Shown piece after piece: positions 1 to 64,000 of a stretch of 64,000 nucleotides of DNA. The translations under genes were made by a program, and so were the position numbers. The first letter of the stretch is position 1. Every line of letters starts with the position of its first letter. The notes beneath the pieces were generated by a model. The model was given only the letters and a program-made list of their open reading frames with translations, did no database searches and was not told the origin of the DNA. The DNA is taken from assembly GCF_010119975.1 (NCBI RefSeq), contig NZ_CP048222.1, positions 8,036,501 to 8,100,500 of the forward strand. The letters are read 5' to 3'. This DNA comes from Rhodocytophaga rosea. GTDB lineage: Bacteria; Bacteroidota; Bacteroidia; Cytophagales; 172606-1.

Positions 1-787
1 TAATCTGGCAGATGGGTCCTAAGCCGTGGGTAGGATACAGGTTTCCATTTCTGAAATTTTCTTTCAGGCGCCACATGTCATAGTAGCTTTCCTTTTTAAA
101 ATTGGGTTCCAGCAGATCATGGATATATGCACCTTCTCCGTGAATCACTTCTCCAAAAAATCCCTGCCTAACCATATTCAGGGTAAGCAGTTCAAAGAAG
201 TCGTAACAGCAGTTCTCCAGCATCATACAATGCTTTTTGGTGCGCTCAGATACCTCCACCAGTTGCCAGCATTCTTCCAGCGTTTTGGCAGCCGGAACTT
301 CAGTAGCCACATGTTTGCCTTGCTCCATGGCATATACAGCCATGGGGGTATGCAAAGCCCAGGGTGTAGCAATATATACCAGGTCAATATCTTTACTTTC
401 ACAGAGCTTTTTCCACTCGTTCTCATTGCCGGAATAGGTAGTAGGTTTGTGTGCGGTTTTTTCCAGAATTTTCTGCGCATTTGTCACTCTCTCTGGCCGC
501 AGATCACATAAAGCTTTAATATCTACCCCTTCAATATGGCTCATGCGTTCTACAGCCCCAGGCCCCCGGTTTCCTAAACCGATAAAACCAATCCGAACCG
601 TTTCCAGGGCAGGAGCCGCATACCCAGACATGTTAAACTGCTGTTTATAGGTGGATTTGGTATCCTGTGCCTGATTCTTATTCTGATCGTTGGCATTCGC
701 CGTATCGCTCTTGCTGGCACAGCCTGCCATCATACTGGCGGTAACCAGGCCAGTCACTTTTAAAAAATCTCTGCGGTTATTTTTCAT
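1..787 (-). CDS. GH109-like Gfo/Idh/MocA family protein (partial, runs off left edge)
   Basis: The reading frame starts at the ATG at 785-787 and is open to base 1, so about 262 N-terminal residues are present and the C-terminus is missing. The start MKNNRRDFLKVTG is a Tat-type signal, followed by a lipobox-like MMAGC at about residues 20-24. A Rossmann motif (IGFIGLGNRG) and an EVPAA segment follow, where ordinary family members have EKP. ENCCYD and NLYPTHGLGP resemble GH109 alpha-N-acetylgalactosaminidases, which use tightly bound NAD. The predicted role is exported or lipid-anchored removal of terminal GalNAc, fitting the neighbouring amino-sugar genes. GH109 membership is inferred from motifs; a plain oxidoreductase is the alternative. 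Confidence 0.8.
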   Translation of the reverse strand, partial: MKNNRRDFLKVTGLVTASMMAGCASKSDTANANDQNKNQAQDTKSTYKQQFNMSGYAAPALETVRIGFIGLGNRGPGAVERMSHIEGVDIKALCDLRPERVTNAQKILEKTAHKPTTYSGNENEWKKLCESKDIDLVYIATPWALHTPMAVYAMEQGKHVATEVPAAKTLEECWQLVEVSERTKKHCMMLENCCYDFFELLTLNMVRQGFFGEVIHGEGAYIHDLLEPNFKKESYYDMWRLKENFRNGNLYPTHGLGPICQI

Positions 788-1060
788 CTCTTTGGGTTTA
801 GATATAGCGTATTTGTTCAAATTATACCATGAATGAGTACTCTTACAGGAACACTGTATATATTCGGTCATAATCTATACATTAATCATCCAAATTTCAA
901 TGAGATGGACTAAAAATTAAGGAAATTGAGTGTTAAATGCGCTGGCCTGATGGCATATTTGCTGATACTGCCTATTACGCAGACGCTGATTTTACAGTAG
1001 ATGGTAGATAAATGGCTTTTTATCGCACTATTTTCAAACATAACCGATATGCTTTCTCAA

Positions 1061-2452
1061 ATGAAAATAATGCTGTTTGCTATTGTAATGGTATCCTTGT
1101 TGTTTCCGCTTGTTACCCAGGCGCAAACAGCATTCCCTCTCAAACTCAGCGAAAATAAACGATACCTTGTTGACCAGAATAACAAGCCCTTTTTGATCAA
1201 AGAATTTTCAGCCTGGGGATTGATACAGGCACTCTCAGAAAAAGACGAAGCCGCTTTTTTAGATAGTCTCAGGCAAAAGGGATTCAATACGGTAATGACT
1301 TCTATCCTCAGCAATGCACCTTCCCAGATGGGAGGAAATCCGCCGTATTGGCAAGGTATATCGCCGCTGCTTGTAAAATGGGATTTTTCTACACCCAACG
1401 AAACTTATTTTGGGCATGTAGACCGGTTTTTAAAAATGGCCGAACAAAAAGGCTTTTTTGTGATGGCTTTGCCGGTGTATCTAGGATATCCGGGAGATCC
1501 TTCGCAGGGTTGGTGGGATGAAATGAAAAGCGAGCATAACGATACCCTGAAAATGCGGAAGTATGGGGAATTCATAGGAAAACGCTATAAGAACACGAAA
1601 AATATCATGTGGATAGCTGGTGGTGACAATAATGCGGAAGGTGAAACTTTTGCGTATGAAAATAACATGATTCAGGGCGTGAGAACATATGATACGGAAC
1701 ATCTATGGTCCGGGCATTTTGATATGAATAAGGGTATAATCTGGTCAACGGATCATCCCAGATTTGGTAATATGATGGATATTGACGGATTATATGTGTG
1801 GACAGAATCCATTCTGATGGAAAGAGGTCCACAGTATAAAACCGAACTAGCCCAGTATAACAAAGGGAAAATGATCATTCAACTCGACCAGAGTTACGAA
1901 CATGATGTGCCCCACTATGCCGACAATGAAAATTACCAGTGGATCAGGCGGAAAATGTATGAGGGATTATTAAATGGGTGTAAAGGAACTTCTTTCAGTT
2001 CGGGGGAGATTGGGAACAGCAGCTATTATTTTAAAAACTGGAAGCCCTTGATGAGCACTACCGGAATGAAGCAGGTATTATCCTGTTTCCGGTTATTTGA
2101 ATCCAGAGCCTGGGAAAAATTAGTACCCGATCAGAGTAATGACATTGTTTTATCCGGCAGAGGTACGTTTGGCGAACTGGATTATGTATGTGCCGCCAAA
2201 GCCTCCGACAATAGCACATACATCATGTATATTCCGAAAGGAAACCGCACCATTTATCTGAATATGCAGAAAATGACCGGCAAACCTATGCGTATGCACT
2301 GGTTCAATCCACATACCGGAACAGCCCTCCGGATCGGTGTGGCTGATATACGGGAAAAATTTGGCATTACGCCTCCTTCAGAAGAAGATTGGGTAATTGT
2401 TTTTGATGATAATGATTTAAAATTACCAGAACCAGGATTGCTTACAAGATAG
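1061..2452 (+). CDS. DUF4038 (GH140-like) secreted glycoside hydrolase-type protein
   Basis: Upstream in-frame ATGs lie at 1001 and 1049, but the one at 1061 gives a clean signal peptide (MKIMLFAIVMVSLLFPLVTQAQ), so it is preferred. The mature protein begins with the LSENKRYLVDQNNKPFLI strand typical of DUF4038, then a TIM-barrel-like body with WIAGGDNNAEG, and a C-terminal beta domain with HWFNPHTGTALR like the putative collagen-binding domain. GH140 apiosidases act on rhamnogalacturonan II. The second paralogue, at 45903, has DGEPIYE at the likely catalytic Glu; here the matching segment reads QLDQSYEHD, so that Glu is not obviously conserved and the activity may differ. Transcribed divergently from the GH109-like gene. 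Confidence 0.8.
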   Translation: MKIMLFAIVMVSLLFPLVTQAQTAFPLKLSENKRYLVDQNNKPFLIKEFSAWGLIQALSEKDEAAFLDSLRQKGFNTVMTSILSNAPSQMGGNPPYWQGISPLLVKWDFSTPNETYFGHVDRFLKMAEQKGFFVMALPVYLGYPGDPSQGWWDEMKSEHNDTLKMRKYGEFIGKRYKNTKNIMWIAGGDNNAEGETFAYENNMIQGVRTYDTEHLWSGHFDMNKGIIWSTDHPRFGNMMDIDGLYVWTESILMERGPQYKTELAQYNKGKMIIQLDQSYEHDVPHYADNENYQWIRRKMYEGLLNGCKGTSFSSGEIGNSSYYFKNWKPLMSTTGMKQVLSCFRLFESRAWEKLVPDQSNDIVLSGRGTFGELDYVCAAKASDNSTYIMYIPKGNRTIYLNMQKMTGKPMRMHWFNPHTGTALRIGVADIREKFGITPPSEEDWVIVFDDNDLKLPEPGLLTR

Positions 2453-2582
2453 TAGCAAGCATTCTTCAGTGTTATTTAACAGTCGATTTGTTAATACTAT
2501 ATATCTCGTTATGAGCAGTAAGAGTGGTTTTTACTGCAATTTTATTCTTAATTTTTATGACTATAGTAAAAAGATAAAATCA

Positions 2583-2978
2583 ATGAAAGTTTTTACATTA
2601 TTAGCAAAGTTGATAGTGATTTTATTTCCTCTCTTTATATTGTACCTGTCCTACTTTCGTGATGAAGAAGGAATTTATGAAGATTATCATATTTTTAGGG
2701 AAGTACTTGAATCTGATAATGAGAATTTGAAAATACTTTATAGAGAAAGTATATATACATATCAACCTATTTTTTATTCAATTACTATTGCTATTTGCAT
2801 CTTATATATTGTGAATTTTTTAGGTCAGTATTTCAATGTTTTAAGTGAAAATCAATGGATAAAATATTGGTGTTTAATTCTTATTATTTTATTCCTCATA
2901 TTAGAATTACCTATATATAAATGTTATGCAGGAATTGGACATTCTTTTTGGGTTAAAGAACATTCAGCAATGCATTAA
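2583..2978 (+). CDS. AT-rich membrane protein of unknown function
   Basis: I do not recognise this protein. An open frame extends upstream to 2469, but the ATG at 2583 (MKVFTLLAKLIVILFP) begins directly with a membrane segment and is the better start. Three hydrophobic stretches are visible, at about residues 5-22, 60-80 and 95-112, separated by an acidic loop (RDEEGIYEDYHIF). Base composition is far more AT-rich than the flanking sugar genes, which suggests a recently acquired or fast-evolving gene. It lies between a DUF4038 gene and the convergent nagA and has no visible operon partner. Confidence 0.5.
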   Translation: MKVFTLLAKLIVILFPLFILYLSYFRDEEGIYEDYHIFREVLESDNENLKILYRESIYTYQPIFYSITIAICILYIVNFLGQYFNVLSENQWIKYWCLILIILFLILELPIYKCYAGIGHSFWVKEHSAMH

Positions 2979-3069
2979 GCTTTGAATATCAATATCTGCA
3001 ATCTGTTAATATTAGATTTCTATTTTATTGCCTCAACGCAGCCATTAGGATACAGTTGCAGTTGATTAC

Positions 3070-4269
3070 TTACACTGCAGCCAATTCTCTACTATACACA
3101 ATATTCCCATTCACGATGGTAGTATCAATAGTAATCTGATCGTCAAAAATAACTATGTCTGCATCTTTACCGGGTAGGAGGGAGCCTTTGTTTTTCTCAA
3201 CACCCATAATTCTGGCGGGCGTGGAAGTGATCATCTGAATAGCTTCAGGCAAAGGAACACCAGCCAGGTTTATCATATTTCGAACTAGTCTGTCTGCGGT
3301 GGCAACACTACCAGCAAAGGAAGTCCGGTCGGGGAGTTTCGCTACACCATCTTCCACAATTACTTTTAAGCCATTTTTCAGCGGACCCAGAATACTATCT
3401 CCGGGAGGCATTCCGGCAGCCCGCATGGCATCAGTGATTAAAGCAGTCCGGCCAGGACCTTTGATTTTATAAACTAGTTTGAGTAAAGGCGCAGGCAAAT
3501 GAACCCCATCCGCAATGATCTCTACGTCCATTTCATCAATCAGAAAAGCGGCTTCTACGGTTCCGGCATAGCGGAAAGCATTCCGTCTGGTGACCCCATT
3601 CATGGCCGAATACAGATGCGTAGCCAAACTATATCCATTTTCAAAGGCTTCCAATACGTCTTCATAAATGGCATCTGTATGGGCAACAGCAGCCAATATT
3701 CCTTTGGAGCGGATGTATTTCCCAAATTCGATGGCTCCCGGGAGTTCGGGGGCAGCACTCCAGCGCAAAATGGAAGACGATCTGGCCAGTACATCTTTGT
3801 ATTCGTTGGGATCAGGATTGCGGATATACCTGGGGTCTTGGGCACCCCGTTGATTGAGGGCGAAATAAGGTCCTTCCAGGTGCATTCCTAATAATTTTGC
3901 GCCTTTAGAATTTTGCTTTTTGGCTTGCTCGTAAGAGGCTAAGGTCTGGAATAAATCTTCTTTTTCGCTAGTGAGCGTAGTGGGTACCATAGAAGTCGTC
4001 CCGTATTGTGCATGTGTTTCGGCTATTTTCAAAAAAGCATCTGCATTTCCATCCATAAAATCATGTCCACCTCCTCCATGAATATGAATGTCAATAAACC
4101 CAGGAGCAATATATTTTCCGGCGGTATCAATCTCAAGCGCATCAGGCACTTCAATGTTCCCCTCCTTCACTTCTCTGATTTTGCCCTCTGAAACAACTAT
4201 CGTTCCATTTGCAATGATCCGGTAAGGCGTAATAATTTTTCCGTTAAATATTTTTAGGATTGAGTGCAT
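3070..4269 (-). CDS. nagA: N-acetylglucosamine-6-phosphate deacetylase
   Basis: Hydrolyses GlcNAc-6-phosphate to glucosamine-6-phosphate and acetate in the cytoplasm. The 399-residue length is normal. Family motifs seen are the metal-binding HIHGGGGHDFMDG near residue 62, GMHLEGPYF near 128, VAHTDA and ATHLYSAMNG in the middle, and LITDAMRAAGMPPG near 280. The C-terminus has the usual GKDADIVIFD strand. It lies 12 bp downstream of a NagP-type permease on the same strand, so the two probably form an operon that imports GlcNAc and deacetylates it after phosphorylation. No nagB or GlcNAc kinase is evident beside them; the PfkB kinase at 11334 is a possible but unproven partner. Confidence 0.95.
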   Translation of the reverse strand: MHSILKIFNGKIITPYRIIANGTIVVSEGKIREVKEGNIEVPDALEIDTAGKYIAPGFIDIHIHGGGGHDFMDGNADAFLKIAETHAQYGTTSMVPTTLTSEKEDLFQTLASYEQAKKQNSKGAKLLGMHLEGPYFALNQRGAQDPRYIRNPDPNEYKDVLARSSSILRWSAAPELPGAIEFGKYIRSKGILAAVAHTDAIYEDVLEAFENGYSLATHLYSAMNGVTRRNAFRYAGTVEAAFLIDEMDVEIIADGVHLPAPLLKLVYKIKGPGRTALITDAMRAAGMPPGDSILGPLKNGLKVIVEDGVAKLPDRTSFAGSVATADRLVRNMINLAGVPLPEAIQMITSTPARIMGVEKNKGSLLPGKDADIVIFDDQITIDTTIVNGNIVYSRELAAV

Positions 4270-4281
4270 AGTACTGGCTGG

Positions 4282-5616
4282 TTATAGGTTATTTTCAAAA
4301 GACCACCTTCTTACTTTGTGTCCGTAAAAGGCATAATACATCAGGTACAGATAACAAGGGAATAGTACCCAGTAAGCTGTCCGGACATTGTACAGATCGG
4401 CGAAATACCCATAGAAAAGCGGCATAATTGCATTTCCGCATAATCCCATAATCAGAATAGAGGCACCAAGTTTAGTAAAACGTCCCAGGCTATCTAATGC
4501 CAAAGGCCATATACCAGCCCAGACAAGGGAATTGGGTAAACCTAAGAGTACTACAAACCAGATGGAAATGTCAGTGGTATGACCTAAAAATGTAATTGAA
4601 CCGCTGGCGAAAATAATAAGTAATGTAAATAAGCTTCCCAACAGCGCACAGATCCGGAATACATTCACCTGCCGGATGTATCTGGGAATAGTGATGATAC
4701 CCAGAATATAGCCGCAAATGGTGACTAATAGTGTATAAGAGGGAAATACTTTGGCTTCCAGCAGATCAATTCCCATGGAGTTAGCATAGCCAATGACTGT
4801 ATCAATGGCAATAACCTGGGTTCCTACGTGTAAAAAAATGGCAATGGCCCCTAGTATCAGGTGTGGAAACTCGAAAATGCTTTTCTTGCCAGCATTGTTA
4901 GCAGCCAGGCTTGAATCTTCCTGTTCGGTATTAATTTCGGGTAAGGGAGAATAAAAAACCATTAAACCCAATATAAATAACACACTACCTACGGTGGCAT
5001 AAGGCACAATCACCCGTCGGATCAGTTCATCCAGGGCAGCGTTTCTTTCCAGGTCGTTCATGGTAGCCAGTTGCTTGAAAAGATCTGTATCGGTTGGCCG
5101 GAGAATGACAGCCGCAAACAGGAGGGGAGCCAGAATACCAGCGGCTTTATTGCAAATACCCATGATACTGATGCGCTGGGCCGCCCGTTCTTTGGGGCCA
5201 AGAATCGTGATATAGGGATTGGCGGCAGTTTGCAGAATGGCTAACCCTATGCCAATAGTAAATAATCCTAGCAGAAACACTTCGTAAGTACGGGTATAGG
5301 CAGCTGGTACAAATATAAAAGCCCCCGTGGCCATCGCCCAGAAGCCAAACATCATCCCTTTTTTGAACCCCACTGCCTTTAGCAGATAGGATGCCGGTAC
5401 CGACATAATGAAGTAAGATATGTAAAAGGCAAAAGCAACCAGATAGGATTGAAAGCTGGTGAGTTCGCAGGCAATCTTGAAATAAGGAATCAGAATGGCA
5501 TTTACCCAGGATACAAAGCCGAAAATAAAAAACAATACGCCTATAATGAGAATGGAAATAATGGTATCTCGTCGGCTTAGGGATTGTACATCTACTACGG
5601 CGGCTTGTGAAGTCAT
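4282..5616 (-). CDS. nagP: Sugar MFS transporter, FucP/GluP/NagP family
   Basis: A 444-residue permease with about 12 hydrophobic segments. The N-terminal GVLFFIFGFVSWVNAILIPY and LVAFAFYISYFIMSVPASY, and the mid-protein GLAILQTAANPYITILGP, are hallmarks of the FHS (L-fucose:H+ symporter) family, which in Bacteroidota includes glucose/galactose and GlcNAc carriers. Adjacency to nagA, with 12 bp between the genes and the permease transcribed first, makes GlcNAc the likely substrate. The symbol is therefore inferred from context. The family is certain; the substrate is not. Confidence 0.88.
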   Translation of the reverse strand: MTSQAAVVDVQSLSRRDTIISILIIGVLFFIFGFVSWVNAILIPYFKIACELTSFQSYLVAFAFYISYFIMSVPASYLLKAVGFKKGMMFGFWAMATGAFIFVPAAYTRTYEVFLLGLFTIGIGLAILQTAANPYITILGPKERAAQRISIMGICNKAAGILAPLLFAAVILRPTDTDLFKQLATMNDLERNAALDELIRRVIVPYATVGSVLFILGLMVFYSPLPEINTEQEDSSLAANNAGKKSIFEFPHLILGAIAIFLHVGTQVIAIDTVIGYANSMGIDLLEAKVFPSYTLLVTICGYILGIITIPRYIRQVNVFRICALLGSLFTLLIIFASGSITFLGHTTDISIWFVVLLGLPNSLVWAGIWPLALDSLGRFTKLGASILIMGLCGNAIMPLFYGYFADLYNVRTAYWVLFPCYLYLMYYAFYGHKVRRWSFENNL

Positions 5617-5877
5617 GAGGGTAAGGTGGAGGCTAAGTTAATTGGTCACTCGGTTAAATCTGATATTGTGCGCAGAGGCATTTCTCCTCCTGGGCCGGAG
5701 AGGCCCTGCTTTTACATCCGCCACACTATACAACCCGCACAAGGCCAGTGCTGACCCAAAGGTTATATAAGGTGGCTTCTGCAAAAGCTGTTATTGATTC
5801 TTTATTTCTTATCAATGATGAAAAAATTTACTTCTTTCTTCAACATTCCTTGTTCGATATTCAAGATTCCACCTATC

Positions 5878-7230
5878 CTAAACGGTTGGTTCCCAGCCCA
5901 GATGATATTCGCGTTTCCAGTATTGCATCGCTTCAGGGTTATTCTGGATATGGCCGTTGGTTGGATCGATGTGTAAAGTACTACCGGAACGCAAGGCAAT
6001 ATTGCCCAGCTGGCAAAGCAGCGTACTCTGGTGACCTCCCACAATCTCGGCATTTAAAGCAGTTCCTTTGCTGATGCCTTCAAAAAAGTTCTGAATATGA
6101 ATGGCATCCAGCTGCTGGGAAGGGTCCATTTTGTCGCGGGCATTAATGGTAATGTCGTTTTTTACCTCCTTCACCAGCTTATTTTCCAGGTCATAGATTT
6201 TATATGAGTTACCACTTTCAATCAGCAGGGAACCGTTTTCGCCATAGAACATAACCCCTACACTCGTACCTTCCACGGTTCGGCCATTGCAGCTTCTGCC
6301 TTCCCAGCTCATAGCGGTATTATTGGCAAATTCTAAATTAATAACCTGTGTATCCGGGGTCTGCCAGTCATCCTGATAGCGGTAACGCCCGCCTGAAGAA
6401 GTTACCTTGGTTGGATATTCCACACCCAGGCCCCAGCGCATCAGATCGAGCATATGGGTGCCATTATTGAGGGCTTCCCCGGTACCCCAGTTCCAGAACC
6501 AGTGCCAGTTATAATGGATCACATTGTCTTTATAAGGCATCCTGGGAGCCGGACCCTGCCATAGTTCATAATCCAGCCAGGAAGGTACAGCTGTTTCTTT
6601 ACCCACGCCAATGGAAGCCCGGTTATTGGTGTACCAGCCTTTAGCAAAATATGGACGGCCAATCACTCCATTCTTCAACTCTATAATGGCTGCCACTACA
6701 TTGGGCCAGGAACGGCGCTGGTTGCCCATCTGAATGACATTTTTATACTTACTAGCTATAGCTACCAGCATTTCTCCTTCATTCGGATTGTGGCTGCATG
6801 GTTTTTCCAGGTATACATGTTTTCCGGCTTTAGAGGCAAGAATGGCCGCCGGCGCATGCCAGTGATCCGGAGCGGCCACCACGAGTGCATCCAGGTGTTT
6901 GTCTTCCAGGGCTTTCCGGAAATCAGGCTGGGCTTTTGGCTTTTTCTTTTGAATGGTATCTACATTGGCAATCGCTTTTTCGGCTGCTCTGGAATCGACA
7001 TCTGAGATGTATAATACCTCACAGTTGGACTGGCTGGCAAAGTTATTGGCCAGCGCAAATCCGCGGCTGTTAACACCCATAATGCAAACCCTGATCTTTT
7101 CGTTTGCTTTCAGAATATTGCCATAACTTTTGGCCGTAAAGCCTGGTAAAATGCCTCCAACTGACATAGCGGCGGCACCGGTAATTGTTTTTTTTATAAA
7201 ATCTCTTCTGGAATTGTCTGTGGTTTTCAT
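5878..7230 (-). CDS. Tat-exported Gfo/Idh/MocA family oxidoreductase
   Basis: A 450-residue NAD(P)-dependent sugar dehydrogenase-type protein. It begins MKTTDNSRRDFIKKTITG, a twin-arginine signal, so it is probably folded with its cofactor and exported to the periplasm. The Rossmann start IRVCIMGVNSRGFALA and the EKP motif in VYLEKPCSHNPNEG are clear, with HYNWHWFWNWGTGEALNNG in the substrate-binding half. Many Bacteroidota paralogues of this type sit in glycan-degradation loci, and GH109 shares the fold. It is transcribed toward the nagP-nagA pair, with about 260 bp between. The substrate cannot be read from sequence. Confidence 0.9.
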   Translation of the reverse strand: MKTTDNSRRDFIKKTITGAAAMSVGGILPGFTAKSYGNILKANEKIRVCIMGVNSRGFALANNFASQSNCEVLYISDVDSRAAEKAIANVDTIQKKKPKAQPDFRKALEDKHLDALVVAAPDHWHAPAAILASKAGKHVYLEKPCSHNPNEGEMLVAIASKYKNVIQMGNQRRSWPNVVAAIIELKNGVIGRPYFAKGWYTNNRASIGVGKETAVPSWLDYELWQGPAPRMPYKDNVIHYNWHWFWNWGTGEALNNGTHMLDLMRWGLGVEYPTKVTSSGGRYRYQDDWQTPDTQVINLEFANNTAMSWEGRSCNGRTVEGTSVGVMFYGENGSLLIESGNSYKIYDLENKLVKEVKNDITINARDKMDPSQQLDAIHIQNFFEGISKGTALNAEIVGGHQSTLLCQLGNIALRSGSTLHIDPTNGHIQNNPEAMQYWKREYHLGWEPTV

Positions 7231-7239
7231 GATACTTTA

Positions 7240-7682
7240 TTTTCAATGACCAAAGGAATAATTCCTTCCTGATGGTCTGGGTTTAGGTAATTAATTTCGA
7301 ATTGTGTGCGATGCAAAAACTCTCATGACCTTAGTATTTTCTTGAAGTAGTTTTAGCATTTAAGTCTCATTACTAATTTAGACAAGTTAATTTTTTGTTG
7401 ACTCAGGCCGTCTTTACTTTTATTTTGCTTGCCCAAAATAAAAGTAACAAAACACTCTTGAGCATGCAAATGCGAAGAGAGCCAACACAACCGAGCACGA
7501 GAGTGAGAAGGTTGCCTGCGTAGCAGTTGTGGCAAAATGAAAAATGCTTCCAGGCTCTACCCAACGCGCACCCCGCTTTTCATTTATCCTCCCGCGCATG
7601 GAATATTTATCTATTTTTTTATATCGATACGTTTACATTCTTTTTGTTCTTCAGGTCAAGACCTATTCAACTAACTTACCAA
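7240..7682. repeat. Intergenic region with a probable dispersed repeat unit
   Basis: About 440 bp between two oxidoreductase genes hold no convincing gene. The minus strand translates between 7353 and 7535 as a Cys/His/Arg-rich peptide containing CFVTFILGKQNKS. I remember similar pseudo-translations (VTFILGKQ/VTFILSKQ) recurring as junk ORFs in Bacteroidota genomes, so this is more likely a dispersed non-coding repeat than a protein. An 11-base string at 7555-7565 (ctctacccaac) equals the core of the IS4 element's terminal repeat at 12275-12285. A genome self-search would show whether this block is multicopy. Confidence 0.35.
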
Positions 7683-7710
7683 TGACCAGTGACCAATGAC
7701 TATTGACCAG
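7683..7710. repeat. Heptanucleotide tandem repeat, TGACYNN family (4 units)
   Basis: Four consecutive 7-base units, tgaccag, tgaccaa, tgactat and tgaccag, run without interruption. They end just before the stop codon of the oxidoreductase at 7712. The same degenerate heptad occurs at 52878-52898, 53004-53031 and 58548-58561, always between genes. Confidence 0.8.
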
Positions 7711-7711
7711 C

Positions 7712-8728
7712 TTATCCCCGCTTCTGAAATTTCCGGGCTTTTTCCATCACACTGGCCAGGGTAACTGAGGCTCCATTCTGCCGTTTGCTTTCGTCGGCGG
7801 CTTCCATAAAGGCGAAAATTTCAATCGTTTCCTCCGGACTTACCGGCGCTTTTCCAGTCTGAAAGTATTTGATGATTTCAACCAGCAAGGGTTCATACCC
7901 AGGATAAGGACCTAATACTATATTTCCATTTTTGGTAAATACAGTGCCTCCATACTCATGTTTGCCGGTACGTGTTCCACGGAAAGTGCCTACCCGCCCA
8001 TCCTGCCAGTTGCCTACCACTATATCTGTGTTTTCGGTATGCACCCTTACTACACTATTACAACCCAGGCCCATCACCGTATACAGCGTTTCTACCCCAT
8101 GTACCCCATACCAGAACAGATCTGGATGTGTTTTTTCGAGTGTAGCCGGGCTAAAGGTATCGGCTCCTAATACCTGGCTCTTGTCAATATCCTGCACTCC
8201 TTTGATATAGCGTAAAGATGAAGTCGTAAAAATAGGAACATTATATTTTTTAGCTGCTTCATAAATGGCGATGGTATCGGATAATGAAGCAGCTACCGGT
8301 TTGTCGATAAACATGCGTTTGCCAGCTTTCAGTACTTCCAGGGCTTGTTCCAGGTGCAGGCGGCCATCGTTGGTTTCCAGCAGAATTACATCGGTTTTGC
8401 TCAATAATTCTTTAATCGAACCCACGATTTCTACACCCAGTTTTTTTACTTCTTCGGTGTACCCGGGAATGCGTTTTACACTGGATTCAATGTCTTTGCT
8501 TCCCTGCGGATAGGCGGCTACTACCTTATATCCGCCATAATCGGTACTGGCATCTGGGGCATTGAGTACTTTAGTGAATGCGGTACTATGCGAAGTATCT
8601 AAGCCAATAATCCCTACTCTTTTTCCCTGCTCTGCTTTTGATAAGGCTTGTAATTCTCCGGCCAGGCTTAAGCTTAAGCCGGTGGCGGTGGCTACTTTTA
8701 AAAATGTTCTCCGGTTGTGGTGTTTCAT
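7712..8728 (-). CDS. Tat-exported Gfo/Idh/MocA family oxidoreductase
   Basis: A 338-residue protein beginning MKHHNRRTFLKVATATG, a twin-arginine signal. The Rossmann region is KRVGIIGLDTSHSTAF, a variant without the usual GxGxxG spacing. Residues near 138 give MFIDKPVAAS, the D-K-P form of the EKP cofactor motif. It is shorter than the oxidoreductase at 5878 and clearly a different subfamily. It lies in a run of same-strand Tat-signal genes (5878, 7712, 8857), suggesting a periplasmic sugar-processing locus. Substrate unknown. Confidence 0.87.
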   Translation of the reverse strand: MKHHNRRTFLKVATATGLSLSLAGELQALSKAEQGKRVGIIGLDTSHSTAFTKVLNAPDASTDYGGYKVVAAYPQGSKDIESSVKRIPGYTEEVKKLGVEIVGSIKELLSKTDVILLETNDGRLHLEQALEVLKAGKRMFIDKPVAASLSDTIAIYEAAKKYNVPIFTTSSLRYIKGVQDIDKSQVLGADTFSPATLEKTHPDLFWYGVHGVETLYTVMGLGCNSVVRVHTENTDIVVGNWQDGRVGTFRGTRTGKHEYGGTVFTKNGNIVLGPYPGYEPLLVEIIKYFQTGKAPVSPEETIEIFAFMEAADESKRQNGASVTLASVMEKARKFQKRG

Positions 8729-8856
8729 GTCTGGTTTGTCAGAAGATTAGCTTTAATTAAGGTAGTTAATTTTCAATCTGGTAATAAAAGAAAAAACAGT
8801 AAAATATTCAATACTAATGATTCTGTAGGCATATAAAATTCTAAACAAACGGATCA

Positions 8857-10137
8857 TTAGCCTTTCAGCCATTTGCCAAACCATTCGAAGGCTTCGGCCT
8901 GCATCTTCGCATCAAATTTATGCGGACCAGGATAGAAAGAAGTTTTAAACCGGTCGGCTGCATTTGCTTTTTTATATACTTCAGTAAGAATCTGGTCGGC
9001 CTGCTTCATTTCCAGGAGGGTAAATAAATCATCTTCCATATCATTGAGCACAAGTGACGGTAGAGGCGTTCGTAAGCCTAATATTTCCGGGAAATCAAGT
9101 TCTGTGGGCAGCAAAGGAATATAGCTCATCCAGGTATGGGTATAGGATTTATTCAGGATAAAGTCTTTCCAGGTCGTCATAAAGCCTACGCAAACCGCGC
9201 ATTTAATCCGCTCATCTAATCCGGCCATGAGCACCGTACGCAAACCGCCACCCGATAATCCACCACATCCGACTCTGGACGCATCTACATCTGTGCGGGC
9301 ACATAAAATATCCAGGGCTTTACGGTCTTCGGCGAAGAATACACCAGGCCAGGTTGTGCCGGCACTCAACAAGGATTTAGACAAAATATGTTCATGATCT
9401 CCGGCCCATTGATTGTATTTCTCGATACCATCGGCATTTGAAGGTTCGGGGTCTGTTAACCCGTTTCGCATGGAAGCTGGTACATCCTGCAGCATAATTC
9501 TGCGGCTGGCAAAATCAAATGCGTCTGCAACCAACACTACATACCCTTGTTTGGCAATTTCATTCGCCCAGGCTAAACCACTGTAATATAATTTCTGATG
9601 TTCAGCCATCAAGGGATTCTGGCTGGGGATACGGGTTATTTTCTGTGTTCCAAAGTATTTGTTCCCCCCATGATCATGGAAGGCAAGAATGGCAGGTAAG
9701 CGGCCCTGTGCATTCTGGGGTTTTAGTAAAATAGCCTCTGTTGGACGTCCATAGGGCAATTGCCAGCTTAGTTCTTCGATCTGAAGGCCATCGTAGGTGT
9801 ATTTTTTATTTGCTTTTACCGGTGGTAATCCTCCCAGATCAGGAATGGCCATTCGCTGCATGACCTGATTTCTGGCGGCTTTTTTCCATTCGCCCAGATC
9901 CTTCCATTCTTTTTTCCGGAAGGAGAAAGAAGGTAAATTTTTTTGCATCTGTGCCGTTGCCCACGGCCCATATTGACCAATAATGCTCAGGTCTTGATCA
10001 GTAGTATTCATTATACGAATAGGGTTTTGACTTAATGTTGGATCAGTGTGGGAAGCGGTTATTGGCCAGTTGCCCTGGGTTAAACTTATTCCGGCAAGGC
10101 TACTTACTTTTAAAAAGTTTCTGCGGGTATTCTTCAT
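8857..10137 (-). CDS. Tat-exported alpha/beta hydrolase (dienelactone hydrolase/acetyl xylan esterase type)
   Basis: An in-frame ATG exists at 10179, but the one at 10137 gives MKNTRRNFLKVSSLAG, a twin-arginine signal, and is preferred; the product is then 426 residues. The catalytic triad of a serine hydrolase is visible: nucleophile elbow GGLSGGG, an acid in LNDMEDDLF and a histidine in YPGPHKFD near the C-terminus. ILAFHDHGGNKYFG is the oxyanion-side HGG motif. The likely role is deacylation or deesterification of a glycan in the periplasm, in line with the oxidoreductases beside it. The exact ester is unknown. Confidence 0.85.
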   Translation of the reverse strand: MKNTRRNFLKVSSLAGISLTQGNWPITASHTDPTLSQNPIRIMNTTDQDLSIIGQYGPWATAQMQKNLPSFSFRKKEWKDLGEWKKAARNQVMQRMAIPDLGGLPPVKANKKYTYDGLQIEELSWQLPYGRPTEAILLKPQNAQGRLPAILAFHDHGGNKYFGTQKITRIPSQNPLMAEHQKLYYSGLAWANEIAKQGYVVLVADAFDFASRRIMLQDVPASMRNGLTDPEPSNADGIEKYNQWAGDHEHILSKSLLSAGTTWPGVFFAEDRKALDILCARTDVDASRVGCGGLSGGGLRTVLMAGLDERIKCAVCVGFMTTWKDFILNKSYTHTWMSYIPLLPTELDFPEILGLRTPLPSLVLNDMEDDLFTLLEMKQADQILTEVYKKANAADRFKTSFYPGPHKFDAKMQAEAFEWFGKWLKG

Positions 10138-10933
10138 AACATATGCCAGGTATAATAGGTAGTATAAGTAGATGTTCAAGATAGAAAATTATTTGTATAT
10201 CAAAGCCAGTTAACTTTTAAGAATAGCTTTAGTTCTGGGTTGTATTCCCAACATTCAAACTGTAAAATGAAAGCTTATCTACCTGATGGAATTAATAATT
10301 AACCTTTTTTAGTGCAATTTTTTGAAGATATATTAATATTGGGAAAGTTATATTATAATTGAAAAATAATAAAATGTGTTTGTGTAAGGATGACTTAAAT
10401 GAATTTTTGAACTATACTATTTTTATCACCTATAAATAAATTGTACTTTGTTTATAGGTGATAAAAAACTTATTTTCTATATTAGAGTTTGTAGGTGTAG
10501 TGAAATACTTATAATATCTTATTCATAAGATAGATGTGGAGTTTTTTTTACTATCTTTCATTCCTAATTGATCTTTTATAGACTATACGCTATATTTACT
10601 AGTTGAATAAAATATATAAATACTGGAAATTTATTGAAACGAAAATTATATCGATAGGTGGGATCATAACACAACTCCTACAGAATGGAAAGCGATTGAA
10701 TACAATAATTTAAAATAAAAAAAACAATATTTTGCTTTTCTTATTTTTTATGTGTTGATTTTGGTTTTGTTAAAATGTTATAAATAAGCAGTATATGTTA
10801 GAGAACATTACTGACAGAGTAGTAAGGGATTGTGAAAATCCAGTATATCTAAATTTGACAAGCAAAAAGTGAAAAATCTGGTGAATAGTATTTCTACAAA
10901 TTGACACGCTCACATCATTTATTTTTATAAATT
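10138..10933. other. AT-rich intergenic desert
   Basis: Nearly 800 bp with no credible coding frame on either strand. The sequence is very AT-rich with many A and T tracts. The only clear structure is the 17-bp inverted repeat at 10420-10467. The region separates the leftward sugar locus from a rightward small gene, so it probably contains divergent promoters, but I see no clear TTTG/TAnnTTTG pair that I would defend. Confidence 0.6.
10420..10467. repeat. Perfect 17-bp inverted repeat (hairpin)
   Basis: Arms at 10420-10436 (tttttatcacctataaa) and 10451-10467 are exact reverse complements separated by a 14-base loop. With T and A tracts at the outer ends it could form a strong stem in either RNA strand, so it may be a bidirectional terminator. 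It is about 280 bp from the nearest leftward gene start and about 470 bp from the nearest rightward one, which is odd for a terminator. An operator or the end of a decayed element is possible. Confidence 0.75.
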
Positions 10934-11134
10934 ATGACTACATTTTTTTCTGTTGATAAAAAAGAGCTTGATTATGACGAGGAAGTTAAATCACAGCTTT
11001 ATTCCCTGGCTCAACAAATAGATGACAAAGATGATCAATATATCTTTCAACCCCACGAGGTATATAAAAGTACCTTTATATGGGTATTAGAAACTAATAA
11101 AATTCCTTTTCAGGTAAATCAGGTTTCATTTTAA
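10934..11134 (+). CDS. Small hypothetical protein (66 aa)
   Basis: An open frame from ATG to TAA encoding MTTFFSVDKKELDYDEEV and onward, hydrophilic and acidic at the N-terminus, with no signal peptide or membrane segment. I do not recognise it. It stands alone after the AT-rich desert and about 200 bp ahead of a PfkB kinase gene. Codon use looks protein-like (a long acidic helix DYDEEVKSQLYSLAQQIDDKDD), but the short length keeps confidence modest. Confidence 0.45.
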   Translation: MTTFFSVDKKELDYDEEVKSQLYSLAQQIDDKDDQYIFQPHEVYKSTFIWVLETNKIPFQVNQVSF

Positions 11135-11333
11135 GTGCCCCTTGTAAATTCCTCCTTCCCAAAACATACATGGCTATACCCTGCCCAGGACTATAGAAAA
11201 CAAGTCTATCGGTAACTATTAACTTATTACAGTTGATTTTGTGTACTACGTTTACAACAAATGCCTGTTTACTAATAAATATTCACTAAATATTGAACAA
11301 ATAATCAGAAGTTAGTATAACTTATCATGTACT

Positions 11334-12254
11334 ATGCATGAAAAGATTATCTGTTTTGGAGAAATGCTTTGGGATATTCTACCAAGCGGAGTTATGCCTG
11401 GGGGCGCACCCATGAATGTAGCCGTGCATTTTAACTATAATGGATTTTCACCTGCCATTATTAGCCGCATCGGAGATGACTTATTAGGAAAATCATTAGT
11501 AGAGCGATTGCAGGAGAAAGGGGTAGCCACCCGTTATATTCAAATTGATGAAAAGCACCCGACAAGTGTGGTAAAAGCCAATATAGGCAATAAAAGAGAT
11601 GTTGTTTATGAAATTGCCCCTTCTGTAGCATGGGATTATATAGAGTATGATGAGCAGGTAACCCAATTGATATCCAAATGTGACTTATTTATCTATGGCA
11701 GTTTAGCGTCCCGTAATAAAATAACGTATGATACCCTCCTAAAATATCTGCTTATTGCCAGGGTAAAAGTATTTGATGTAAATATGCGCCCGCCTCATTA
11801 TTCTCCCAAACTCATACAATTATTAATGAACCACGCTGACATTGTAAAAATGAATGAGCGGGAGTTAATTGAAATTATGAGCTGGTTTGGAAAGATTGCT
11901 CCCCACAAAGAAGCGATGACCTTTATTAAACAGCGATTTGAACTTGACAAAATTCTTGTTTCAAGAGGGGAGAAGGGGGCAATCTTATTATGTGAAGAAG
12001 GTTATATAGAACATTCAGGCTACCAGGTGGAAATCGAAGATACCATTGGAAGCGGAGATGCATTTCTGGCGGCTTTTCTCAGTAAAATACTTCAGAAGGC
12101 TCCTATCCGGGAAGCTATGGAGTTTGCTTGTGCGACAGGAGCACTGGTCGCTACCAAAAGCGGAGCCCTGCCGCAATTCACTCAAAATGAGATCAAAAAC
12201 TTTATTCACGAACAGCGGCTTTTGAAAAGTAAGTCCGGAGAAAAAAAAAGCTAG
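11334..12254 (+). CDS. PfkB-family carbohydrate kinase (fructokinase-like)
   Basis: A 306-residue cytoplasmic sugar kinase. The N-terminal GEMLWDILPSGVMPGGAPMN contains the sugar-binding GGAP(M)N motif, and the C-terminal DTIGSGDAFLAAFL is the PfkB signature 2, with catalytic Asp in GSGDAF and the anion-hole glycines. Serine replaces the more usual alanine (GAGD), a common tolerated variant. It most resembles fructokinases, but PfkB subfamilies phosphorylate many sugars. It could serve the adjacent sugar locus. The stop codon lies 17 bp before the left end of an IS4-family insertion. Confidence 0.88.
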   Translation: MHEKIICFGEMLWDILPSGVMPGGAPMNVAVHFNYNGFSPAIISRIGDDLLGKSLVERLQEKGVATRYIQIDEKHPTSVVKANIGNKRDVVYEIAPSVAWDYIEYDEQVTQLISKCDLFIYGSLASRNKITYDTLLKYLLIARVKVFDVNMRPPHYSPKLIQLLMNHADIVKMNERELIEIMSWFGKIAPHKEAMTFIKQRFELDKILVSRGEKGAILLCEEGYIEHSGYQVEIEDTIGSGDAFLAAFLSKILQKAPIREAMEFACATGALVATKSGALPQFTQNEIKNFIHEQRLLKSKSGEKKS

Positions 12255-12262
12255 ACTTTTAC

Positions 12263-12271
12263 CTTCCTCTT
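12263..12271. repeat. Target-site duplication, left copy
   Basis: cttcctctt immediately outside the left inverted repeat of the IS4-family element; the identical copy is at 13478-13486. A 9-bp duplication falls within the range known for IS4-group elements such as IS10 and IS50. Confidence 0.9.
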
Positions 12272-13477
12272 TACTCTACCCAACTATTTTATTAGGCAAT
12301 CTACTAGACTGAAATACTTGTCTTAAAGTCCGGCTCAACAATCGCATAAGGGTTTGAAAAGCAATCAAATCTTTGTTCCATTCTACTCTGATAGCATAGC
12401 CGATACAATCAAGACCATACCTGAAAAAACTATTAGCTTTGTAACCGTGTTTCTTTTTTGGTATGGCTTTAATTTTTTGATGACAATACAAGCCATAAGT
12501 TAAACAAAAGCCATAGGCAATGCTTACCAGACCGATCAATTTTTTGAGTTTGTCTGTAAGCTTCAAGTGAGTAGACTCCAAATCAAAGCCTCTTCCTTTC
12601 ATATTCTGAAATAAGGTTTCAATGGTCCATCTTTTTCTATAGAGTTGTCCAAGCAGACCTACCTTAACTGTACCTAATAAAAACAGAATGTCTCCACTTC
12701 TGAGTTTCTTTATATATACATTAGCCCAGACACCATCTACCAGACAATCGGCTAAAGACAATTCGCTAGCTTTAGTAAGCAACTCTTCTACCCGGTGCTG
12801 TCTGCCATCCAGGCGTGTGATCAGATGATGTTTGGGCACACGGATGCAGAACAGAATACCATGGCTCTTCAAGTAAGAAAGCCAGTTGTGGCCAATAAAT
12901 TCTCTGTCAGCCACTACCATACCAATGCGTTCTTTGCCTACTAAAGCAATGCATTGACTAAGGAAGGCTTTCCTATCATCTGTAGCCGAATTACCACTTT
13001 CATTCTCCAATAACTGCCAATACAGCGGCACATGCAGCACTCCACTTGTGGCAACTACCATCAATATATTGACTTGGCACTGACCAAAATCCCATTCCGT
13101 TCGATCTATACACAAGCTAATCTTTCCTTGAGGCAGAAAGCATAACAGCAAGCAGGCTAAGGCTTGATAATCCAAGTCTACTTCCCGAAAGAAATCCTGT
13201 ATCCTTACCTGATTACAACTTATTTTGGCTTCATCATTGAGATAATGAGCCAGATGAGAAAACTGTACCTTTCTGCTCTGAATCAAAGCCAGCACAAAGC
13301 TGGTAATAAATTTCTTGCGGGCTAAGTTTTTAACGATTGCTACTTTGTCCAAAACTTGTTTAACTTCGTTGGTGAAGTATTGCTTCATAGGGAATGTGTT
13401 TTTTGTAGTTTGGTCACCACAAAATTCCACTTCCCTTTTTTATTTTCATAATAGTAGCTTTTTAGTTGGGTAGAGTA
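12272..13477 (-). mobile_element. Complete IS4-family insertion sequence, 1206 bp
   Basis: The ends are perfect 15-bp inverted repeats: tactctacccaacta at 12272-12286 and its reverse complement at 13463-13477. Both ends are flanked directly by the same 9 bases, cttcctctt, at 12263-12271 and 13478-13486, a target-site duplication. One transposase gene fills the interior on the minus strand. Intact ends, intact duplication and an unbroken transposase indicate a recent and possibly still active insertion. It landed between the PfkB kinase and the propeller kinase without breaking either. Confidence 0.95.
12276..13388 (-). CDS. IS4-family DDE transposase
   Basis: Catalyses cut-and-paste movement of the surrounding element. 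With the ATG at 13388 it is 370 residues; an upstream in-frame ATG at 13430 would add 14. The DDE acids are visible: D95 in CIDRTEWDFG, D161 in VVADREFIG and E257 in the signature YRKRWTIETLFQNMK, which fits the IS4 YREK spacing (Y-2-R-3-E-6-K) exactly. The stop codon overlaps the left inverted repeat. No frameshift or internal stop is present, so the enzyme is likely functional. Confidence 0.95.
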   Translation of the reverse strand: MKQYFTNEVKQVLDKVAIVKNLARKKFITSFVLALIQSRKVQFSHLAHYLNDEAKISCNQVRIQDFFREVDLDYQALACLLLCFLPQGKISLCIDRTEWDFGQCQVNILMVVATSGVLHVPLYWQLLENESGNSATDDRKAFLSQCIALVGKERIGMVVADREFIGHNWLSYLKSHGILFCIRVPKHHLITRLDGRQHRVEELLTKASELSLADCLVDGVWANVYIKKLRSGDILFLLGTVKVGLLGQLYRKRWTIETLFQNMKGRGFDLESTHLKLTDKLKKLIGLVSIAYGFCLTYGLYCHQKIKAIPKKKHGYKANSFFRYGLDCIGYAIRVEWNKDLIAFQTLMRLLSRTLRQVFQSSRLPNKIVG

Positions 13478-13486
13478 CTTCCTCTT
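13478..13486. repeat. Target-site duplication, right copy
   Basis: cttcctctt immediately outside the right inverted repeat of the IS4-family element, identical to 12263-12271. Confidence 0.9.
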
Positions 13487-13863
13487 TAAACATATTAGAA
13501 GTAGAAAAATAAGCACTATTACTCTTTAAGGCAAAGGGATATAATATAAGCTTTGTGATAAACAGAGATGAGTAGTAATGTATCTTCAGTAAGTAGTTTT
13601 TGTTTTGTAGGAACAAAATCGAGGAAGCCTGCCATAAACAATAACTACAACTGTAAATTTTAATTACAGATCACATGATGAACCGCTTTGTCTTATATTC
13701 CCTACAACTTTAAATGTAAACATTTCGTTAATTTCTATTCTTTATATAAGAATAAATCTTTAGGAAGATGTATATCTTTGCAAGTTAATTATGCATATTG
13801 CCCGGAATAGACTGATATAACATTCTTGGTGCCACTTTTTGCAAGGAAAAATTTTAGTTTGCT
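13487..13863. other. Upstream region of the propeller sensor kinase
   Basis: About 380 bp of AT-rich sequence between the IS element and the ATG at 13864. TATCTTTG at 13773-13780 matches the Bacteroidota TAnnTTTG -7 element, but I see no good TTTG 19-21 bases upstream of it, so the promoter is only a candidate. No gene or RNA structure is evident. Confidence 0.35.
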
Positions 13864-15639
13864 TTGCCTATGAGAAAGCTAGTTACTCATTTTCCTTATT
13901 TAGTTTTCCTGATACTTTTTTTGTTTTCACCTGGCCTGCAAACCCTTGCAAGCACGCAACCACAAGTCGCATTCAAAAGATATACCGTTCAAAACGGACT
14001 TTCCAATAATTATGTAAGGAAAATCTTGCAGGATAGTGAAGGATTTATCTGGGTGGCCACAGAAGATGGCCTCAATAAATTCGATAGTTATACCTTTCAG
14101 GTATATAAGCATATTCCTGGAGACAGCACAAGCCTGACCAATCATCCCATTGTATCTTTAGTTGAAGACAATAACCATAATATCTGGATAGCTACCTGGG
14201 GAGGGGGAATTTTTATTTATAACCGCAATTTAGACAATTTCCGGCAGTTCAAGCATATCCCTCAACAAAGTAATAGTATCAGCAGTAATTATATTTACGA
14301 CTTATTTAAAGATTCTAAAGGTAGAATCTGGGCAGGTACCAATGGCTATGGACTAAATTTAGGTGATACAAAGACTTATACTTTTACTGCTTTTATTCAT
14401 GATCCTCAGGATACTACTTCAATCAGTCATAACCGGGTAAGTGCGATCACAGAAGACAAAGAAGGCAAACTCTGGATTGGTACCATTGGTGGGGGTGTTA
14501 ATCATTTTGATCCTCGTACTGGTATTTTTCAGCAGTATCTACACGACAGTAGAAATGAGAGTAGCCTCAGTCATAACGAAGTTTTCAGCGTATTATGTGA
14601 TAGTAAAAACAGGCTCTGGGTAGGTACCTGGAATAATGGCTTAAATCTGAAAGAAGGTTCCGCACAGGAATTTACTCATTTTAATCATTTACCGTCAGAA
14701 AGTAATTCTTTGACCAGCAACCAGGTTTGGGCCCTTACAGAAGACATGCATAAGCGGCTATGGATCGGAACTGACAACGGTTTATGTTTATATAATGAAT
14801 CAGAAAAATCATTTTACACCTATCATCATGATTCTTTCGATCCCAAAAGCCTGGCAGGTAATTCAGTAAAGAGTTTATATGGGGATAAACAGGGACGTTT
14901 ATGGGTGGGTACTAATAATAATGGCTTGTGCCTGACTGATCCATATCTAACTCAGATGGGGCATTACTATAAAAAAATAAATACAAATTCCCTTACAAAT
15001 AATGATGTAAGTGCATTCCTAACGGATCGTTCCGGCCGGGTGTTGATTGGAACAGATGGAGGAGGTCTGAACATATTAAACCCTGACAGGGATTCTTTTG
15101 TATCCTACCAGCATGACTACAAAAACCCATTCAGTATTGGCAGTAATAAAATTAAAGCCATATTAGCAGACCGCAGGCAGGGAATATGGATAGGATTCTG
15201 GGATGGCGGGATGGATTTTTTTGATTCCAGAAAGAAAACTTTTACACATTTCAGAAAAGGGAAAGCGCCTGTTGACGGTCAACTCAACAACGACAATGTT
15301 ACTTGTCTGGCTGAAGACCAGGAGGGGTACATCTGGCTGGGAACTTTTGGTGGAGGTATCAGCAGTTTTGATCCGGACCGGAAAAAGTTTACTTCCTTTA
15401 CCCAGCAAGTCAACAATCCGGAAAGCATAAGCGATAATTTCGTATGGGCTATTATGGTGGATCAGCTGAACAATGTATGGATTGGTACCTCTAATGGCAA
15501 CCTGAATGTAATGGATAGAAAACGGAACCGGTTTTTTCATCTTCCTTTACAAACTCCTGATGAAACCCGTTATGCGGTGCGGGCTTTATTTGAAGATGCC
15601 AAAGGAAGAATATGGATCGGGACGGGAGGAGGGGGCTAA
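13864..15639 (+). CDS. Two-component sensor, N-terminal part: Reg_prop beta-propeller (frameshifted)
   Basis: This 591-residue frame starts with a signal peptide (LVFLILFLFSPGLQTLAS) and continues as about a dozen Reg_prop repeats, each with a core like GFIWVATEDGLNKFD or GRIWIGTGGG. Such propellers form the periplasmic ligand-sensing half of the large sensor kinases that control polysaccharide use in Bacteroidota. The frame ends at TAA 15637-15639 in the middle of a repeat, right after the run ggggg at 15631-15635. One extra G there would fuse it exactly to the frame that continues at about 15640. It is thus the front half of one gene spanning 13864-17246. Confidence 0.9.
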   Translation: MPMRKLVTHFPYLVFLILFLFSPGLQTLASTQPQVAFKRYTVQNGLSNNYVRKILQDSEGFIWVATEDGLNKFDSYTFQVYKHIPGDSTSLTNHPIVSLVEDNNHNIWIATWGGGIFIYNRNLDNFRQFKHIPQQSNSISSNYIYDLFKDSKGRIWAGTNGYGLNLGDTKTYTFTAFIHDPQDTTSISHNRVSAITEDKEGKLWIGTIGGGVNHFDPRTGIFQQYLHDSRNESSLSHNEVFSVLCDSKNRLWVGTWNNGLNLKEGSAQEFTHFNHLPSESNSLTSNQVWALTEDMHKRLWIGTDNGLCLYNESEKSFYTYHHDSFDPKSLAGNSVKSLYGDKQGRLWVGTNNNGLCLTDPYLTQMGHYYKKINTNSLTNNDVSAFLTDRSGRVLIGTDGGGLNILNPDRDSFVSYQHDYKNPFSIGSNKIKAILADRRQGIWIGFWDGGMDFFDSRKKTFTHFRKGKAPVDGQLNNDNVTCLAEDQEGYIWLGTFGGGISSFDPDRKKFTSFTQQVNNPESISDNFVWAIMVDQLNNVWIGTSNGNLNVMDRKRNRFFHLPLQTPDETRYAVRALFEDAKGRIWIGTGGGG

Positions 15640-17246
15640 AACTCCTGCAAAAAAAAGACTCTACCTTTAAAACATTTACAATCGCTAATGGCTTTCCCAG
15701 TAATACGATCAATGCGATCGCAGAAGATAATAAAGGCGTCCTCTGGCTGGGTACAAACCAGGGCATGGTACGTTTTGATCCGGAAACTGAACGCTACCAG
15801 CTCTTTGGAATGAGTGCTGGTGTGCAAGGTCTGCAATTTAACAGGCAGGCCTCTGGCAGGCTGGCGTCTGGTGAATTGCTCTTTGGTGGAAATAATGGCT
15901 TTAATCTGTTTCATCCCGATAGTTTAAAACAGCTTAATTTGCAGGTGCCGCTTGTATGGGTGGATTTTCAAATATTTAATAAACCTGTGCCGATCGGCAG
16001 GGAAAATTCTCCCTTACAAGCAAGGCTCAATCAGAGCCAAACCATTACCTTAGATTATAAACAATCGGTATTTAGTATTGAATATGCCGCATTAAACTAC
16101 ACAGCCCCGGAAGAAATCCAGTATAAATACCGGCTGAAAGGATTTACCGATGAAAGCTGGCAGAATGCCGGTGCCACCCGGAAGGTAACCTATACCAATC
16201 TGCCACCCAAGCGCTATGTTTTTGAAGTGACTACTGCCGCAGATGGTAGAGTTGCCGTGCCAACCCGCACCCTGACAATTGTAATAACTCCCCCATGGTG
16301 GCATACCTGGTGGGCCCGAATTGTTTTTTTATTATCTGCCACCTCCTTATTAACAATCCTTTATTACTCACGCGTCAGACGGATTAAATATCAAAACAAG
16401 AGGCTTGAAAAACAAGTGACTGAGCGTACTTTACAATTACAAAAAGCCAATGCATCTCTCCAAGAGATGAACGGGCTGATTCAGGAACAAAAGGAAGAAA
16501 TTCAGTCGCAGGCCCAGGAACTTGAAGCAAGGGTTGAAATCAGGACGGCTGACCTGAAAAAGACAAACGAGGAGCTGGATAATTTTGTATACCGGGTATC
16601 ACATGATATCCGGGCTCCCTTGTCATCCATTCTGGGATTAGTTACACTTATTGAGCTTGAGCAAGATCCCACACAATTACAATTGTATCTGCAAATGATC
16701 AATAAAAGTATCCATAAACTAGATGGATTTGTAAAAGATATATTAGACTATTCCCGGAATTCAAGGGTAAGTATGAACCGGGAAGAAATTAATTTCCAGG
16801 AATTAGTAGAAAATGTTCATGCTGAACTGGTATACATGGAAAATGCTCCTCGCCTGCAAATTCTGAAGGAGTTTACCATTAACTATCCTCATTTCAATGA
16901 TGCCAGGCGGTTACATATCATTTTTCGTAATTTATTTTCAAACGCGGTTAAATATCAGAACTTACACTGTGAAAGGTCGTTTCTACACATACATATCCAG
17001 ACTGATAAACATTGTGCCACTATTATAGTAAAAGATAATGGGATAGGTATTGACACCTGGCAGCAAGAAAAGGTGTTTGATATGTTTTACCGGGGAAGCC
17101 AGCTTTCAAATAGTTCCGGACTTGGATTATATATTGTGAAAGAAACCATAGAAAAACTCAATGGATCGATTCAACTGCAATCAGAACTAGGTGTTGGCAC
17201 TACATTTATTATTAAGCTACCTAACCTTCCCCTTAAAGAAGAATAA
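15612..17246 (+). CDS. Two-component sensor, C-terminal part: Y_Y_Y domain and histidine kinase (frameshifted)
   Basis: This frame continues the preceding gene after a one-base shift; its nominal ATG at 15612 is not a true start. It carries the last Reg_prop repeats (GVLWLGTNQGMVRFD), a Y_Y_Y domain ending VTYTNLPPKRYVFEV, a membrane segment near residues 222-242 (WARIVFLLSATSLLTILYY), a coiled coil to about 320, then HisKA with the phosphorylatable His in YRVSHDIRAPLSSILG and HATPase_c with NAVKYQN, DNGIGID and GLGLYIV. No receiver or AraC domain is attached, so it is a classic kinase, not a hybrid. Its response regulator is not in this window. Confidence 0.9.
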   Translation: MDRDGRRGLKLLQKKDSTFKTFTIANGFPSNTINAIAEDNKGVLWLGTNQGMVRFDPETERYQLFGMSAGVQGLQFNRQASGRLASGELLFGGNNGFNLFHPDSLKQLNLQVPLVWVDFQIFNKPVPIGRENSPLQARLNQSQTITLDYKQSVFSIEYAALNYTAPEEIQYKYRLKGFTDESWQNAGATRKVTYTNLPPKRYVFEVTTAADGRVAVPTRTLTIVITPPWWHTWWARIVFLLSATSLLTILYYSRVRRIKYQNKRLEKQVTERTLQLQKANASLQEMNGLIQEQKEEIQSQAQELEARVEIRTADLKKTNEELDNFVYRVSHDIRAPLSSILGLVTLIELEQDPTQLQLYLQMINKSIHKLDGFVKDILDYSRNSRVSMNREEINFQELVENVHAELVYMENAPRLQILKEFTINYPHFNDARRLHIIFRNLFSNAVKYQNLHCERSFLHIHIQTDKHCATIIVKDNGIGIDTWQQEKVFDMFYRGSQLSNSSGLGLYIVKETIEKLNGSIQLQSELGVGTTFIIKLPNLPLKEE

Positions 17247-17352
17247 TAATATCAATTCTCTAAAATATATCTTACCCTTTCATTACCAGCAATAAAGCAC
17301 AATTATACTATACTGGTTATATTTGAAACCTTGTTAAAAAGTTTACAATCAG

Positions 17353-18264
17353 ATGGCTAGCCATTCGGAAGAACAACAATTAAGGGCTAAGAGGGATGCT
17401 ATAGAAAGGAAAGTGGATTTAAGAAAACGTGTTTGCTTTGTTGATGGATGTGGTAAATATGCAATTAACTCACATATACTTCAGAAAAATGGAATAATTA
17501 ATTCTATTTCAGAAAACAATCATGTGTATCAATTATTAGCAGATAATTTTAAAGAGCATTATTACTGTTTTAAAAAAAAGGGTATAAATGAAGCTTATAC
17601 ATTTAAGGGCTTCTGTGGGAGTGATGATCATAACCATGATAGTGAGTTATTTAAGAATATAGAGCAAAATTCAATAAATTTAAATGATTACTATTCTCAG
17701 CTATTATTTTCCTACCGCTCATTAGTTTACAAATTAAGAGAAAGAGAGATTACCAAAGAAATTGCTTTGGAATGGTATATGAATCCAGAGCTAAGTATAC
17801 GAATGGATAGAGCAATGGGCAGAAATTGGTATACTGTTGAATCAGCAAATATAGAAATGTCAATAAAAGATGCCTTAGTAGCAAAGGAGACGGTTGAAAA
17901 TGAGATTCATCAAAATTCCACCGGTCAAGGATATTTTCAGTTTCATAAAAGAGTTATACCTCGAATTGAAATTTGTTGTTCACAGTGTTTTAATTATGAA
18001 TTAGCCAATGAAACCACAATTGCCCAAGTAATGGGTTATGAATCTTTAACAATTATTTTTTTTAATATTATTCCTTATCAGGATCAGACCGTTTTATTAA
18101 TAGGGTACCCAAAAGACAAGGCAAGTATATGTGGTAAATATTTTGATTCTATGTTAACTATGTCTGAAAAGGACTTGAAAAAAAGGATAAGCGATTTGTT
18201 ATTGCTTTTTGGAGATGATTGGCTATGCTCACCAAGAATTTATCTAAACTACTTAAGACAATAG
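17353..18264 (+). CDS. AT-rich hypothetical protein with a Cys/SH-x-I-Q-K zinc-finger-like N-terminus
   Basis: A 303-residue soluble protein. Near residue 30 it reads CFVDGCGKYAINSHILQKNG: two cysteines five apart followed by S-H-x-I/L-Q-K, then GISENNHVY-like text, and later FCGSDDHNHD. This resembles a poorly described bacterial family with an HNH/treble-clef-like start (C..C...SH.IQK). A pair of further cysteines, CCSQC, lies at about residue 206. Composition is markedly more AT-rich than the kinase upstream, and it sits beside tRNA genes, both compatible with lateral transfer. A nuclease or defence role is speculation; no partner gene is adjacent. Confidence 0.7.
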   Translation: MASHSEEQQLRAKRDAIERKVDLRKRVCFVDGCGKYAINSHILQKNGIINSISENNHVYQLLADNFKEHYYCFKKKGINEAYTFKGFCGSDDHNHDSELFKNIEQNSINLNDYYSQLLFSYRSLVYKLREREITKEIALEWYMNPELSIRMDRAMGRNWYTVESANIEMSIKDALVAKETVENEIHQNSTGQGYFQFHKRVIPRIEICCSQCFNYELANETTIAQVMGYESLTIIFFNIIPYQDQTVLLIGYPKDKASICGKYFDSMLTMSEKDLKKRISDLLLLFGDDWLCSPRIYLNYLRQ

Positions 18265-18390
18265 GAACGGTCCATTAGTAAAATAATAAGTTACCACAAA
18301 TACAATAGAAGCCATTATACAATAAAATACAACCTATTAGATTATATTAAGTAGATTGACAACTTTCCACTTTCCTTCACACATTAATAA

Positions 18391-18422
18391 AAAAGCCTTT
18401 CTAAATGAATAGAAAGGCTTTT
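18391..18422 (-). terminator. Intrinsic terminator of the tRNA unit
   Basis: A perfect 12-bp stem, aaaagcctttct at 18391-18402 with its complement at 18411-18422, and an 8-base loop. A/T tracts at both ends let it act in either direction. It lies 4 bp past the 3' end of tRNA-Leu on the minus strand. Confidence 0.8.
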
Positions 18423-18426
18423 AATG

Positions 18427-18511
18427 TACCAGGGGCGGGAATCGAACCCGCACGAGCTTTTGGCTCACAAGATTTTAAGTCTTGCGTGTCTACCTGTTCC
18501 ACCACCCCGGC
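18427..18511 (-). tRNA. tRNA-Leu (anticodon TAA)
   Basis: 85 nt. The acceptor stem GCCGGGG pairs with CCCTGGT with two G-U pairs, discriminator A. The anticodon stem caaga/tcttg encloses loop cttaaaa, giving anticodon TAA. A long variable arm (gagccaaaagctc) marks a class II leucine tRNA. T arm gcggg-ttcgatt-cccgc. No CCA is encoded. Confidence 0.95.
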
Positions 18512-18530
18512 ATAGGTTTTTGTTAACAAT

Positions 18531-18552
18531 AAAGCACCGTTTCCGGTGCTTT
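18531..18552 (-). terminator. Hairpin between the two tRNAs
   Basis: A 9-bp stem (aaagcaccg at 18531-18539 and cggtgcttt at 18544-18552) with a tight 4-base loop, followed on the minus strand by tattgtt. It may partly terminate after tRNA-Gly or serve as a processing site. Confidence 0.5.
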
Positions 18553-18558
18553 ACTTTG

Positions 18559-18631
18559 AGCGAAAGACGGGGTTCGAACCCGCGACCTCGACCTTGGCAA
18601 GGTCGCGCTCTACCAGCTGAGCTACTTTCGC
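18559..18631 (-). tRNA. tRNA-Gly (anticodon GCC)
   Basis: 73 nt. Acceptor GCGAAAG/CTTTCGC with discriminator T, D arm GCTCAGCTGGTAGAGC, anticodon stem cgacc/ggtcg around TTGCCAA (anticodon GCC), T arm gcggg-ttcgaac-cccgt. All stems pair well. Transcribed ahead of tRNA-Leu, 47 bp apart. Confidence 0.96.
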
Positions 18632-18742
18632 AAGTTCCGCCTCTATCAGCGGAATAGTGAGTGCAAATCTACTAACAGAATTTACAAATTCAATTATTTT
18701 TAGAAAAAAATTAGAGAAAACAGTAAAACGCTGAATATCAGG

Positions 18743-18916
18743 TTATGTTTTCTTCTGGCTTTTCTGCTGGGCTCCATTATTGGGATTTACATAATCCGTA
18801 CTTATTTTTTTAATATCCCCTCTGGTTGGTGTATCGGGTTGCTGTCCATGCAAACCTTCTTCTTGTTTTTTTACAACAGAAGGATTCTTGCCTGGAATTT
18901 CTTTTTTCTTGCTCAT
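18743..18916 (-). CDS. Small basic hydrophilic protein (57 aa)
   Basis: The minus strand reads ATG at 18914-18916 to TAA at 18743-18745. It begins MSKKKEIPGKNPSVVKKQEE and ends AQQKSQKKT. It is rich in Lys, Gln and Pro, has no hydrophobic segment and is probably disordered. I recall small MSKKK-type conserved proteins of this size in Cytophagales but cannot name a function. It lies just after another tiny Lys-rich gene on the same strand. Confidence 0.5.
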   Translation of the reverse strand: MSKKKEIPGKNPSVVKKQEEGLHGQQPDTPTRGDIKKISTDYVNPNNGAQQKSQKKT

Positions 18917-18960
18917 AGCTGTAAAAGTTTTATAATGAAAACTGAAATGGCTTTACACAA

Positions 18961-18996
18961 TAAAGCCCTTCTTCCAGATACGAAATAAGGGCTTTA
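18961..18996 (-). terminator. Hairpin between two small basic genes
   Basis: Perfect 10-bp arms taaagccctt (18961-18970) and aagggcttta (18987-18996) with a 16-base loop. It follows the stop of the 33-residue gene on the minus strand. There is no long T run after it, so it may be an mRNA end-protecting stem more than a strong terminator. Confidence 0.5.
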
Positions 18997-19014
18997 GAGG
19001 TTGGAAAAAGTACA

Positions 19015-19116
19015 TTACTTCTTCTTTGTAGTTGTTTTTGTGTCTTTGGTATCCTTCTTTGTGCTGTCGGATTTTTTGCCTGCATCAGTTTTGCTTGACC
19101 CTGATTGTTTTGCCAT
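19015..19116 (-). CDS. Tiny Lys/Ser/Thr-rich protein (33 aa)
   Basis: ATG at 19114-19116 to TAA at 19015-19017. The product is MAKQSGSSKTDAGKKSDSTK followed by KDTKDTKTTTKKK. A textbook Shine-Dalgarno, aaggaggt, lies 7 bases before the ATG (19124-19131), unusual for Bacteroidota and a strong sign that this mini-gene is translated. The composition resembles the disordered tails of histone H1-like proteins, so nucleic-acid binding is possible. It is followed by a 10-bp hairpin. Confidence 0.6.
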   Translation of the reverse strand: MAKQSGSSKTDAGKKSDSTKKDTKDTKTTTKKK

Positions 19117-19123
19117 GTTAAAC

Positions 19124-19131
19124 ACCTCCTT
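19124..19131 (-). promoter_or_regulatory. Strong Shine-Dalgarno of the 33-aa gene
   Basis: acctcctt on the plus strand, read as aaggaggt on the minus strand, 7 bases from the ATG. Most genes in this window have no such site, so it supports the reality of the short gene. Confidence 0.7.
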
Positions 19132-19214
19132 AATAACCTATGTAAAGGTTTAAGATTAAAAATAATGTAACAAAAGAAATAATTTTTTTAACGAAAGCAA
19201 CAAATTATTCCAAT

Positions 19215-21848
19215 TTATTTTGCTTGTAAAATCAGCTTAATTTCATTTAATTTTAGCAATGCTTCTACTGGTGAAATAGTATTAATATCAAGCTTATCCA
19301 GAATGTTTTTTACTTTCATAAAGTTTGGATCAGAAGCTTCAAAAATCTTTAATTGGTAATTGTTTTTGGGGATTTCCTTAAATACTGCATCCGGATGATT
19401 GCGTATTTTATCCTTCTCCAGATGATGCATAATTTCATTGGCTCTCGACACGATTTGTGTCGGCATTCCTGCCATCTGCGCAACATGGATACCAAAGCTG
19501 TGCTGGCTTCCTCCTTCCTGCAATTTGCGCATGAAAATGATCTTGTTTGCCGCTTCTTTTACAGATACATTGTAATTTTTTATCCTTGGAAAATCATCAG
19601 CCAGTTGATTCAACTCATGATAGTGTGTAGCAAATAAGGTTTTGGCTTTATACTTTGGATGTTGGTGCAGAAATTCCACAATGGCCCAGGCAATAGAAAT
19701 GCCGTCATAGGTACTGGTTCCCCTTCCAATCTCATCCATCAGCACCAGGCTCCGTTCGCTGAGGTTGTTGAGAATGCTGGCGGTTTCGGTCATTTCTACC
19801 ATAAATGTAGACTCTCCCTTTGATAAGTTATCAGAAGCACCTACTCTGGTAAAAACTTTATCAACCAGCCCGATCCAGGCGGAAGAGGCCGGAACAAAAC
19901 TTCCCATTTGTGCCATCAATACAATCAAGGCAGTTTGCCTGAGCAAGGCAGATTTACCAGCCATATTCGGACCGGTAATCACCATGATTTGCTGGGTTTC
20001 ATCGTCGAGATAGATGTCGTTGGGAATGAAATTTTCGCCCAGAGGCAACTGCTTTTCTATCACCGGATGCCGGCCATCTTTGATCGAAATCACCCTGGAA
20101 TCTGAAATCTCCGGCCTTACATATTTATTTTTGATGGCAACGCTGGCAAACGATCCCAGGCAATCAATTTTTGCCAGTACCTGGGCGTTTTTCTGGATCT
20201 GGGTAACATATTCTGCTGCAGCCAGTACCAGTGCATTAAACATTTGCTGCTCAATGGTAAAAATGCGATCTTCGGCATGTAGGATTTTTTCCTCATACTC
20301 TTTTAATTCTTCTGTTACATAACGTTCCGCATTTACCAGGGTTTGTTTACGTATCCAGCTGGCTGGCACTTTGTCTTTGTGGGCATGGGTAACTTCCAGG
20401 TAGTAGCCAAACACTTTATTGTACGCCACTTTTAACGAACTTATGCCGGTATTTTGAATTTCACGCTGCTGTAGCTGAAGCAAATAATCTTTTCCAGAGT
20501 AAGCGATAGCCCGGAGTTCGTCCAGTTCTTTGTTAATACCTTCTTTAATCAACCGTCCCTGATTGGTTACAATGGGTGGTTCTTCAAATAGTTCTGTTTC
20601 GAGTTTATCGAACAGAAACTGGCAGGGATTTAACTGGTCAGCCAGCTTTTTGAGCTGGGGCAGGGCAGAGCCCGCTAATATTTCTTTCACCGGATTGGTA
20701 TGATGCAGGGATTTTTTCAGTTGCAGCAGTTCCCTGGGATTGATCCTTCGGACAGCTACTTTGGAAATTAACCGTTCTAAATCACCCACTTGTTTGAGGT
20801 GTTGCTGCAACTGCTCTATGAACTGATTTTCTTTAGTAAGGAAGGAAACTACATCGAGCCTTTCTTCAATAATTGCTTTTTCCCGCAAGGGCAGAACCAG
20901 CCATTTTTTCATCAACCGGCTGCCCATCGGAGTAACCGAGTGGTCGAGAATATCAATCAGAGGTACACCAGATTCCTGCTGCGGATATATTAACTCCAGA
21001 TTCCGGATGGTGAACTTATCGAGCCATACATAGCGGTCTTCTTCCAGCCTGGAAATAGTAGCAATATGCTTTACATCCTTGTGTTCCGTTTCTGACAAAT
21101 AATGCAGAATACATCCGGCTGCAATAATACCTTCCGGCAAACTTTCAATGCCAAATCCTTTCAGAGAATTGGTCTGGAAATGCTGGATGAGTTTATCGTA
21201 GGCAAACTGGTGCTGGAAAATCCATTCTTCCAGGTGAAACATGGCATATTTATCTGCCACTAATCCGGTAATCTTATTACGTTGATTTTTGCAATACAAT
21301 ACTTCAGCAGGCTGAAAACTTTGCAGGAGTTTGTCAACATACATCGTGTTGCCCTGCGAAGCAAAGAATTCCCCGGTAGATACATCCAGAAAAGCAATCC
21401 CCACACTTTCGCCGGAAATATGGATGGCTGACAGGTAATTATTCCGTTTTACATCCAGAACATTATCACTGAAAGCAATACCTGGCGTTACTAGTTCTGT
21501 AACGCCTCTTTTTACAATTCCCTGGGCAAATTTAGGATCTTCCAGCTGGTCGCAGATGGCTACCCTTTGTCCGGCCCGTACCAGTTTGGGCAGATAAGCA
21601 TCCAGGGAATGATGGGGAAAGCCGGCTAATGGAATTTCGGAAGCTGTGCCATTTGCCCGTTTGGTAAGCACAATATCCAGAATACGGCTTGCTTTTACGG
21701 CATCTTCCCCAAACGTTTCGTAGAAATCTCCTACCCTGAAAAGCAACATGGCACCTGGGTATTTTGCCTTGATGATGTTGTATTGCTTCATCAGCGGTGT
21801 TTCAGAACGGGAGGGGGTGGTTTCTTTATTTTGTGTACTTTTGATCAA
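19215..21848 (-). CDS. mutS: DNA mismatch repair protein MutS
   Basis: Recognises mismatches and small loops and recruits MutL. At 877 residues it is full length. The N-terminal mismatch-binding GDFYETFGEDA carries the Phe-x-Glu wedge. The C-terminal ATPase has Walker A TGPNMAGKS, Walker B LVLMDEIGRGTST and the ATHYHEL switch. The extreme C-terminus has a short SPVEALLKLNEIK motif found in many MutS proteins. It is divergent from the trmH-family gene at 21953, with about 100 bp between their starts. Confidence 0.98.
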   Translation of the reverse strand: MIKSTQNKETTPSRSETPLMKQYNIIKAKYPGAMLLFRVGDFYETFGEDAVKASRILDIVLTKRANGTASEIPLAGFPHHSLDAYLPKLVRAGQRVAICDQLEDPKFAQGIVKRGVTELVTPGIAFSDNVLDVKRNNYLSAIHISGESVGIAFLDVSTGEFFASQGNTMYVDKLLQSFQPAEVLYCKNQRNKITGLVADKYAMFHLEEWIFQHQFAYDKLIQHFQTNSLKGFGIESLPEGIIAAGCILHYLSETEHKDVKHIATISRLEEDRYVWLDKFTIRNLELIYPQQESGVPLIDILDHSVTPMGSRLMKKWLVLPLREKAIIEERLDVVSFLTKENQFIEQLQQHLKQVGDLERLISKVAVRRINPRELLQLKKSLHHTNPVKEILAGSALPQLKKLADQLNPCQFLFDKLETELFEEPPIVTNQGRLIKEGINKELDELRAIAYSGKDYLLQLQQREIQNTGISSLKVAYNKVFGYYLEVTHAHKDKVPASWIRKQTLVNAERYVTEELKEYEEKILHAEDRIFTIEQQMFNALVLAAAEYVTQIQKNAQVLAKIDCLGSFASVAIKNKYVRPEISDSRVISIKDGRHPVIEKQLPLGENFIPNDIYLDDETQQIMVITGPNMAGKSALLRQTALIVLMAQMGSFVPASSAWIGLVDKVFTRVGASDNLSKGESTFMVEMTETASILNNLSERSLVLMDEIGRGTSTYDGISIAWAIVEFLHQHPKYKAKTLFATHYHELNQLADDFPRIKNYNVSVKEAANKIIFMRKLQEGGSQHSFGIHVAQMAGMPTQIVSRANEIMHHLEKDKIRNHPDAVFKEIPKNNYQLKIFEASDPNFMKVKNILDKLDINTISPVEALLKLNEIKLILQAK

Positions 21849-21952
21849 TTTTTTATCAGGTAAAGTGATTTGTAATCCAAGTTCAATTCATCATCCGGGC
21901 GGAAACCTGCAAAAGTTTTCGGTAGGAAAAATGCAACTAACCCCCTTTGTTT

Positions 21953-22489
21953 ATGCGTAAATTACAGAATGATGAACTCCACAGGGCAACGGTGGATGAA
22001 TTCAAAGTTAAGAAAAAAAATCCGTATGTACTTTTATTAGATAACGTCCGGAGCCTGCATAATGTAGGCTCTGCTTTCCGGACAGCTGATGCTTTTCTGG
22101 CTGAAAAAATGTATCTCTGTGGCATTACCGGAACCCCTCCCAACCGGGAGATTGCCAAAACGGCACTTGGTGCAACTGAATCTGTAGAATGGGAATATGA
22201 GAAAGAAGCAAGTGAGGTGATAGCAAAATTAAAGCAGCAGGGTTATATTTTAGTTGCGGTAGAGCAGGTGGAGAATAGTACCCAGTTATTTGATTTTGAG
22301 ATCGACGCTGAGCAAAAATATTGTTTTATTTTTGGAAATGAAATATTCGGCGTTCAGCAGGAACTGGTCGCTAAAGCTGATGTATGTCTGGAAATCCCCC
22401 AGTTTGGCACCAAACATTCGCTGAACATTGCAGTAAGTATAGGCGTAATTGTATGGGACTATCTGTCGAAATTGCAAAAGCTTACATAA
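21953..22489 (+). CDS. TrmH/SpoU-family RNA 2'-O-methyltransferase
   Basis: 179 residues from the ATG at 21953 (a TTG two codons earlier is less likely). The three SPOUT motifs are present: LDNVRSLHNVGSAFRTADAF (motif 1), CFIFGNEIFGVQ (motif 2) and LEIPQFGTKHSLNIAVSIG (motif 3), which form the knotted SAM-binding site. It lacks the extra substrate-binding domain of longer members, so it probably methylates a tRNA ribose, but the target position cannot be assigned. Confidence 0.93.
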   Translation: MRKLQNDELHRATVDEFKVKKKNPYVLLLDNVRSLHNVGSAFRTADAFLAEKMYLCGITGTPPNREIAKTALGATESVEWEYEKEASEVIAKLKQQGYILVAVEQVENSTQLFDFEIDAEQKYCFIFGNEIFGVQQELVAKADVCLEIPQFGTKHSLNIAVSIGVIVWDYLSKLQKLT

Positions 22490-22569
22490 CAATTTATTAA
22501 CATTGACTTACTATTTTTTAATACTATATTCACCCCAAAATTTGCTGCATCATTCACTGCAATAAACCC

Positions 22570-22950
22570 ATGAAAACTAAAAAATCTGCCAGAAAAGAAC
22601 TCAGTGCTAAAATATTGGAAAAAATCCAGGAAGCATTAGGAGAAGTTAATGAAAAGGCTGTTGTAAAAATCAAGCGGTCTGCTGAAAATACTGCCAAGAA
22701 ACTGGCCAAAAAATTTACAGCTACCGTTGATAGAATCATTAAAAAAGATGAAGCTGCTGCTAAAAAAGCAGGAAAAGTATCAAAAAAGGGCGGCAAAAAA
22801 GATAAAAAGGCAGCCAAAAGAAAAACCCTCAAAGCAGGTAAGGTAGCAGCTAAAAAAGTACCCGCTGCTACTAAAACAACTGGTGTAAAAAAGACTAAAA
22901 CCACACCGGCTGCCAGCAATGGTGTAGCAGAAAGCAACAAAGAAGCTTAA
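22570..22950 (+). CDS. Histone H1-like, Lys/Ala-rich nucleoid protein
   Basis: 126 residues with a helical N-terminal half (ELSAKILEKIQEALGEVNEK) and a tail dominated by Lys, Ala, Thr and Pro (KAGKVAAKKVPAATKTTG). This is the layout of bacterial histone H1-like proteins such as chlamydial Hc1, whose tails bind DNA without sequence specificity. A role in chromosome compaction is inferred from composition. Other Lys-rich low-complexity proteins in the window are at 18743, 19015 and 31124. A strong hairpin terminator follows. Confidence 0.75.
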   Translation: MKTKKSARKELSAKILEKIQEALGEVNEKAVVKIKRSAENTAKKLAKKFTATVDRIIKKDEAAAKKAGKVSKKGGKKDKKAAKRKTLKAGKVAAKKVPAATKTTGVKKTKTTPAASNGVAESNKEA

Positions 22951-22987
22951 AACTTCTGCTAGTTCAATTGTTATGTATCGTTGAGCC

Positions 22988-23023
22988 ATCCATAAAGTCG
23001 GAACCTATCCAGACTTTATGGAT
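22988..23023. terminator. Bidirectional intrinsic terminator
   Basis: Perfect 12-bp stem (atccataaagtc at 22988-22999, complement at 23012-23023), 12-base loop, followed by tttctattta. It sits between the convergent H1-like and LytS-type genes. Confidence 0.8.
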
Positions 23024-23026
23024 TTT

Positions 23027-24070
23027 CTATTTATTGCTATACACTTTCTGATGGCTGATGGTAAGCAAAGGTAGTTTCACTATAAAAGAGGCATCGGTAC
23101 AAAATACCTCTACATTCTGTGAACTAAGAAGTTTATATCGGTTCATAATATTTGCCAGTCCGGTTTGCGTAGAATCAGGGTCGGGAGTGAGTTTTTTCTG
23201 AAGATTATTTTCTACTACTATCCATGCTCCCATCTGGCTGTAAATGGAAATATACAAAGGTTTGCCGGCAGAAATAATATTGTGTTTTACTGCGTTTTCT
23301 ATCAACATCTGAATAGTAAGGGGTGCTACATACTGCCCAAATTCTTGCGTGCCGATGGTGGTTTTTACCATTAGATTATCTCCGAACCTTGCTTTTAATA
23401 GGAAAATATAGGCATCTGCAATTTTCATTTCTTCTGCCAGTGGTACAAGTTCGCTGTCTTTGGTTTGAAGAATGTAACGGTACAAAGTGGAAAGATGCTG
23501 GGTAAACGCTACAGCCAGTTGCGGATTTTCGGGGATAATGGTAATTAATGTATTCAGACTGTTAAATAAAAAATGCGGATTTACCTGGTTTTTGAGGGTC
23601 TCGTATTGTGATTGAATATTCTCCCGTTTTAGTTTCTCTGCTTCCAGAATAGAACTCTTCCAGCGGTGAAAGAAATATGAGGCTTCGGAAACGGTAGTAA
23701 CCGCAAAAGTAATCATCACGCTGGGGCGAAAACTGTATATAAACTCTCCCCATTCAAATATCTGCCCTGTCAACCAGTTCACAATAAGCGTGAGCAGGCC
23801 AACCGTACTAATTGTAAAGAGCAAGCTGTTTATGATCTGGTATAAAATCCGTTGAGAAGTCTGATGATAGGCCGGAAAACGCTTTTTCAACTGGTGCACA
23901 ATCCACTGATTTCCTTCCCATAAAATTACTGTGTAAACCGTAGAAACTAACCCATAGATGAAGTACTTTCTGGAACCAAATACGGCATTCATGCCAAATA
24001 AATGGATGGTTGCAAACCCAATTATTGGATAGAGCATATACCGGATATAAGTTGAAGTTCTGATAGGCAT
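23027..24070 (-). CDS. LytS/YehU-type membrane sensor histidine kinase
   Basis: 347 residues. The first half holds four hydrophobic segments (for example HLFGMNAVFGSRKYFIYGLV and LLFTISTVGLLTLIVNWL). The second half is a His_kinase domain with the autophosphorylation motif NQVNPHFLFNSLNTL and a reduced ATPase with IENAVKHNI and TGLANIMNRYKLL. Such kinases normally pair with a LytTR response regulator encoded next door; none is adjacent, so this one is an orphan within the window. Confidence 0.92.
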   Translation of the reverse strand: MPIRTSTYIRYMLYPIIGFATIHLFGMNAVFGSRKYFIYGLVSTVYTVILWEGNQWIVHQLKKRFPAYHQTSQRILYQIINSLLFTISTVGLLTLIVNWLTGQIFEWGEFIYSFRPSVMITFAVTTVSEASYFFHRWKSSILEAEKLKRENIQSQYETLKNQVNPHFLFNSLNTLITIIPENPQLAVAFTQHLSTLYRYILQTKDSELVPLAEEMKIADAYIFLLKARFGDNLMVKTTIGTQEFGQYVAPLTIQMLIENAVKHNIISAGKPLYISIYSQMGAWIVVENNLQKKLTPDPDSTQTGLANIMNRYKLLSSQNVEVFCTDASFIVKLPLLTISHQKVYSNK

Positions 24071-24180
24071 AGAAAATATTCGGCAGAAAGGTAATAATTT
24101 TGTGTCAGCCGTATTGCGTAGCGGAATGATAGAGAGAGATAGTGCATTCCCATGAACTACAATTAGAATGACAGCTATAC

Positions 24181-24882
24181 TTATACATTCATTGTTTCCG
24201 GCGAAATTTCTGATTTATGGCTTCCATGGTTATTCATTTTCTTTTTATAATATCTTTCCCAGAAAAACAAAAGCGGCACTCCTGCAAGCGTTGGCCAGAG
24301 CCAGCGGAGTGTATCTGGCAAAAAGTAGAAATTAACTGCCGAAAAAGCCGAAAGTGTGGCTATATAAGAACCCACCATTCCCTGCATGTGATCGAACCAC
24401 CACTGCATTGTATCGGTGGGCGGTGTTCTGAAAGCTTTAAAGTTTCTGAAAGAAAACCGCATCCCAATGAGTCCGAATACGATGGCAATATAGCCGAAAG
24501 CATGGCTGCCGGATGTAAAAAAAACAGCTATTCCCCAGGCAATAAATCCTCCGTAACAAAGTGCGGCGATACAGGCAATCCAGAAATCGATACGCATGCT
24601 TTTTTGAAGATCCACAGACCGGCGACGTTGAACCGAACGGTATCCATACAGCGATAGATGAAAGCTGAAAATGGCGACCAGGAACAAAAATAAATTCGGG
24701 TGGTAAAAAGTCATGGGAATAGCGGAGATCGCTACCAGCACCATTGCCCAAAAGAAAATATTACCCCAAATCTTATGATTTTTACCCCCTTTTATTGCAA
24801 TAAGTGCGAGTGGGGCTACAAAAAAAGCGGTCATTCCGGACACAATGTGCACAAGGCGCATGTAGGTATATATCATTTCCAT
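24181..24882 (-). CDS. Polytopic membrane protein (DUF2306-like)
   Basis: 233 residues with about seven hydrophobic segments. The opening MRLVHIVSGMTAFFVAPLAL and GGKNHKIWGNIFFWAM place histidines at membrane borders, as in DUF2306 and related predicted heme- or metal-linked membrane proteins. A hydrophilic C-terminal tail (YYKKKMNNHGSHKSE) faces the cytoplasm if the positive-inside rule holds. It lies upstream of the LytS-type kinase on the same strand with about 110 bp between; functional linkage is unproven. The family call is tentative. Confidence 0.65.
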   Translation of the reverse strand: MEMIYTYMRLVHIVSGMTAFFVAPLALIAIKGGKNHKIWGNIFFWAMVLVAISAIPMTFYHPNLFLFLVAIFSFHLSLYGYRSVQRRRSVDLQKSMRIDFWIACIAALCYGGFIAWGIAVFFTSGSHAFGYIAIVFGLIGMRFSFRNFKAFRTPPTDTMQWWFDHMQGMVGSYIATLSAFSAVNFYFLPDTLRWLWPTLAGVPLLFFWERYYKKKMNNHGSHKSEISPETMNV

Positions 24883-25134
24883 CGTTGCTGTTTTATGTTA
24901 TGAGTATAAGTGTGACCAAAGCTATATGTGACGCAGCGCTACTACAACCGTAGCGGGATGAGGTGTTAAAAATTGCGGATGAGACGGAAAAGAAACCTGA
25001 TAAGATAGATTATATAGGAGTATTTTTTTACTTACAGCATTAATTCTACATAAAATAATACATAGGTGAGAATAGCTTAATAGTTACTACAATATAAATA
25101 CCTATAAATGACTATACTTACTTGCTTTCCTTGA

Positions 25135-27003
25135 ATGATACATTTTAACTCACAATCTATGTCTAACATGAACTGGTCTATCCGGACAAAAATTCTGCTG
25201 GGCTTATTGCCTTTGCTTTTGCTGGTAGTGATGAATTACGGTGTTTCCTATCAACCCAATAGCTGGGGTGATGAATTAATACTGACTATATTTATAGCTG
25301 CTATTGTATTGTTTTACTGGGTGTTGCAACAGGTTTTTATCAAACCCTTGAGCTATCTGACAGATCGGATTAGCCGTATTTCGGAAGGGGATTACACCCA
25401 GTGCATTGAATATGCACACAACGATGAACTGGGAAACATTGCGGATGTAGTAGATAAACTGGCCGAAAATGCACAGAATGCAACAACATTCATAACAAAT
25501 ATTAAAGATGGAAATCTGGATGCCGAATACACTAAATCAAGGGCAAGTTCAGATGAACAAAAAGATGGACTAGCCGGAACGCTGATTGGCTTGCGAGATC
25601 ATATGAAAACCATAGCAGAACAGGAAAGAGAGCGGAACTGGGCAACTGAAGGATTAGCTAAGTTTGTGTATATTCTGCGGGCCAATAATGAGGAAATTAC
25701 AACGCTGGGCGATAAAATTATTACCAACCTGGTCAAGTATGTGAATGCCAACCAGGGCGGTTTGTTTGTAGTAAATCAGGAAGAGGACACTACGTATTTA
25801 GAACTGGTTTCCTGTTACGCTTTCGATCGCAAGAAATTCATCCAGCGTAAAATTCAGCCCGGCGAAGGAATGGTAGGACAAGCATATCTCGAAAAAGATA
25901 CTATATATCTTACTGAGATTCCGGATGATTATATTACGATTACTTCCGGTTTAGGTCTGGCCAATCCCAGCTGTATATTAATTGTGCCACTCAAAGTGAA
26001 TGATCAGATTCTGGGCGTAGTAGAACTGGCTTCATTTCATACTTTTCCAACCTACCAGATAGCTTTTATTGAAAAGCTGGGAGAAAGTATAGCGTCTACT
26101 ATTTCCAATGCCAAAGTGAACGAACGTACCAAACGCCTGCTGGAAGAGTCGCAGGAACAATCAGAAGAGATGCGGGCACAGGAAGAAGAAATGCGCCAGA
26201 ATATGGAAGAACTGCATGCCACCCAGGAAGATTTGCAGCGGAAAAATATAGAACGGCAGCAGGCAGAAAAAGAACTGATGCGTGCCCAATCTTACCTCAA
26301 CAGCATTATCAATAAAATCGGCAATCCTATTCTGGTAAAAGACCGCAAACACCGGCTCATTCTGATTAATGATGCTTTTTGTGAATTTGCCGGCATGAAA
26401 CGGGAGCAAATGCTTAACAAAAGCGACCATGACCTGTTTCCGAAAGAACAAGCAGATATATTCTATGCCATGGATGAAGTAGTATTCAATTCCGGGGAAG
26501 ACAATATCAATGTGGAAACCAATACAGATAGCCATGGTGTCGAACGTACTGTTGTAACCAAGAAAACCGTTTTCAAAGATGAATCCGGAGAAACTTTCCT
26601 GGTGGCAACTGTTACGGATATTTCCGATACCAGGCAGCTTGAAAACGTACTCAGCCAGGAGAAAACCATGCTGGATACCCTGATGGATAGTTTGCAGGAA
26701 ATGGTAGCATTTAAAGATGCCAGCGGCCGCTTCCTGAAAGCAAATAAAGCCTTAGCCGATAAATTTAAAATTCCTCAAAAAGAAGAGATCGCCGGAAAAA
26801 CGGTGTTTGATTATTTACCCAAAGAACAGGCAGAAATTCTATCGAGCAAAGAACAAGAGGTAATTACTACCGGGAAAACTGTAGAGAGTGAAGAAAGGCT
26901 TATACTGCCAGATGGCTCTGATACCTCTGGAGTAAGCAGCCAGATTCCATTTAAAGATACAAAGGGAAATATTTCAGGAACGCTGCATATTTTCAAGCAG
27001 TAA
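25135..27003 (+). CDS. Membrane HAMP-GAF-PAS-PAS sensor protein without a visible output domain
   Basis: 622 residues. Two N-terminal membrane helices are followed by a HAMP segment (IKPLSYLTDRISRISEGDYT), a GAF domain at about 170-320 (AYFDRKKF and GVVELASFHTFPTYQ are typical), a long coiled coil at 325-385 (SEEMRAQEEEMRQNMEEL) and two PAS domains at about 385-500 and 505-620. The protein ends after the second PAS; no kinase, cyclase or methyl-accepting segment is seen. It may act through protein contacts or through an unlinked kinase. A terminator follows, so a lost downstream domain is unlikely. Confidence 0.85.
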   Translation: MIHFNSQSMSNMNWSIRTKILLGLLPLLLLVVMNYGVSYQPNSWGDELILTIFIAAIVLFYWVLQQVFIKPLSYLTDRISRISEGDYTQCIEYAHNDELGNIADVVDKLAENAQNATTFITNIKDGNLDAEYTKSRASSDEQKDGLAGTLIGLRDHMKTIAEQERERNWATEGLAKFVYILRANNEEITTLGDKIITNLVKYVNANQGGLFVVNQEEDTTYLELVSCYAFDRKKFIQRKIQPGEGMVGQAYLEKDTIYLTEIPDDYITITSGLGLANPSCILIVPLKVNDQILGVVELASFHTFPTYQIAFIEKLGESIASTISNAKVNERTKRLLEESQEQSEEMRAQEEEMRQNMEELHATQEDLQRKNIERQQAEKELMRAQSYLNSIINKIGNPILVKDRKHRLILINDAFCEFAGMKREQMLNKSDHDLFPKEQADIFYAMDEVVFNSGEDNINVETNTDSHGVERTVVTKKTVFKDESGETFLVATVTDISDTRQLENVLSQEKTMLDTLMDSLQEMVAFKDASGRFLKANKALADKFKIPQKEEIAGKTVFDYLPKEQAEILSSKEQEVITTGKTVESEERLILPDGSDTSGVSSQIPFKDTKGNISGTLHIFKQ

Positions 27004-27024
27004 CAAACTATCTTATCCTGAACG

Positions 27025-27062
27025 AAAGCAAGCTCAATTTAATAAAATGAGCTTGCTTTTTC
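27025..27062 (+). terminator. Intrinsic terminator after the GAF/PAS sensor
   Basis: Perfect 12-bp stem (aaagcaagctca at 27025-27036, complement at 27048-27059), an 11-base loop, then a T tract. Confidence 0.85.
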
Positions 27063-27213
27063 ATTTTTAAGCTATCTGCAATATTCATAAACCGGTACAT
27101 ATTTAAGACAGAAGCAAGCTGGCATTACCTGATTCATTAACCAATACTTGTTTGGCAAATCCCTTCTGAAACCGGCAGATTCTTAGTAATTTTACCGATT
27201 GTTTTATTACTCC

Positions 27214-30096
27214 ATGCAAACAAACCACCAGCTTGCAGCTACTGAGTCTGCGCCTTTGTCAAGTGACGCTACCGGCTATGAAAATATAGAAATCTTCGGT
27301 GCCCGCGAACACAATCTTAAAAATATTGACGTTAAAATCCCCCGCAACAAACTAGTTGTTATAACCGGTATCAGCGGAAGCGGAAAATCTTCCCTGGCTT
27401 TCGATACTGTATATGCTGAAGGGCAGCGGCGGTATATGGAAAGTTTCTCAGCTTACGCCCGGTCTTTTCTGGGAAATATGGAACGGCCCAATGTGGATAA
27501 AATAAATGGCCTGAGTCCGGTTATTTCCATTGAGCAGAAAACCACTTCCCGCAATCCCAGGTCAACAGTAGGCACGGTTACAGAAATCTATGATTTTATG
27601 CGCCTGCTCTATGCACGTACCGCCGAGGCTTTTTCCTATGTGACCGGCGAAAAAATGACACGCCAGTCGCAGGACCAGATCATCAACCATATTCTGCAAA
27701 ATTTCATCAATCAGAAACTGATCTTGCTGGCACCGGTTGTGAAAGGGAGAAAAGGGCATTACCGGGAGTTGTTTGTGCAGATCAGCAAAATGGGCTTTAC
27801 CAAAGTACGGGTGGATGGCGACATTCAGGATATAAAAGCCAAAATGCAGGTAGACCGCTACAAAACCCATGATATTGAAATTGTAATAGATAGGCTGGTT
27901 GTTCGGGAAGATGAACGGTTCCGTATTTCGCAATCTGTACAAACTTCCTTGCAGCATGGCAAAGGTATTATGATGATCCAGGATGAAAAGGGCAAAGCCA
28001 CTCAGTTTTCTAAATTCCTGATGTGCCCCACATCCGGCATTGCCTACGACGAACCTGCCCCCAATACCTTTTCTTTCAACTCACCTTATGGGGCCTGTCC
28101 GGTGTGTAATGGATTAGGAGTGATTGAGGAAATTACTGAAGATGCCATTATTCCAGACAAAGAACTGAGTGTGAGCCGGGGAGCTATTCTTCCGTTGGGT
28201 GAATACCGCGAGATATGGATTTTTAATGAGATTGGTACACTGCTCAAAAAATTTAAGGTCAACATCAGCACGCCTGTTAAAGATTATCCGCCGGATGCCC
28301 TGCAAGCCTTATTATATGGTACGGATTCTTTAATTCTTAAGAAGGACCCGGAAGCCAAAATTGTTCACAATCAGTATGTATACCGGTTTGAAGGTATAAT
28401 TAATTTCCTGAAGAAACAGCAGGAAAGTGCTTCCGAAAAAATGCAGGACTGGCTACAGGATTATATGGTTACCAGTGTATGTCCAGAATGTAAGGGAGCC
28501 CGATTAAAAAAAGAATCCTTGCATTTTAAAATTGACAACCGCAATATTTCTGAACTGGCCCATATGGGGATCACCGAACTTTCCGGCTGGTTCTCGGACC
28601 TGGAAACACGCCTGAGTGATCGGCAAAACCTGATTGCTGCAGAAGTGCTGAAAGAAATCCGGAAGCGTATCGGCTTTTTGCTTGACATTGGTCTGGATTA
28701 CCTCAACCTGGACCGGCCCTTGCGTACCCTTTCAGGAGGGGAAGCCCAGCGTATCCGCCTGGCTACTCAGATTGGCACCCAGCTCGTTGGCGTATTGTAT
28801 ATCCTTGACGAACCCAGCATTGGATTACACCAGCGGGATAATGTTAAACTGATCGAAGCCCTGAAAAAACTCCGGGATGTAGGCAATTCTGTGCTGGTGG
28901 TGGAACACGACAAAGACATGATGCTGGCTTCAGACTATATTCTAGATATTGGTCCTGGCGCTGGTCGCCATGGCGGACAAGTCGTAGCGGAAGGTAATCC
29001 GGATGATTTCCTCAAAAACGACAGTATGACGGCGGCGTATCTGAATGGAAAAACAGGCATAGAAATTCCTGAGCAACGCAGAGCTGGAAACGGGCTGGAA
29101 TTAATGTTGAAGAATGCTACCGGCAATAACCTGAAAAGCGTAACATTAAAATTGCCACTGGGCAAAATGATTTGTATCACCGGCGTTTCCGGTAGTGGTA
29201 AATCCACCCTGATTCATGATACGCTGTTTCCTATTCTGAACAAACATTTTTTCAATGCCAGAAGAGATGCGCTTCCTTTCCAGTCGGTAGAAGGTCTGGA
29301 ACATATTGATAAAGTGATTGAAGTGGACCAGTCGCCCATTGGACGTACACCCCGTTCTAATCCGGTTACCTATACCGGCGCATTTACTGATATCCGGGCT
29401 TTATTTACTGAACTGCCGGAATCTAAGATCAGAGGTTATAAACCTGGGCGTTTTTCTTTCAATGTAAAAGGAGGAAGATGCGAATCCTGCGAAGGAGCTG
29501 GTATGAAACTGATTGAAATGGAGTTTTTGCCAGATGTATATGTTCCCTGCGAGACTTGTAAAGGCAAACGTTACAACCGCCAGACCCTGGAAGTACGCTT
29601 CAAAGGAAAATCCATTTCTGATGTGCTCGACATGACTGTAGAGCAGGCCGTAGAATTCTTTGAAAACCAGCCCAAAATTCTCCGCCGCATCAAAACCTTA
29701 AATGATGTAGGCTTAGGCTATATAACCCTTGGTCAGCATGCAACTACGCTTTCGGGAGGAGAAGCCCAACGGGTGAAATTAGCGCAGGAGCTTTCGAAAA
29801 AGGATACTGGCAAAACGTTGTATATTCTGGATGAACCTACCACCGGACTACATTTTCAGGATATTAAGCAATTATTAGATGTGTTGAATAAGCTGGTAGG
29901 CAAAGGAAATACCGTGCTTATCATTGAACACAACCTGGACGTGATCAAAGTGGCTGACCATATTATTGACCTGGGGCCGGAAGGAGGCGATAAGGGAGGA
30001 AAAATTATTACCGAAGGCACTCCAGAAGAAGTAGCTAAGAACAAAAAAAGCTATACCGCTCAATTTCTCAAAGAGGAGCTAAAGGGGAAAAGGTGA
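27214..30096 (+). CDS. uvrA: Excinuclease ABC subunit A
   Basis: Damage-recognition ATPase of nucleotide excision repair. The frame is open from a TTG at 27199, but the ATG at 27214 ([15 protein letters not shown]) is the natural start, giving 960 residues. Two ABC modules are complete: Walker [13 protein letters not shown] and [13 protein letters not shown], signatures [16 protein letters not shown] and [18 protein letters not shown], Walker [11 protein letters not shown] and [10 protein letters not shown]. The second zinc module is intact (CESCEGAG and [10 protein letters not shown]). In the first, the usual CxxC before the [14 protein letters not shown] stretch reads CPTSG, so one zinc ligand is replaced, a variation I believe occurs in some Bacteroidota homologues. 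Confidence 0.97.
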
Positions 30097-30253
30097 AGTT
30101 TTACGAAAGGTGAATCGATTAACATATGCCATCTGTAATTTTCCGGTGAAGTCCGGAATTATAGCTTCGTGTATTTACTGTTTCTTCTATTTGCTCACTA
30201 TTACTTTTATTTAATAAAATCGATAAAGGTGTAAGTGGAAAATTCTAGAATCA

Positions 30254-30607
30254 ATGGAACAGCGGATATATAAACTCATACTTATTTTAGGTATAAGTAT
30301 CACTTTTGAAACGGTAATATTTAGCTTATATCTATATTTAACTGAACGGTCACTCGTTATATTATTTAGCTTTTTTGTTACCTATTTTTTATTGCTCTTT
30401 TTCTTAAAACGAGCCCAGGTTTTTGATAAATTAAGTTTTCCGCAGGCATTACTATATTCTTTGCTTATTGCTATACCTGTAATAGTCTTACCTCCAGCAA
30501 TAGGCTTATTTTGTCAGCCTATTATCAGAGGACAAATGCCTGGTCTGGAGAATATTGATAACATCAATTGGATGCCTCTTGAAAAGGAGTATTCATTCTG
30601 TCTTTAA
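30254..30607 (+). CDS. Small membrane protein (117 aa)
   Basis: I do not recognise it. Three hydrophobic segments are visible (LILILGISITFETVIFSLYL, VILFSFFVTYFLLLFFL and LLYSLLIAIPVIVLPPAIGL) with a short hydrophilic tail ending EKEYSFCL. It ends inside the start region of a second frame (30595-30921), overlapping by 13 bases, so the two are probably translationally coupled. Confidence 0.55.
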   Translation: MEQRIYKLILILGISITFETVIFSLYLYLTERSLVILFSFFVTYFLLLFFLKRAQVFDKLSFPQALLYSLLIAIPVIVLPPAIGLFCQPIIRGQMPGLENIDNINWMPLEKEYSFCL

Positions 30608-30921
30608 TAAAGTTTATTTTTGCTTCTATCATAGCTTTTATTTTCTTAACTCGCCTGGACGCTATTATTGGTTTAACCGACGAGAAAGAGTTACAACTAT
30701 ACGGGGCAACTACTCATGGTGTCATTTTCAGAAAGTGGAAACACCGGCATTTGTTTCTTGTGAAAATTGAATATCATATTGATGGCAGCAGATATGAAAC
30801 AGATGCTAAGATTGATCGAAAAAATAGTTTTTCAGAAAAAGATACTGTAACAGTTTTTTATTCTACCCGGCATCCTTATATATCCGTAATCAGGGAATTT
30901 TCAGATCACCTCGTGAAATAA
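30595..30921 (+). CDS. Membrane-anchored DUF3592-like protein with a non-ATG start
   Basis: An open frame ends at TAA 30919-30921 and runs back to a stop at 30580-30582. It has no ATG near its front, so a start at ATT 30595 or CTG 30598 is inferred, just after aaaaggag at 30583-30590, a fair ribosome site. About 108 residues: a membrane segment (LIKFIFASIIAFIFLTRLDA), then a soluble beta-rich part with KIEYHIDGSRYETDAKI and DTVTVFYSTRHPYIS. This resembles DUF3592 proteins, which have V-x-Y followed by VTVFYNP-like text. It overlaps the preceding small membrane gene. The coding nature is well supported; the start is not. Confidence 0.55.
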   Translation: MLSLIKFIFASIIAFIFLTRLDAIIGLTDEKELQLYGATTHGVIFRKWKHRHLFLVKIEYHIDGSRYETDAKIDRKNSFSEKDTVTVFYSTRHPYISVIREFSDHLVK

Positions 30922-31123
30922 TGTTAATATCAAAAAAAGACTGATAATTATAGCTGAGTGGAGTAAAGATTGAAGTTTGCTTAATAATAATTTAATTTGA
31001 TGTAGAGGAGTCAATTTACCTTATAAATTCATTTGCAAAATAATAGGATTTAATACTACTTTTTTTAACATTTCTCGTAAAATAACGTATAAGTTCATTC
31101 TCAACTCTTTAACGCACTCAGTT

Positions 31124-31945
31124 ATGCAAAAAAACAAAAAAAACAGCACCTCAGGTACTGACACTAATGAAAATAAAGCAGATGGTATCAAATCTGAAAA
31201 TGGCCAGACTGCCATTAAATCTGATTCTGCAAATACTGGTGTAACTGCCAAAAAGCAAAGCAAACAAAAGAAGGAAGGGAATGATGCAGCCGTAGATCAG
31301 CCAAAAGCCAAAAGTGGACAAAAAAGCAAAGTCAGTGCTTCAACCACTAAAGATACTGCAATGAAAGCTGTAGATAAAGCAAATGCAGGGGATGTGCCTG
31401 CAAAAAAATCTTCTGGCGGGGCCAGTAAAAAAACCAAACCAGGCAAAGTTGATACTACAGGCAGAGATATAACCGCTGACCGGGAGGCAATTATTGCTTC
31501 GGTAGATGCAGAAGCAGAAAAACAAACCGGCCGTCCGACAGGGGCAATTTATGGAAGTGGGGGAGATATTATTGCTGTTCAAAATCCCGCCTCTTCCGGC
31601 CAGGCGGCACAAGCGGCCGCTGCATATACGAAAGTGTACGGACTTATTCAGGCATCAGGCAATAACTTATTTCTAAGTCAGGGAAGTATTCCTGATGGCA
31701 AGTTGCAGCTGGTTAGTCAGACGAAAGACAAAGGATTTCAGGGGCAGGCTTCCGGATATAATGAGCAGTTTGTTACAGTGCTAGGTGAGTATCAGTCCGG
31801 AGATAATAAAAATAAGTTTTTAGTAAGGAGCATAGCTTCCCATAATGATATTGCCCGGCGTGCCTATGAGCTTTCTGAGTCTGGCGGTAATTCTTCTGAG
31901 GATAACTGGATCAGGGCTGAAAATGAGTTACTGGGGCCAAGCTAG
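31124..31945 (+). CDS. Low-complexity Lys-rich protein with a C-terminal DUF2934-like motif
   Basis: 273 residues. The first 120 or so are Lys/Ser/Asp/Gly-rich and disordered (MQKNKKNSTSGTDTNENK). A globular part follows (AIYGSGGDIIAVQNP and YGLIQASGNNLFLSQGSIPD). The last 30 residues read IARRAYELSESGGNSSEDNW followed by IRAENELL, matching the DUF2934 helix pair (IARRAYELwe..G.....HWlrAE). DUF2934 is a short motif of unknown function, often in stress-related or basic proteins. A hairpin terminator follows. Confidence 0.65.
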   Translation: MQKNKKNSTSGTDTNENKADGIKSENGQTAIKSDSANTGVTAKKQSKQKKEGNDAAVDQPKAKSGQKSKVSASTTKDTAMKAVDKANAGDVPAKKSSGGASKKTKPGKVDTTGRDITADREAIIASVDAEAEKQTGRPTGAIYGSGGDIIAVQNPASSGQAAQAAAAYTKVYGLIQASGNNLFLSQGSIPDGKLQLVSQTKDKGFQGQASGYNEQFVTVLGEYQSGDNKNKFLVRSIASHNDIARRAYELSESGGNSSEDNWIRAENELLGPS

Positions 31946-31989
31946 CATAAGATTTTATAACATAATTATATAGTTTTTACATTCATTTT

Positions 31990-32032
31990 ATCCATTTACT
32001 CAACGCAACATTTGAGTGAAATGGATTTTTTG
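31990..32032 (+). terminator. Intrinsic terminator after the DUF2934-like gene
   Basis: atccatttactcaa at 31990-32003 pairs with ttgagtgaaatggat at 32012-32026 with one bulged base, and a run of T follows. Confidence 0.8.
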
Positions 32033-32200
32033 TGTTCAGACAAACAGAAGAGGTAATTAATAGATTTTTTAGAAAGCTTTATAACATGTGTAATAGGGAA
32101 TAAATTATACCAGGTTGGTTGATTTAGTTTTTATTGCAAAAAAATTAGAATATAATAATATTTTTTTGTAGTTTAATCATGACCTAACCTACCTACTGTC

Positions 32201-33046
32201 ATGAGAACACCTTCCATAATACTCGTCCTCTTATTTTTTTTAAGTTTCCGGCTCATCGCACAGAATAATCCTGTAGGCACCTGGAAACTGCTTTCTGCCA
32301 AATATTCGAGTTCTACCGGTGAAGTAGACTATTTTAATAGTTATAATAAAAAGGAAACCAAAATTATCACTCCTACTCATTTTATGTGGATGACACAGCT
32401 ACCGGATAGCCTGAATCCAACAAGAGTTAAGCTAGCCAGTGCAGGAGGTGGTACCTATACGATGGAAGGGAATAATTACATAGAAAACCTGGAATATGCC
32501 TCCTGGGATGGATATGCCAAAGACAAAACTAATTTTACGCTGCAAACAGAAAGTAATAATAACGTTATGATTCAGTCTGGTACCATCAAATATCCGGATG
32601 GTAGCTTTGTGAAGCTGGAGGAAACCTGGCAACGCCAGAACTTTCCAGCCAATGACGGCAAACATGTAGGAACCTGGCATATGATTTCTCAAAAAGTGAC
32701 TGACCCCAAAGGTAAAACCACTAAAATGCAAATTGATACCATTAAGCAGGTGAAAATTCTGACGCCTACGCACTGGATGTTTATTAAAGAACATATCAAA
32801 GATGGAAAAAAATCATTCGCAGGAGCCAATGGAGGCAGTTATACGCTGAATGGAACCAGGTATGTGGAGTATCTGGAAAATGCTGAGGATGTTCAAACGG
32901 ACTATACCCTGGAGGTGAAAGGCAACAAACTGACTATGGTGGGTACCTTAACAACACCTGATGGACAAAAAACCATCTATGATGAAGTGTATATGAGAGA
33001 AACGCCTGGAAATAAAAAGCTGGCAAAAATGGATAAAAACCAATAG
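32201..33046 (+). CDS. Secreted protein with two tandem lipocalin-like repeats
   Basis: 281 residues. A signal peptide (MRTPSIILVLLFFLSFRLIA) precedes two similar halves. The first has GTWKLLSAKYSSSTG, TPTHFMWMTQ, GGGTYTMEGNNYIENLEYA and KLEETWQR; the second has GTWHMISQKVTD, TPTHWMFIKE, NGGSYTLNGTRYVEYLENA and YDEVYMRE. Each half is a roughly 120-residue beta-barrel of the lipocalin-like/DUF4488 type, so the gene arose by internal duplication. It probably binds a small ligand in the periplasm or on the surface, but nothing fixes which one. Confidence 0.75.
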   Translation: MRTPSIILVLLFFLSFRLIAQNNPVGTWKLLSAKYSSSTGEVDYFNSYNKKETKIITPTHFMWMTQLPDSLNPTRVKLASAGGGTYTMEGNNYIENLEYASWDGYAKDKTNFTLQTESNNNVMIQSGTIKYPDGSFVKLEETWQRQNFPANDGKHVGTWHMISQKVTDPKGKTTKMQIDTIKQVKILTPTHWMFIKEHIKDGKKSFAGANGGSYTLNGTRYVEYLENAEDVQTDYTLEVKGNKLTMVGTLTTPDGQKTIYDEVYMRETPGNKKLAKMDKNQ

Positions 33047-33079
33047 ATATCGATTCACCAATAATAGTGAAATAGTAAG

Positions 33080-33110
33080 AAGCGATGAGTTTAGCTCATC
33101 GCTTATTTTT
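33080..33110 (+). terminator. Intrinsic terminator between convergent genes
   Basis: Perfect 10-bp stem (aagcgatgag at 33080-33089, complement at 33095-33104), 5-base loop, then attttttat. It ends the lipocalin-like gene and may also serve korB on the opposite strand. Confidence 0.85.
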
Positions 33111-34162
33111 TATCTCAATCCGGCGTTAATACTGGCTAAAGCTGCCGATCCCGGGCATAATTCTTTTTCAGTAAGTGTATTTAGGGGCTGTTTTGTTGTA
33201 TTGAGCGTTTCATGCAGTTCCTTAAAGTCGGTATTTACATACAATAAACCTGTCAGGATTTCGCCTTTGGCTCTTGCTTTTTGTAAGGCATTTGCCGCAG
33301 AAATCCGGTTCTGTGGGTCCCAGTCTTTGGCGAGTTTATGCAGATGCAGATAACTGCCATCGTGCATGGTGACGAGTGTATCGGTACCTTCATCATAATA
33401 TGCCTTTATTTCTCTTTTTTCAGGAACAAAATCTACGGTAGACGTAGCTTCCACATGTTCCCGTACATAATCATAGGATTTTGTAGAACCCGGATTATTG
33501 TTGAAAGTAACACATGGTGAGATTACATTGATAAACGCAAAGCCTTTGTGGTGTATGGCTGCCTTTATGAGCGGAACCAGTTGCTGTTTATCTCCACTAA
33601 AACTCTGGGCAACAAAGGTAGCTCCCAGTTCTACAGCCAGACTTGCTAAATCTATCGCTTGAAAAGGATTGACAGAGCCGGATTTACTTTTAGAACCTTC
33701 GTCGGCTGTAGCAGAATCCTGGCCTTTGGTGAGTCCATAACAGCCATTATTCATCACAATATAGACCATATTCAGGTTGCGCCGGATCACATGTACGAAC
33801 TGTCCCATCCCAATCGAAGCAGAATCGCCGTCTCCGGAAACGCCAAAATAGACCAGGTTCCGGTTGGCCAGGTTAGCCCCGGTAGCTACCGATGGCATTC
33901 GTCCATGAACTGAATTAAATCCATGCGAATTTCCCAGAAAATAAGTAGGTGTTTTGGAAGAGCAGCCAATACCGGAAAGTTTAGCGACATGGTGTGGCTC
34001 TATAGACATTTCATAGCAGGCCTGTACAATAGCTGCGCTGATACTGTCGTGGCCACAACCGGCACATAAAGTAGAGAGGGCGCCTTCGTATTCTTTTTTT
34101 GTATACCCTATTTTATTGGTGGGTAGTTTCGGATGCCTAAATAATGGCCGCAGGTAACTCAT
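33110..34162 (-). CDS. korB: 2-oxoacid:ferredoxin oxidoreductase, beta subunit
   Basis: Thiamine-diphosphate subunit that, with KorA, converts 2-oxoglutarate (or a related 2-oxoacid) plus CoA to the acyl-CoA and reduced ferredoxin. The ATG at 34162 (MSYLRPLFRHPKL) is preferred over a longer frame from 34237 and gives 350 residues. LCAGCGHDSISAAIVQA carries the Cys that binds the Fe-S cluster, with a second Cys in LSGIGCSSKTPTYF, and FGVSGDGDSASIGMGQFVH plus IVMNNGCYGLTKGQ form the TPP/Mg site. It overlaps the 3' end of korA by 26 bp, so the two are translationally coupled. Confidence 0.92.
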   Translation of the reverse strand: MSYLRPLFRHPKLPTNKIGYTKKEYEGALSTLCAGCGHDSISAAIVQACYEMSIEPHHVAKLSGIGCSSKTPTYFLGNSHGFNSVHGRMPSVATGANLANRNLVYFGVSGDGDSASIGMGQFVHVIRRNLNMVYIVMNNGCYGLTKGQDSATADEGSKSKSGSVNPFQAIDLASLAVELGATFVAQSFSGDKQQLVPLIKAAIHHKGFAFINVISPCVTFNNNPGSTKSYDYVREHVEATSTVDFVPEKREIKAYYDEGTDTLVTMHDGSYLHLHKLAKDWDPQNRISAANALQKARAKGEILTGLLYVNTDFKELHETLNTTKQPLNTLTEKELCPGSAALASINAGLR

Positions 34163-35975
34163 TGGTCTGGGGAGTAGTTTGTAAAAGATACGTTGAAATT
34201 TGTGTAGCAATGGTATGAGCCGTAATCGGCATTCCATCGTAATTTAATACCGGAATTAATTTTGCCGGATTCACTTGTAGTTCATTGATCAGCAAACCAC
34301 GCATCTGGGCATCCCGGTTCTGTTCAATAACAAAAACCGTCTGATGAGACTGGATAAAGTCATCTACCGTCTGGTTAAATGGAAATGCTTTTAACCGCAG
34401 GGCATCAATAAATATTCCTTCTTCGCGCAACTGATCCATGGCTTCTTCCGCTGAATAGGTAGAGGTACCGAAGAAAATCACGCCTAAATGACTTTGATTT
34501 TTTTTCTGGTAGATTTCCGGGGACGGAACCATGTTTTTTGCTGTATTCCATTTCACCATCAGCCTCTCCATATTTCGCTTGTAAGCAGCGCCATCCTCCG
34601 TATAGGTGGCATATTCATCCCTGGAAGTTCCCCTGGTGAAAAATGCGCCTTTGGTAGGGTGGGTGCCAGGATAGGTGCGGTAGGTTATGCCATCGCCATC
34701 TGTGTCCAGATACCGCCCGAAACGACCAATATCATTGAGCTGGCTGGCTGTAAGTACTTTTCCCCGGTTATAGGTATAGGAATCATCCCATTCAAAAGGC
34801 TCGCTCATGTGGTCGTTCATGCCCAGATCCAGGTCCGTCAGCATAATGACAGGGGTTTGTAGCTGTTCGGCCAGATCAAAACTTTGGGCGGTCATTTCAA
34901 AACATTCTTTGGGGGTGGAAGGAAGTAGTAATATATGCCTGGTATCGCCATGAGAAGCATAGGCCGCCAGTTGAATATCTGATTGCTGTGTCCGGGTAGG
35001 CATTCCGGTACTTGGACCGGTGCGTTGTACATCTATCAAAACAGCTGGCACTTCAGCAAAATAGGCAAGCCCTAAAAATTCATTCATCAGCGAAACCCCA
35101 GGACCGCTGGTAGCTGTGAAAGACCTGGCTCCATTCCAGTTGGCACCAATCACCATTCCCATCGCTGCCAGTTCATCTTCCGCCTGAACAATAGCAAAAT
35201 TCTTTTCACCAGTGAGTTTATCAATGCGTAGCTCATTGGCATAATTTTCAAAGGCTTCGGCAACAGATGTAGAAGGAGTGATGGGATACCAGGCGCAAAC
35301 AGTTGCCCCACCATATAGGGCTCCTAATCCACAGGCTGAATTCCCATCTATCATAATGCGCTCGCCGATCAGGTTGCGTCTTTCCAGGTGAATAGGAAGG
35401 GGATAGGTAAAATGCTCCTGCACATAGTTCATTCCCAGTTGCAGGGATTTAATATTAGGTGCTATCAGTTTTTCTTTCCCAATAAATTGTTCAGCCAGTA
35501 GTTCCTGCAGCACTTCAAACTCAATGTTAAGCAGTTGTGCGAGTGCGCCTACATAAATAATGTTTTTAAATAATTGACGCTGCCTGGGGTCTTTAAACTC
35601 TGCATTGCACATTTCCATCAGCGGAATCCCTAGGTAATTAACATCCGGGCGGATATATTCGACTGCCAGTTTTTTGGTGCTGTCGTAAAGAAAATATCCT
35701 CCCGGTGACACACTTTTGACATCCTGTATCATACTCTGCGGATTGACACACACCATCAGATCTATGCCTTCCCGACGGCCAAGATAGCCTTTTTCACTCA
35801 CCCGTACCTCGTACCAGGTGGGTAAGCCCTGGATGTTGGATGGAAAAATGTTTTTGGGGGTAACGGGGATTCCCATCCGGAAAATGGCTTTGGCAAAAAG
35901 GAAGTTAGCGCTGGCTGAACCGGTTCCGTTCACATTGGCAAAGCGAACGACAAAATCATTAATTGTTGAACTCAT
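34137..35975 (-). CDS. korA: 2-oxoacid:ferredoxin oxidoreductase, alpha subunit (gamma-alpha fusion)
   Basis: 612 residues, the fused architecture of bacterial 2-oxoglutarate:ferredoxin oxidoreductases. The first 190 residues are the gamma domain (FANVNGTGSASANFLFAKAI), and the alpha domain begins near 200 with DGNSACGLGALYGGATVCAW and YPITPSTSVAE. FTATSGPGVSLMNEFLG and VLIDVQRTGPSTGMPTRTQQ are standard pyrimidine-domain motifs. A C-terminal domain (FVIEQNRDAQMRGLLINEL) completes it. In aerobic bacteria this enzyme can replace the 2-oxoglutarate dehydrogenase complex. Confidence 0.93.
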   Translation of the reverse strand: MSSTINDFVVRFANVNGTGSASANFLFAKAIFRMGIPVTPKNIFPSNIQGLPTWYEVRVSEKGYLGRREGIDLMVCVNPQSMIQDVKSVSPGGYFLYDSTKKLAVEYIRPDVNYLGIPLMEMCNAEFKDPRQRQLFKNIIYVGALAQLLNIEFEVLQELLAEQFIGKEKLIAPNIKSLQLGMNYVQEHFTYPLPIHLERRNLIGERIMIDGNSACGLGALYGGATVCAWYPITPSTSVAEAFENYANELRIDKLTGEKNFAIVQAEDELAAMGMVIGANWNGARSFTATSGPGVSLMNEFLGLAYFAEVPAVLIDVQRTGPSTGMPTRTQQSDIQLAAYASHGDTRHILLLPSTPKECFEMTAQSFDLAEQLQTPVIMLTDLDLGMNDHMSEPFEWDDSYTYNRGKVLTASQLNDIGRFGRYLDTDGDGITYRTYPGTHPTKGAFFTRGTSRDEYATYTEDGAAYKRNMERLMVKWNTAKNMVPSPEIYQKKNQSHLGVIFFGTSTYSAEEAMDQLREEGIFIDALRLKAFPFNQTVDDFIQSHQTVFVIEQNRDAQMRGLLINELQVNPAKLIPVLNYDGMPITAHTIATQISTYLLQTTPQTNELPAAII

Positions 35976-36039
35976 TATAAATAAAATTGAGCAAGAAGTA
36001 ATAAAATTCGAAATTGGAATTCTTTAGTGATAACTGAAA

Positions 36040-36633
36040 TTATAAAATTGTAAAATTGGCTTTTCTCATTCTGGTAATTAGCTTTTGGTTTTCAACAATA
36101 TCTGTTATATAGGTTATTATTAAATAATATAATAATGGTAATAAAATCCATAAAATGTAGAAATAGCTAGTATTTGCTGGAATAAACACACCATCATCAA
36201 AGGAACCTTCAAAAGGCCAATAATTGTATACTATACCTAGTATTTGTGGACAGGTATCGATTAAATATAGAATACCATTATTCCAATTTGTATAAATTCT
36301 TAATACACCATTCTCATCTGTATTTAAACTATTTAGGTGGATGATATGGTAAATAAGGCATTGTAAAATAACAAATGAATAGAGACTAAATAATTTATGG
36401 TTAGTTAGATAATAACTTATTGCAAATGGAATGATAAATAACAAGGCATGATATGAAAGTCTATAAAGTGAATCAGAAAAATCTAGTGAATATATTTCAG
36501 GAGAATCACTAATAAATTTCATTATAACAATACTGATTGTATCAAGAAATAGATTAATACAATTCCATATAATGCATATTTTGATCATCCATTTGATATC
36601 TTCTGCATTAAACTTTCTTAAGCCAATTCGCAT
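36040..36633 (-). CDS. AT-rich polytopic membrane protein of unknown function
   Basis: 197 residues with about five hydrophobic segments (ICIIWNCINLFLDTISIVI, LLFIIPFAISYYLT and ILWILLPLLYYLIITYI). I do not recognise it. It is far more AT-rich than the genes on both sides and is wedged between the FAD/Fe-S reductase and korA, 11 bp after the first and about 65 bp before the second, on the same strand. It therefore seems to have inserted into a functional operon. A recent acquisition is likely. Confidence 0.6.
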   Translation of the reverse strand: MRIGLRKFNAEDIKWMIKICIIWNCINLFLDTISIVIMKFISDSPEIYSLDFSDSLYRLSYHALLFIIPFAISYYLTNHKLFSLYSFVILQCLIYHIIHLNSLNTDENGVLRIYTNWNNGILYLIDTCPQILGIVYNYWPFEGSFDDGVFIPANTSYFYILWILLPLLYYLIITYITDIVENQKLITRMRKANFTIL

Positions 36634-36644
36634 CCCAATTTTTC

Positions 36645-38426
36645 TTACTTACCACAACCAGCTTTAGCAACATTATAAACATATTTCTGCATGTCCCAGG
36701 CTGCCGTAGGGCACCGTTCGGCACACAAACCACAATGCAGGCAGACATCTTCATCTTTCACCATCACCCTGCCAGTTTGTAAGGGAGCAGAAACCAGTAA
36801 ATCCTGTGAGGTATTCTGGGCAGGTACCAGTAATTGCATCCGCAGGTCGGGTTCTTCAGCATTGGGCGTAAACGTGATACAGGAAGTGGGACAAACATCC
36901 ATGCAGGCATCACATTCGATACAACGGCTTTCAGTAAACACCGTTTGAATATCACAATTGAGGCAGCGCTGCGCTTCTTTAAAAGCAGTATTCACCTCAA
37001 AGCCAAGCTCTACTTCTTTCTTGCGGTTGGTGAGTGTAATTGTTTTATCTGCCTGAGGCACTACATACCGCTGATCTACAGCTACATAACTATCGTAGCT
37101 CCATTCATGAATGCCCATTTTCTGACTGACCAGATTGGTAAGCGGATTAGGCCGTTGGTGTAAATCTTTTTTCTCACAGAATAAATCTATTGAAACAGCT
37201 GCCTGATGTCCGTGGGCCACGGCGGTAATTACGTTTTTAGGTCCGAAAGCAGCATCGCCGCCAAAAAACACATTCGGCAGGGTAGACTGAAATGTCACTT
37301 CATTCACAACCGGCATTCCCCATTTGTCGAATTCCAGGCCTATGTTGCGTTCAATCCAGGGAAAACTGTTTTCTTGCCCGATGGCCACCAGTACATCATC
37401 GGCTTCTATAAATACATCTGGCTCTCCGGTGGGCAATAACTGGCGTTTACCAGTCTTGTCATATACTGGGTGCACTTTTTCAAACTTCATTCCGATGAGC
37501 TTACCATGTTTGACCTCAAAACTCAAAGGAACGTGGTTCTCATAAATATCAATTCCTTCGTGCATGGCATCTTCTTTTTCCCAGGGCGATGCTTTCATTT
37601 CTTTGAAAGGGCTGCGTACGACTACTTTTACCTGTTCCCCACCCAGCCTGCGGGAGGTACGGCAGCAGTCCATAGCGGTATTTCCGCCACCCAGTACAAT
37701 TACTTTTTTACCGATTTTGTGGGTATGTTCAAAAGCAACATTGGCCAGCCATTCGATACCGATGTGAATATGGGTAGCCGCTTCTTTCCGTCCAGGGAGG
37801 TTGGTCAGATCCCTTCCTCTGGGGGCACCAGTTCCTACAAATATGGCATCATATTCTTTTTCCAGGACTTCTTTTAAACTGCTCACATAGGTTTTGAAAT
37901 GTGTATGAATGCCCATATCCAGAATATAGTTTACCTCTTCATTCAACACAGATTCAGGCAGGCGGAAAGCCGGTATCTGGCTGCGCATCATCCCACCGCC
38001 GGCAATCTGCTCGTCATACAAATGTATTTCATAGCCCAGGGGCGCTAAATCTCTGGCTACGGTGAGCGAAGCCGGACCACCTCCGATCAGTGCAATTTTT
38101 TTACCATTGGGCTTGAATGGACCTTGCGGCATATATTGTTGGACATCCCCTTTATTATCAGCAGCTACCCGTTTGAGGCGGCAAATGGCTACTGGTTCTT
38201 CTTCCACCCGTCCCCGGCGGCAGGCTGGTTCGCAGGGACGGTCGCAGGTACGGCCTAATACACCGGGGAATACATTGGATTCCCAGTTGACCATATAGGC
38301 TTCCGTATATTTTTCAGCAGCGATCAGGCGGATGTATTCGGGTACCGGTGTATGGGCAGGACAGGCATACTGGCAATCCACTACTTTATGATAGTATTCA
38401 GGGTTTTGGGTGTTGGTAGGTTCCAT
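36645..38426 (-). CDS. GltD-like FAD/NAD(P) oxidoreductase with 4Fe-4S ferredoxin domain
   Basis: 593 residues. The N-terminal Cys-rich region (CQYACPAHTPVPEYIRL, VLGRTCDRPCEPACRRG) is the Fer4_20 domain of glutamate-synthase small subunits. An FAD site (IALIGGGPASLTVARDLA) and an NAD(P) site (KVIVLGGGNTAMDCCRTSRR) follow. The C-terminus holds a 2x[4Fe-4S] ferredoxin domain (CIECDACMDVCPTSC and CLHCGLCAERCPTAAW). It heads the korA-korB unit, so it probably passes electrons from 2-oxoacid oxidation to NAD(P), serving as both ferredoxin and ferredoxin reductase. No glutamate synthase large subunit is nearby. Confidence 0.9.
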   Translation of the reverse strand: MEPTNTQNPEYYHKVVDCQYACPAHTPVPEYIRLIAAEKYTEAYMVNWESNVFPGVLGRTCDRPCEPACRRGRVEEEPVAICRLKRVAADNKGDVQQYMPQGPFKPNGKKIALIGGGPASLTVARDLAPLGYEIHLYDEQIAGGGMMRSQIPAFRLPESVLNEEVNYILDMGIHTHFKTYVSSLKEVLEKEYDAIFVGTGAPRGRDLTNLPGRKEAATHIHIGIEWLANVAFEHTHKIGKKVIVLGGGNTAMDCCRTSRRLGGEQVKVVVRSPFKEMKASPWEKEDAMHEGIDIYENHVPLSFEVKHGKLIGMKFEKVHPVYDKTGKRQLLPTGEPDVFIEADDVLVAIGQENSFPWIERNIGLEFDKWGMPVVNEVTFQSTLPNVFFGGDAAFGPKNVITAVAHGHQAAVSIDLFCEKKDLHQRPNPLTNLVSQKMGIHEWSYDSYVAVDQRYVVPQADKTITLTNRKKEVELGFEVNTAFKEAQRCLNCDIQTVFTESRCIECDACMDVCPTSCITFTPNAEEPDLRMQLLVPAQNTSQDLLVSAPLQTGRVMVKDEDVCLHCGLCAERCPTAAWDMQKYVYNVAKAGCGK

Positions 38427-38718
38427 AGATCACACAAGGACATAATAAAATCCAGGCAAATGCTCGCCCGGAATGGAGTCAGTAAATATTGTGATTTATA
38501 TGAAAATTCCTATTATTTTTTGAAAATTTATATGAAAGTGGAGTTTATAGGAATGAGAGGCTGTTAGTTCCAGCCAAAGAATATCACCAAGCAATAAGAA
38601 AAGCAAATAGTTTTAGTTATAAATCTAGCAGGGGTTATTGGCTGACAATTTTCAAAATCCGACACATCGCAAGGCTGTAATCGTTGCAGGCGTTTTAAAA
38701 TTAACTTATTAGATATAT

Positions 38719-39357
38719 TTAAATATTTGGATTGGCAACTTCATCCAATTGATTCAGGCAGGCTTGAAGTTCCGCTTTGTATTGAGCAGTAGTATAAGGA
38801 AGCAGCATACGGGCAATGAGGGATAAATAGTGATTGATCTGCTCATCCGGGCTCAGATGCCGGAAAGATATTTGTGCTTCTGAAATCCAGAATCTGACTA
38901 CCAGAGCAATAGCTGATACTAAATAATCTACCTCCTTATCATCTTCTATCTTCAGAAACCCCGAACTGATAATAAATCTGATATTGGCCCGAAGTGTTGC
39001 ATTTCTGTCTTTCTGGGTTTGATTGTAACGGGTAGAAATTTTTTTGTTCTGCTCCATCAGGTGTACAAAACTCAGTAACAGGCAGCGGAACTTCAGGTGA
39101 TTATAAAATACAGTGCGCAGCATTTCAATAAATGTTGTAATTGTAATATGCTCATCTGCCACCAGTACCTTAGAATTTAATTGATTTAATTCTACTGATA
39201 ACTGGTATACCAGATCATCTTTTGTCGGGAAATAATAGGTGATGTTGCTTACCCTCATATCTAACAATCCGGCCAGTTCACGCAAGCCTACATACTCTAC
39301 ACCCCGTTCGTTAAACATTTCAAGCGCCTTCAATAAAATTTTATCTGCTGTTTTCAT
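38719..39357 (-). CDS. TetR/AcrR-family transcriptional regulator
   Basis: 212 residues from the ATG at 39357; a TTG at 39372 would add five residues and fall inside the operator. The N-terminal HTH (GLRELAGLLDMRVSNITYYF, then PTKDDLVYQL) is the classic TetR recognition fold, and the rest is an all-helical ligand-binding domain. It is divergent from the cupin gene at 39408, and a 23-bp palindrome at 39361-39383 lies between them, so it almost surely represses the cupin gene and itself. The inducer is unknown. Confidence 0.93.
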   Translation of the reverse strand: MKTADKILLKALEMFNERGVEYVGLRELAGLLDMRVSNITYYFPTKDDLVYQLSVELNQLNSKVLVADEHITITTFIEMLRTVFYNHLKFRCLLLSFVHLMEQNKKISTRYNQTQKDRNATLRANIRFIISSGFLKIEDDKEVDYLVSAIALVVRFWISEAQISFRHLSPDEQINHYLSLIARMLLPYTTAQYKAELQACLNQLDEVANPNI

Positions 39358-39360
39358 AGA

Positions 39361-39383
39361 AAATTTGGACAATGTCCAAATTT
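39361..39383. promoter_or_regulatory. Palindromic TetR operator
   Basis: aaatttggaca-a-tgtccaaattt: perfect 11-bp arms around one central base. It lies 4 bp from the regulator's ATG and covers the TTTG element and part of the spacer of the cupin promoter. Operator identity is inferred from position and symmetry. Confidence 0.85.
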
Positions 39384-39394
39384 ATATAATTTTG
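39364..39394 (+). promoter_or_regulatory. Bacteroidota-type promoter of the cupin gene
   Basis: TTTG at 39364-39367, a 19-base spacer and TAATTTTG at 39387-39394 match the Bacteroidota TTTG-N19-TAnnTTTG consensus. Transcription would start only a few bases before the ATG at 39408. On the minus strand TAAATTTG (39384 to 39377) may be the -7 element of the divergent regulator gene, also covered by the operator. Confidence 0.75.
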
Positions 39395-39407
39395 TTAAAA
39401 AAGAAAC

Positions 39408-39962
39408 ATGACCATTCAATATCCACATACCATTGAAAATTGTACTGGCGAGAAAATTATTTTTCACGGTATACAACAAGAGCCAGATGGCGACAAAGTG
39501 TTGGTAGAAAACTTTGTTAGTCCAGGGCATGGGCCATTAATGCATACCCATTTTTTACAGGATGAAGCATTAACCGTAATAAAAGGGAAACTGGGTTATC
39601 AAATCCCTGGACAGGCAGCACAATATGTGGGTGAAGGCGAATCCGTTATTTTTAAACGGGGTGTACCCCACCGTTTCTGGAATGCCGGAGAAGATATACT
39701 TACCTGCAAAGGATGGATAAAACCCGCCAATACCATTGTGTTTTTCCTGTCAGCCATTTATGCGGCTCAGAACAAATCCGGAAACTCTCAGCCAGAAAAA
39801 TTTGATAGCGCTTATCTTCTGACACGTTATGCCTCGGAATATGACATCCTGGGAATTCCAGCCTTTGTTAGGAAAACAATCATCCCTATTACTTATCTGC
39901 TTGGAAAACTGTTAGGAAAATATAAACACTTTAAAGATGCTCCTGCTCCAGTTACCAGATAG
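39408..39962 (+). CDS. Cupin-domain protein under TetR control
   Basis: 184 residues. A single cupin barrel at about 30-105 has metal-ligand histidines in GPLMHTHFLQDEALTVIKG (H-x-H-x5-E pattern) and PHRFWNAG. The C-terminal third has hydrophobic stretches (TIVFFLSAIYAA and IIPITYLLGKLLG) that may dock to a membrane. The substrate is unknown; many TetR-linked cupins handle small aromatic or oxidised compounds. Its promoter overlaps a clear operator. Confidence 0.82.
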   Translation: MTIQYPHTIENCTGEKIIFHGIQQEPDGDKVLVENFVSPGHGPLMHTHFLQDEALTVIKGKLGYQIPGQAAQYVGEGESVIFKRGVPHRFWNAGEDILTCKGWIKPANTIVFFLSAIYAAQNKSGNSQPEKFDSAYLLTRYASEYDILGIPAFVRKTIIPITYLLGKLLGKYKHFKDAPAPVTR

Positions 39963-40064
39963 CATATAATGAAAATGCCAATTCGAAAAAACAGACAACT
40001 AAAAAGCAAAATGAAATTTTCTTTTGCGTTTTTAGTGCTACGAAAAAATATCCGAAAGAGCGTG

Positions 40065-41090
40065 CTATCCGATTTTCACCGTAGTCCCGGTAGATGCGGA
40101 TTGATCAGCGGCAAAAATAATTTCATGGGTCCGGAGAGCATCCTTCAGGCTGGTAAGCGGCATTTCAACCCCTTGTTCAATAGATTCAAAGAAAGTCTGG
40201 AACTGATTCTGGTAAGGGTGATCGGAAACGTCGCCGGAGTCGAGCATTTTCATGGCAAGTGTACTCCATTGGTGGCGGTTGGTACCTAGTTTCATAGAAT
40301 GGAACTTATTGTCAAGCAAACTGCCTTCGCTTCCGCACAAATGGGTATGGAAATAATACGGTTGCAAACAATCTACAATCGCCGCACATTTACCGATACG
40401 GCCAGTGCTGAATTTCAGAATGGTAACACTGCTGGTAGGATATTCATAAGGCTCGAAAATCTCACTTCTCGATTTGGTATCATAACTGGTTACTTCGGTT
40501 ACATCCGTACCCATACACATCAGCAGGGCATCCAGCGCATGGCAACCAGCGGTAAGCAGGGCACTGCCACCGGCATCTTTGCGGATGTTCCAGCGAAAGG
40601 GACTGTACCAGGGACCAATGCCATGATAATAATCAATCTCCCCATAATGAATGTTTCCCAGCAGGCCCTCGTCGATAAGGGCTTTGGTAGCAGTAAACTG
40701 GCTGGAGTACCGCACTTCAAAACAAACACAGGTTTTTACGCCAGCTTTTTTTACAGCGGTTTCTATCGCCTGGCAATCTTCCCAGGAAAGCGCCAGTGGT
40801 TTTTCAATGATTAGATGTTTACCTGCGGCGGCGGCGGCTACGGCATGGTCTTTATGCTGATAAGGATAGCTGCAAATAGAAACGGCATCCAGGTTTTTAT
40901 CAGCCAGCATTGCTTGTAAGTCGGTATAGGTCTGAATGGTTGATCCGGCTTTTGCGCTTACATCAGCATCATCCAACTGGCGGGAAGAATAAATGGCTGT
41001 TACCTGGGCAAGATTGGTCGCATTGATGGCTGCAATATGAGCAGAGGCTACCCATCCGTAACCGATAATTCCAACATTGTATTTTTTCAC
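40065..41090 (-). CDS. Gfo/Idh/MocA family oxidoreductase (cytoplasmic)
   Basis: The frame runs back to an ATG at 41204, but residues before the Rossmann strand do not resemble the family. A GTG at 41088-41090 starts VKKYNVGIIGYGWVASAHI, the normal N-terminus, and is preferred (342 residues). The EKP motif is HLIIEKPLALSWEDC and the dehydrogenase domain has DAGGSALLTAGCHALDALL. Unlike the three family members at the left of the window it has no Tat signal, so it acts in the cytoplasm. Substrate unknown. Confidence 0.88.
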   Translation of the reverse strand: MKKYNVGIIGYGWVASAHIAAINATNLAQVTAIYSSRQLDDADVSAKAGSTIQTYTDLQAMLADKNLDAVSICSYPYQHKDHAVAAAAAGKHLIIEKPLALSWEDCQAIETAVKKAGVKTCVCFEVRYSSQFTATKALIDEGLLGNIHYGEIDYYHGIGPWYSPFRWNIRKDAGGSALLTAGCHALDALLMCMGTDVTEVTSYDTKSRSEIFEPYEYPTSSVTILKFSTGRIGKCAAIVDCLQPYYFHTHLCGSEGSLLDNKFHSMKLGTNRHQWSTLAMKMLDSGDVSDHPYQNQFQTFFESIEQGVEMPLTSLKDALRTHEIIFAADQSASTGTTVKIG

Positions 41091-41302
41091 AGGCTTTGAA
41101 AAGTTTTGGGTGCTACATAAGCGAAAGTATAGGATTGCTATCGTTTGCACAAAATCTTGAGGATAATATTTTTGAATGAGTGAATGATAAGCTTTAGCAG
41201 CCATCCAGTAAGAAAACTATCTAACCATTCAACAATGCGACCATGCAACTATTCTTTAACTCATCAATTTTTAACTCACTCAATCGCTCATTCACCTCAT
41301 TT

Positions 41303-41515
41303 TTAGTCTGTTTCATCCAGAAAGAAGATCTGCTCAACAGGCTTGTTGAAAATTCTGGCAATTTTAAGGGCTAAAATGGTAGAAGGAACATACTTATTAC
41401 TTTCCATGGCATTGATCGTTTGCCTGGATACCTGAATGCGTTCTGCCAGTTCCGCCTGAGTAATATTGATTTCTGCCCGTTCTACCCTGATTCTATTCCG
41501 CATCTCAGAAAGCAT
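41303..41515 (-). CDS. XRE-family HTH regulator (70 aa)
   Basis: A single Cro/CI-type HTH, with NITQAELAERIQVSRQTINA followed by MESNKYVPSTILALKIA. This short type (about 65-70 residues, ending IEEIFF-like) typically pairs with a small membrane protein. Its start overlaps the stop of the membrane gene at 41505 by 11 bp, so both are read from the promoter at 42001-42031. A start at the ATG four codons in is also possible. Confidence 0.92.
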   Translation of the reverse strand: MLSEMRNRIRVERAEINITQAELAERIQVSRQTINAMESNKYVPSTILALKIARIFNKPVEQIFFLDETD

Positions 41516-41975
41516 TTACTTTGTTTTTACTTTCGAAAGAAGGTTTAATATATAATATGAAGTTAAAACGGATGATAAAAAACAACAGAACAGTAAACAA
41601 GTTAAAAGTCATAACGGTCAGAAAGTCGGTTCCATAAAAGAATACCAGCGACAACAATACCAAAAATGAATTAATATAAACGCCCCATTGTAATGACTCC
41701 AGGCGTGTTTTGGTCACCCATTCATCTTCTATTTTTTCTTTAGAGAAGGCTACCAGATTTAACCCAATGATGAGTAAAACGCCTAATAATTCGTTGGTGA
41801 AATTTTCATACTCGCCTAGGAACAAATCTGCGTTAGATTTACTTCGGATATGAAATTCAAGAAAGCTAAATTCCTGGCCATTGAGTATATATAATAAGCC
41901 AATAAGGAGGGCAGGAATTGTAATTAACCAGCCGATACGTTTTAAATAATGTGGAAATAAAAATCTGGGTTGCAT
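41505..41975 (-). CDS. Four-helix membrane protein paired with an XRE regulator
   Basis: 156 residues with four hydrophobic segments (WLITIPALLIGLLYILNG, ELLGVLLIIGLNLVAF, INSFLVLLSLVFFYG and MTFNLFTVLLFFIIRF). Membrane-protein/XRE pairs with overlapping genes are common in Firmicutes and Bacteroidota, but their role is mostly unknown. It is first in the operon, and its promoter carries three regularly spaced operator-like repeats. I cannot assign a function. Confidence 0.75.
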   Translation of the reverse strand: MQPRFLFPHYLKRIGWLITIPALLIGLLYILNGQEFSFLEFHIRSKSNADLFLGEYENFTNELLGVLLIIGLNLVAFSKEKIEDEWVTKTRLESLQWGVYINSFLVLLSLVFFYGTDFLTVMTFNLFTVLLFFIIRFNFILYIKPSFESKNKVNAF

Positions 41976-42000
41976 AGTGTTGTATATTTAATTGTTAATA

Positions 42001-42031
42001 CAAATGTAAAGTATGCTTTACTTAATAGCAA
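42001..42031 (-). promoter_or_regulatory. Bacteroidota-type promoter of the membrane/XRE operon
   Basis: On the minus strand, TTG at 42031-42029, a 20-base spacer, then TACATTTG at 42008-42001, a good TAnnTTTG match. The start codon is at 41975. Two of the three operator repeats overlap this promoter. Confidence 0.7.
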
Positions 42032-42063
42032 GTGTATTTTACAAAAATGAAAGTATGTTTTAC
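42009..42063. promoter_or_regulatory. Three operator-like repeats with exact 21-bp period
   Basis: aagtatgctttac at 42009-42021, aagtgtattttac at 42030-42042 and aagtatgttttac at 42051-42063. The first lies within a short palindrome (gtaaag-tatg-ctttac). The 21-bp spacing puts all three on the same face of the helix. They are the likely autoregulatory sites of the XRE protein. Confidence 0.75.
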
Positions 42064-42131
42064 ATAATTTGTATGAGCGGAATCCTGTTTATGTAGAAGC
42101 TTAAAAAAGTAGGACGAAAGTATGCTAAAGA

Positions 42132-42165
42132 AGAAAAAAGCCCGGATGAATGATTCATCCGGGCT
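42132..42165 (-). terminator. Intrinsic terminator of tRNA-Gly(CCC)
   Basis: On the minus strand a GC-rich stem (gcccggatga with tcatccgggc, arms 42155-42164 and 42140-42149), tight loop, then ttttttctt. It starts directly after the tRNA's encoded CCA. Confidence 0.88.
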
Positions 42166-42167
42166 GG

Positions 42168-42240
42168 AGCGGGAAACGGGGTTCGAACCCGCGACCTCAG
42201 GCTTGGGAAGCCGGCGCTCTGCCAACTGAGCTACTCCCGC
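42168..42240 (-). tRNA. tRNA-Gly (anticodon CCC)
   Basis: 73 nt. Acceptor GCGGGAG/TTCCCGC, discriminator T, D arm GCTCAGTTGGCAGAGC, anticodon loop TTCCCAA (anticodon CCC), T arm gcggg-ttcgaac-cccgt. The anticodon stem ccggc/gcctg contains one C-T mismatch at the second pair (28:42). Unlike the two tRNAs at 18.4-18.6 kb, a CCA follows in the DNA (42165-42167). Confidence 0.94.
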
Positions 42241-42600
42241 AAGTAAAACTGGTAATTAAATGTATCTGTTTTCCAGAAATCCTCCAAGTAAATGTTTAAA
42301 TTTTAAATGCATAAGATTTCCGTATCAGACTGTAGGTTATATTGATATTATAAACTTGGGTATATATTTCGTTAGTTAATAAATAATTAAAATTTAATAG
42401 TAGTATTTTGTGAATCATGCAAATTATAATTTGATTTTTTGTAAAAATCCACAAACTTTCATTTTATGCAGGATACGATCTTGCAAGTTATTTCTTTACA
42501 TTAATGTGAAGGAATGAATGCCAGTATGTTGAAAATGTAAAATAATGACTTAACGCATTCTCCATTCAACTTTCAAGCTATATATTTATCACCTAAACGT
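42241..42600. other. AT-rich intergenic region
   Basis: 360 bp upstream of the amidohydrolase gene. I see no gene, stable hairpin or convincing promoter pair. Confidence 0.5.
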
Positions 42601-44271
42601 ATGAGTCAGATAAACTATTTCCATTCCTGTGCAGCATATGCTTGCAAAGGGATTTTATTATTGCTTCTGGTATGTTGTATTCCTTTTCTGGCAACAGGGC
42701 AAAGTAAAAAAATAAGCCCGTCAAAACTGGAAGCATTAAAGAAAGAACTTATTACTGAAATTGACAATAAAAAAGTATTTACCCAGCAAATGGTAGATAT
42801 GATATTTAGTTTTGGTGAACTAGGTTTCCAGGAGGTTGAAACGTCTGCTTATCTCACCAATATTCTTAAAGAGAACGGCTTTACGGTTGAAAAAGGAATT
42901 TCTAATATACCTACAGCCTGGCTGGCCAGATGGGGTTCAGGTAAACCGGTAATTGCCATTGGCAGCGATATAGATTGTATACCCAAAGCTTCTCAAAAAC
43001 CGGGCGTTGCCTATCATGATCCCATTATTGAAGGTGCCCCCGGACATGGAGAAGGCCATAATTCCGGACAGGCAGTAAATATAACTGCAGTTCTTGCCTT
43101 GAAAAAAATCATGGAACGGGAAGGTATACCAGGCACACTGGTGCTGTGGCCTGGCGTTGCAGAAGAGCAACTCGGTACTAAAGCCTTTTATGTCCGGGAT
43201 GGGTATTTTAAAGACATTGATGCCTGTATTTTTACCCATGTGTCTAATAACCTGGCTGTATCCTATGGAGATGCCGGTGGTACCGGAATGATATCCATGG
43301 AATTTACTTTTGAAGGCGAATCAGCCCATTCGGCTGGGGCACCCTGGCGGGGCAGAAGTGCCCTTGATGGCGTGGAACTGATGAATATTGGATGGAATTT
43401 CAAACGGGAGCACTTGCAGCCTACCCAGCGTTCGCATTATGTGATCCGGGATGGCGGTGACCAGCCCAATGTTGTGCCTTCCAAAGCTACTGTATGGTAT
43501 TATTTCCGGGAAAGAACCTATCCCAAGATCAAGGAAATGTATGAGGATGGGATTCAGATTGCCCAGGGTGCAGCGATGATGACCAAAACAAAAGTTAGTT
43601 ACCGGGTGCTGGGCAGTGCCTGGCCAGGGCATTTCAGTAAACCCATTGCTGAAACGATGTACGAAAATATACAAAAAGTGGGTTTGCCCCAGTGGAGTGA
43701 AGATGACCAGGTACTGGCAAAAGCAACCCAGAAAGAAATGAATTCTCCAGTAACAACCGGGCTAAATATTAAACTGGATTCGCTGAAAAAACCAGACGGG
43801 GCGGCTATGGGTGCTGGCTCAGACGACATCGCTGATATCTCCTGGAATGTGCCTACTGTCGTATTGGAGTTTCCTTCCAACATGCCGGGTTTACCAGGCC
43901 ATCATTGGGCCAATGCCATTACCATGGCTACTCCTATTGCTCATAAAGGAGCTACTGCCGGGGCAAAAGCTGAAGCGCTCACGCTGCTGGATATGCTGAT
44001 TAGACCTGAAATTATCGCTAAATCATGGGACTATTATAGAACTGTTCAAACCAAAGACATCAAGTATACCCCTTTGATTTCAGCTACAGATAAACCAGCC
44101 GTTCATTTAAATAAAGAGATTATGGAGAAATACAGGCCAGAAATGAAGAAGTATTATTATGACCCTTCCAAGTACAAAACCTATCTGGACCAATTAGGAA
44201 TTAAATATCCTACTATCAGGACGGATGCAAAAACGCAGGAAAACAAAAACAGCGGGGATAATAAACCTTAG
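42601..44271 (+). CDS. Secreted M20-family amidohydrolase (AbgB-like)
   Basis: 556 residues. A signal peptide (GILLLLLVCCIPFLATGQ) directs export, unlike the cytoplasmic E. coli AbgB. The metallopeptidase core has AIGSDIDCIPK, APGHGEGHNSGQAVNITAVL (metal-binding His), VAEEQLGTKAFYVRDG (catalytic Glu pair) and the dimerisation insert ESAHSAGAPWRGRSALDGVE. This matches the aminobenzoyl-glutamate utilisation subunit B/amidohydrolase group, which cleaves amide bonds of acylated amino acids or p-aminobenzoyl-glutamate. The actual substrate is not known. Confidence 0.9.
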   Translation: MSQINYFHSCAAYACKGILLLLLVCCIPFLATGQSKKISPSKLEALKKELITEIDNKKVFTQQMVDMIFSFGELGFQEVETSAYLTNILKENGFTVEKGISNIPTAWLARWGSGKPVIAIGSDIDCIPKASQKPGVAYHDPIIEGAPGHGEGHNSGQAVNITAVLALKKIMEREGIPGTLVLWPGVAEEQLGTKAFYVRDGYFKDIDACIFTHVSNNLAVSYGDAGGTGMISMEFTFEGESAHSAGAPWRGRSALDGVELMNIGWNFKREHLQPTQRSHYVIRDGGDQPNVVPSKATVWYYFRERTYPKIKEMYEDGIQIAQGAAMMTKTKVSYRVLGSAWPGHFSKPIAETMYENIQKVGLPQWSEDDQVLAKATQKEMNSPVTTGLNIKLDSLKKPDGAAMGAGSDDIADISWNVPTVVLEFPSNMPGLPGHHWANAITMATPIAHKGATAGAKAEALTLLDMLIRPEIIAKSWDYYRTVQTKDIKYTPLISATDKPAVHLNKEIMEKYRPEMKKYYYDPSKYKTYLDQLGIKYPTIRTDAKTQENKNSGDNKP

Positions 44272-44355
44272 TATAATAATGTCGTTGCTCAGAAACAAGG
44301 GTCATTTTCTGAAATTAAGAAAAATACAAATAACTATTGAGTGCAAACTAATAAG

Positions 44356-44913
44356 CTAGGTTGGCTCCCGTATCATGTCGTAGTTAGTCCCGTTATGGTA
44401 TTCAAAGGTGCCTACTTTATGAAAGCCGAATTTAGTATAATAGCTGACCGCTCTTTGATTACTGGCTTGTACACCTCCCCACAATATGATCTTCCTGGCA
44501 GGTAGACTGGCAAGAATATATGTAAGCATAATACTTCCCAAACCAGAACTCTGATAGGAATCGGCAATGGAAGGTGCAAAGGTGAAGGCATTGCCTAAGG
44601 TATCTAATCCATAGGTATGCATGCGCTCAGCGTCTTTTTCCAGCGTACCATGCTTCATCAGCATATAGGCTACTATCTGTTTTCCGTCCAGGGTTTCGGC
44701 TATGTACCGCTGTATATCATCCTGTTCCAGGTTAGTACAAATCTGGTGAACAGTGCTTGCATCAAAAGGGTGGGGACCAAAACGATTTCTGGTTTCCGGA
44801 GAAAAACTGGCAAAGTAAGCTAGCAATTTTTCTTCATCTTCCCACTGCAATAAACGGATGCGAACCTGGCTATTATTTTTTAAGGTGGTGATATAAAAGG
44901 ATGGTAATAGCAA
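44356..44913 (-). CDS. GNAT-family N-acetyltransferase
   Basis: 185 residues if the TTG at 44913 is the start; no ATG is found upstream of the conserved region. QVRIRLLQWEDEEKLLAYF is the family's first strand and helix, YQSSGLGSIMLTYILASLP is the acetyl-CoA pyrophosphate loop (Q/R-x-x-G-x-G/S) and NQRAVSYYTKFGFHKVG the typical end. The start lies only 4 bases past a hairpin (44917-44944) whose downstream arm contains a ggag that could be the ribosome site. Substrate unknown. Confidence 0.8.
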   Translation of the reverse strand: MLLPSFYITTLKNNSQVRIRLLQWEDEEKLLAYFASFSPETRNRFGPHPFDASTVHQICTNLEQDDIQRYIAETLDGKQIVAYMLMKHGTLEKDAERMHTYGLDTLGNAFTFAPSIADSYQSSGLGSIMLTYILASLPARKIILWGGVQASNQRAVSYYTKFGFHKVGTFEYHNGTNYDMIREPT

Positions 44914-44916
44914 ACA

Positions 44917-44944
44917 AAAACTCCGGCAAAAGTACCGGAGTTTT
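44917..44944 (-). terminator. Hairpin terminator after the glycine-zipper gene
   Basis: Perfect 10-bp stem (aaaactccgg at 44917-44926, complement at 44935-44944), 8-base loop, with a T tract on the minus strand (ttttttgtttg). It ends the gene stopping at 44971 and abuts the GNAT start. Confidence 0.75.
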
Positions 44945-44970
44945 ATAAATATATAATAATAGCAAGGGTT

Positions 44971-45732
44971 CTATCTATAGATTTTTTCTCCCCGGCTGTT
45001 TCTCCATTCATTTTCAAAATGGACTGCATCTTCTTCTGTACGTGGATTCACACCCATTACAATGCCTCCTTCTTTAACGCCTTCCTCATATTCTCTGGCA
45101 CGGTCTTCGGGAATTCCTGAACCTACTAAAGCGCCCAGCACACCCCCGGTTAATCCGCCTGCGCCTGCACCGGCTAATCCGGCTGCAATCGGTCCGGCAA
45201 TTATAAGTCCTAAACCTGGTAGTGCAACAGCTGTACCTGCGGCAGCAATGGCACCTACAATGGCTCCAAGCGTTCCGCCAATGGCAGAACCCACGCCGGC
45301 ACCTTCCATGGCTTTGTTGCCCAGGCCAGTATCATGGCTATCATGGTCTTTGCTGAAATGTTTTTTGCGGGTATCATCCGACATCATCAGGTTAATATCG
45401 TTATCAGAATAGCCGCGGGCTCTCAGCGAACTATACGCACGTTCAGCACTATCCCGGTCCCTGAACATACCGGTAAGCAATCTTGGGTTGCTGGCTGCAT
45501 TGGTGGTAGAAAAATTGCTGGATGCGCTTCCAACGGTTGGCATGGGTGCCGATTCACTATTGGTGGTGCTATAATTTCCTGTGGTAAGGTCGTCATTTCT
45601 GGTCAGGCTGTCGTTACCGGTCAGATCGCTGTCGGATGAGTAGCCGGAAGCATTGCCCAAAGAGTCGCGGTTGGTACTATTCCTGGTGTTTTCGTCTGAA
45701 TCAGAAAATGGGTTTCTTGGTGTATTTTCCAT
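44971..45732 (-). CDS. Glycine-zipper general stress protein (17M/YflT-like domain)
   Basis: 253 residues. A Ser/Asn/Thr/Asp-rich disordered start (residues 1-80) precedes a compact domain, LLTGMFRDRDSAERAYSSLR and ARGYSDNDINLMMSDDTR, like the general stress protein 17M domain. A long Gly/Ala-rich glycine zipper follows (VGSAIGGTLGAIVGAIAAAG, GPIAAGLAGAGAGGLTGG), and the end has GIPEDRAREYEEGVKEGGIV. Such proteins associate with membranes and rise under stress in several bacteria. Its own terminator is at 44917-44944. Confidence 0.83.
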   Translation of the reverse strand: MENTPRNPFSDSDENTRNSTNRDSLGNASGYSSDSDLTGNDSLTRNDDLTTGNYSTTNSESAPMPTVGSASSNFSTTNAASNPRLLTGMFRDRDSAERAYSSLRARGYSDNDINLMMSDDTRKKHFSKDHDSHDTGLGNKAMEGAGVGSAIGGTLGAIVGAIAAAGTAVALPGLGLIIAGPIAAGLAGAGAGGLTGGVLGALVGSGIPEDRAREYEEGVKEGGIVMGVNPRTEEDAVHFENEWRNSRGEKIYR

Positions 45733-45902
45733 AAAAATTGTGTGGTTTGTTTGGTTAAAAAAATGAAGTATGTAGTGCTATTACATGCGCCCAAACGGGC
45801 TGAATTTTACTCAGGTTAACGGCAGGAAATATTAATTAGTTACAAGTTTTTCAAAGTTGTATCTTATTTTATAGCTTTAAGACAGTTCAAAATCCGTGAC
45901 AA

Positions 45903-47318
45903 ATGTTTATCCCAACCCTGAGACATATCCTCTTCCGCCTGCTGTCTACTCTACTGGTAGCCACTTTATTTATAACCCATCCGCTTATGGCCCAGTTGAA
46001 AGTAAGTCCTAATAAACGCTATCTGGTGAAAGCCGATGGAACACCGTTTTTCTACCTGGGAGATACGGCCTGGGAACTGTTTCACCGCCTCAACCGGGAA
46101 GAAGCTGACCGCTATCTGCAAAACCGGGCTGACAAAGGTTTTACAGTCATTCAGGCGGTAGCGCTGGCAGAACTTGACGGCTTAACCGATCCCAACCCCT
46201 ATGGGCATATACCGCTGAAAAACAATGACCCTACCCAGCCCAACGAAGACTATTTTAAACATGTGGATTATATCGTAAACAAAGCCCAGTCACTGGGATT
46301 ATATATCAGCATGCTGCCTACCTGGGGCGATAAGATTTTTAAAGACAAATGGGGGGCTGGCCCTGAAATTTTTACTACGCAGAGTGCTAAGGTATACGGG
46401 CAATTTCTGGGCAAACGCTACGCAAATAAACCCATCATCTGGGTATTGGGCGGTGACCGCAATCCCAGGGACGAAAAAGATATCGCCATCTGGCGGGCTA
46501 TGGCAGAAGGTATAATAGCCGGAGCTGGCGGTACAGACAAAACCACGATGACCTATCATCCGCAGCCGAAAGAGGATGGGGGCTCATCTACCTGGTTCCA
46601 CAACGACGAATGGCTGGATTTTAATATGTTCCAGACCGGACATTGCCGCAATAGCAATCTGTATGAGAAAATCACCCATGATTATAATTTAACACCTGTA
46701 AAACCTACCATGGATGGCGAACCCATTTACGAGGATCATCCGGTTTGTTTCAATGCCAAAGACCTGGGTTATTCTGCTGCCTACGATGTACGCCGGGCAG
46801 CTTATCTGGACTTGTTTGCCGGTGCTTTCGGACATACCTATGGATGTCATGCCGTCTGGCAAATGTATGCACCCAACCGGAAAGCGGTGAATGGACCTTT
46901 AAAACCCTGGTTCGAATCTATTGACCTGCCCGGTGCTGAAGATATGACCCATGTACGTGCCTTAATGGAATCCAGGCCCATACTTGACCGTGTGCCAGAC
47001 CAGTCACTGCTTACTACAGATGCCTACGCCGAGGGCGACAGGATTCAGGCCACCAGAGGAAAAGATTATCTGTTTGTGTACACCACCACTGGAAGGCCAT
47101 TTACGCTGGCAATGGGCAAAATTTCCGGTAAACAGGTAAAAGGATTCTGGTTTGACCCACGCGAAGGCAAATCCACACCAGTTGAAGCAGTAAATAATAC
47201 AGGAACACACAGCTTTACACCGCCTTCCAAAGGTTTAGGAAAGGACTGGATTCTGATTCTGGATGATGCCAGCAAAAATTATAAGGAGCCGCAGAAAGTA
47301 GTAACCAGGAAAATATAA
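45903..47318 (+). CDS. DUF4038 (GH140-like) secreted glycoside hydrolase
   Basis: 471 residues with a signal peptide ending MAQ at about residue 30. LKVSPNKRYLVKADGTPFFY and LGDTAWELFHRLNREEADRY are the conserved DUF4038 start. The barrel has IIWVLGGDRNPRDEKD (likely catalytic Asp) and TMDGEPIYEDHPVCF (likely catalytic Glu), as in the apiosidase BT1012. The C-terminal domain (KGFWFDPREGKSTPVEAV) is the putative collagen-binding domain. It is a paralogue of the protein at 1061 but keeps the Glu that one appears to lack, so it is the better candidate for an active enzyme. Confidence 0.9.
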   Translation: MFIPTLRHILFRLLSTLLVATLFITHPLMAQLKVSPNKRYLVKADGTPFFYLGDTAWELFHRLNREEADRYLQNRADKGFTVIQAVALAELDGLTDPNPYGHIPLKNNDPTQPNEDYFKHVDYIVNKAQSLGLYISMLPTWGDKIFKDKWGAGPEIFTTQSAKVYGQFLGKRYANKPIIWVLGGDRNPRDEKDIAIWRAMAEGIIAGAGGTDKTTMTYHPQPKEDGGSSTWFHNDEWLDFNMFQTGHCRNSNLYEKITHDYNLTPVKPTMDGEPIYEDHPVCFNAKDLGYSAAYDVRRAAYLDLFAGAFGHTYGCHAVWQMYAPNRKAVNGPLKPWFESIDLPGAEDMTHVRALMESRPILDRVPDQSLLTTDAYAEGDRIQATRGKDYLFVYTTTGRPFTLAMGKISGKQVKGFWFDPREGKSTPVEAVNNTGTHSFTPPSKGLGKDWILILDDASKNYKEPQKVVTRKI

Positions 47319-47355
47319 TTTGTTATAGCAAACTTTTACCTAAACAGTAGGTAAT

Positions 47356-48444
47356 ATGAGAAAAGCCATTCTTCTTTTTATTCTCCTGTTTCAAGTAGCG
47401 ATACTTCAAGCACAGGAAGTAAACTTTGTTGAAGACTATTATCCATTCATCCGCAAGGCAGAAATTGCCATTACCCAACTGTCATTTGGGGAAGCCTCCA
47501 ATTATTACAAGCAAGCATTTAAAGCAGTAGAACAGCCTTTTGCTATTGATTATTATAATGCAGCTTTATGTGCTATTCAGAATAAAAATTATAGGGAAGC
47601 CACCAGGTATTCCGGCTTATTGATAGATAAAGGAATGGATAGCCGCTTTTTCAATAGGCAAGCATTTTCTTCTATCAAGAAAGAGAAAGTATGGAAGAAG
47701 CTTATGCAAACCTATCCCAAACGAAGAAAAGCATATCTGTCGAGGATCAATATTTCTCTACGCAATGAAATTCTTTCTTTGAATGAAAAAGACCAGCATT
47801 TCCGGAGAATGCCTGGTTCCTATGGTGTACACGGAGATACCATTTTTGGTATTGATATGGCAAATGTAAAACGCATCAGGGAAATTATCAGCCAGTATGG
47901 GTATCCGGACGAAAATCTGGTGGGCCTTGTAGATAATAATTTTCATAGCTCACTTCCATCAATCATCATCCTGCATCATTACCAGCAGGGTTACTACGAT
48001 TTATCTGCTACCTTATTGGAACAGGTAAAGATGGGAAAGCTTTCTCCCAGAGAATTTGTTCAATATGAGGAACAATTGCTACAGCATAAATATAAAAGCA
48101 ATCTGTTTACAAAACTGGATACAACTATTGTGGTTGAACACAAATTCAAAATTGCTGATTTAACTACTTCTGACCAGGTTCGAAAAGATGTTGGTTTGGA
48201 AACAATAGAAGAATGGAGAAGAAAAATATTATTTGAAATGAATAATGTCTTATTGCTTCCCTGGGAACGCTATAAGAATTATCAGAACGAGGGATTCAAT
48301 TTCCAATCCGGGTATGGTATTTTTGGTTTTATTGGCGATGGTGCATTTAATAGAAAATTTATTGAAAGAATTCCGCCTGAAGCTATTCACATTTTGGATA
48401 ATGCAGAGTTAGAGAAGGAAAGTATTAAAAAGGTGTTTTGGTAG
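47356..48444 (+). CDS. Secreted DUF6624-like protein with TPR-like N-terminus
   Basis: 362 residues with signal peptide MRKAILLFILLFQVAILQAQ. Residues 25-115 look like helical repeats (AITQLSFGEASNYYKQAFKA, DYYNAALCAIQNKNYREAT). From about 135 the pattern LRNEILSLNEKDQHFRR, IDMANVKRIREIISQYGYP, ENLVGLVDNN and HHYQQGYYDLSATLLEQVKM matches DUF6624, a family of unknown function common in Bacteroidota. It lies 37 bp after the DUF4038 gene, perhaps co-transcribed. Confidence 0.75.
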   Translation: MRKAILLFILLFQVAILQAQEVNFVEDYYPFIRKAEIAITQLSFGEASNYYKQAFKAVEQPFAIDYYNAALCAIQNKNYREATRYSGLLIDKGMDSRFFNRQAFSSIKKEKVWKKLMQTYPKRRKAYLSRINISLRNEILSLNEKDQHFRRMPGSYGVHGDTIFGIDMANVKRIREIISQYGYPDENLVGLVDNNFHSSLPSIIILHHYQQGYYDLSATLLEQVKMGKLSPREFVQYEEQLLQHKYKSNLFTKLDTTIVVEHKFKIADLTTSDQVRKDVGLETIEEWRRKILFEMNNVLLLPWERYKNYQNEGFNFQSGYGIFGFIGDGAFNRKFIERIPPEAIHILDNAELEKESIKKVFW

Positions 48445-48458
48445 GAGAATATTAGTCG

Positions 48459-48644
48459 TTAAACCTGAACTAATTTCCTTTCGGTTTTTTTAGCTTCCAC
48501 GGTTTTTACTTCCGAAGCACTGCAGGTACCACAGCCTTTTGCGCAGCCGGAAGTTTGTTTGGTAGAGAAGTTCTTCCGGACTACCTGGAACAGATAGCCC
48601 AGAGCCAGGATAAAAATAATGCCGATGACAATTTGCTCAATCAC
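48459..48644 (-). CDS. FeoB-associated Cys-rich membrane protein
   Basis: 61 residues: one N-terminal membrane helix (IVIGIIFILALGYLFQVV) then SGCAKGCGTCSAS, the Cys cluster of the FeoB-associated Cys-rich family, which is linked to ferrous iron transport. No feoA or feoB is next to it here, so it may be detached from its usual partner. Its 5' end overlaps the nominal start of the divergent glycosyltransferase gene by up to 26 bp. Confidence 0.88.
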   Translation of the reverse strand: MIEQIVIGIIFILALGYLFQVVRKNFSTKQTSGCAKGCGTCSASEVKTVEAKKTERKLVQV

Positions 48645-49740
48645 TGGAAGCAGAGTTGGTTATCAAAATTACCCAATAGCTTTCAAAAAAGTTCACAAAC
48701 CGCATTATTTAATAAATAACTACAAGCAGTATTCCTATTTTGCAGGATTAAATACTAAACCTTTGGTTTCTATCCTGATTGCTGCCCGTAATGAAGAACA
48801 TACAATACTCAATTGCCTGCAAGCCATTGACAACTTATCTTATCCAGTCGAAGATCTTGAAATTCTGATTGGCAATGATGCTTCTGAAGACAGGACGGAG
48901 GAAAGAATCAATCAATATATTCGGGGAAGATCACATTTTAAGCTAATTAATATTACTCATTCAGTTGGATATGCTAAAGGAAAAGCCAATGTATTGGCGC
49001 AACTGGCATCACAAGCCAGAGGAGAATATTTATTTATTACCGATGCAGATATAGAAGTTGCAAGGCACTGGGTAGAAACCATGCTGCAAGCCTGCCAGCC
49101 GGAAACAGGTATTGTAAGTGGTACTACAGCAGTAAAGGGGAGCCGCATGTTTGATATACTGCAATCCCTCGACTGGCTTTATGCCCAGGGACTGATGTAT
49201 CTGTCAGCACAAGTTAACATTCCTGTATCGGCTCTGGGAAACAATATGATGGTGAGCCGGAAGGCTTACCTGGCAACTGGCGGCTATGAAAATCTGCCTT
49301 TTTCGGTGACCGAAGATTATGCTTTGTTCCGGGAAGTTGTACAGCGCAAGTTCGGTTTTGAACAGGTTGTACAAGAAAAGGCTCTGGCTTATACAGAACC
49401 TGCCGGAGATAGTAGGGAATGGTTACAGCAGCGGAAGCGCTGGATGAAAGGTGCATTCCAACTGCCTTTTTACCTGGTATTGCCTTTACTTGTACAGGCT
49501 TTGTTTTTTCCGCTTCTACTAATTTTGTTCTTTTATTTCCCCTGGCTGGCTGCAGGATTTCTTTTGGTGAAAACTATCTTTCAGGCAGGTATATTGCTAT
49601 GGATAATTAACCGCTTGAATCAACCCAGGCTGCTGCCTTATGTATGGGTGTTTGAACCCTATTTTATGGTAGTTTCATTTGCCAGCTTATTGTATTATGT
49701 CTGGCCGGGAAAGATCATATGGAAAGGAAGGAAGTATTAG
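48619..49740 (+). CDS. Family 2 glycosyltransferase with C-terminal membrane helices
   Basis: 373 residues from the only upstream ATG. The GT-A domain is clear: PLVSILIAARNEEHTILNCL, EILIGNDASEDRTEE, FITDADIEV (the DxD metal site), SALGNNMMVSRKAY, TEDYALFREVVQ and the QRKRWMKGA (QxxRW) motif. Three membrane segments follow at about 290-370. It is a processive-type or polyprenyl-linked GT2. The first 45 residues have no N-terminal anchor, and the start codon overlaps the divergent FeoB-associated gene, so the true start is uncertain. Confidence 0.9.
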   Translation: MPMTICSITGSRVGYQNYPIAFKKVHKPHYLINNYKQYSYFAGLNTKPLVSILIAARNEEHTILNCLQAIDNLSYPVEDLEILIGNDASEDRTEERINQYIRGRSHFKLINITHSVGYAKGKANVLAQLASQARGEYLFITDADIEVARHWVETMLQACQPETGIVSGTTAVKGSRMFDILQSLDWLYAQGLMYLSAQVNIPVSALGNNMMVSRKAYLATGGYENLPFSVTEDYALFREVVQRKFGFEQVVQEKALAYTEPAGDSREWLQQRKRWMKGAFQLPFYLVLPLLVQALFFPLLLILFFYFPWLAAGFLLVKTIFQAGILLWIINRLNQPRLLPYVWVFEPYFMVVSFASLLYYVWPGKIIWKGRKY

Positions 49741-49743
49741 GAA

Positions 49744-49787
49744 TTAAATCTGATAGCGGGAAAATACGTTCCCGCTATCAGATTTAA
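49744..49787. terminator. Perfect 19-bp hairpin between convergent genes
   Basis: Arms at 49744-49762 and 49769-49787 are exact complements around a 6-base loop (aatacg). It begins 3 bp past the GT2 stop and ends 3 bp before the stop of the opposite gene. Its outer A/T-rich ends supply short T runs, so it most likely ends transcription both ways. Confidence 0.8.
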
Positions 49788-49790
49788 CCC

Positions 49791-51002
49791 TTATAACCAG
49801 CCCGTCAGCATGGTAGTAAAGTAAAGTTTGCCCACATCCCAGTTCAATGTAGCAAAGAAAAACTCCGGATTGTCCAGACCATGCATACTCATTTTTTTGC
49901 CCTGTGTGACAAATAGAATAACAGCCACTAGTAAAGCAAAAGCCAGAATGGCCAGGGCAATTTTGATCCAGCTATACGGACGTTCGCCTTGTACTTCCCC
50001 GGTACGTCCATTTACCATAAAGCGGAATACTTTGCCCTTATAACGGTAAGCACTCAGCCAGATGGGCAGTAATACATGTTTAAAGGTAATGTTAGCATAG
50101 GTAGTATTTACCGAATGAATGCGCTGATGATCGCCTCCAATATCCTGGCAAATGGTAGCCCGGATGGTATCGTCCATGATACGTTTGGCTTCTTCAAATC
50201 CAGCCCGTACATCTACCTGGTAGGTTTCCGTGCGAAAACCACTCAGGTATTGCTCGTTAAATGGTACTAAGTTTTTGGTATCCCAGGGTTCCAGCTCGCG
50301 GATATAATTGCCCGGCAAGGAATGACTGGCTACCACCATTACATCATCAAACTCATTGCGCACCGTACCAGATGCAGAACGCCAGCGTATTTTAGTTACC
50401 TGCCTGGTTTTGGTAACCGTTTTACCGTTTTCATTGGTCGTATATGTTTCAGTGGTAGTGTAATTATCGCCTCTTTCGCCGGAATACTGGCTTTTGGTAT
50501 TACAATCAAACGTCCAGTAGGGAATATACATCCCATTGAGCTTTTCGTGGTTGTCTGCAAAATGCTTCAAATCATTAGGGGCAAACCAGAGACCATCGAG
50601 CCAGGTTTTAAACAAACCAAACCCATTTTTCTGATCAATCTTAAACGGAAGCAGTGATTTTGGTTTCAGTACGGTACATAAACTACCAGAACTAACAACC
50701 AGTGCTGTACCACAAAACGGACAATCATCGGAGGTAACATTGGGTTTGAGCGAACTTTCAGCGCCACAGGAGGTACATTTTACAACGGCTATCTGTTGTT
50801 TGTCGGCCTGCAAAACGCCACTGGCAATAAAACTTTTGTAATCTATTTCCTCAATTTCTTCCAGGCGGGTTTCAATCTCATTTTCGGTGCCACAGTAGGG
50901 GCATTTCATATGCGAACTACCGGGGGCAAATACTAAATAAGCACCACATTGCTTGCAGGGAAATTTCAGGTTGTCAGTTTGCGGACTAAACGTTTGCTCC
51001 AT
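49791..51002 (-). CDS. Zinc-ribbon membrane protein (YdjG-like)
   Basis: 403 residues from the ATG at 51002; an upstream ATG at 51101 adds an unlikely tail. Two zinc ribbons open it, FPCKQCGAYLVFAPGSS with MKCPYCG and VVKCTSCGAESSL with DDCPFCG, a TFIIB-like arrangement. The middle (YIPYWTFDCNTKSQYSGERG, VLLPIWLSAYRYKGKVFRFM) is typical of this group, and a membrane helix lies near the end (IALAILAFALLVAVILFV). B. subtilis YdjG has this layout and works with YdjI and PspA in envelope stress. A YdjI-like gene lies two genes away. Confidence 0.78.
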   Translation of the reverse strand: MEQTFSPQTDNLKFPCKQCGAYLVFAPGSSHMKCPYCGTENEIETRLEEIEEIDYKSFIASGVLQADKQQIAVVKCTSCGAESSLKPNVTSDDCPFCGTALVVSSGSLCTVLKPKSLLPFKIDQKNGFGLFKTWLDGLWFAPNDLKHFADNHEKLNGMYIPYWTFDCNTKSQYSGERGDNYTTTETYTTNENGKTVTKTRQVTKIRWRSASGTVRNEFDDVMVVASHSLPGNYIRELEPWDTKNLVPFNEQYLSGFRTETYQVDVRAGFEEAKRIMDDTIRATICQDIGGDHQRIHSVNTTYANITFKHVLLPIWLSAYRYKGKVFRFMVNGRTGEVQGERPYSWIKIALAILAFALLVAVILFVTQGKKMSMHGLDNPEFFFATLNWDVGKLYFTTMLTGWL

Positions 51003-51136
51003 TAAGTAAAAGAAATGATTATGAGAATGAGCGAATGTGATATATTTTGAATGAAAAGCCTTTACTATTTCAACATCAGTATTTGAAACAGTAAAGGCCA
51101 AAAATAAGATAGTTTTGTATAAATATTTACAGTCAT

Positions 51137-51547
51137 TTAGCTGATGCTGGACACTTTTTCTTTAGATTTTAATCTTGGATGAGTAAATAATATCCTCACA
51201 AATAGGGTCGCAAAGAGTACATAAACTATGGTGATAGCTATCCAGATTATGTCAGCCGTATTATCCATTACCCATTTCAGGAGGGTGATGGAACCAATAA
51301 CAAAGTGAGTAAAATTACCTATTGCTATCGGCCTTCCATAAATTCCTCCGATAATGTTTGCTTTAGCTGTCCAGTTGATTATGGCAAAACTAAAATACAA
51401 AGCGCCCAGCATTTGCAAAATGATAAAATTAGCTTCTGTCCACCCGAATAAACTGGCTAGTTCCTCAGGTAAAAAAGAAAGTAATACTCCCCATATACCC
51501 AGCATGACAGCACACAAACTCATGACTACTTTTGTATCGATCCGCAT
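51137..51547 (-). CDS. Small four-helix membrane protein
   Basis: 136 residues with four hydrophobic segments (MSLCAVMLGIWGVLLSFL, IILQMLGALYFSFAIINW, IAIGNFTHFVIGSI and IIWIAITIVYVLFATLFV). I do not recognise a named family with confidence. It lies between the zinc-ribbon and SPFH genes on the same strand, so it might be part of that unit, in the place where YdjH stands in B. subtilis; it does not obviously resemble YdjH. Confidence 0.6.
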   Translation of the reverse strand: MRIDTKVVMSLCAVMLGIWGVLLSFLPEELASLFGWTEANFIILQMLGALYFSFAIINWTAKANIIGGIYGRPIAIGNFTHFVIGSITLLKWVMDNTADIIWIAITIVYVLFATLFVRILFTHPRLKSKEKVSSIS

Positions 51548-51614
51548 CCGGTTGTCTAATATCTCTGAAAATATTGATTTACTGTATCTTCGATAAATTG
51601 TTAGACCAGTATTA

Positions 51615-52703
51615 TTAAATTGGCAACGGCGGAGGAACAGAGCCGAACAAATTGTTGAGTTCTCCTATATCTTTAGCGGCTGTCCATTGAGGCATACCGG
51701 CTTTCCATACCAGACTCTCCCTTTGAAGGTTGCCTTGCTGTGCCATCTGGTTGAGGGTAGAGATAGGGAAGGGGCCGCTTTGTTTTCCGTTTACTGCTAC
51801 ATAATAGGCACTTTCTGCTGGCAAAGGGGGTGGGGTTGAACCGGAGTTCTGGTTAGGCTGGTTCATTTTATTGGCCATCTGGCTGCCCATCGCTAATCCG
51901 ATTCCGGCATTCAACGCATCAGCGCCGGTGCCACCTTTTCCCAATGAATTAGCTGCCTGGAACTGGGTATAGTCATTCAGGTTACCAATAATGCCCATGC
52001 TGCTGCGTTTGTCCAGGGCGGCTTCTACTTCTGGTGGCAGGGAAATATTTTCTACGAGTAATTTGGTTACTTTCAGTCCATACTGGTCGAAATCGTCAGT
52101 GATTCGTTCCGTTACGTATTTAGAAAGTTCATCATAGTTAGCTACCAGGTCCAGGATCGGAATTTTGCTTTCGCCAAGTATATCAACAAACCGGGAAACT
52201 ACTATATTCCGTAATTGTTCGCTGATCTCTTCAGTACTGAACTCTCCATCTGTTCCAACTACTTCCAGTAAAAATTTGGTGGGGTCTTGCTGAATTCTGA
52301 GGGCATACGAACCAAAAGCCCGCAAGCGTACCGGACCGAATTCCGCATCACGGAGCATTACCGGGTTTTTGGTACCCCATTTCAGGTTGGTAAACTGCTT
52401 GGTACTGATAAAGTATACTTCAGCCTTAAATGGGCTGTTAAAGCCATATTTCCAGCCTCTCAGGGTAGAAAGGATGGGCATATTCTGCGTAGTTAGTTCG
52501 TACGTGCCGGCCATGTCATAAATATCCGCCAGCCGGCCTTCACTGATGAGGATAGCGACCTGCGATTCCCGTACAATTAATTTTGCGCCATTCTTGATCT
52601 CATTCTGATAGCGGGGAAAACGGTATACCATGGTATTATTGGTCGGATCTACCCATTCAATAATATCGATAAATTCGTTGGTTAATTTACTCCAGAGGCC
52701 CAT
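51615..52703 (-). CDS. SPFH-domain protein with C-terminal GYF_2 module (YdjI-like)
   Basis: 362 residues. MGLWSKLTNEFIDIIEWVDP and VYRFPRYQNEIKNGAKLIVR are the start of the SPFH/virion-core type, and the band-7 domain covers about 30-225 with GLKVTKLLVENISLPPEVEA at its end. A Gly/Asn linker leads to a GYF_2 module (YYVAVNGKQSGPFPISTLNQ, LVWKAGMPQWTAA) and a final PPPLPI. In B. subtilis YdjI recruits PspA to the membrane with YdjG and YdjH. Here a YdjG-like gene is close by but no PspA gene. Confidence 0.85.
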   Translation of the reverse strand: MGLWSKLTNEFIDIIEWVDPTNNTMVYRFPRYQNEIKNGAKLIVRESQVAILISEGRLADIYDMAGTYELTTQNMPILSTLRGWKYGFNSPFKAEVYFISTKQFTNLKWGTKNPVMLRDAEFGPVRLRAFGSYALRIQQDPTKFLLEVVGTDGEFSTEEISEQLRNIVVSRFVDILGESKIPILDLVANYDELSKYVTERITDDFDQYGLKVTKLLVENISLPPEVEAALDKRSSMGIIGNLNDYTQFQAANSLGKGGTGADALNAGIGLAMGSQMANKMNQPNQNSGSTPPPLPAESAYYVAVNGKQSGPFPISTLNQMAQQGNLQRESLVWKAGMPQWTAAKDIGELNNLFGSVPPPLPI

Positions 52704-52771
52704 AGATTCGTTGTGTTGATGGTGAAATGAATGTTATTCAAAGTAAAGGGTTTTGCCAATAATACCAAATC

Positions 52772-52799
52772 GTTGTTGGTTATTCGTTGTTAGTTGTTC
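52772..52799. repeat. Heptanucleotide tandem repeat, GTTNNNN family (4 units)
   Basis: gttgttg, gttattc, gttgtta and gttgttc in an unbroken 7-base period, preceded by aaatc. The 15 bases aaatcgttgttggtt (52767-52781) recur at 56555-56569. Confidence 0.8.
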
Positions 52800-52877
52800 G
52801 TATGGGGTGCCACAGACGACAATCTACGGAAATGTATTGACTGGTTTAATGGGAAAATAGGCAAAGGGTAACCGGAA

Positions 52878-52898
52878 GTCATTGGTCAATAGTCAGTA
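52878..52898. repeat. Heptanucleotide tandem repeat, TGACYNN family (minus orientation, 3 units)
   Basis: gtcattg, gtcaata and gtcagta, the reverse-strand form of the TGACYNN heptads at 7683 and 53004. Confidence 0.7.
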
Positions 52899-53003
52899 GG
52901 AAAATTTATAGCTGCCTGGAAGTAATCAGTAAATAGGGGTTCAAGTATAATCAGATCAGATATATGGTTCTAAATATGACTTTTGTCAAGTGACTAAAAC
53001 CAA

Positions 53004-53031
53004 TGACTACTGACTAATGACCATTGACCAA
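53004..53031. repeat. Heptanucleotide tandem repeat, TGACYNN family (4 units)
   Basis: tgactac, tgactaa, tgaccat and tgaccaa without interruption, ending just before the stop codon of the GT2 gene at 53035. The 330 bp between 52704 and 53034 otherwise hold no gene. Confidence 0.8.
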
Positions 53032-53034
53032 CGG

Positions 53035-53799
53035 CTAATACCCTTTTTTGCGCTTCAATACGAAGAAAATCCCCCGAATGGTAATCCAGACATGACTTTT
53101 AAGCGTTTGGAATATTCCATAATTAGACCGCAGCACATCAAACCGGTCGGCTAAAGAACGATAGAGATGTTTTTTTGAAAATCCGCCGGTAAGATAGCGG
53201 CATAATACCAGGCCGGTATGAACAATGTCTCTGGCATGTTTGAGGCATTGAATTTCCCAGTCTACGTCGGCGCTGTACGGATGCGACAGATCATATAAGG
53301 GAGCAATTTCTTTTTTTACAATAAACGATTGATGACATACCACCATTCCGTATTGCAAAGATTTCCAGTTGAGGTTAGCGGGTAACTGATGAGGCGTTAC
53401 CTGGCTTCGCAGACCATTTTCTTTTCCGTCTGCCTGAAAAAATAAAGCATCGCCATACAATACATCCGCTTCCATTGACTGACTAAATATCAGTTTCAGC
53501 GTTTCCTTGTTATAAATTTTATCACCCGCATTCATAAACCAGACATATTTGCCTTTGGCCGCCTTCAAGCCTTTGTTCATGGCATCATATAATCCTTTGT
53601 CCGGCTCACTCACCCAGTAGGAGATATGTTCCCCGTATTTGCGGATGATTTCCAGGGTGCCATCTGTGGAAGCGCCATCAATAATAATGTATTCAAAATT
53701 ACGGAAATTCTGCCCAATTACACTCTGGATTGTAGCTTCCAGTACAGAGGCAGCATTGTAGGTAACGGTAATAATGGAAATTAATGGAGATTCTGGCAA
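53035..53799 (-). CDS. Family 2 glycosyltransferase (WcaA-like)
   Basis: 254 residues, soluble GT-A fold: LISIITVTYNAASVLEATIQ, YIIIDGASTDGTLEIIRKYG and EPDKGLYDAMNKGLKAAKG are the nucleotide-sugar and base-binding motifs of GT2, with WFMNAGD in the place of DxD. The size and the GLYDAMNKG text match colanic-acid-type transferases. It lies about 70 bp after the GT4 gene on the same strand, so both probably build one surface polysaccharide. The sugar added is unknown. Confidence 0.9.
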   Translation of the reverse strand: MPESPLISIITVTYNAASVLEATIQSVIGQNFRNFEYIIIDGASTDGTLEIIRKYGEHISYWVSEPDKGLYDAMNKGLKAAKGKYVWFMNAGDKIYNKETLKLIFSQSMEADVLYGDALFFQADGKENGLRSQVTPHQLPANLNWKSLQYGMVVCHQSFIVKKEIAPLYDLSHPYSADVDWEIQCLKHARDIVHTGLVLCRYLTGGFSKKHLYRSLADRFDVLRSNYGIFQTLKSHVWITIRGIFFVLKRKKGY

Positions 53800-53869
53800 A
53801 ACGAATTTTTAAAATGGATAACTTAGTACATTTGGTTTTACTGCTATACAAGTATAAACAAAACCAAAA

Positions 53870-55132
53870 TTACCCAAGTAAATTTTTATACAAAGCCTTA
53901 TATTTTTCTGCGACTGCACTTTCTGAATAGGTATCCAGTACTTTTTGACGGGCACTCCGGCTGAGGGTTGTATAATCCTGTTTGAAGAGAACTTCATAGA
54001 TGCCTTCCGCCAAACTTTCAGCAGACTTATACTCAGACAGGTATCCGGTTGAGAGATGGCTTATCATTTCCGGAAGGCCACCTGTATCAAAAGCTACTAC
54101 CGGTGTACCGCAGGACAGAGATTCCATTACCGTATTGGGCAGATTATCCTCCAGAGAGGGAAGTACGAATACACTGGCTGCATTATAAACCTGCACCAAC
54201 TTCGACGTTTCGGTAATGGTCCCCAGGCTAAATACCGGAAAAGGAAGTTCTTCCATCAAAGCCTGATCAGTTTTGCCAAATACCAGCAATCCTAATTCCT
54301 CTGATGTTTCAGGGTATTTTTCTTGCAACAGGTGAAGTGCCTGCAACAGGTAGATAAATCCTTTTCTGGGATCTGTGATTTTAAACGCTCCAAACAAGAT
54401 CAATTTTTTGTTGGTCGGCAGCGATAAAGCCTTCCGGACAACTGTTTTATTAGCTGGAGTATAAGTACTGGTATCTATAGGATTAGGAATGGAAATTATT
54501 GGAAATTCTTTTAACAAGCGGCTGTCTTTTGCCAGCCCAGCCAGCCACTGGCTGCAGGCAACAAAAGAGATGGAAGCATTGGCTAACAGGGCAAACTTGT
54601 TTTCAAATACCCGATACGAAAGATCTTTGGGGTGTGGATTTCGCAGGAAAGGGCAGGAATGGCAATGGCTTAGGTATCGTTTGCACTCTCCGCTGTAATG
54701 GCAACCCCCGGTAAAGGCCCACATATCATGCATGGTCCAGACGATGGGCTTTCCTAAATCAATCAGTTGCTGTAAAGAATCCAACGACAGAAATCCAAAA
54801 TTAATCCAGTGCAAATGAATGATATCGGCCTGCTGAATAAAAGGGTGCTGGCTGATATCAGTACCTATATTGGCCGGAGAAAAAGCAAACCGTACTCCTT
54901 TGTTTTTTTCATGCAGCATAAAATAGAACCGGTCGGCAGAAAACCGGAGCCATGCTTTTTGTTTTCCAGGAAAAGAATCACCAATGGACTCTACACTTGC
55001 ATCTTCGAAACTCTGTTGTTGCACAAGCAGGCTGGCATCTACCTGATTTTTATTTAATGCCTGCATGAGCCGGTAGCATGCCACAGCCGCTCCGCCGCTA
55101 AACTGAAATGTATTAACGAGGGTAACTTTCAT
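53870..55132 (-). CDS. Family 4 glycosyltransferase
   Basis: 420 residues, GT-B fold. The acceptor half starts MKVTLVNTFQFSGGAAVACY and has the Cys-rich GGCHYSGECKRYLSHCHSC typical of the WcaL-like subgroup. The donor half has LILFGAFKITDPRKGF and the sugar-nucleotide motif VLPSLEDNLPNTVMESLSCG, with GTPVVAFDTGGLPEMI. Its start overlaps the methyltransferase stop by 4 bp, so translation is coupled. Likely a surface-glycan transferase. Confidence 0.92.
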   Translation of the reverse strand: MKVTLVNTFQFSGGAAVACYRLMQALNKNQVDASLLVQQQSFEDASVESIGDSFPGKQKAWLRFSADRFYFMLHEKNKGVRFAFSPANIGTDISQHPFIQQADIIHLHWINFGFLSLDSLQQLIDLGKPIVWTMHDMWAFTGGCHYSGECKRYLSHCHSCPFLRNPHPKDLSYRVFENKFALLANASISFVACSQWLAGLAKDSRLLKEFPIISIPNPIDTSTYTPANKTVVRKALSLPTNKKLILFGAFKITDPRKGFIYLLQALHLLQEKYPETSEELGLLVFGKTDQALMEELPFPVFSLGTITETSKLVQVYNAASVFVLPSLEDNLPNTVMESLSCGTPVVAFDTGGLPEMISHLSTGYLSEYKSAESLAEGIYEVLFKQDYTTLSRSARQKVLDTYSESAVAEKYKALYKNLLG

Positions 55133-55851
55133 TTTTTACGGGCGAAAACAATGCTGTTGTGATACAATCCCCGTTGTTTGGGTAAAATATTGGTTAAGAT
55201 AATTCCAATCAGGGTAAAAGGAAATATAAAAATCAGGTTCAGAAAAATGTTCACGTATTTATTTTTTGTAAATATCAGGTTGTGCAGATATAGATTCCAT
55301 AACTGAAACCATACTTCCAGAAAATGAGTGGATTTATCCAGGTTTAATATCTCAAATCCTTTTTGCTCCAGCATATGGCGGATGCCAAAAGAAGCATAGC
55401 GTCCATAATCGTATGGTATTTCATGTTCGTCCCACACAAAAGGAATCGTGAACAAGGCAGTAGCCCCTGGTTTCAATACCCGGTGTATTTCTGAAAGAAT
55501 CTGGTCTAAATTAAAAATATGCTCAAAAACCTCACTGCTGAATACACCATCAAAATAATTATTTTCGAATGGAATGGTTTTGCCATCATAATACACATCA
55601 ATCTCTTCCTTATCGTGGGAATGGCCACTCACTTCTATATCAACGCCAATGTAATGGTCAACGGTAAATAAATCCCGGTATGGTTTGCTTCCACAACCAA
55701 AATCCATGATCCTGCCTTTGAGCATGGGGGCATACTGCCGGATTCCCTGGTATAAACCTTTGCGGATAAAATAAAAGGGATTGATAAAAATACTGAGAAT
55801 ATTGATGTGAAACTGCTGGTATTTATAAATCCTGAGAAAGGTTTTAAACAT
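55129..55851 (-). CDS. Class I SAM-dependent methyltransferase
   Basis: 240 residues. GRIMDFGCGSKPYRDLF is motif I for SAM binding, FENNYFDGVFSSEVFEHIFN motif II-III, and LSEIHRVLKPGATALFTIPF the Methyltransf_11 pattern. It is first in a three-gene glycan cassette and overlaps the GT4 gene by 4 bp. It probably methylates a glycan or its precursor; the target is inferred only from context. Confidence 0.88.
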   Translation of the reverse strand: MFKTFLRIYKYQQFHINILSIFINPFYFIRKGLYQGIRQYAPMLKGRIMDFGCGSKPYRDLFTVDHYIGVDIEVSGHSHDKEEIDVYYDGKTIPFENNYFDGVFSSEVFEHIFNLDQILSEIHRVLKPGATALFTIPFVWDEHEIPYDYGRYASFGIRHMLEQKGFEILNLDKSTHFLEVWFQLWNLYLHNLIFTKNKYVNIFLNLIFIFPFTLIGIILTNILPKQRGLYHNSIVFARKK

Positions 55852-56000
55852 GGGTAATTGCTGGCGAGTTGAAACAGATTCTATTTTATAATAACAGGAT
55901 TAATTTCCGGAAGCTTGAATGAGTATTAATTTAGAATTATACAATTGTAAATAGACTTTTTAGGATACATTCCATTTGGTTGATTAGCGTGAAATAACTG

Positions 56001-56516
56001 TTACACTTCACCCCTAATCGTCTTGTAATGAGTTTTGAGTTGTTCCAGCCGGTCGTTAAAGCCTAAGGGTGTATAATGTGTATCCGGAATGATCATCCGT
56101 TCCAGTAATTGATTGAGTTTCTCAGAATGTGGAGCACTTTTGCCGGTTTGCATGGACACATTCCTTAGGGTTGTCCAGATCATGGCTTTTAATCCATTCT
56201 TTTCCTGGCTGAGCATCTGGCATTCGGTGGTAATGGAATTATGGTCAAAATATATAAGCGAGGTTTTTACAGCAACTGTTTCCCCAAACATGGCTGGACG
56301 CAGGTAAGAAATCTGATGATGGGTTACTACCCAATGGGCATCAAATTCCTGCGAAAGTTTTAAGGGGCTCCATCCGTAATATAATAAGGTTTGGTCGGCA
56401 CGGGCGTTAAAAAAATAATCCAGGTATTTGGCATTATTCAAATGACCGAAAGGGTCACAATCCTGAAAGCGGATAATGAGTTCACTTTCAAGCTCTTTAA
56501 CCAATTCTTTATCCAT
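56001..56516 (-). CDS. Acyl-CoA thioesterase (4HBT hot-dog fold)
   Basis: 171 residues from the ATG at 56516 (an upstream start at 56546 is weak). IIRFQDCDPFGHLNNAKYLD contains the D-x-F-G-H-(L/V)-N-N catalytic signature of 4-hydroxybenzoyl-CoA/YbgC-type thioesterases, and HWVVTHHQISYLRPAMFGET is the paired strand. It hydrolyses acyl-CoA thioesters in the cytoplasm; the acyl group is unknown. Confidence 0.9.
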   Translation of the reverse strand: MDKELVKELESELIIRFQDCDPFGHLNNAKYLDYFFNARADQTLLYYGWSPLKLSQEFDAHWVVTHHQISYLRPAMFGETVAVKTSLIYFDHNSITTECQMLSQEKNGLKAMIWTTLRNVSMQTGKSAPHSEKLNQLLERMIIPDTHYTPLGFNDRLEQLKTHYKTIRGEV

Positions 56517-56559
56517 ACATTTATTAGGCAAGGCACAAAGATACAACTTATACTAAATC

Positions 56560-56587
56560 GTTGTTGGTTGTTTGTTGCTAGTTGGTA
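56560..56587. repeat. Heptanucleotide tandem repeat, GTTNNNN family (4 units)
   Basis: gttgttg, gttgttt, gttgcta and gttggta in an unbroken 7-base period, sharing the 15-base leader with the repeat at 52767. Confidence 0.75.
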
Positions 56588-56940
56588 GTAAAATGTTTGA
56601 AGATCAACTTTTTGCAGATTGATACATTTGTAAACCTACTTTATACTATATCGTCGATAGCGGTTCAGTGCTGGTTATTAGAAATGATTTGCACTTAACA
56701 ATTCTTAGAATGAGTTATTTTGTTGCTTTCCTTCATTGCAAAGGTTTTACTATTAATATAAGATGATTACTGTTGAAGGGAGGTATTAAAAATATCAAAC
56801 GAAGATTATTGCTTGATGTGTCTGATGCAAATTTATGATTGTATTAAGATAAAATTATAGCTTATTGAGTTGAAAATGGCTGGATCAAGAATTGTCAGTT
56901 ACTAAGAAAAGTAAATTATACTTTAGTATAAACATAGAAT
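56588..56940. other. AT-rich intergenic region
   Basis: About 350 bp between the heptad repeat and the terminator of the acidic-protein gene. I see no gene or clear regulatory element. Confidence 0.5.
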
Positions 56941-56976
56941 ACAAAAACCCGGTTTTAATTTTAACCGGGTTTTTGT
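56941..56976 (-). terminator. Strong intrinsic terminator of the acidic-protein gene
   Basis: Perfect 14-bp stem (acaaaaacccggtt at 56941-56954, complement at 56963-56976), 8-base loop, with T runs in both directions. It lies about 40 bp past the stop at 57014. Confidence 0.9.
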
Positions 56977-57013
56977 TTACAAATGTATAGCTGAGATATT
57001 AACTGAACCTTAG

Positions 57014-57685
57014 TTAAAATTCATCGTCATCGAGTTCCTCTTCTTCATCATCGTCGAATACATCATCGTCCAGCGAAGAATCATCCATCAGGTCATCATC
57101 GGTGAAACGGCGGTCTATAAAGCTATCGTCTTCCATATCAAGGTTATCCACATCTACGTTTTCGTCGAAGATATCATCATCAAAATCATCTTCTTCGTCA
57201 TCGTCAAAAGCATCATCATCATCGAATTCCATTCGGGTTTCGCGCAGGTCGGCCACATTTTCTGTAAAATAAGGCATCGCACCAGGATTTTCTACCGGCT
57301 CATCGGCAGGGCCTATTTCAGCCTCCATAGCTTCTTCGCGTTCTATGTTGGTAAGCAAATCCATTATATCATCCATTACTATAGGTAGATCATTTTTTAC
57401 GATGTGCCACTGGGGGTGTAGATCCAGTTCGAGTTCCTGATCAAAATGGGCATACTGTAATCCTTTCAGTACATCCCAGTCTACATCGGCATATTTATCT
57501 TTGAATTCGTCGGAAAGCATAGCAGCTGCTCCGCCGATTTGATTCAACTGACCAATCACCGACTCACGAATGTCTTCACGCTGAGCATAGGTATCATAAT
57601 CTGCCCGTCCGAGATACCCTTGTATTTCCCGGATAGAGTCGGCTATGCCCAATAAATGTATTCTATCTTCTTCTCGAGTTTCCAT
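57014..57685 (-). CDS. HepT-like helical domain fused to a very acidic tail
   Basis: 223 residues from the ATG at 57685 (one at 57703 adds six). The first 120 residues resemble the HepT/DUF86 fold in order: GIADSIREIQGYLG, IRESVIGQLNQIGGAAAMLS, KDKYADVDWDVLKGLQYAHF and WHIVKNDLPIVMDDIMDLL. The RX4HXY ribonuclease motif expected after the W-x-x-L-x-G position is not present (GLQYAHFDQELEL). The last 70 residues are mostly Asp and Glu with scattered Phe, Val and Met (DDDDAFDDDEEDDFDDDIFD). There is no MntA-type antitoxin gene next to it. It is not a normal toxin; a DNA-mimic or chaperone-like role is speculation. Confidence 0.7.
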   Translation of the reverse strand: METREEDRIHLLGIADSIREIQGYLGRADYDTYAQREDIRESVIGQLNQIGGAAAMLSDEFKDKYADVDWDVLKGLQYAHFDQELELDLHPQWHIVKNDLPIVMDDIMDLLTNIEREEAMEAEIGPADEPVENPGAMPYFTENVADLRETRMEFDDDDAFDDDEEDDFDDDIFDENVDVDNLDMEDDSFIDRRFTDDDLMDDSSLDDDVFDDDEEEELDDDEF

Positions 57686-57868
57686 AATAAAAGTAGTATT
57701 CATAGGTAATCTTGGGAATGTACGTGAATAATAAGTTTAAGTTTACATTAAAAATAATTAGCCCGTTTGTATGTGCAAAAGCATACAGGCACTAAACATA
57801 AGACAAATATTTTCGTCTGTCAAGAAGTACAAAAAGTAAAATATTATTTTTTATAGTTTTATCCGGTT

Positions 57869-58534
57869 ATGTATATAAATTATCCTAAAAACTGGCCTCA
57901 AACTGCCTCAGAAGCTGTCGCCTTACAGCAGGAATTACGTTCCCAGGTAGTGCTTACAGATCAAATAGGACCTGTAAATCATGTGGCTGGAGTAGATGTT
58001 GGTTTTGAAGAAGATGGTACGGTAACAAGAGCCGCTGTGGTGGTGCTCACCTTTCCAGAATTGCAACTGGTAGAATCGTCTCTGGCCAGAAAACCAACTA
58101 CTTTCCCCTATATTCCAGGCTTACTTTCCTTCCGGGAAATTCCGGCTTTGCTCGAAGCACTGGAGCAACTGCAAACCAACCCTGACCTGATTTTAGTGGA
58201 TGGAATGGGCATTGCACATCCCCGAAGACTTGGTATTGCCAGCCACCTAGGTATTCTGATCGACAAACCTACCATTGGTGTCGGAAAATCATTACTGGTA
58301 GGGAAATATGAAATGCCTGCTATGGAAAAAGGAAGCTGGGAACCGCTGATACACAAACAGGAAACCATCGGGGCTGTACTGCGGACCAGGGATAAAATCA
58401 ATCCGCTGTTTATTTCCACTGGCCATAAGGTGAGTCTGCCGACAGCTATTGATTATGTGATGCGCTGTACTACTAAGTACCGTTTACCGGAAACTACCAG
58501 GCTGGCACATAATCTGGCATCGAGGAAAAAATAA
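57869..58534 (+). CDS. nfi: Endonuclease V
   Basis: 221 residues. It cuts DNA (and in many species RNA) next to deoxyinosine or inosine, starting repair of deaminated adenine. HVAGVDVGFEEDGTVTRAAV holds the first catalytic Asp, FPYIPGLLSFREIPALLEAL the PYIPG wedge and conserved Glu, LILVDGMGIAHPRRLGIASH the second Asp, and KPTIGVGKSLLVG the conserved Lys. The length is standard. It is divergent from the acidic-tailed gene, with about 180 bp between. Confidence 0.96.
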   Translation: MYINYPKNWPQTASEAVALQQELRSQVVLTDQIGPVNHVAGVDVGFEEDGTVTRAAVVVLTFPELQLVESSLARKPTTFPYIPGLLSFREIPALLEALEQLQTNPDLILVDGMGIAHPRRLGIASHLGILIDKPTIGVGKSLLVGKYEMPAMEKGSWEPLIHKQETIGAVLRTRDKINPLFISTGHKVSLPTAIDYVMRCTTKYRLPETTRLAHNLASRKK

Positions 58535-58547
58535 AAGAATGATCAGT

Positions 58548-58561
58548 AGTCATTGGTCAGT
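58548..58561. repeat. Heptanucleotide repeat, TGACYNN family (minus orientation, 2 units)
   Basis: gtcattg and gtcagta, preceded by a degenerate unit. The 11 bases agtagtcattg (58545-58555) are the reverse complement of 53001-53011. Confidence 0.6.
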
Positions 58562-58626
58562 ATGGAGTTTAAAAAATCTATATCTTCTAAATGAAGACTT
58601 ACAACAAATAGGCTAAACACCCAAGA

Positions 58627-60060
58627 CTATATATTATACAAGGTGTGCAGGACTTTTTTGACAAAGGGCGTGAGTTGTTCTCTTTTTTTGTTGAGAATGA
58701 TACGTTTATTTACAGCTGAAGCGGTAGGATAGGGGTAGATTTTGTTAAACAAGGCTTCTATACCCATACCAGCGCTGTTAGCTAAAATGAGTTCCTGGAT
58801 GAGTTCGCCGGCATTGGGAGCAATCATGGTGCCGCCGAGGATTTTTGGATTCTGATTCAATAGCTTTTTCTGTTCTATATACAAGATGAGTTTGCCATAC
58901 TGATAGTCTTCTACCACCGCCCGGTCATCTTCATCAAAATCCAAACTCAGCTTTTCAAAGGCTATTTTTTTATCCTTTAATTCTTTCAGTGAATAACCAA
59001 AAGTAGCTACTTCAGGGTCCGTAAAAGTTACCCAGGACATATGCTTGTTATCCAGTGGTTTTTTTAGTGGAGAAAGAAAATTGTTGAGCAGAATAGTAGC
59101 CTGTTGTTCAGCTGCATGAGAGAATTTTAAATTTCCGGCTACATCGCCGCATACAAATACATGTTTGTTGGTAGTTTGCAGGTATTTATTCACCTTTATG
59201 TTTCCGTTTTCAGTTTCAATACCTGCTGTTGACAATTGTAAGCTTTCAATATTTAATTCTCTTCCGGCTGCCACGAGAACAGCATCAAATGTTAACGAAA
59301 GTTGTTTGTCATCCTGCCGGACCGCTACTGTGTTACTATTTGTAAATGATAGTACTTCTGCCTGCAAGTGAAATGTAATGCCTTCTTTCAATAGTCGTTC
59401 TTGCAGGATTGTAGTGATCTCAGGTTCTTCTTTGTCTAAAATATGGGCTTTATTGTGAACGATACTTACCTGAGAACCTAGCCTGCTAAATGCCTGGCCA
59501 AGTTCTACGCCAATAGGACCACCTCCAATTACGAGCAGTTTATCCGGCAAAAAATCAATGGCAAAAATGCTTTGATTGTCATACCATTTTACTTGTTCTA
59601 TTCCCGGGATCTGCAGTTTTTTGGGCCTGGAACCTGTAGCAATCACTATCTTTTTCCCTTTGTACACCTGGCCACTCACTTCTATCTCATCGGCAGATAC
59701 AAAGCTGGCGGTGCCCAAAGCTACCTCTATACCCATATTCCGGAAAAAAGCCGCATTTTCATGTTTCCGGATTATATTCTGCCTTTCTTTTACATATTTC
59801 CATACTTTGCTCATATCCACTTTTCCTGATATATTCATCCCAAATTCCTGAGAATGGTTTGCCTGATACACTTGTCTGGCCACATGAATCAGCGACTTGC
59901 TGGGCACGCAGCCATCATTCAGGCAATCGCCTCCGATCTGATGGTCTGATTTATCGATAAGGAGCACCTTAAAGCCAAACTCATGCATTGGTAAGGCGAT
60001 ACTGAGTCCTGCAGAACCAGCTCCAATTACAATGATGTCATAAAGAGGGGATTGAGGCAT
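58627..60060 (-). CDS. FAD-dependent pyridine nucleotide-disulfide oxidoreductase (mercuric reductase-like)
   Basis: 477 residues, cytoplasmic flavoenzyme. IIVIGAGSAGLSIALPM binds FAD, GGDCLNDGCVPSKSLIHVA has the redox Cys pair (CLNDGC, the Cx4C spacing), KLLVIGGGPIGVELGQAF binds NAD(P)H and VFVCGDVAG is the second FAD motif. It resembles mercuric reductases and dihydrolipoamide dehydrogenase relatives but lacks a heavy-metal-associated N-terminal domain and the CC end of MerA, and no mer genes are near. The physiological disulfide substrate is unknown. Confidence 0.9.
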   Translation of the reverse strand: MPQSPLYDIIVIGAGSAGLSIALPMHEFGFKVLLIDKSDHQIGGDCLNDGCVPSKSLIHVARQVYQANHSQEFGMNISGKVDMSKVWKYVKERQNIIRKHENAAFFRNMGIEVALGTASFVSADEIEVSGQVYKGKKIVIATGSRPKKLQIPGIEQVKWYDNQSIFAIDFLPDKLLVIGGGPIGVELGQAFSRLGSQVSIVHNKAHILDKEEPEITTILQERLLKEGITFHLQAEVLSFTNSNTVAVRQDDKQLSLTFDAVLVAAGRELNIESLQLSTAGIETENGNIKVNKYLQTTNKHVFVCGDVAGNLKFSHAAEQQATILLNNFLSPLKKPLDNKHMSWVTFTDPEVATFGYSLKELKDKKIAFEKLSLDFDEDDRAVVEDYQYGKLILYIEQKKLLNQNPKILGGTMIAPNAGELIQELILANSAGMGIEALFNKIYPYPTASAVNKRIILNKKREQLTPFVKKVLHTLYNI

Positions 60061-60137
60061 GATGAGAGTTGAGAAATCTTATTAAATCAGGGTTATATGA
60101 AGAATACATTTGGGGGGTATAAATCAGGATGGCTATA

Positions 60138-60917
60138 TCATAGAGACCTACTCATTGAGAATGAAGTTTTTTTCGCTCTTAGCTTATATAATGTACAATA
60201 ATGAATTGTTAAGGCAAACCCAAGCCATACATAGTAAGTGCCGCATCTATTAAATAAATTATCTGATTTCCAATTTACAATACCACTATCAAGTACAAAC
60301 TCAATATTACACTTTCCAAATATGGTTAAAGTATAAAGGCAAATGAACGTGAATACGAAATATAAACCATTAAACTTCTGTTGACTGATTTTTTTGCTAA
60401 TATCATTTACAAATAGTAGCAGAAGAACAGTTAAAATAAAAGGGTGTTGTTCGTCAACAGAATTGATGATCAATGTCAAAAAAAGTAAGAATAAGATATA
60501 TGTAATAGCTAAAGTATAAATGAGTATTCTGAAATTAACATTTTCATCATTCTTTAAGAACTTAAAGGAGCACAATACAAGTCCTATTCCAAATAGATGA
60601 ATCAGATACTCAGTAATACCTAGACTACCAGTAAATATTGACTGGATGCCATTTTCAAGGCCTAATTGCATTAAAATCAATATTGAAGATAAAACAAGGC
60701 TAATTCTATACTTCTTATAAAAATATAGAATTAAACCTATGGGAATGAGCAGCAGGGAATAGAAGGCAGTAAAACCAAAAAAATTAAATAATATTATGTC
60801 TGCAACAGATTCATGCTGCATTAACTCCCGGAAATATCCTGGAATATAAAATGAAAAGGATAGTAATAATAATGCTATTACTAAAATTGCATCAATGCCA
60901 TGCAGCTTTCTGTTCAT
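60138..60917 (-). CDS. AT-rich polytopic membrane protein of unknown function
   Basis: 259 residues with about seven hydrophobic segments (IDAILVIALLLLSFSFYIPG, FTAFYSLLLIPIGLILYF, YLIHLFGIGLVLCSFKFL and LAITYILFLLFLTLIIN). I do not recognise it. Its AT content is well above its neighbours. It sits between the flavoenzyme and the RNA repair pair on the same strand, resembling in style the orphans at 2583 and 36040, although I see no shared motif. Confidence 0.6.
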   Translation of the reverse strand: MNRKLHGIDAILVIALLLLSFSFYIPGYFRELMQHESVADIILFNFFGFTAFYSLLLIPIGLILYFYKKYRISLVLSSILILMQLGLENGIQSIFTGSLGITEYLIHLFGIGLVLCSFKFLKNDENVNFRILIYTLAITYILFLLFLTLIINSVDEQHPFILTVLLLLFVNDISKKISQQKFNGLYFVFTFICLYTLTIFGKCNIEFVLDSGIVNWKSDNLFNRCGTYYVWLGFALTIHYCTLYKLRAKKTSFSMSRSL

Positions 60918-60971
60918 ACTTTTACCTCTGACTTATTGGCCTTCTCTTTTTTTATCGCATCATGAAGTAAG

Positions 60972-62072
60972 CTATAAAACCACCTCCAGATTATGGCATT
61001 CCATTTCGGTGGGGAACTGAACTTTCTGGTGCATGGCCAGGATTTTGCTGCTGGAAATTTTAAACTCTTTTTCCCTTCCGGCATTGTCAATGAGTACCTG
61101 GTTGATGTTTTTAAACAGGAAAATAATATTGATTTTCGGATGATAGGGAAGCCAGGTATCTATCAGCTGGCTGCGCATATTCCGGCTGATATTGGTGGCA
61201 TTCCAGATAAAAGACTGCTTTTTGCGGCAATATTCCTTGCTTTTTTCTTTGGCTAGTCGAATTACCCTGCCCTGATTATCTGTGGGTGCAATGTCGAGTT
61301 CTTCCCGGATATCGTCTAAAGAAATTATTGGCAATTCCCCTCCCCAGCGCCTGTGAATATAGCTGTCTTTTCCGGATGCCGGCAAACCAGACATCATATA
61401 AATATTAAACGCATACTGGTGATATAATTCTGTATCCGGATAGGAATCATTCACATTGAAATAATAGAAACGGTCGTAATCGGAAGCAAAACTTTTGGGA
61501 GTATCATAACAATCATGATCCAGGCAGTATTCTTTAAATAATTCCAGTTTATAAAGCATATCTTCTGCATCTCCGCAGACCCTGCCCAGCAAGTCGGCTT
61601 TTGCGAAAATATATAACAGCTTATTACTTGTAAGCAGGCTGGTAGTAATCACAGTCCGGAAAGGGTTTTCTTTTTGAAATAGCCAGAACGGATACCCGTG
61701 AAAGAGGACGGTATAATACACAGCCGAAATAAAATGAAACTTATAATTTTCTTTGTCCAGAATCTGCCTGGCTATATTGGCACCCATAGAACCATGCCGG
61801 GGGTGGGTAATCCGGTTATCATCCAGCAATGTATAGGTAGCAGGTTTGGCAATATCATGAAAGAGCGTAGTGTATTCCAGAATCAGTTTCTCATATCTGG
61901 AAAGATGCTTGTATTCTTCCAGATTTAATAGTGCATTCAGTACCATTTCCGTATGCGTATACACATCTCCTTCCTGGTGATGAATACGGTCCTGCATGGT
62001 AGACTTCATGGCATCAAAATATTCCCGGTAATCCTGTACCACCGGATAGTCAGCTAATAATTTCCCAGACAT
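60972..62072 (-). CDS. HD-Pnk: HD phosphoesterase fused to 5'-OH polynucleotide kinase
   Basis: 366 residues that heal broken RNA or DNA ends. The N-terminal HD domain shows H40, H72-D73 (LFHDIAKPATY) and H90/H93 (ITHPRHGSMG), expected to remove 2',3'-cyclic or 2' phosphates. The C-terminal kinase has Walker A GLPASGKD (229-236), SLDDIREEL (251-259) and WNATNISRNMR (290-300), matching the T4-Pnkp-type 5'-OH kinase. This two-domain layout equals the characterised Runella slithyformis HD-Pnk. Its start overlaps the end of an RNA ligase gene by 23 bp, so the pair is a coupled end-healing and end-sealing operon. Confidence 0.92.
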   Translation of the reverse strand: MSGKLLADYPVVQDYREYFDAMKSTMQDRIHHQEGDVYTHTEMVLNALLNLEEYKHLSRYEKLILEYTTLFHDIAKPATYTLLDDNRITHPRHGSMGANIARQILDKENYKFHFISAVYYTVLFHGYPFWLFQKENPFRTVITTSLLTSNKLLYIFAKADLLGRVCGDAEDMLYKLELFKEYCLDHDCYDTPKSFASDYDRFYYFNVNDSYPDTELYHQYAFNIYMMSGLPASGKDSYIHRRWGGELPIISLDDIREELDIAPTDNQGRVIRLAKEKSKEYCRKKQSFIWNATNISRNMRSQLIDTWLPYHPKINIIFLFKNINQVLIDNAGREKEFKISSSKILAMHQKVQFPTEMECHNLEVVL

Positions 62073-62724
62073 TTTGGTTATTCCTTAATTGATTCAATTC
62101 TTTTACATCGTATTTCCAATGTTTGCTGGTTGTGATCTGGAAAGTGTCCGTAACAAATTTAGCCACAGACAGACTGAAATCCTTATACGAAAATCCTTCT
62201 GCTATTCTCACCACAAATCCCTCTACCGGATCAGGCACCGAAGCAGAATATTGATGAAACGCATTCAGTATAGCTTGCCTGCTATATATTCCTTCATATA
62301 TCACTGGAATAGGTTTTAGTTGTAATAGTTTACACCACTCTAATGTTTGTGGCCAGGATAAACAACTATTATTTTCATCCCACATGGAATAAACATAAAA
62401 CAAGGTTTCCAGATGTGTATAATGAATGGTATGCTTGTAAAATAAGTTTTCTCCGCATAACCGCCAACCAGCTGGTATATCGTGGGTAATCATACTGCGA
62501 AGCCGGTCGAGCCAGCGTTTGGATTCGTCCCAATCCGAATCAATAGAGCGGGCATGCAGATAATCGGAATAAACTGTTGTGTTTTCTCCATCCATTTTCT
62601 CAGTTACTACGACAGGTTTACCAGCAAAGATCTCATCCGAAAGCAATACTTTATCATCTGCCCCTTTTTTGAGGGAGTAAGGCAGATGAAAGGTACGGGG
62701 ATATTTAAAACGGGGTGGAGTCAT
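62050..62724 (-). CDS. RNA ligase family protein (ATP-dependent)
   Basis: 224 residues, a compact nucleotidyltransferase domain. Motif I is VTEKMDGENTTVY with the adenylated Lys at position 43, followed by HARSID (motif Ia), CGENLFYKHTIHY at 90-102 (motif III), DPVEGFVVRI at 165-174 (motif IV) and SVAKFVTD at 186-194 (motif V Lys at 189). It lacks the extra C-terminal domain of T4 Rnl1 and Rnl2, so it is a minimal ligase. It is transcribed just ahead of, and overlaps, the HD-Pnk gene, so it should seal ends that HD-Pnk has healed. The RNA target is unknown. Confidence 0.9.
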   Translation of the reverse strand: MTPPRFKYPRTFHLPYSLKKGADDKVLLSDEIFAGKPVVVTEKMDGENTTVYSDYLHARSIDSDWDESKRWLDRLRSMITHDIPAGWRLCGENLFYKHTIHYTHLETLFYVYSMWDENNSCLSWPQTLEWCKLLQLKPIPVIYEGIYSRQAILNAFHQYSASVPDPVEGFVVRIAEGFSYKDFSLSVAKFVTDTFQITTSKHWKYDVKELNQLRNNQNVWEIIS

Positions 62725-63002
62725 GGAACAACGGGCAATTATCTTTTGTACAGATCCAGAAGTTTAAAAATAAGTAAATAATCAGAAGTGAACCTAGCAG
62801 TTTCAAATGATTTCAGGAAAAAACTAACACACGTAATTCTGCTTAAAAAGCAAGTATGTGTATGATATTCTTATAATATGATGCGTGACATAGAATGGTT
62901 CAGTAGAGTTTTTAGGATTATTGTTGATTTTGCATGTAGTATTATATGATAAATTATTGAATGAATCGTTATATGAATATTGTAAATAAACCACCATAAA
63001 AC

Positions 63003-63790
63003 ATGACTATTTTTTCAATCAATAAAGCTTCTATTGCAAAATTGGTCTGTAGCCCAATGGTTAGTAACATAATTGCTACAGTTTTCAACGACCGAATTCC
63101 AAATATCCGAAAGCTAGGGAGAGAGCCTTTCCGCTTCAGGCTTAAAAACCCCTATATACAAGGAAGACGGCTGGCTGAGGTATTCTGGGGTATCCATGAG
63201 AATAAAGAGATCCGTTTTATTCAGAAATATTTAAGGAAGGATACAGATACCATTGAATTAGGCAGTAGTGTAGGGGTGCTTTCCACCCATATCCGCTATA
63301 AAGTAAATGCGGATAAAAAATTTATTTCTGTCGAAGCAAATCCGAATTTAATCTCAACTATTGAGACAAATCTGAAACACAATTCTTTTGGCAAACCGTA
63401 TTTAGTTAATAATTATGCCTTGAGTTATGGGTCACCTATGGTGGAATTTGCTGTAAACGCCGATACTGGCGTATCGCAGATTTTCAGTAAGAACAATACC
63501 AGAAAAATATAGTAGAAGTAGTAAAAGTTAAGGCGATTACCTTGAGTGAATTGTTGAAAAAATTCGATGTATCTGAATTTGTACTGATTTCTGATATAGA
63601 AGGGGCTGAAATAGACTACATAATGAATGATGTACAGGCATTTAAAAATTGCAGGCAGTTAATTGTGGAATTACATGCCACAGAATATCAGGGTAAAAAA
63701 TATACTATTAATGATCTGAAAAAGTTGATTGTAGACCGTTTAGGATTTACCTATACAGATCATCTGGATGATGTGTATATTTTTAGTTGA
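63003..63790 (+). pseudogene. FkbM-family methyltransferase, frameshifted
   Basis: The front frame (63003-63512) carries DTIELGSSVGVLSTHIRYKV (SAM-binding motif I) and FISVEANPNLISTIETNL. It stops at TAG 63510-63512 after the run aaaaa at 63503-63507. One extra A there would continue into the frame that ends at TGA 63788-63790, which has EFVLISDIEGAEIDYI (the FkbM D-x-E-G motif) and LIVELHA. So a single-base deletion splits one FkbM gene of about 262 codons. FkbM enzymes methylate sugar or polyketide hydroxyls. It may be a true pseudogene or a sequencing error. Confidence 0.85.
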
Positions 63791-64000
63791 TAGTGTTCCA
63801 GCGGATATAATTTCTGTGGAAGGATTTGCTGGAGATTCACCGGGAAAAGTTTTCCGCAACAAAAGCAATTTGGTTTTGAATAGTTCACCTTGAATTTGAT
63901 CCACCTGTTGATCTATAATATACCAGAATCTCTTGTTAAGTTAAATGTGAATATTAAGAGTATACATTGATATATGTGCGTTACCTGGGCATTGCCAGAA
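63791..64000. other. Right-end flank with no assigned gene
   Basis: 210 bp after the FkbM gene. I see no complete frame, hairpin or tRNA; a gene entering from the right edge cannot be excluded. Confidence 0.4.

Follow-up and report, generated by a model that had tools for sequence, protein, structure and literature searches.

A predicted 21-bp operator array overlapping the promoter of a membrane protein/XRE operon in Rhodocytophaga rosea, with counterparts across Bacteroidota

Three short and similar repeats lie in front of a small operon in Rhodocytophaga rosea, and the question is what they bind and why they are so evenly spaced. The window, i.e. the whole stretch of DNA that was analysed, is 64,000 nucleotides long. 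A preliminary description had reported three 13-mers with an exact 21-bp period, and they are found just where it put them, AAGTATGCTTTAC at 42009, AAGTGTATTTTAC at 42030 and AAGTATGTTTTAC at 42051, with both intervals being 21 bp. The repeat unit could be refined to an 18-bp palindrome with the consensus TGTMAARTWWRYTTKACA, which starts 4 bp ahead of each 13-mer (at 42005, 42026 and 42047) and has the 13-mer as its core. With a PWM trained on the upstream regions of 48 relatives, the window excluded, the predicted core operator TGTAAAGTATGCTTTACT (42005..42022; no strand is assigned to any of the three) scores 21.0, the highest value in the whole 64-kb window, and overlaps the -7 box of a putative promoter. 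The second predicted operator (42026..42043, score 10.5) is located 21 bp upstream of the core and contains the -33 TTG, and the third (42047..42064, score 9.6) follows after another 21 bp, 42 bp upstream of the core. These two outer sites are weak, and comparable single sites occur elsewhere in the window (12.1, 11.2, 9.8 and 9.5); scores of at least 9 are reached at seven positions in the 64 kb, three of which are the array sites, and these form the sole +21/+21 triple. The 13-mer consensus with up to two mismatches has 21 matches in the window versus 14.2 +/- 3.8 in shuffled sequences, and 21 was reached in 6 of 100 shuffles. It thus has no clear window-wide enrichment, and the signal lies in the clustering and phasing. 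A fourth look-alike of the repeat near 42118 was rejected, with a PWM score of -6.5.

The predicted operators precede, as had been proposed, a two-gene operon on the minus strand that encodes a membrane protein followed by a 70-residue XRE protein. The membrane protein (41505..41975, 156 aa) has four helices in the model and no Pfam match, and its gene is overlapped by 11 bp by that of the XRE protein (41303..41515), a CylR2-like HTH_3 protein that is the proposed binder of the operators. The upstream neighbour on the same strand is a tRNA-Gly gene (42240-42165), and between it and the operators there is a terminator-like hairpin (42139..42165, minus strand) with a 12-pair stem and a T run, the only one found in the region versus 0.7 +/- 0.8 expected from shuffles. 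As such a hairpin follows the tRNA gene, the operon probably depends on a separate promoter. The -33 element of the Bacteroidota promoter is TTG, and the minus strand carries a TTG at 42031-42029 that is separated by 20 nucleotides from TACATTTG at 42008-42001, so that the combination spans the first two repeats in the way that had been described. The latter element is of the type TAnnTTTG, which PMC10309648 gives as the Bacteroidetes promoter. The stretch 42031-42001 is a predicted promoter with the arrangement of the primary Bacteroidota type, in which a TTG precedes TAnnTTTG by about 20 nt; the same pattern with N19-21 occurs five times in the window when both strands are counted.

The XRE protein matches Pfam HTH_3 with an E value of 6e-14 and has short modelled strands at residues 4-7 and 64-67, which together with its length within 65-70 aa place it with the CylR2-like XRE proteins (PbsX family). 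In its recognition stretch VSRQTIN the residues Val29, Arg31, Gln32, Thr33 and Asn35 are invariant in an alignment of 29 members. PADLOC returned 15 HTH-bearing models that match the protein (best HTH_VI, E 3e-11), and these were set aside as reflecting the shared HTH fold. For the membrane protein of the window, Pfam, NCBIfam and PADLOC gave nothing usable and no match to a toxin family, and a fold search with its model found no PDB match below E 1; its 29 relatives match 14 Pfam families with one member each (best E 8e-4). Asp84-Glu85, situated between model helices two and three, is invariant in the 29 aligned members. Neither protein has a paralogue in the 8.98-Mb genome, where each matches itself only.

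The preliminary description had tied the meaning of the repeats to their conservation, and they are indeed kept in a genome of the same genus (G004) with gaps of 21 and 21 bp and scores of 22.5, 14.1 and a weak 6.1. The 21-bp array is found again in other members of the order and in Bacteroidota outside it. The membrane protein is present in 57 of 291 genomes of the order, the own genome included (58 matches), and 50 of the 58 matches were fetched into a first set; of the eight left out, three entered later through an operator search. In 49 of these 50 loci the XRE gene follows the membrane gene on the same strand, in one case 410 bp away. De novo expectation-maximisation on 48 of the upstream regions, without the window, returned the palindrome TGTAAAGTATACTTTACA, and at a lenient threshold 43 of the 73 gaps under 60 bp in the 50 loci are exactly 21 bp. 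A separate collection with named organisms holds at least 586 relatives of the XRE protein, the best 80 of which we take from their titles and names to be Bacteroidota, apart from L091 (titled uncultured bacterium) and L082 (titled Bacteroidetes/Chlorobi group). Scanned with the same motif, these 80 show a spacing of 21 bp in 84 of 101 gaps. Examples are Flavobacterium cauense, Kordia algicida and Pedobacter metabolipauper with one gap of 21 each, Chitinophaga rhizosphaerae (21, 21), Mucilaginibacter oryzae (20, 21), Spirosoma sordidisoli (21, 25) and Rufibacter psychrotolerans (20, 20). Counter-examples are Bacteroides ihuae with one site, and L086, L095, L106 and L120 with none above a score of 8, L095 and L106 being short.

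After removal of six loci from places already used, the pooled set comprised 155 loci, of which 146 were non-redundant (seven near-copies and two loci of less than 100 bases were dropped). Of these 46 belong to the motif training set, one is the window, and 99 are from outside the first set. Two or more sites are found in 129 of the 146 loci, versus 0.1 per round in 20 rounds of dinucleotide-preserving shuffling, and the 200 gaps are distributed as 157 of 21 bp, 20 of 20 bp, four of 22 bp, 11 of 25-26 bp and eight others. The 99 loci outside the training set behave in the same way, with two or more sites in 84 and 105 of 128 gaps being 21 bp. When the surroundings of the best site are profiled in 138 loci, scores above 5 are found at +21 in 61% and at -21 in 49%, and in no more than 9% at the other tabulated offsets; the main peaks have z values of 10.8 (+21) and 9.6 (-21), the minor ones of 4.6 (+26) and 3.9 (+20), and the 5-bp offsets reflect an overlap of the motif with itself. 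Fewer than two sites are found in 17 of the 146 loci, and several diverged XRE proteins (45-54% identity) have one site only, indicating that the array is not obligatory. Two variants of the arrangement can be described. In six loci (L013, L017, L018, L027, L029 and L047) a downstream site lies 25 bp from its neighbour, off the helical phase, leaving about 5 bases between its end and the start codon, and upstream of the membrane gene in L039 the outer sites appear by eye as inverted copies around the core, so that about 70 bp make up one near-perfect palindrome.

An overlap with a predicted promoter is also seen in most of these loci. A TAnnTTTG-like -7 box is overlapped by a site in 110 of the 146 loci, and in the other 36 there is no site with a recognisable -7 box. 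As these core sites were picked through the -7 box, the T and A at motif positions 14-15 are present in 100% by construction and are uninformative. In only 72 of the 110 loci does the -7 site outscore the other sites of its cluster. The TTG is located at N20 from the -7 box in 69, at N19 in 14 and at N21 in three of the 110 loci (86 within N19-21), and the gap from the core to the upstream site is 21 bp in 75 of 94 cases. When the two are compared locus by locus, a gap of 21 goes with N20 in 59 loci, 20 with N19 in 11 and 22 with N21 in three; none is discordant among these gaps, and 17 are without a TTG. With the -7 box inside one site and the -33 TTG usually in the preceding one, the operator period and the promoter spacing are thus locked together. 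At motif position 14 a G is carried by 75 of the 94 upstream sites, by 3 of the 15 second-upstream sites and by 14 of the 45 downstream sites, indicating that the choice of base there largely, but not exclusively, reflects the promoter.

Which protein should recognize the palindromes is indicated by the loci in which the XRE gene is missing. Among 47 loci fetched from a phylum-wide search with the membrane protein, including two places fetched twice and six loci of the first set, a site with a score of at least 14.2 is present in all 37 that have an XRE gene, and in 31 of these there are two sites within 60 bp, versus none of the 10 without XRE, where the best single sites range from -3.9 to 14.3 (the latter in L188). 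Of the loci L149-L178, 26 have an XRE gene, and in each of them the best site precedes the membrane gene. A search of the 291 genomes for exact operators found 54 places in 52 genomes versus 8 genomes for a reversed control pattern, and 37 of the places are in loci with the XRE family of the window, 16 are not and one was not fetched; some of the 16 are on short contigs, and an XRE gene could lie beyond the contig end. In these operator-first loci two sites 20-22 bp apart are found in 17 of 24 with XRE and in 0 of 16 without. The sites also persist when the gene partner differs. The membrane partners in L214, L216 and L225 cannot be aligned to the window family (probability below 2% in profile comparison), while the diverged partner in L209 can (97%), and in L240 there is no membrane gene between the operator and the XRE gene. 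Together this indicates that the operator follows the XRE protein. A conserved palindrome that lies over the predicted promoter and goes with the XRE gene is in accordance with the autoregulation by this protein that had been suggested.

The genes accompanying the XRE gene vary in several ways. In Mucilaginibacter and Pedobacter (L071, L085, L086, L112 and L115) the membrane gene before it encodes about 300 aa with 5-7 predicted helices and resembles a fusion of two copies of the membrane domain. In 9 of 10 loci checked by eye, most of them in the family labelled f19, a second membrane-like gene is located ahead of the first, with the operators before it. In L103, a rumen Bacteroidia MAG, a 410-aa lipoprotein-like gene (256-1488) with a C-terminus that by eye is thioredoxin-like replaces the four-helix protein; the XRE gene is at 1501, and an operator pair with a gap of 21 is located in front. 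The unalignable partners in L185, L186, L214, L216 and L225 and the window family share an acidic DE motif after a hydrophobic stretch, with the variants EDE, DER, DDE and DEL. In hhalign comparisons of L216 and L225 the sole paired stretch contains this motif, at a level that is not significant. The motif could be a point of contact with the XRE protein.

We put the probability at roughly 80% that the palindromes are operators of the XRE protein, in a same-face array of period 21 that doubles as the promoter of its own operon, with autorepression and with the membrane partner as sensor or anti-repressor. As predictions, the operator, its period, the promoter overlap and the link to the XRE gene are supported by comparison of sequences. 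We infer the binding, repression rather than activation, the cooperativity and the role of the membrane protein. The three 18-bp palindromes should be operators for the XRE protein of the operon downstream, each taken up by one dimer. With the -7 element in the core operator and the -33 element in the next, binding of the whole array would occlude the promoter and so repress the operon. With a period of 21 bp the dimers would lie on one helix face, and since the -33 and -7 elements are the same distance apart, the array would be promoter and operator together; adjacent dimers probably bind cooperatively, by which the weak outer sites could work. The membrane protein, made from the same mRNA, most likely senses an envelope signal and, in the manner proposed for CylR1/CylR2, holds back the XRE protein or sets it free, a role that is assigned by analogy with CylR1. 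The operon would then be self-contained as a switch, and no further target stands out in its own genome.

The 21-bp period could also merely mirror the fixed distance between the -33 and -7 elements, with no cooperative or same-face binding, which we consider possible but doubtful. The operator gap and the TTG spacing do change together wherever the TTG is present, as such an origin of the period would have it, but 21 bp is also the gap in 15 of 15 second-upstream and in 35 of 45 downstream sites, and the third site of the window is itself outside the promoter pair. The case for same-face and probably cooperative binding, as against a spacing imposed by the promoter, rests mainly on the sites without a promoter element, most of which keep the 21 bp, and this lends support to the same-face arrangement put forward in the preliminary description. 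The downstream site is found at 25-26 bp, off the same helix face, in 5 of the 45 loci. Activation of the operon by the XRE protein, alone or combined with repression, is quite unlikely; a second upstream site, in a position that activators can use, is present in 15 of the 110 core-site loci including the window, but in 110 of 146 loci the -7 box lies under a site, as the -33 element usually does too, and at such positions a block of the polymerase would be expected.

A small overlapping bicistron with operators that look autoregulatory and a patchy spread (57 of 291 genomes in the order) would also suit a toxin-antitoxin-like module, in which a membrane toxin is paired with a DNA-binding antitoxin that represses the operon, and the XRE protein matches antitoxin HTH models (Y4mF/HipB-like, HigA) below the cut-off. 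We regard this as unlikely, given that the membrane protein of the window has no toxin family match, that a weak match to SpoIISA (E 0.027) appears in just one of 29 relatives, and that the XRE family is paired also with unalignable membrane proteins and once with the lipoprotein-like gene of L103. Binding of the repeats by a regulator other than the XRE protein is highly improbable. The XRE protein as the binder is a prediction from sequence, but the array goes with its gene and is absent from the 10 membrane loci that have none, the operators found blindly are in XRE loci at 37 of 54 places, and the operator is unchanged when the partner gene differs.

The own genome was searched for further targets with two forms of the motif. 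The 14-mer with one mismatch has 75 matches versus 63 for the reversed control pattern and the 18-mer with two mismatches 61 versus 73, i.e. no excess in either case, although sites of the low strength of the two outer operators would escape both patterns. With one mismatch the window core is the only place in the genome that matches the 18-mer. With neither form above control, we propose no regulon in the own genome, and strong further targets are not apparent.

In a wider reading, for which we see an even chance, these operons would be a phylum-wide Bacteroidota class of split membrane-to-promoter switches, in which a CylR2-like XRE protein is combined with exchangeable membrane partners, the half-sites are the -33 and -7 elements under one code for period and spacing, and only the own operon is controlled, the membrane protein being both sensor and output. 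The component parts are of known kinds, and what may be new is an array of period 21 fused to the promoter throughout the phylum, together with a Bacteroidota operator for this group of XRE proteins. In the open-access literature neither the operator nor the XRE/membrane pair was found described in Bacteroidota and six literal spellings of the palindrome were absent, which is weak evidence of absence as most subscription papers are outside this scope. A search of the AbiE paper PMC7319586 found no spacing terms, and one of PMC7239866 for CylR2 found nothing on operators. For small XRE regulators, which form a widespread group, the results supply a predicted DNA target, and they open a genetic route to the uncharacterised membrane proteins paired with them. 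The operator can also serve to identify additional members where the membrane protein itself would not be recognised. With operator and promoter fused, nature would offer here an unusually clear example of identical bases being read both by a regulator and by RNA polymerase.

XRE genes next to genes for small membrane proteins are also found in Halalkalicoccus (L185, recorded as DUF2178), Paraclostridium (L180, recorded as DUF3169) and Leptolinea (L186); the Pfam DUF2178 matches of L185 and L186 fall below the cut-off. Eight plasmid loci outside Bacteroidota were scanned, too few for claims beyond that phylum, and related palindromes are seen in those of Leptolinea, Paraclostridium and Priestia. 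No site was found in the other five, three of them haloarchaeal and one each from Deinococcus and Peribacillus, a weak test in that some of the scanned regions are inside a neighbouring gene. The Leptolinea plasmid (Chloroflexota) has two sites of the same consensus, 42 bp apart, ahead of its XRE gene and the small membrane gene, a hint that the operator could predate Bacteroidota.

The known system that the operon resembles is CylR1/CylR2 of Enterococcus faecalis, in which CylR2 binds an inverted repeat. By sequence and fold the top PDB matches of the XRE protein are DR_2454 and CylR2, the closest solved structure being DR_2454 of Deinococcus radiodurans (9k3w, named as PbsX family) with 58-59% identity, and the CylR2 fold (1utx) is matched with a Foldseek TM of 0.87 and 48% identity. 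In both systems the XRE protein is encoded with a small membrane protein, here in the same operon. According to the part of PMC3709268 that was available, CylR2 binds at PL, a promoter that overlaps with that of the two regulators themselves, and CylR1 is a suspected membrane protein that is required for induction by an unknown mechanism; that part does not mention a phased array of sites. The CylR system has a divergent target operon, whereas the upstream neighbour here is the tRNA-Gly gene on the same strand. DNA binding is coupled to the membrane also in transmembrane transcription regulators of the BcrR type, as described in PMC10269533. In regulators of this type the HTH and the membrane helices are joined in one polypeptide, whereas the operon of R. 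rosea has two overlapping genes and a soluble XRE protein.
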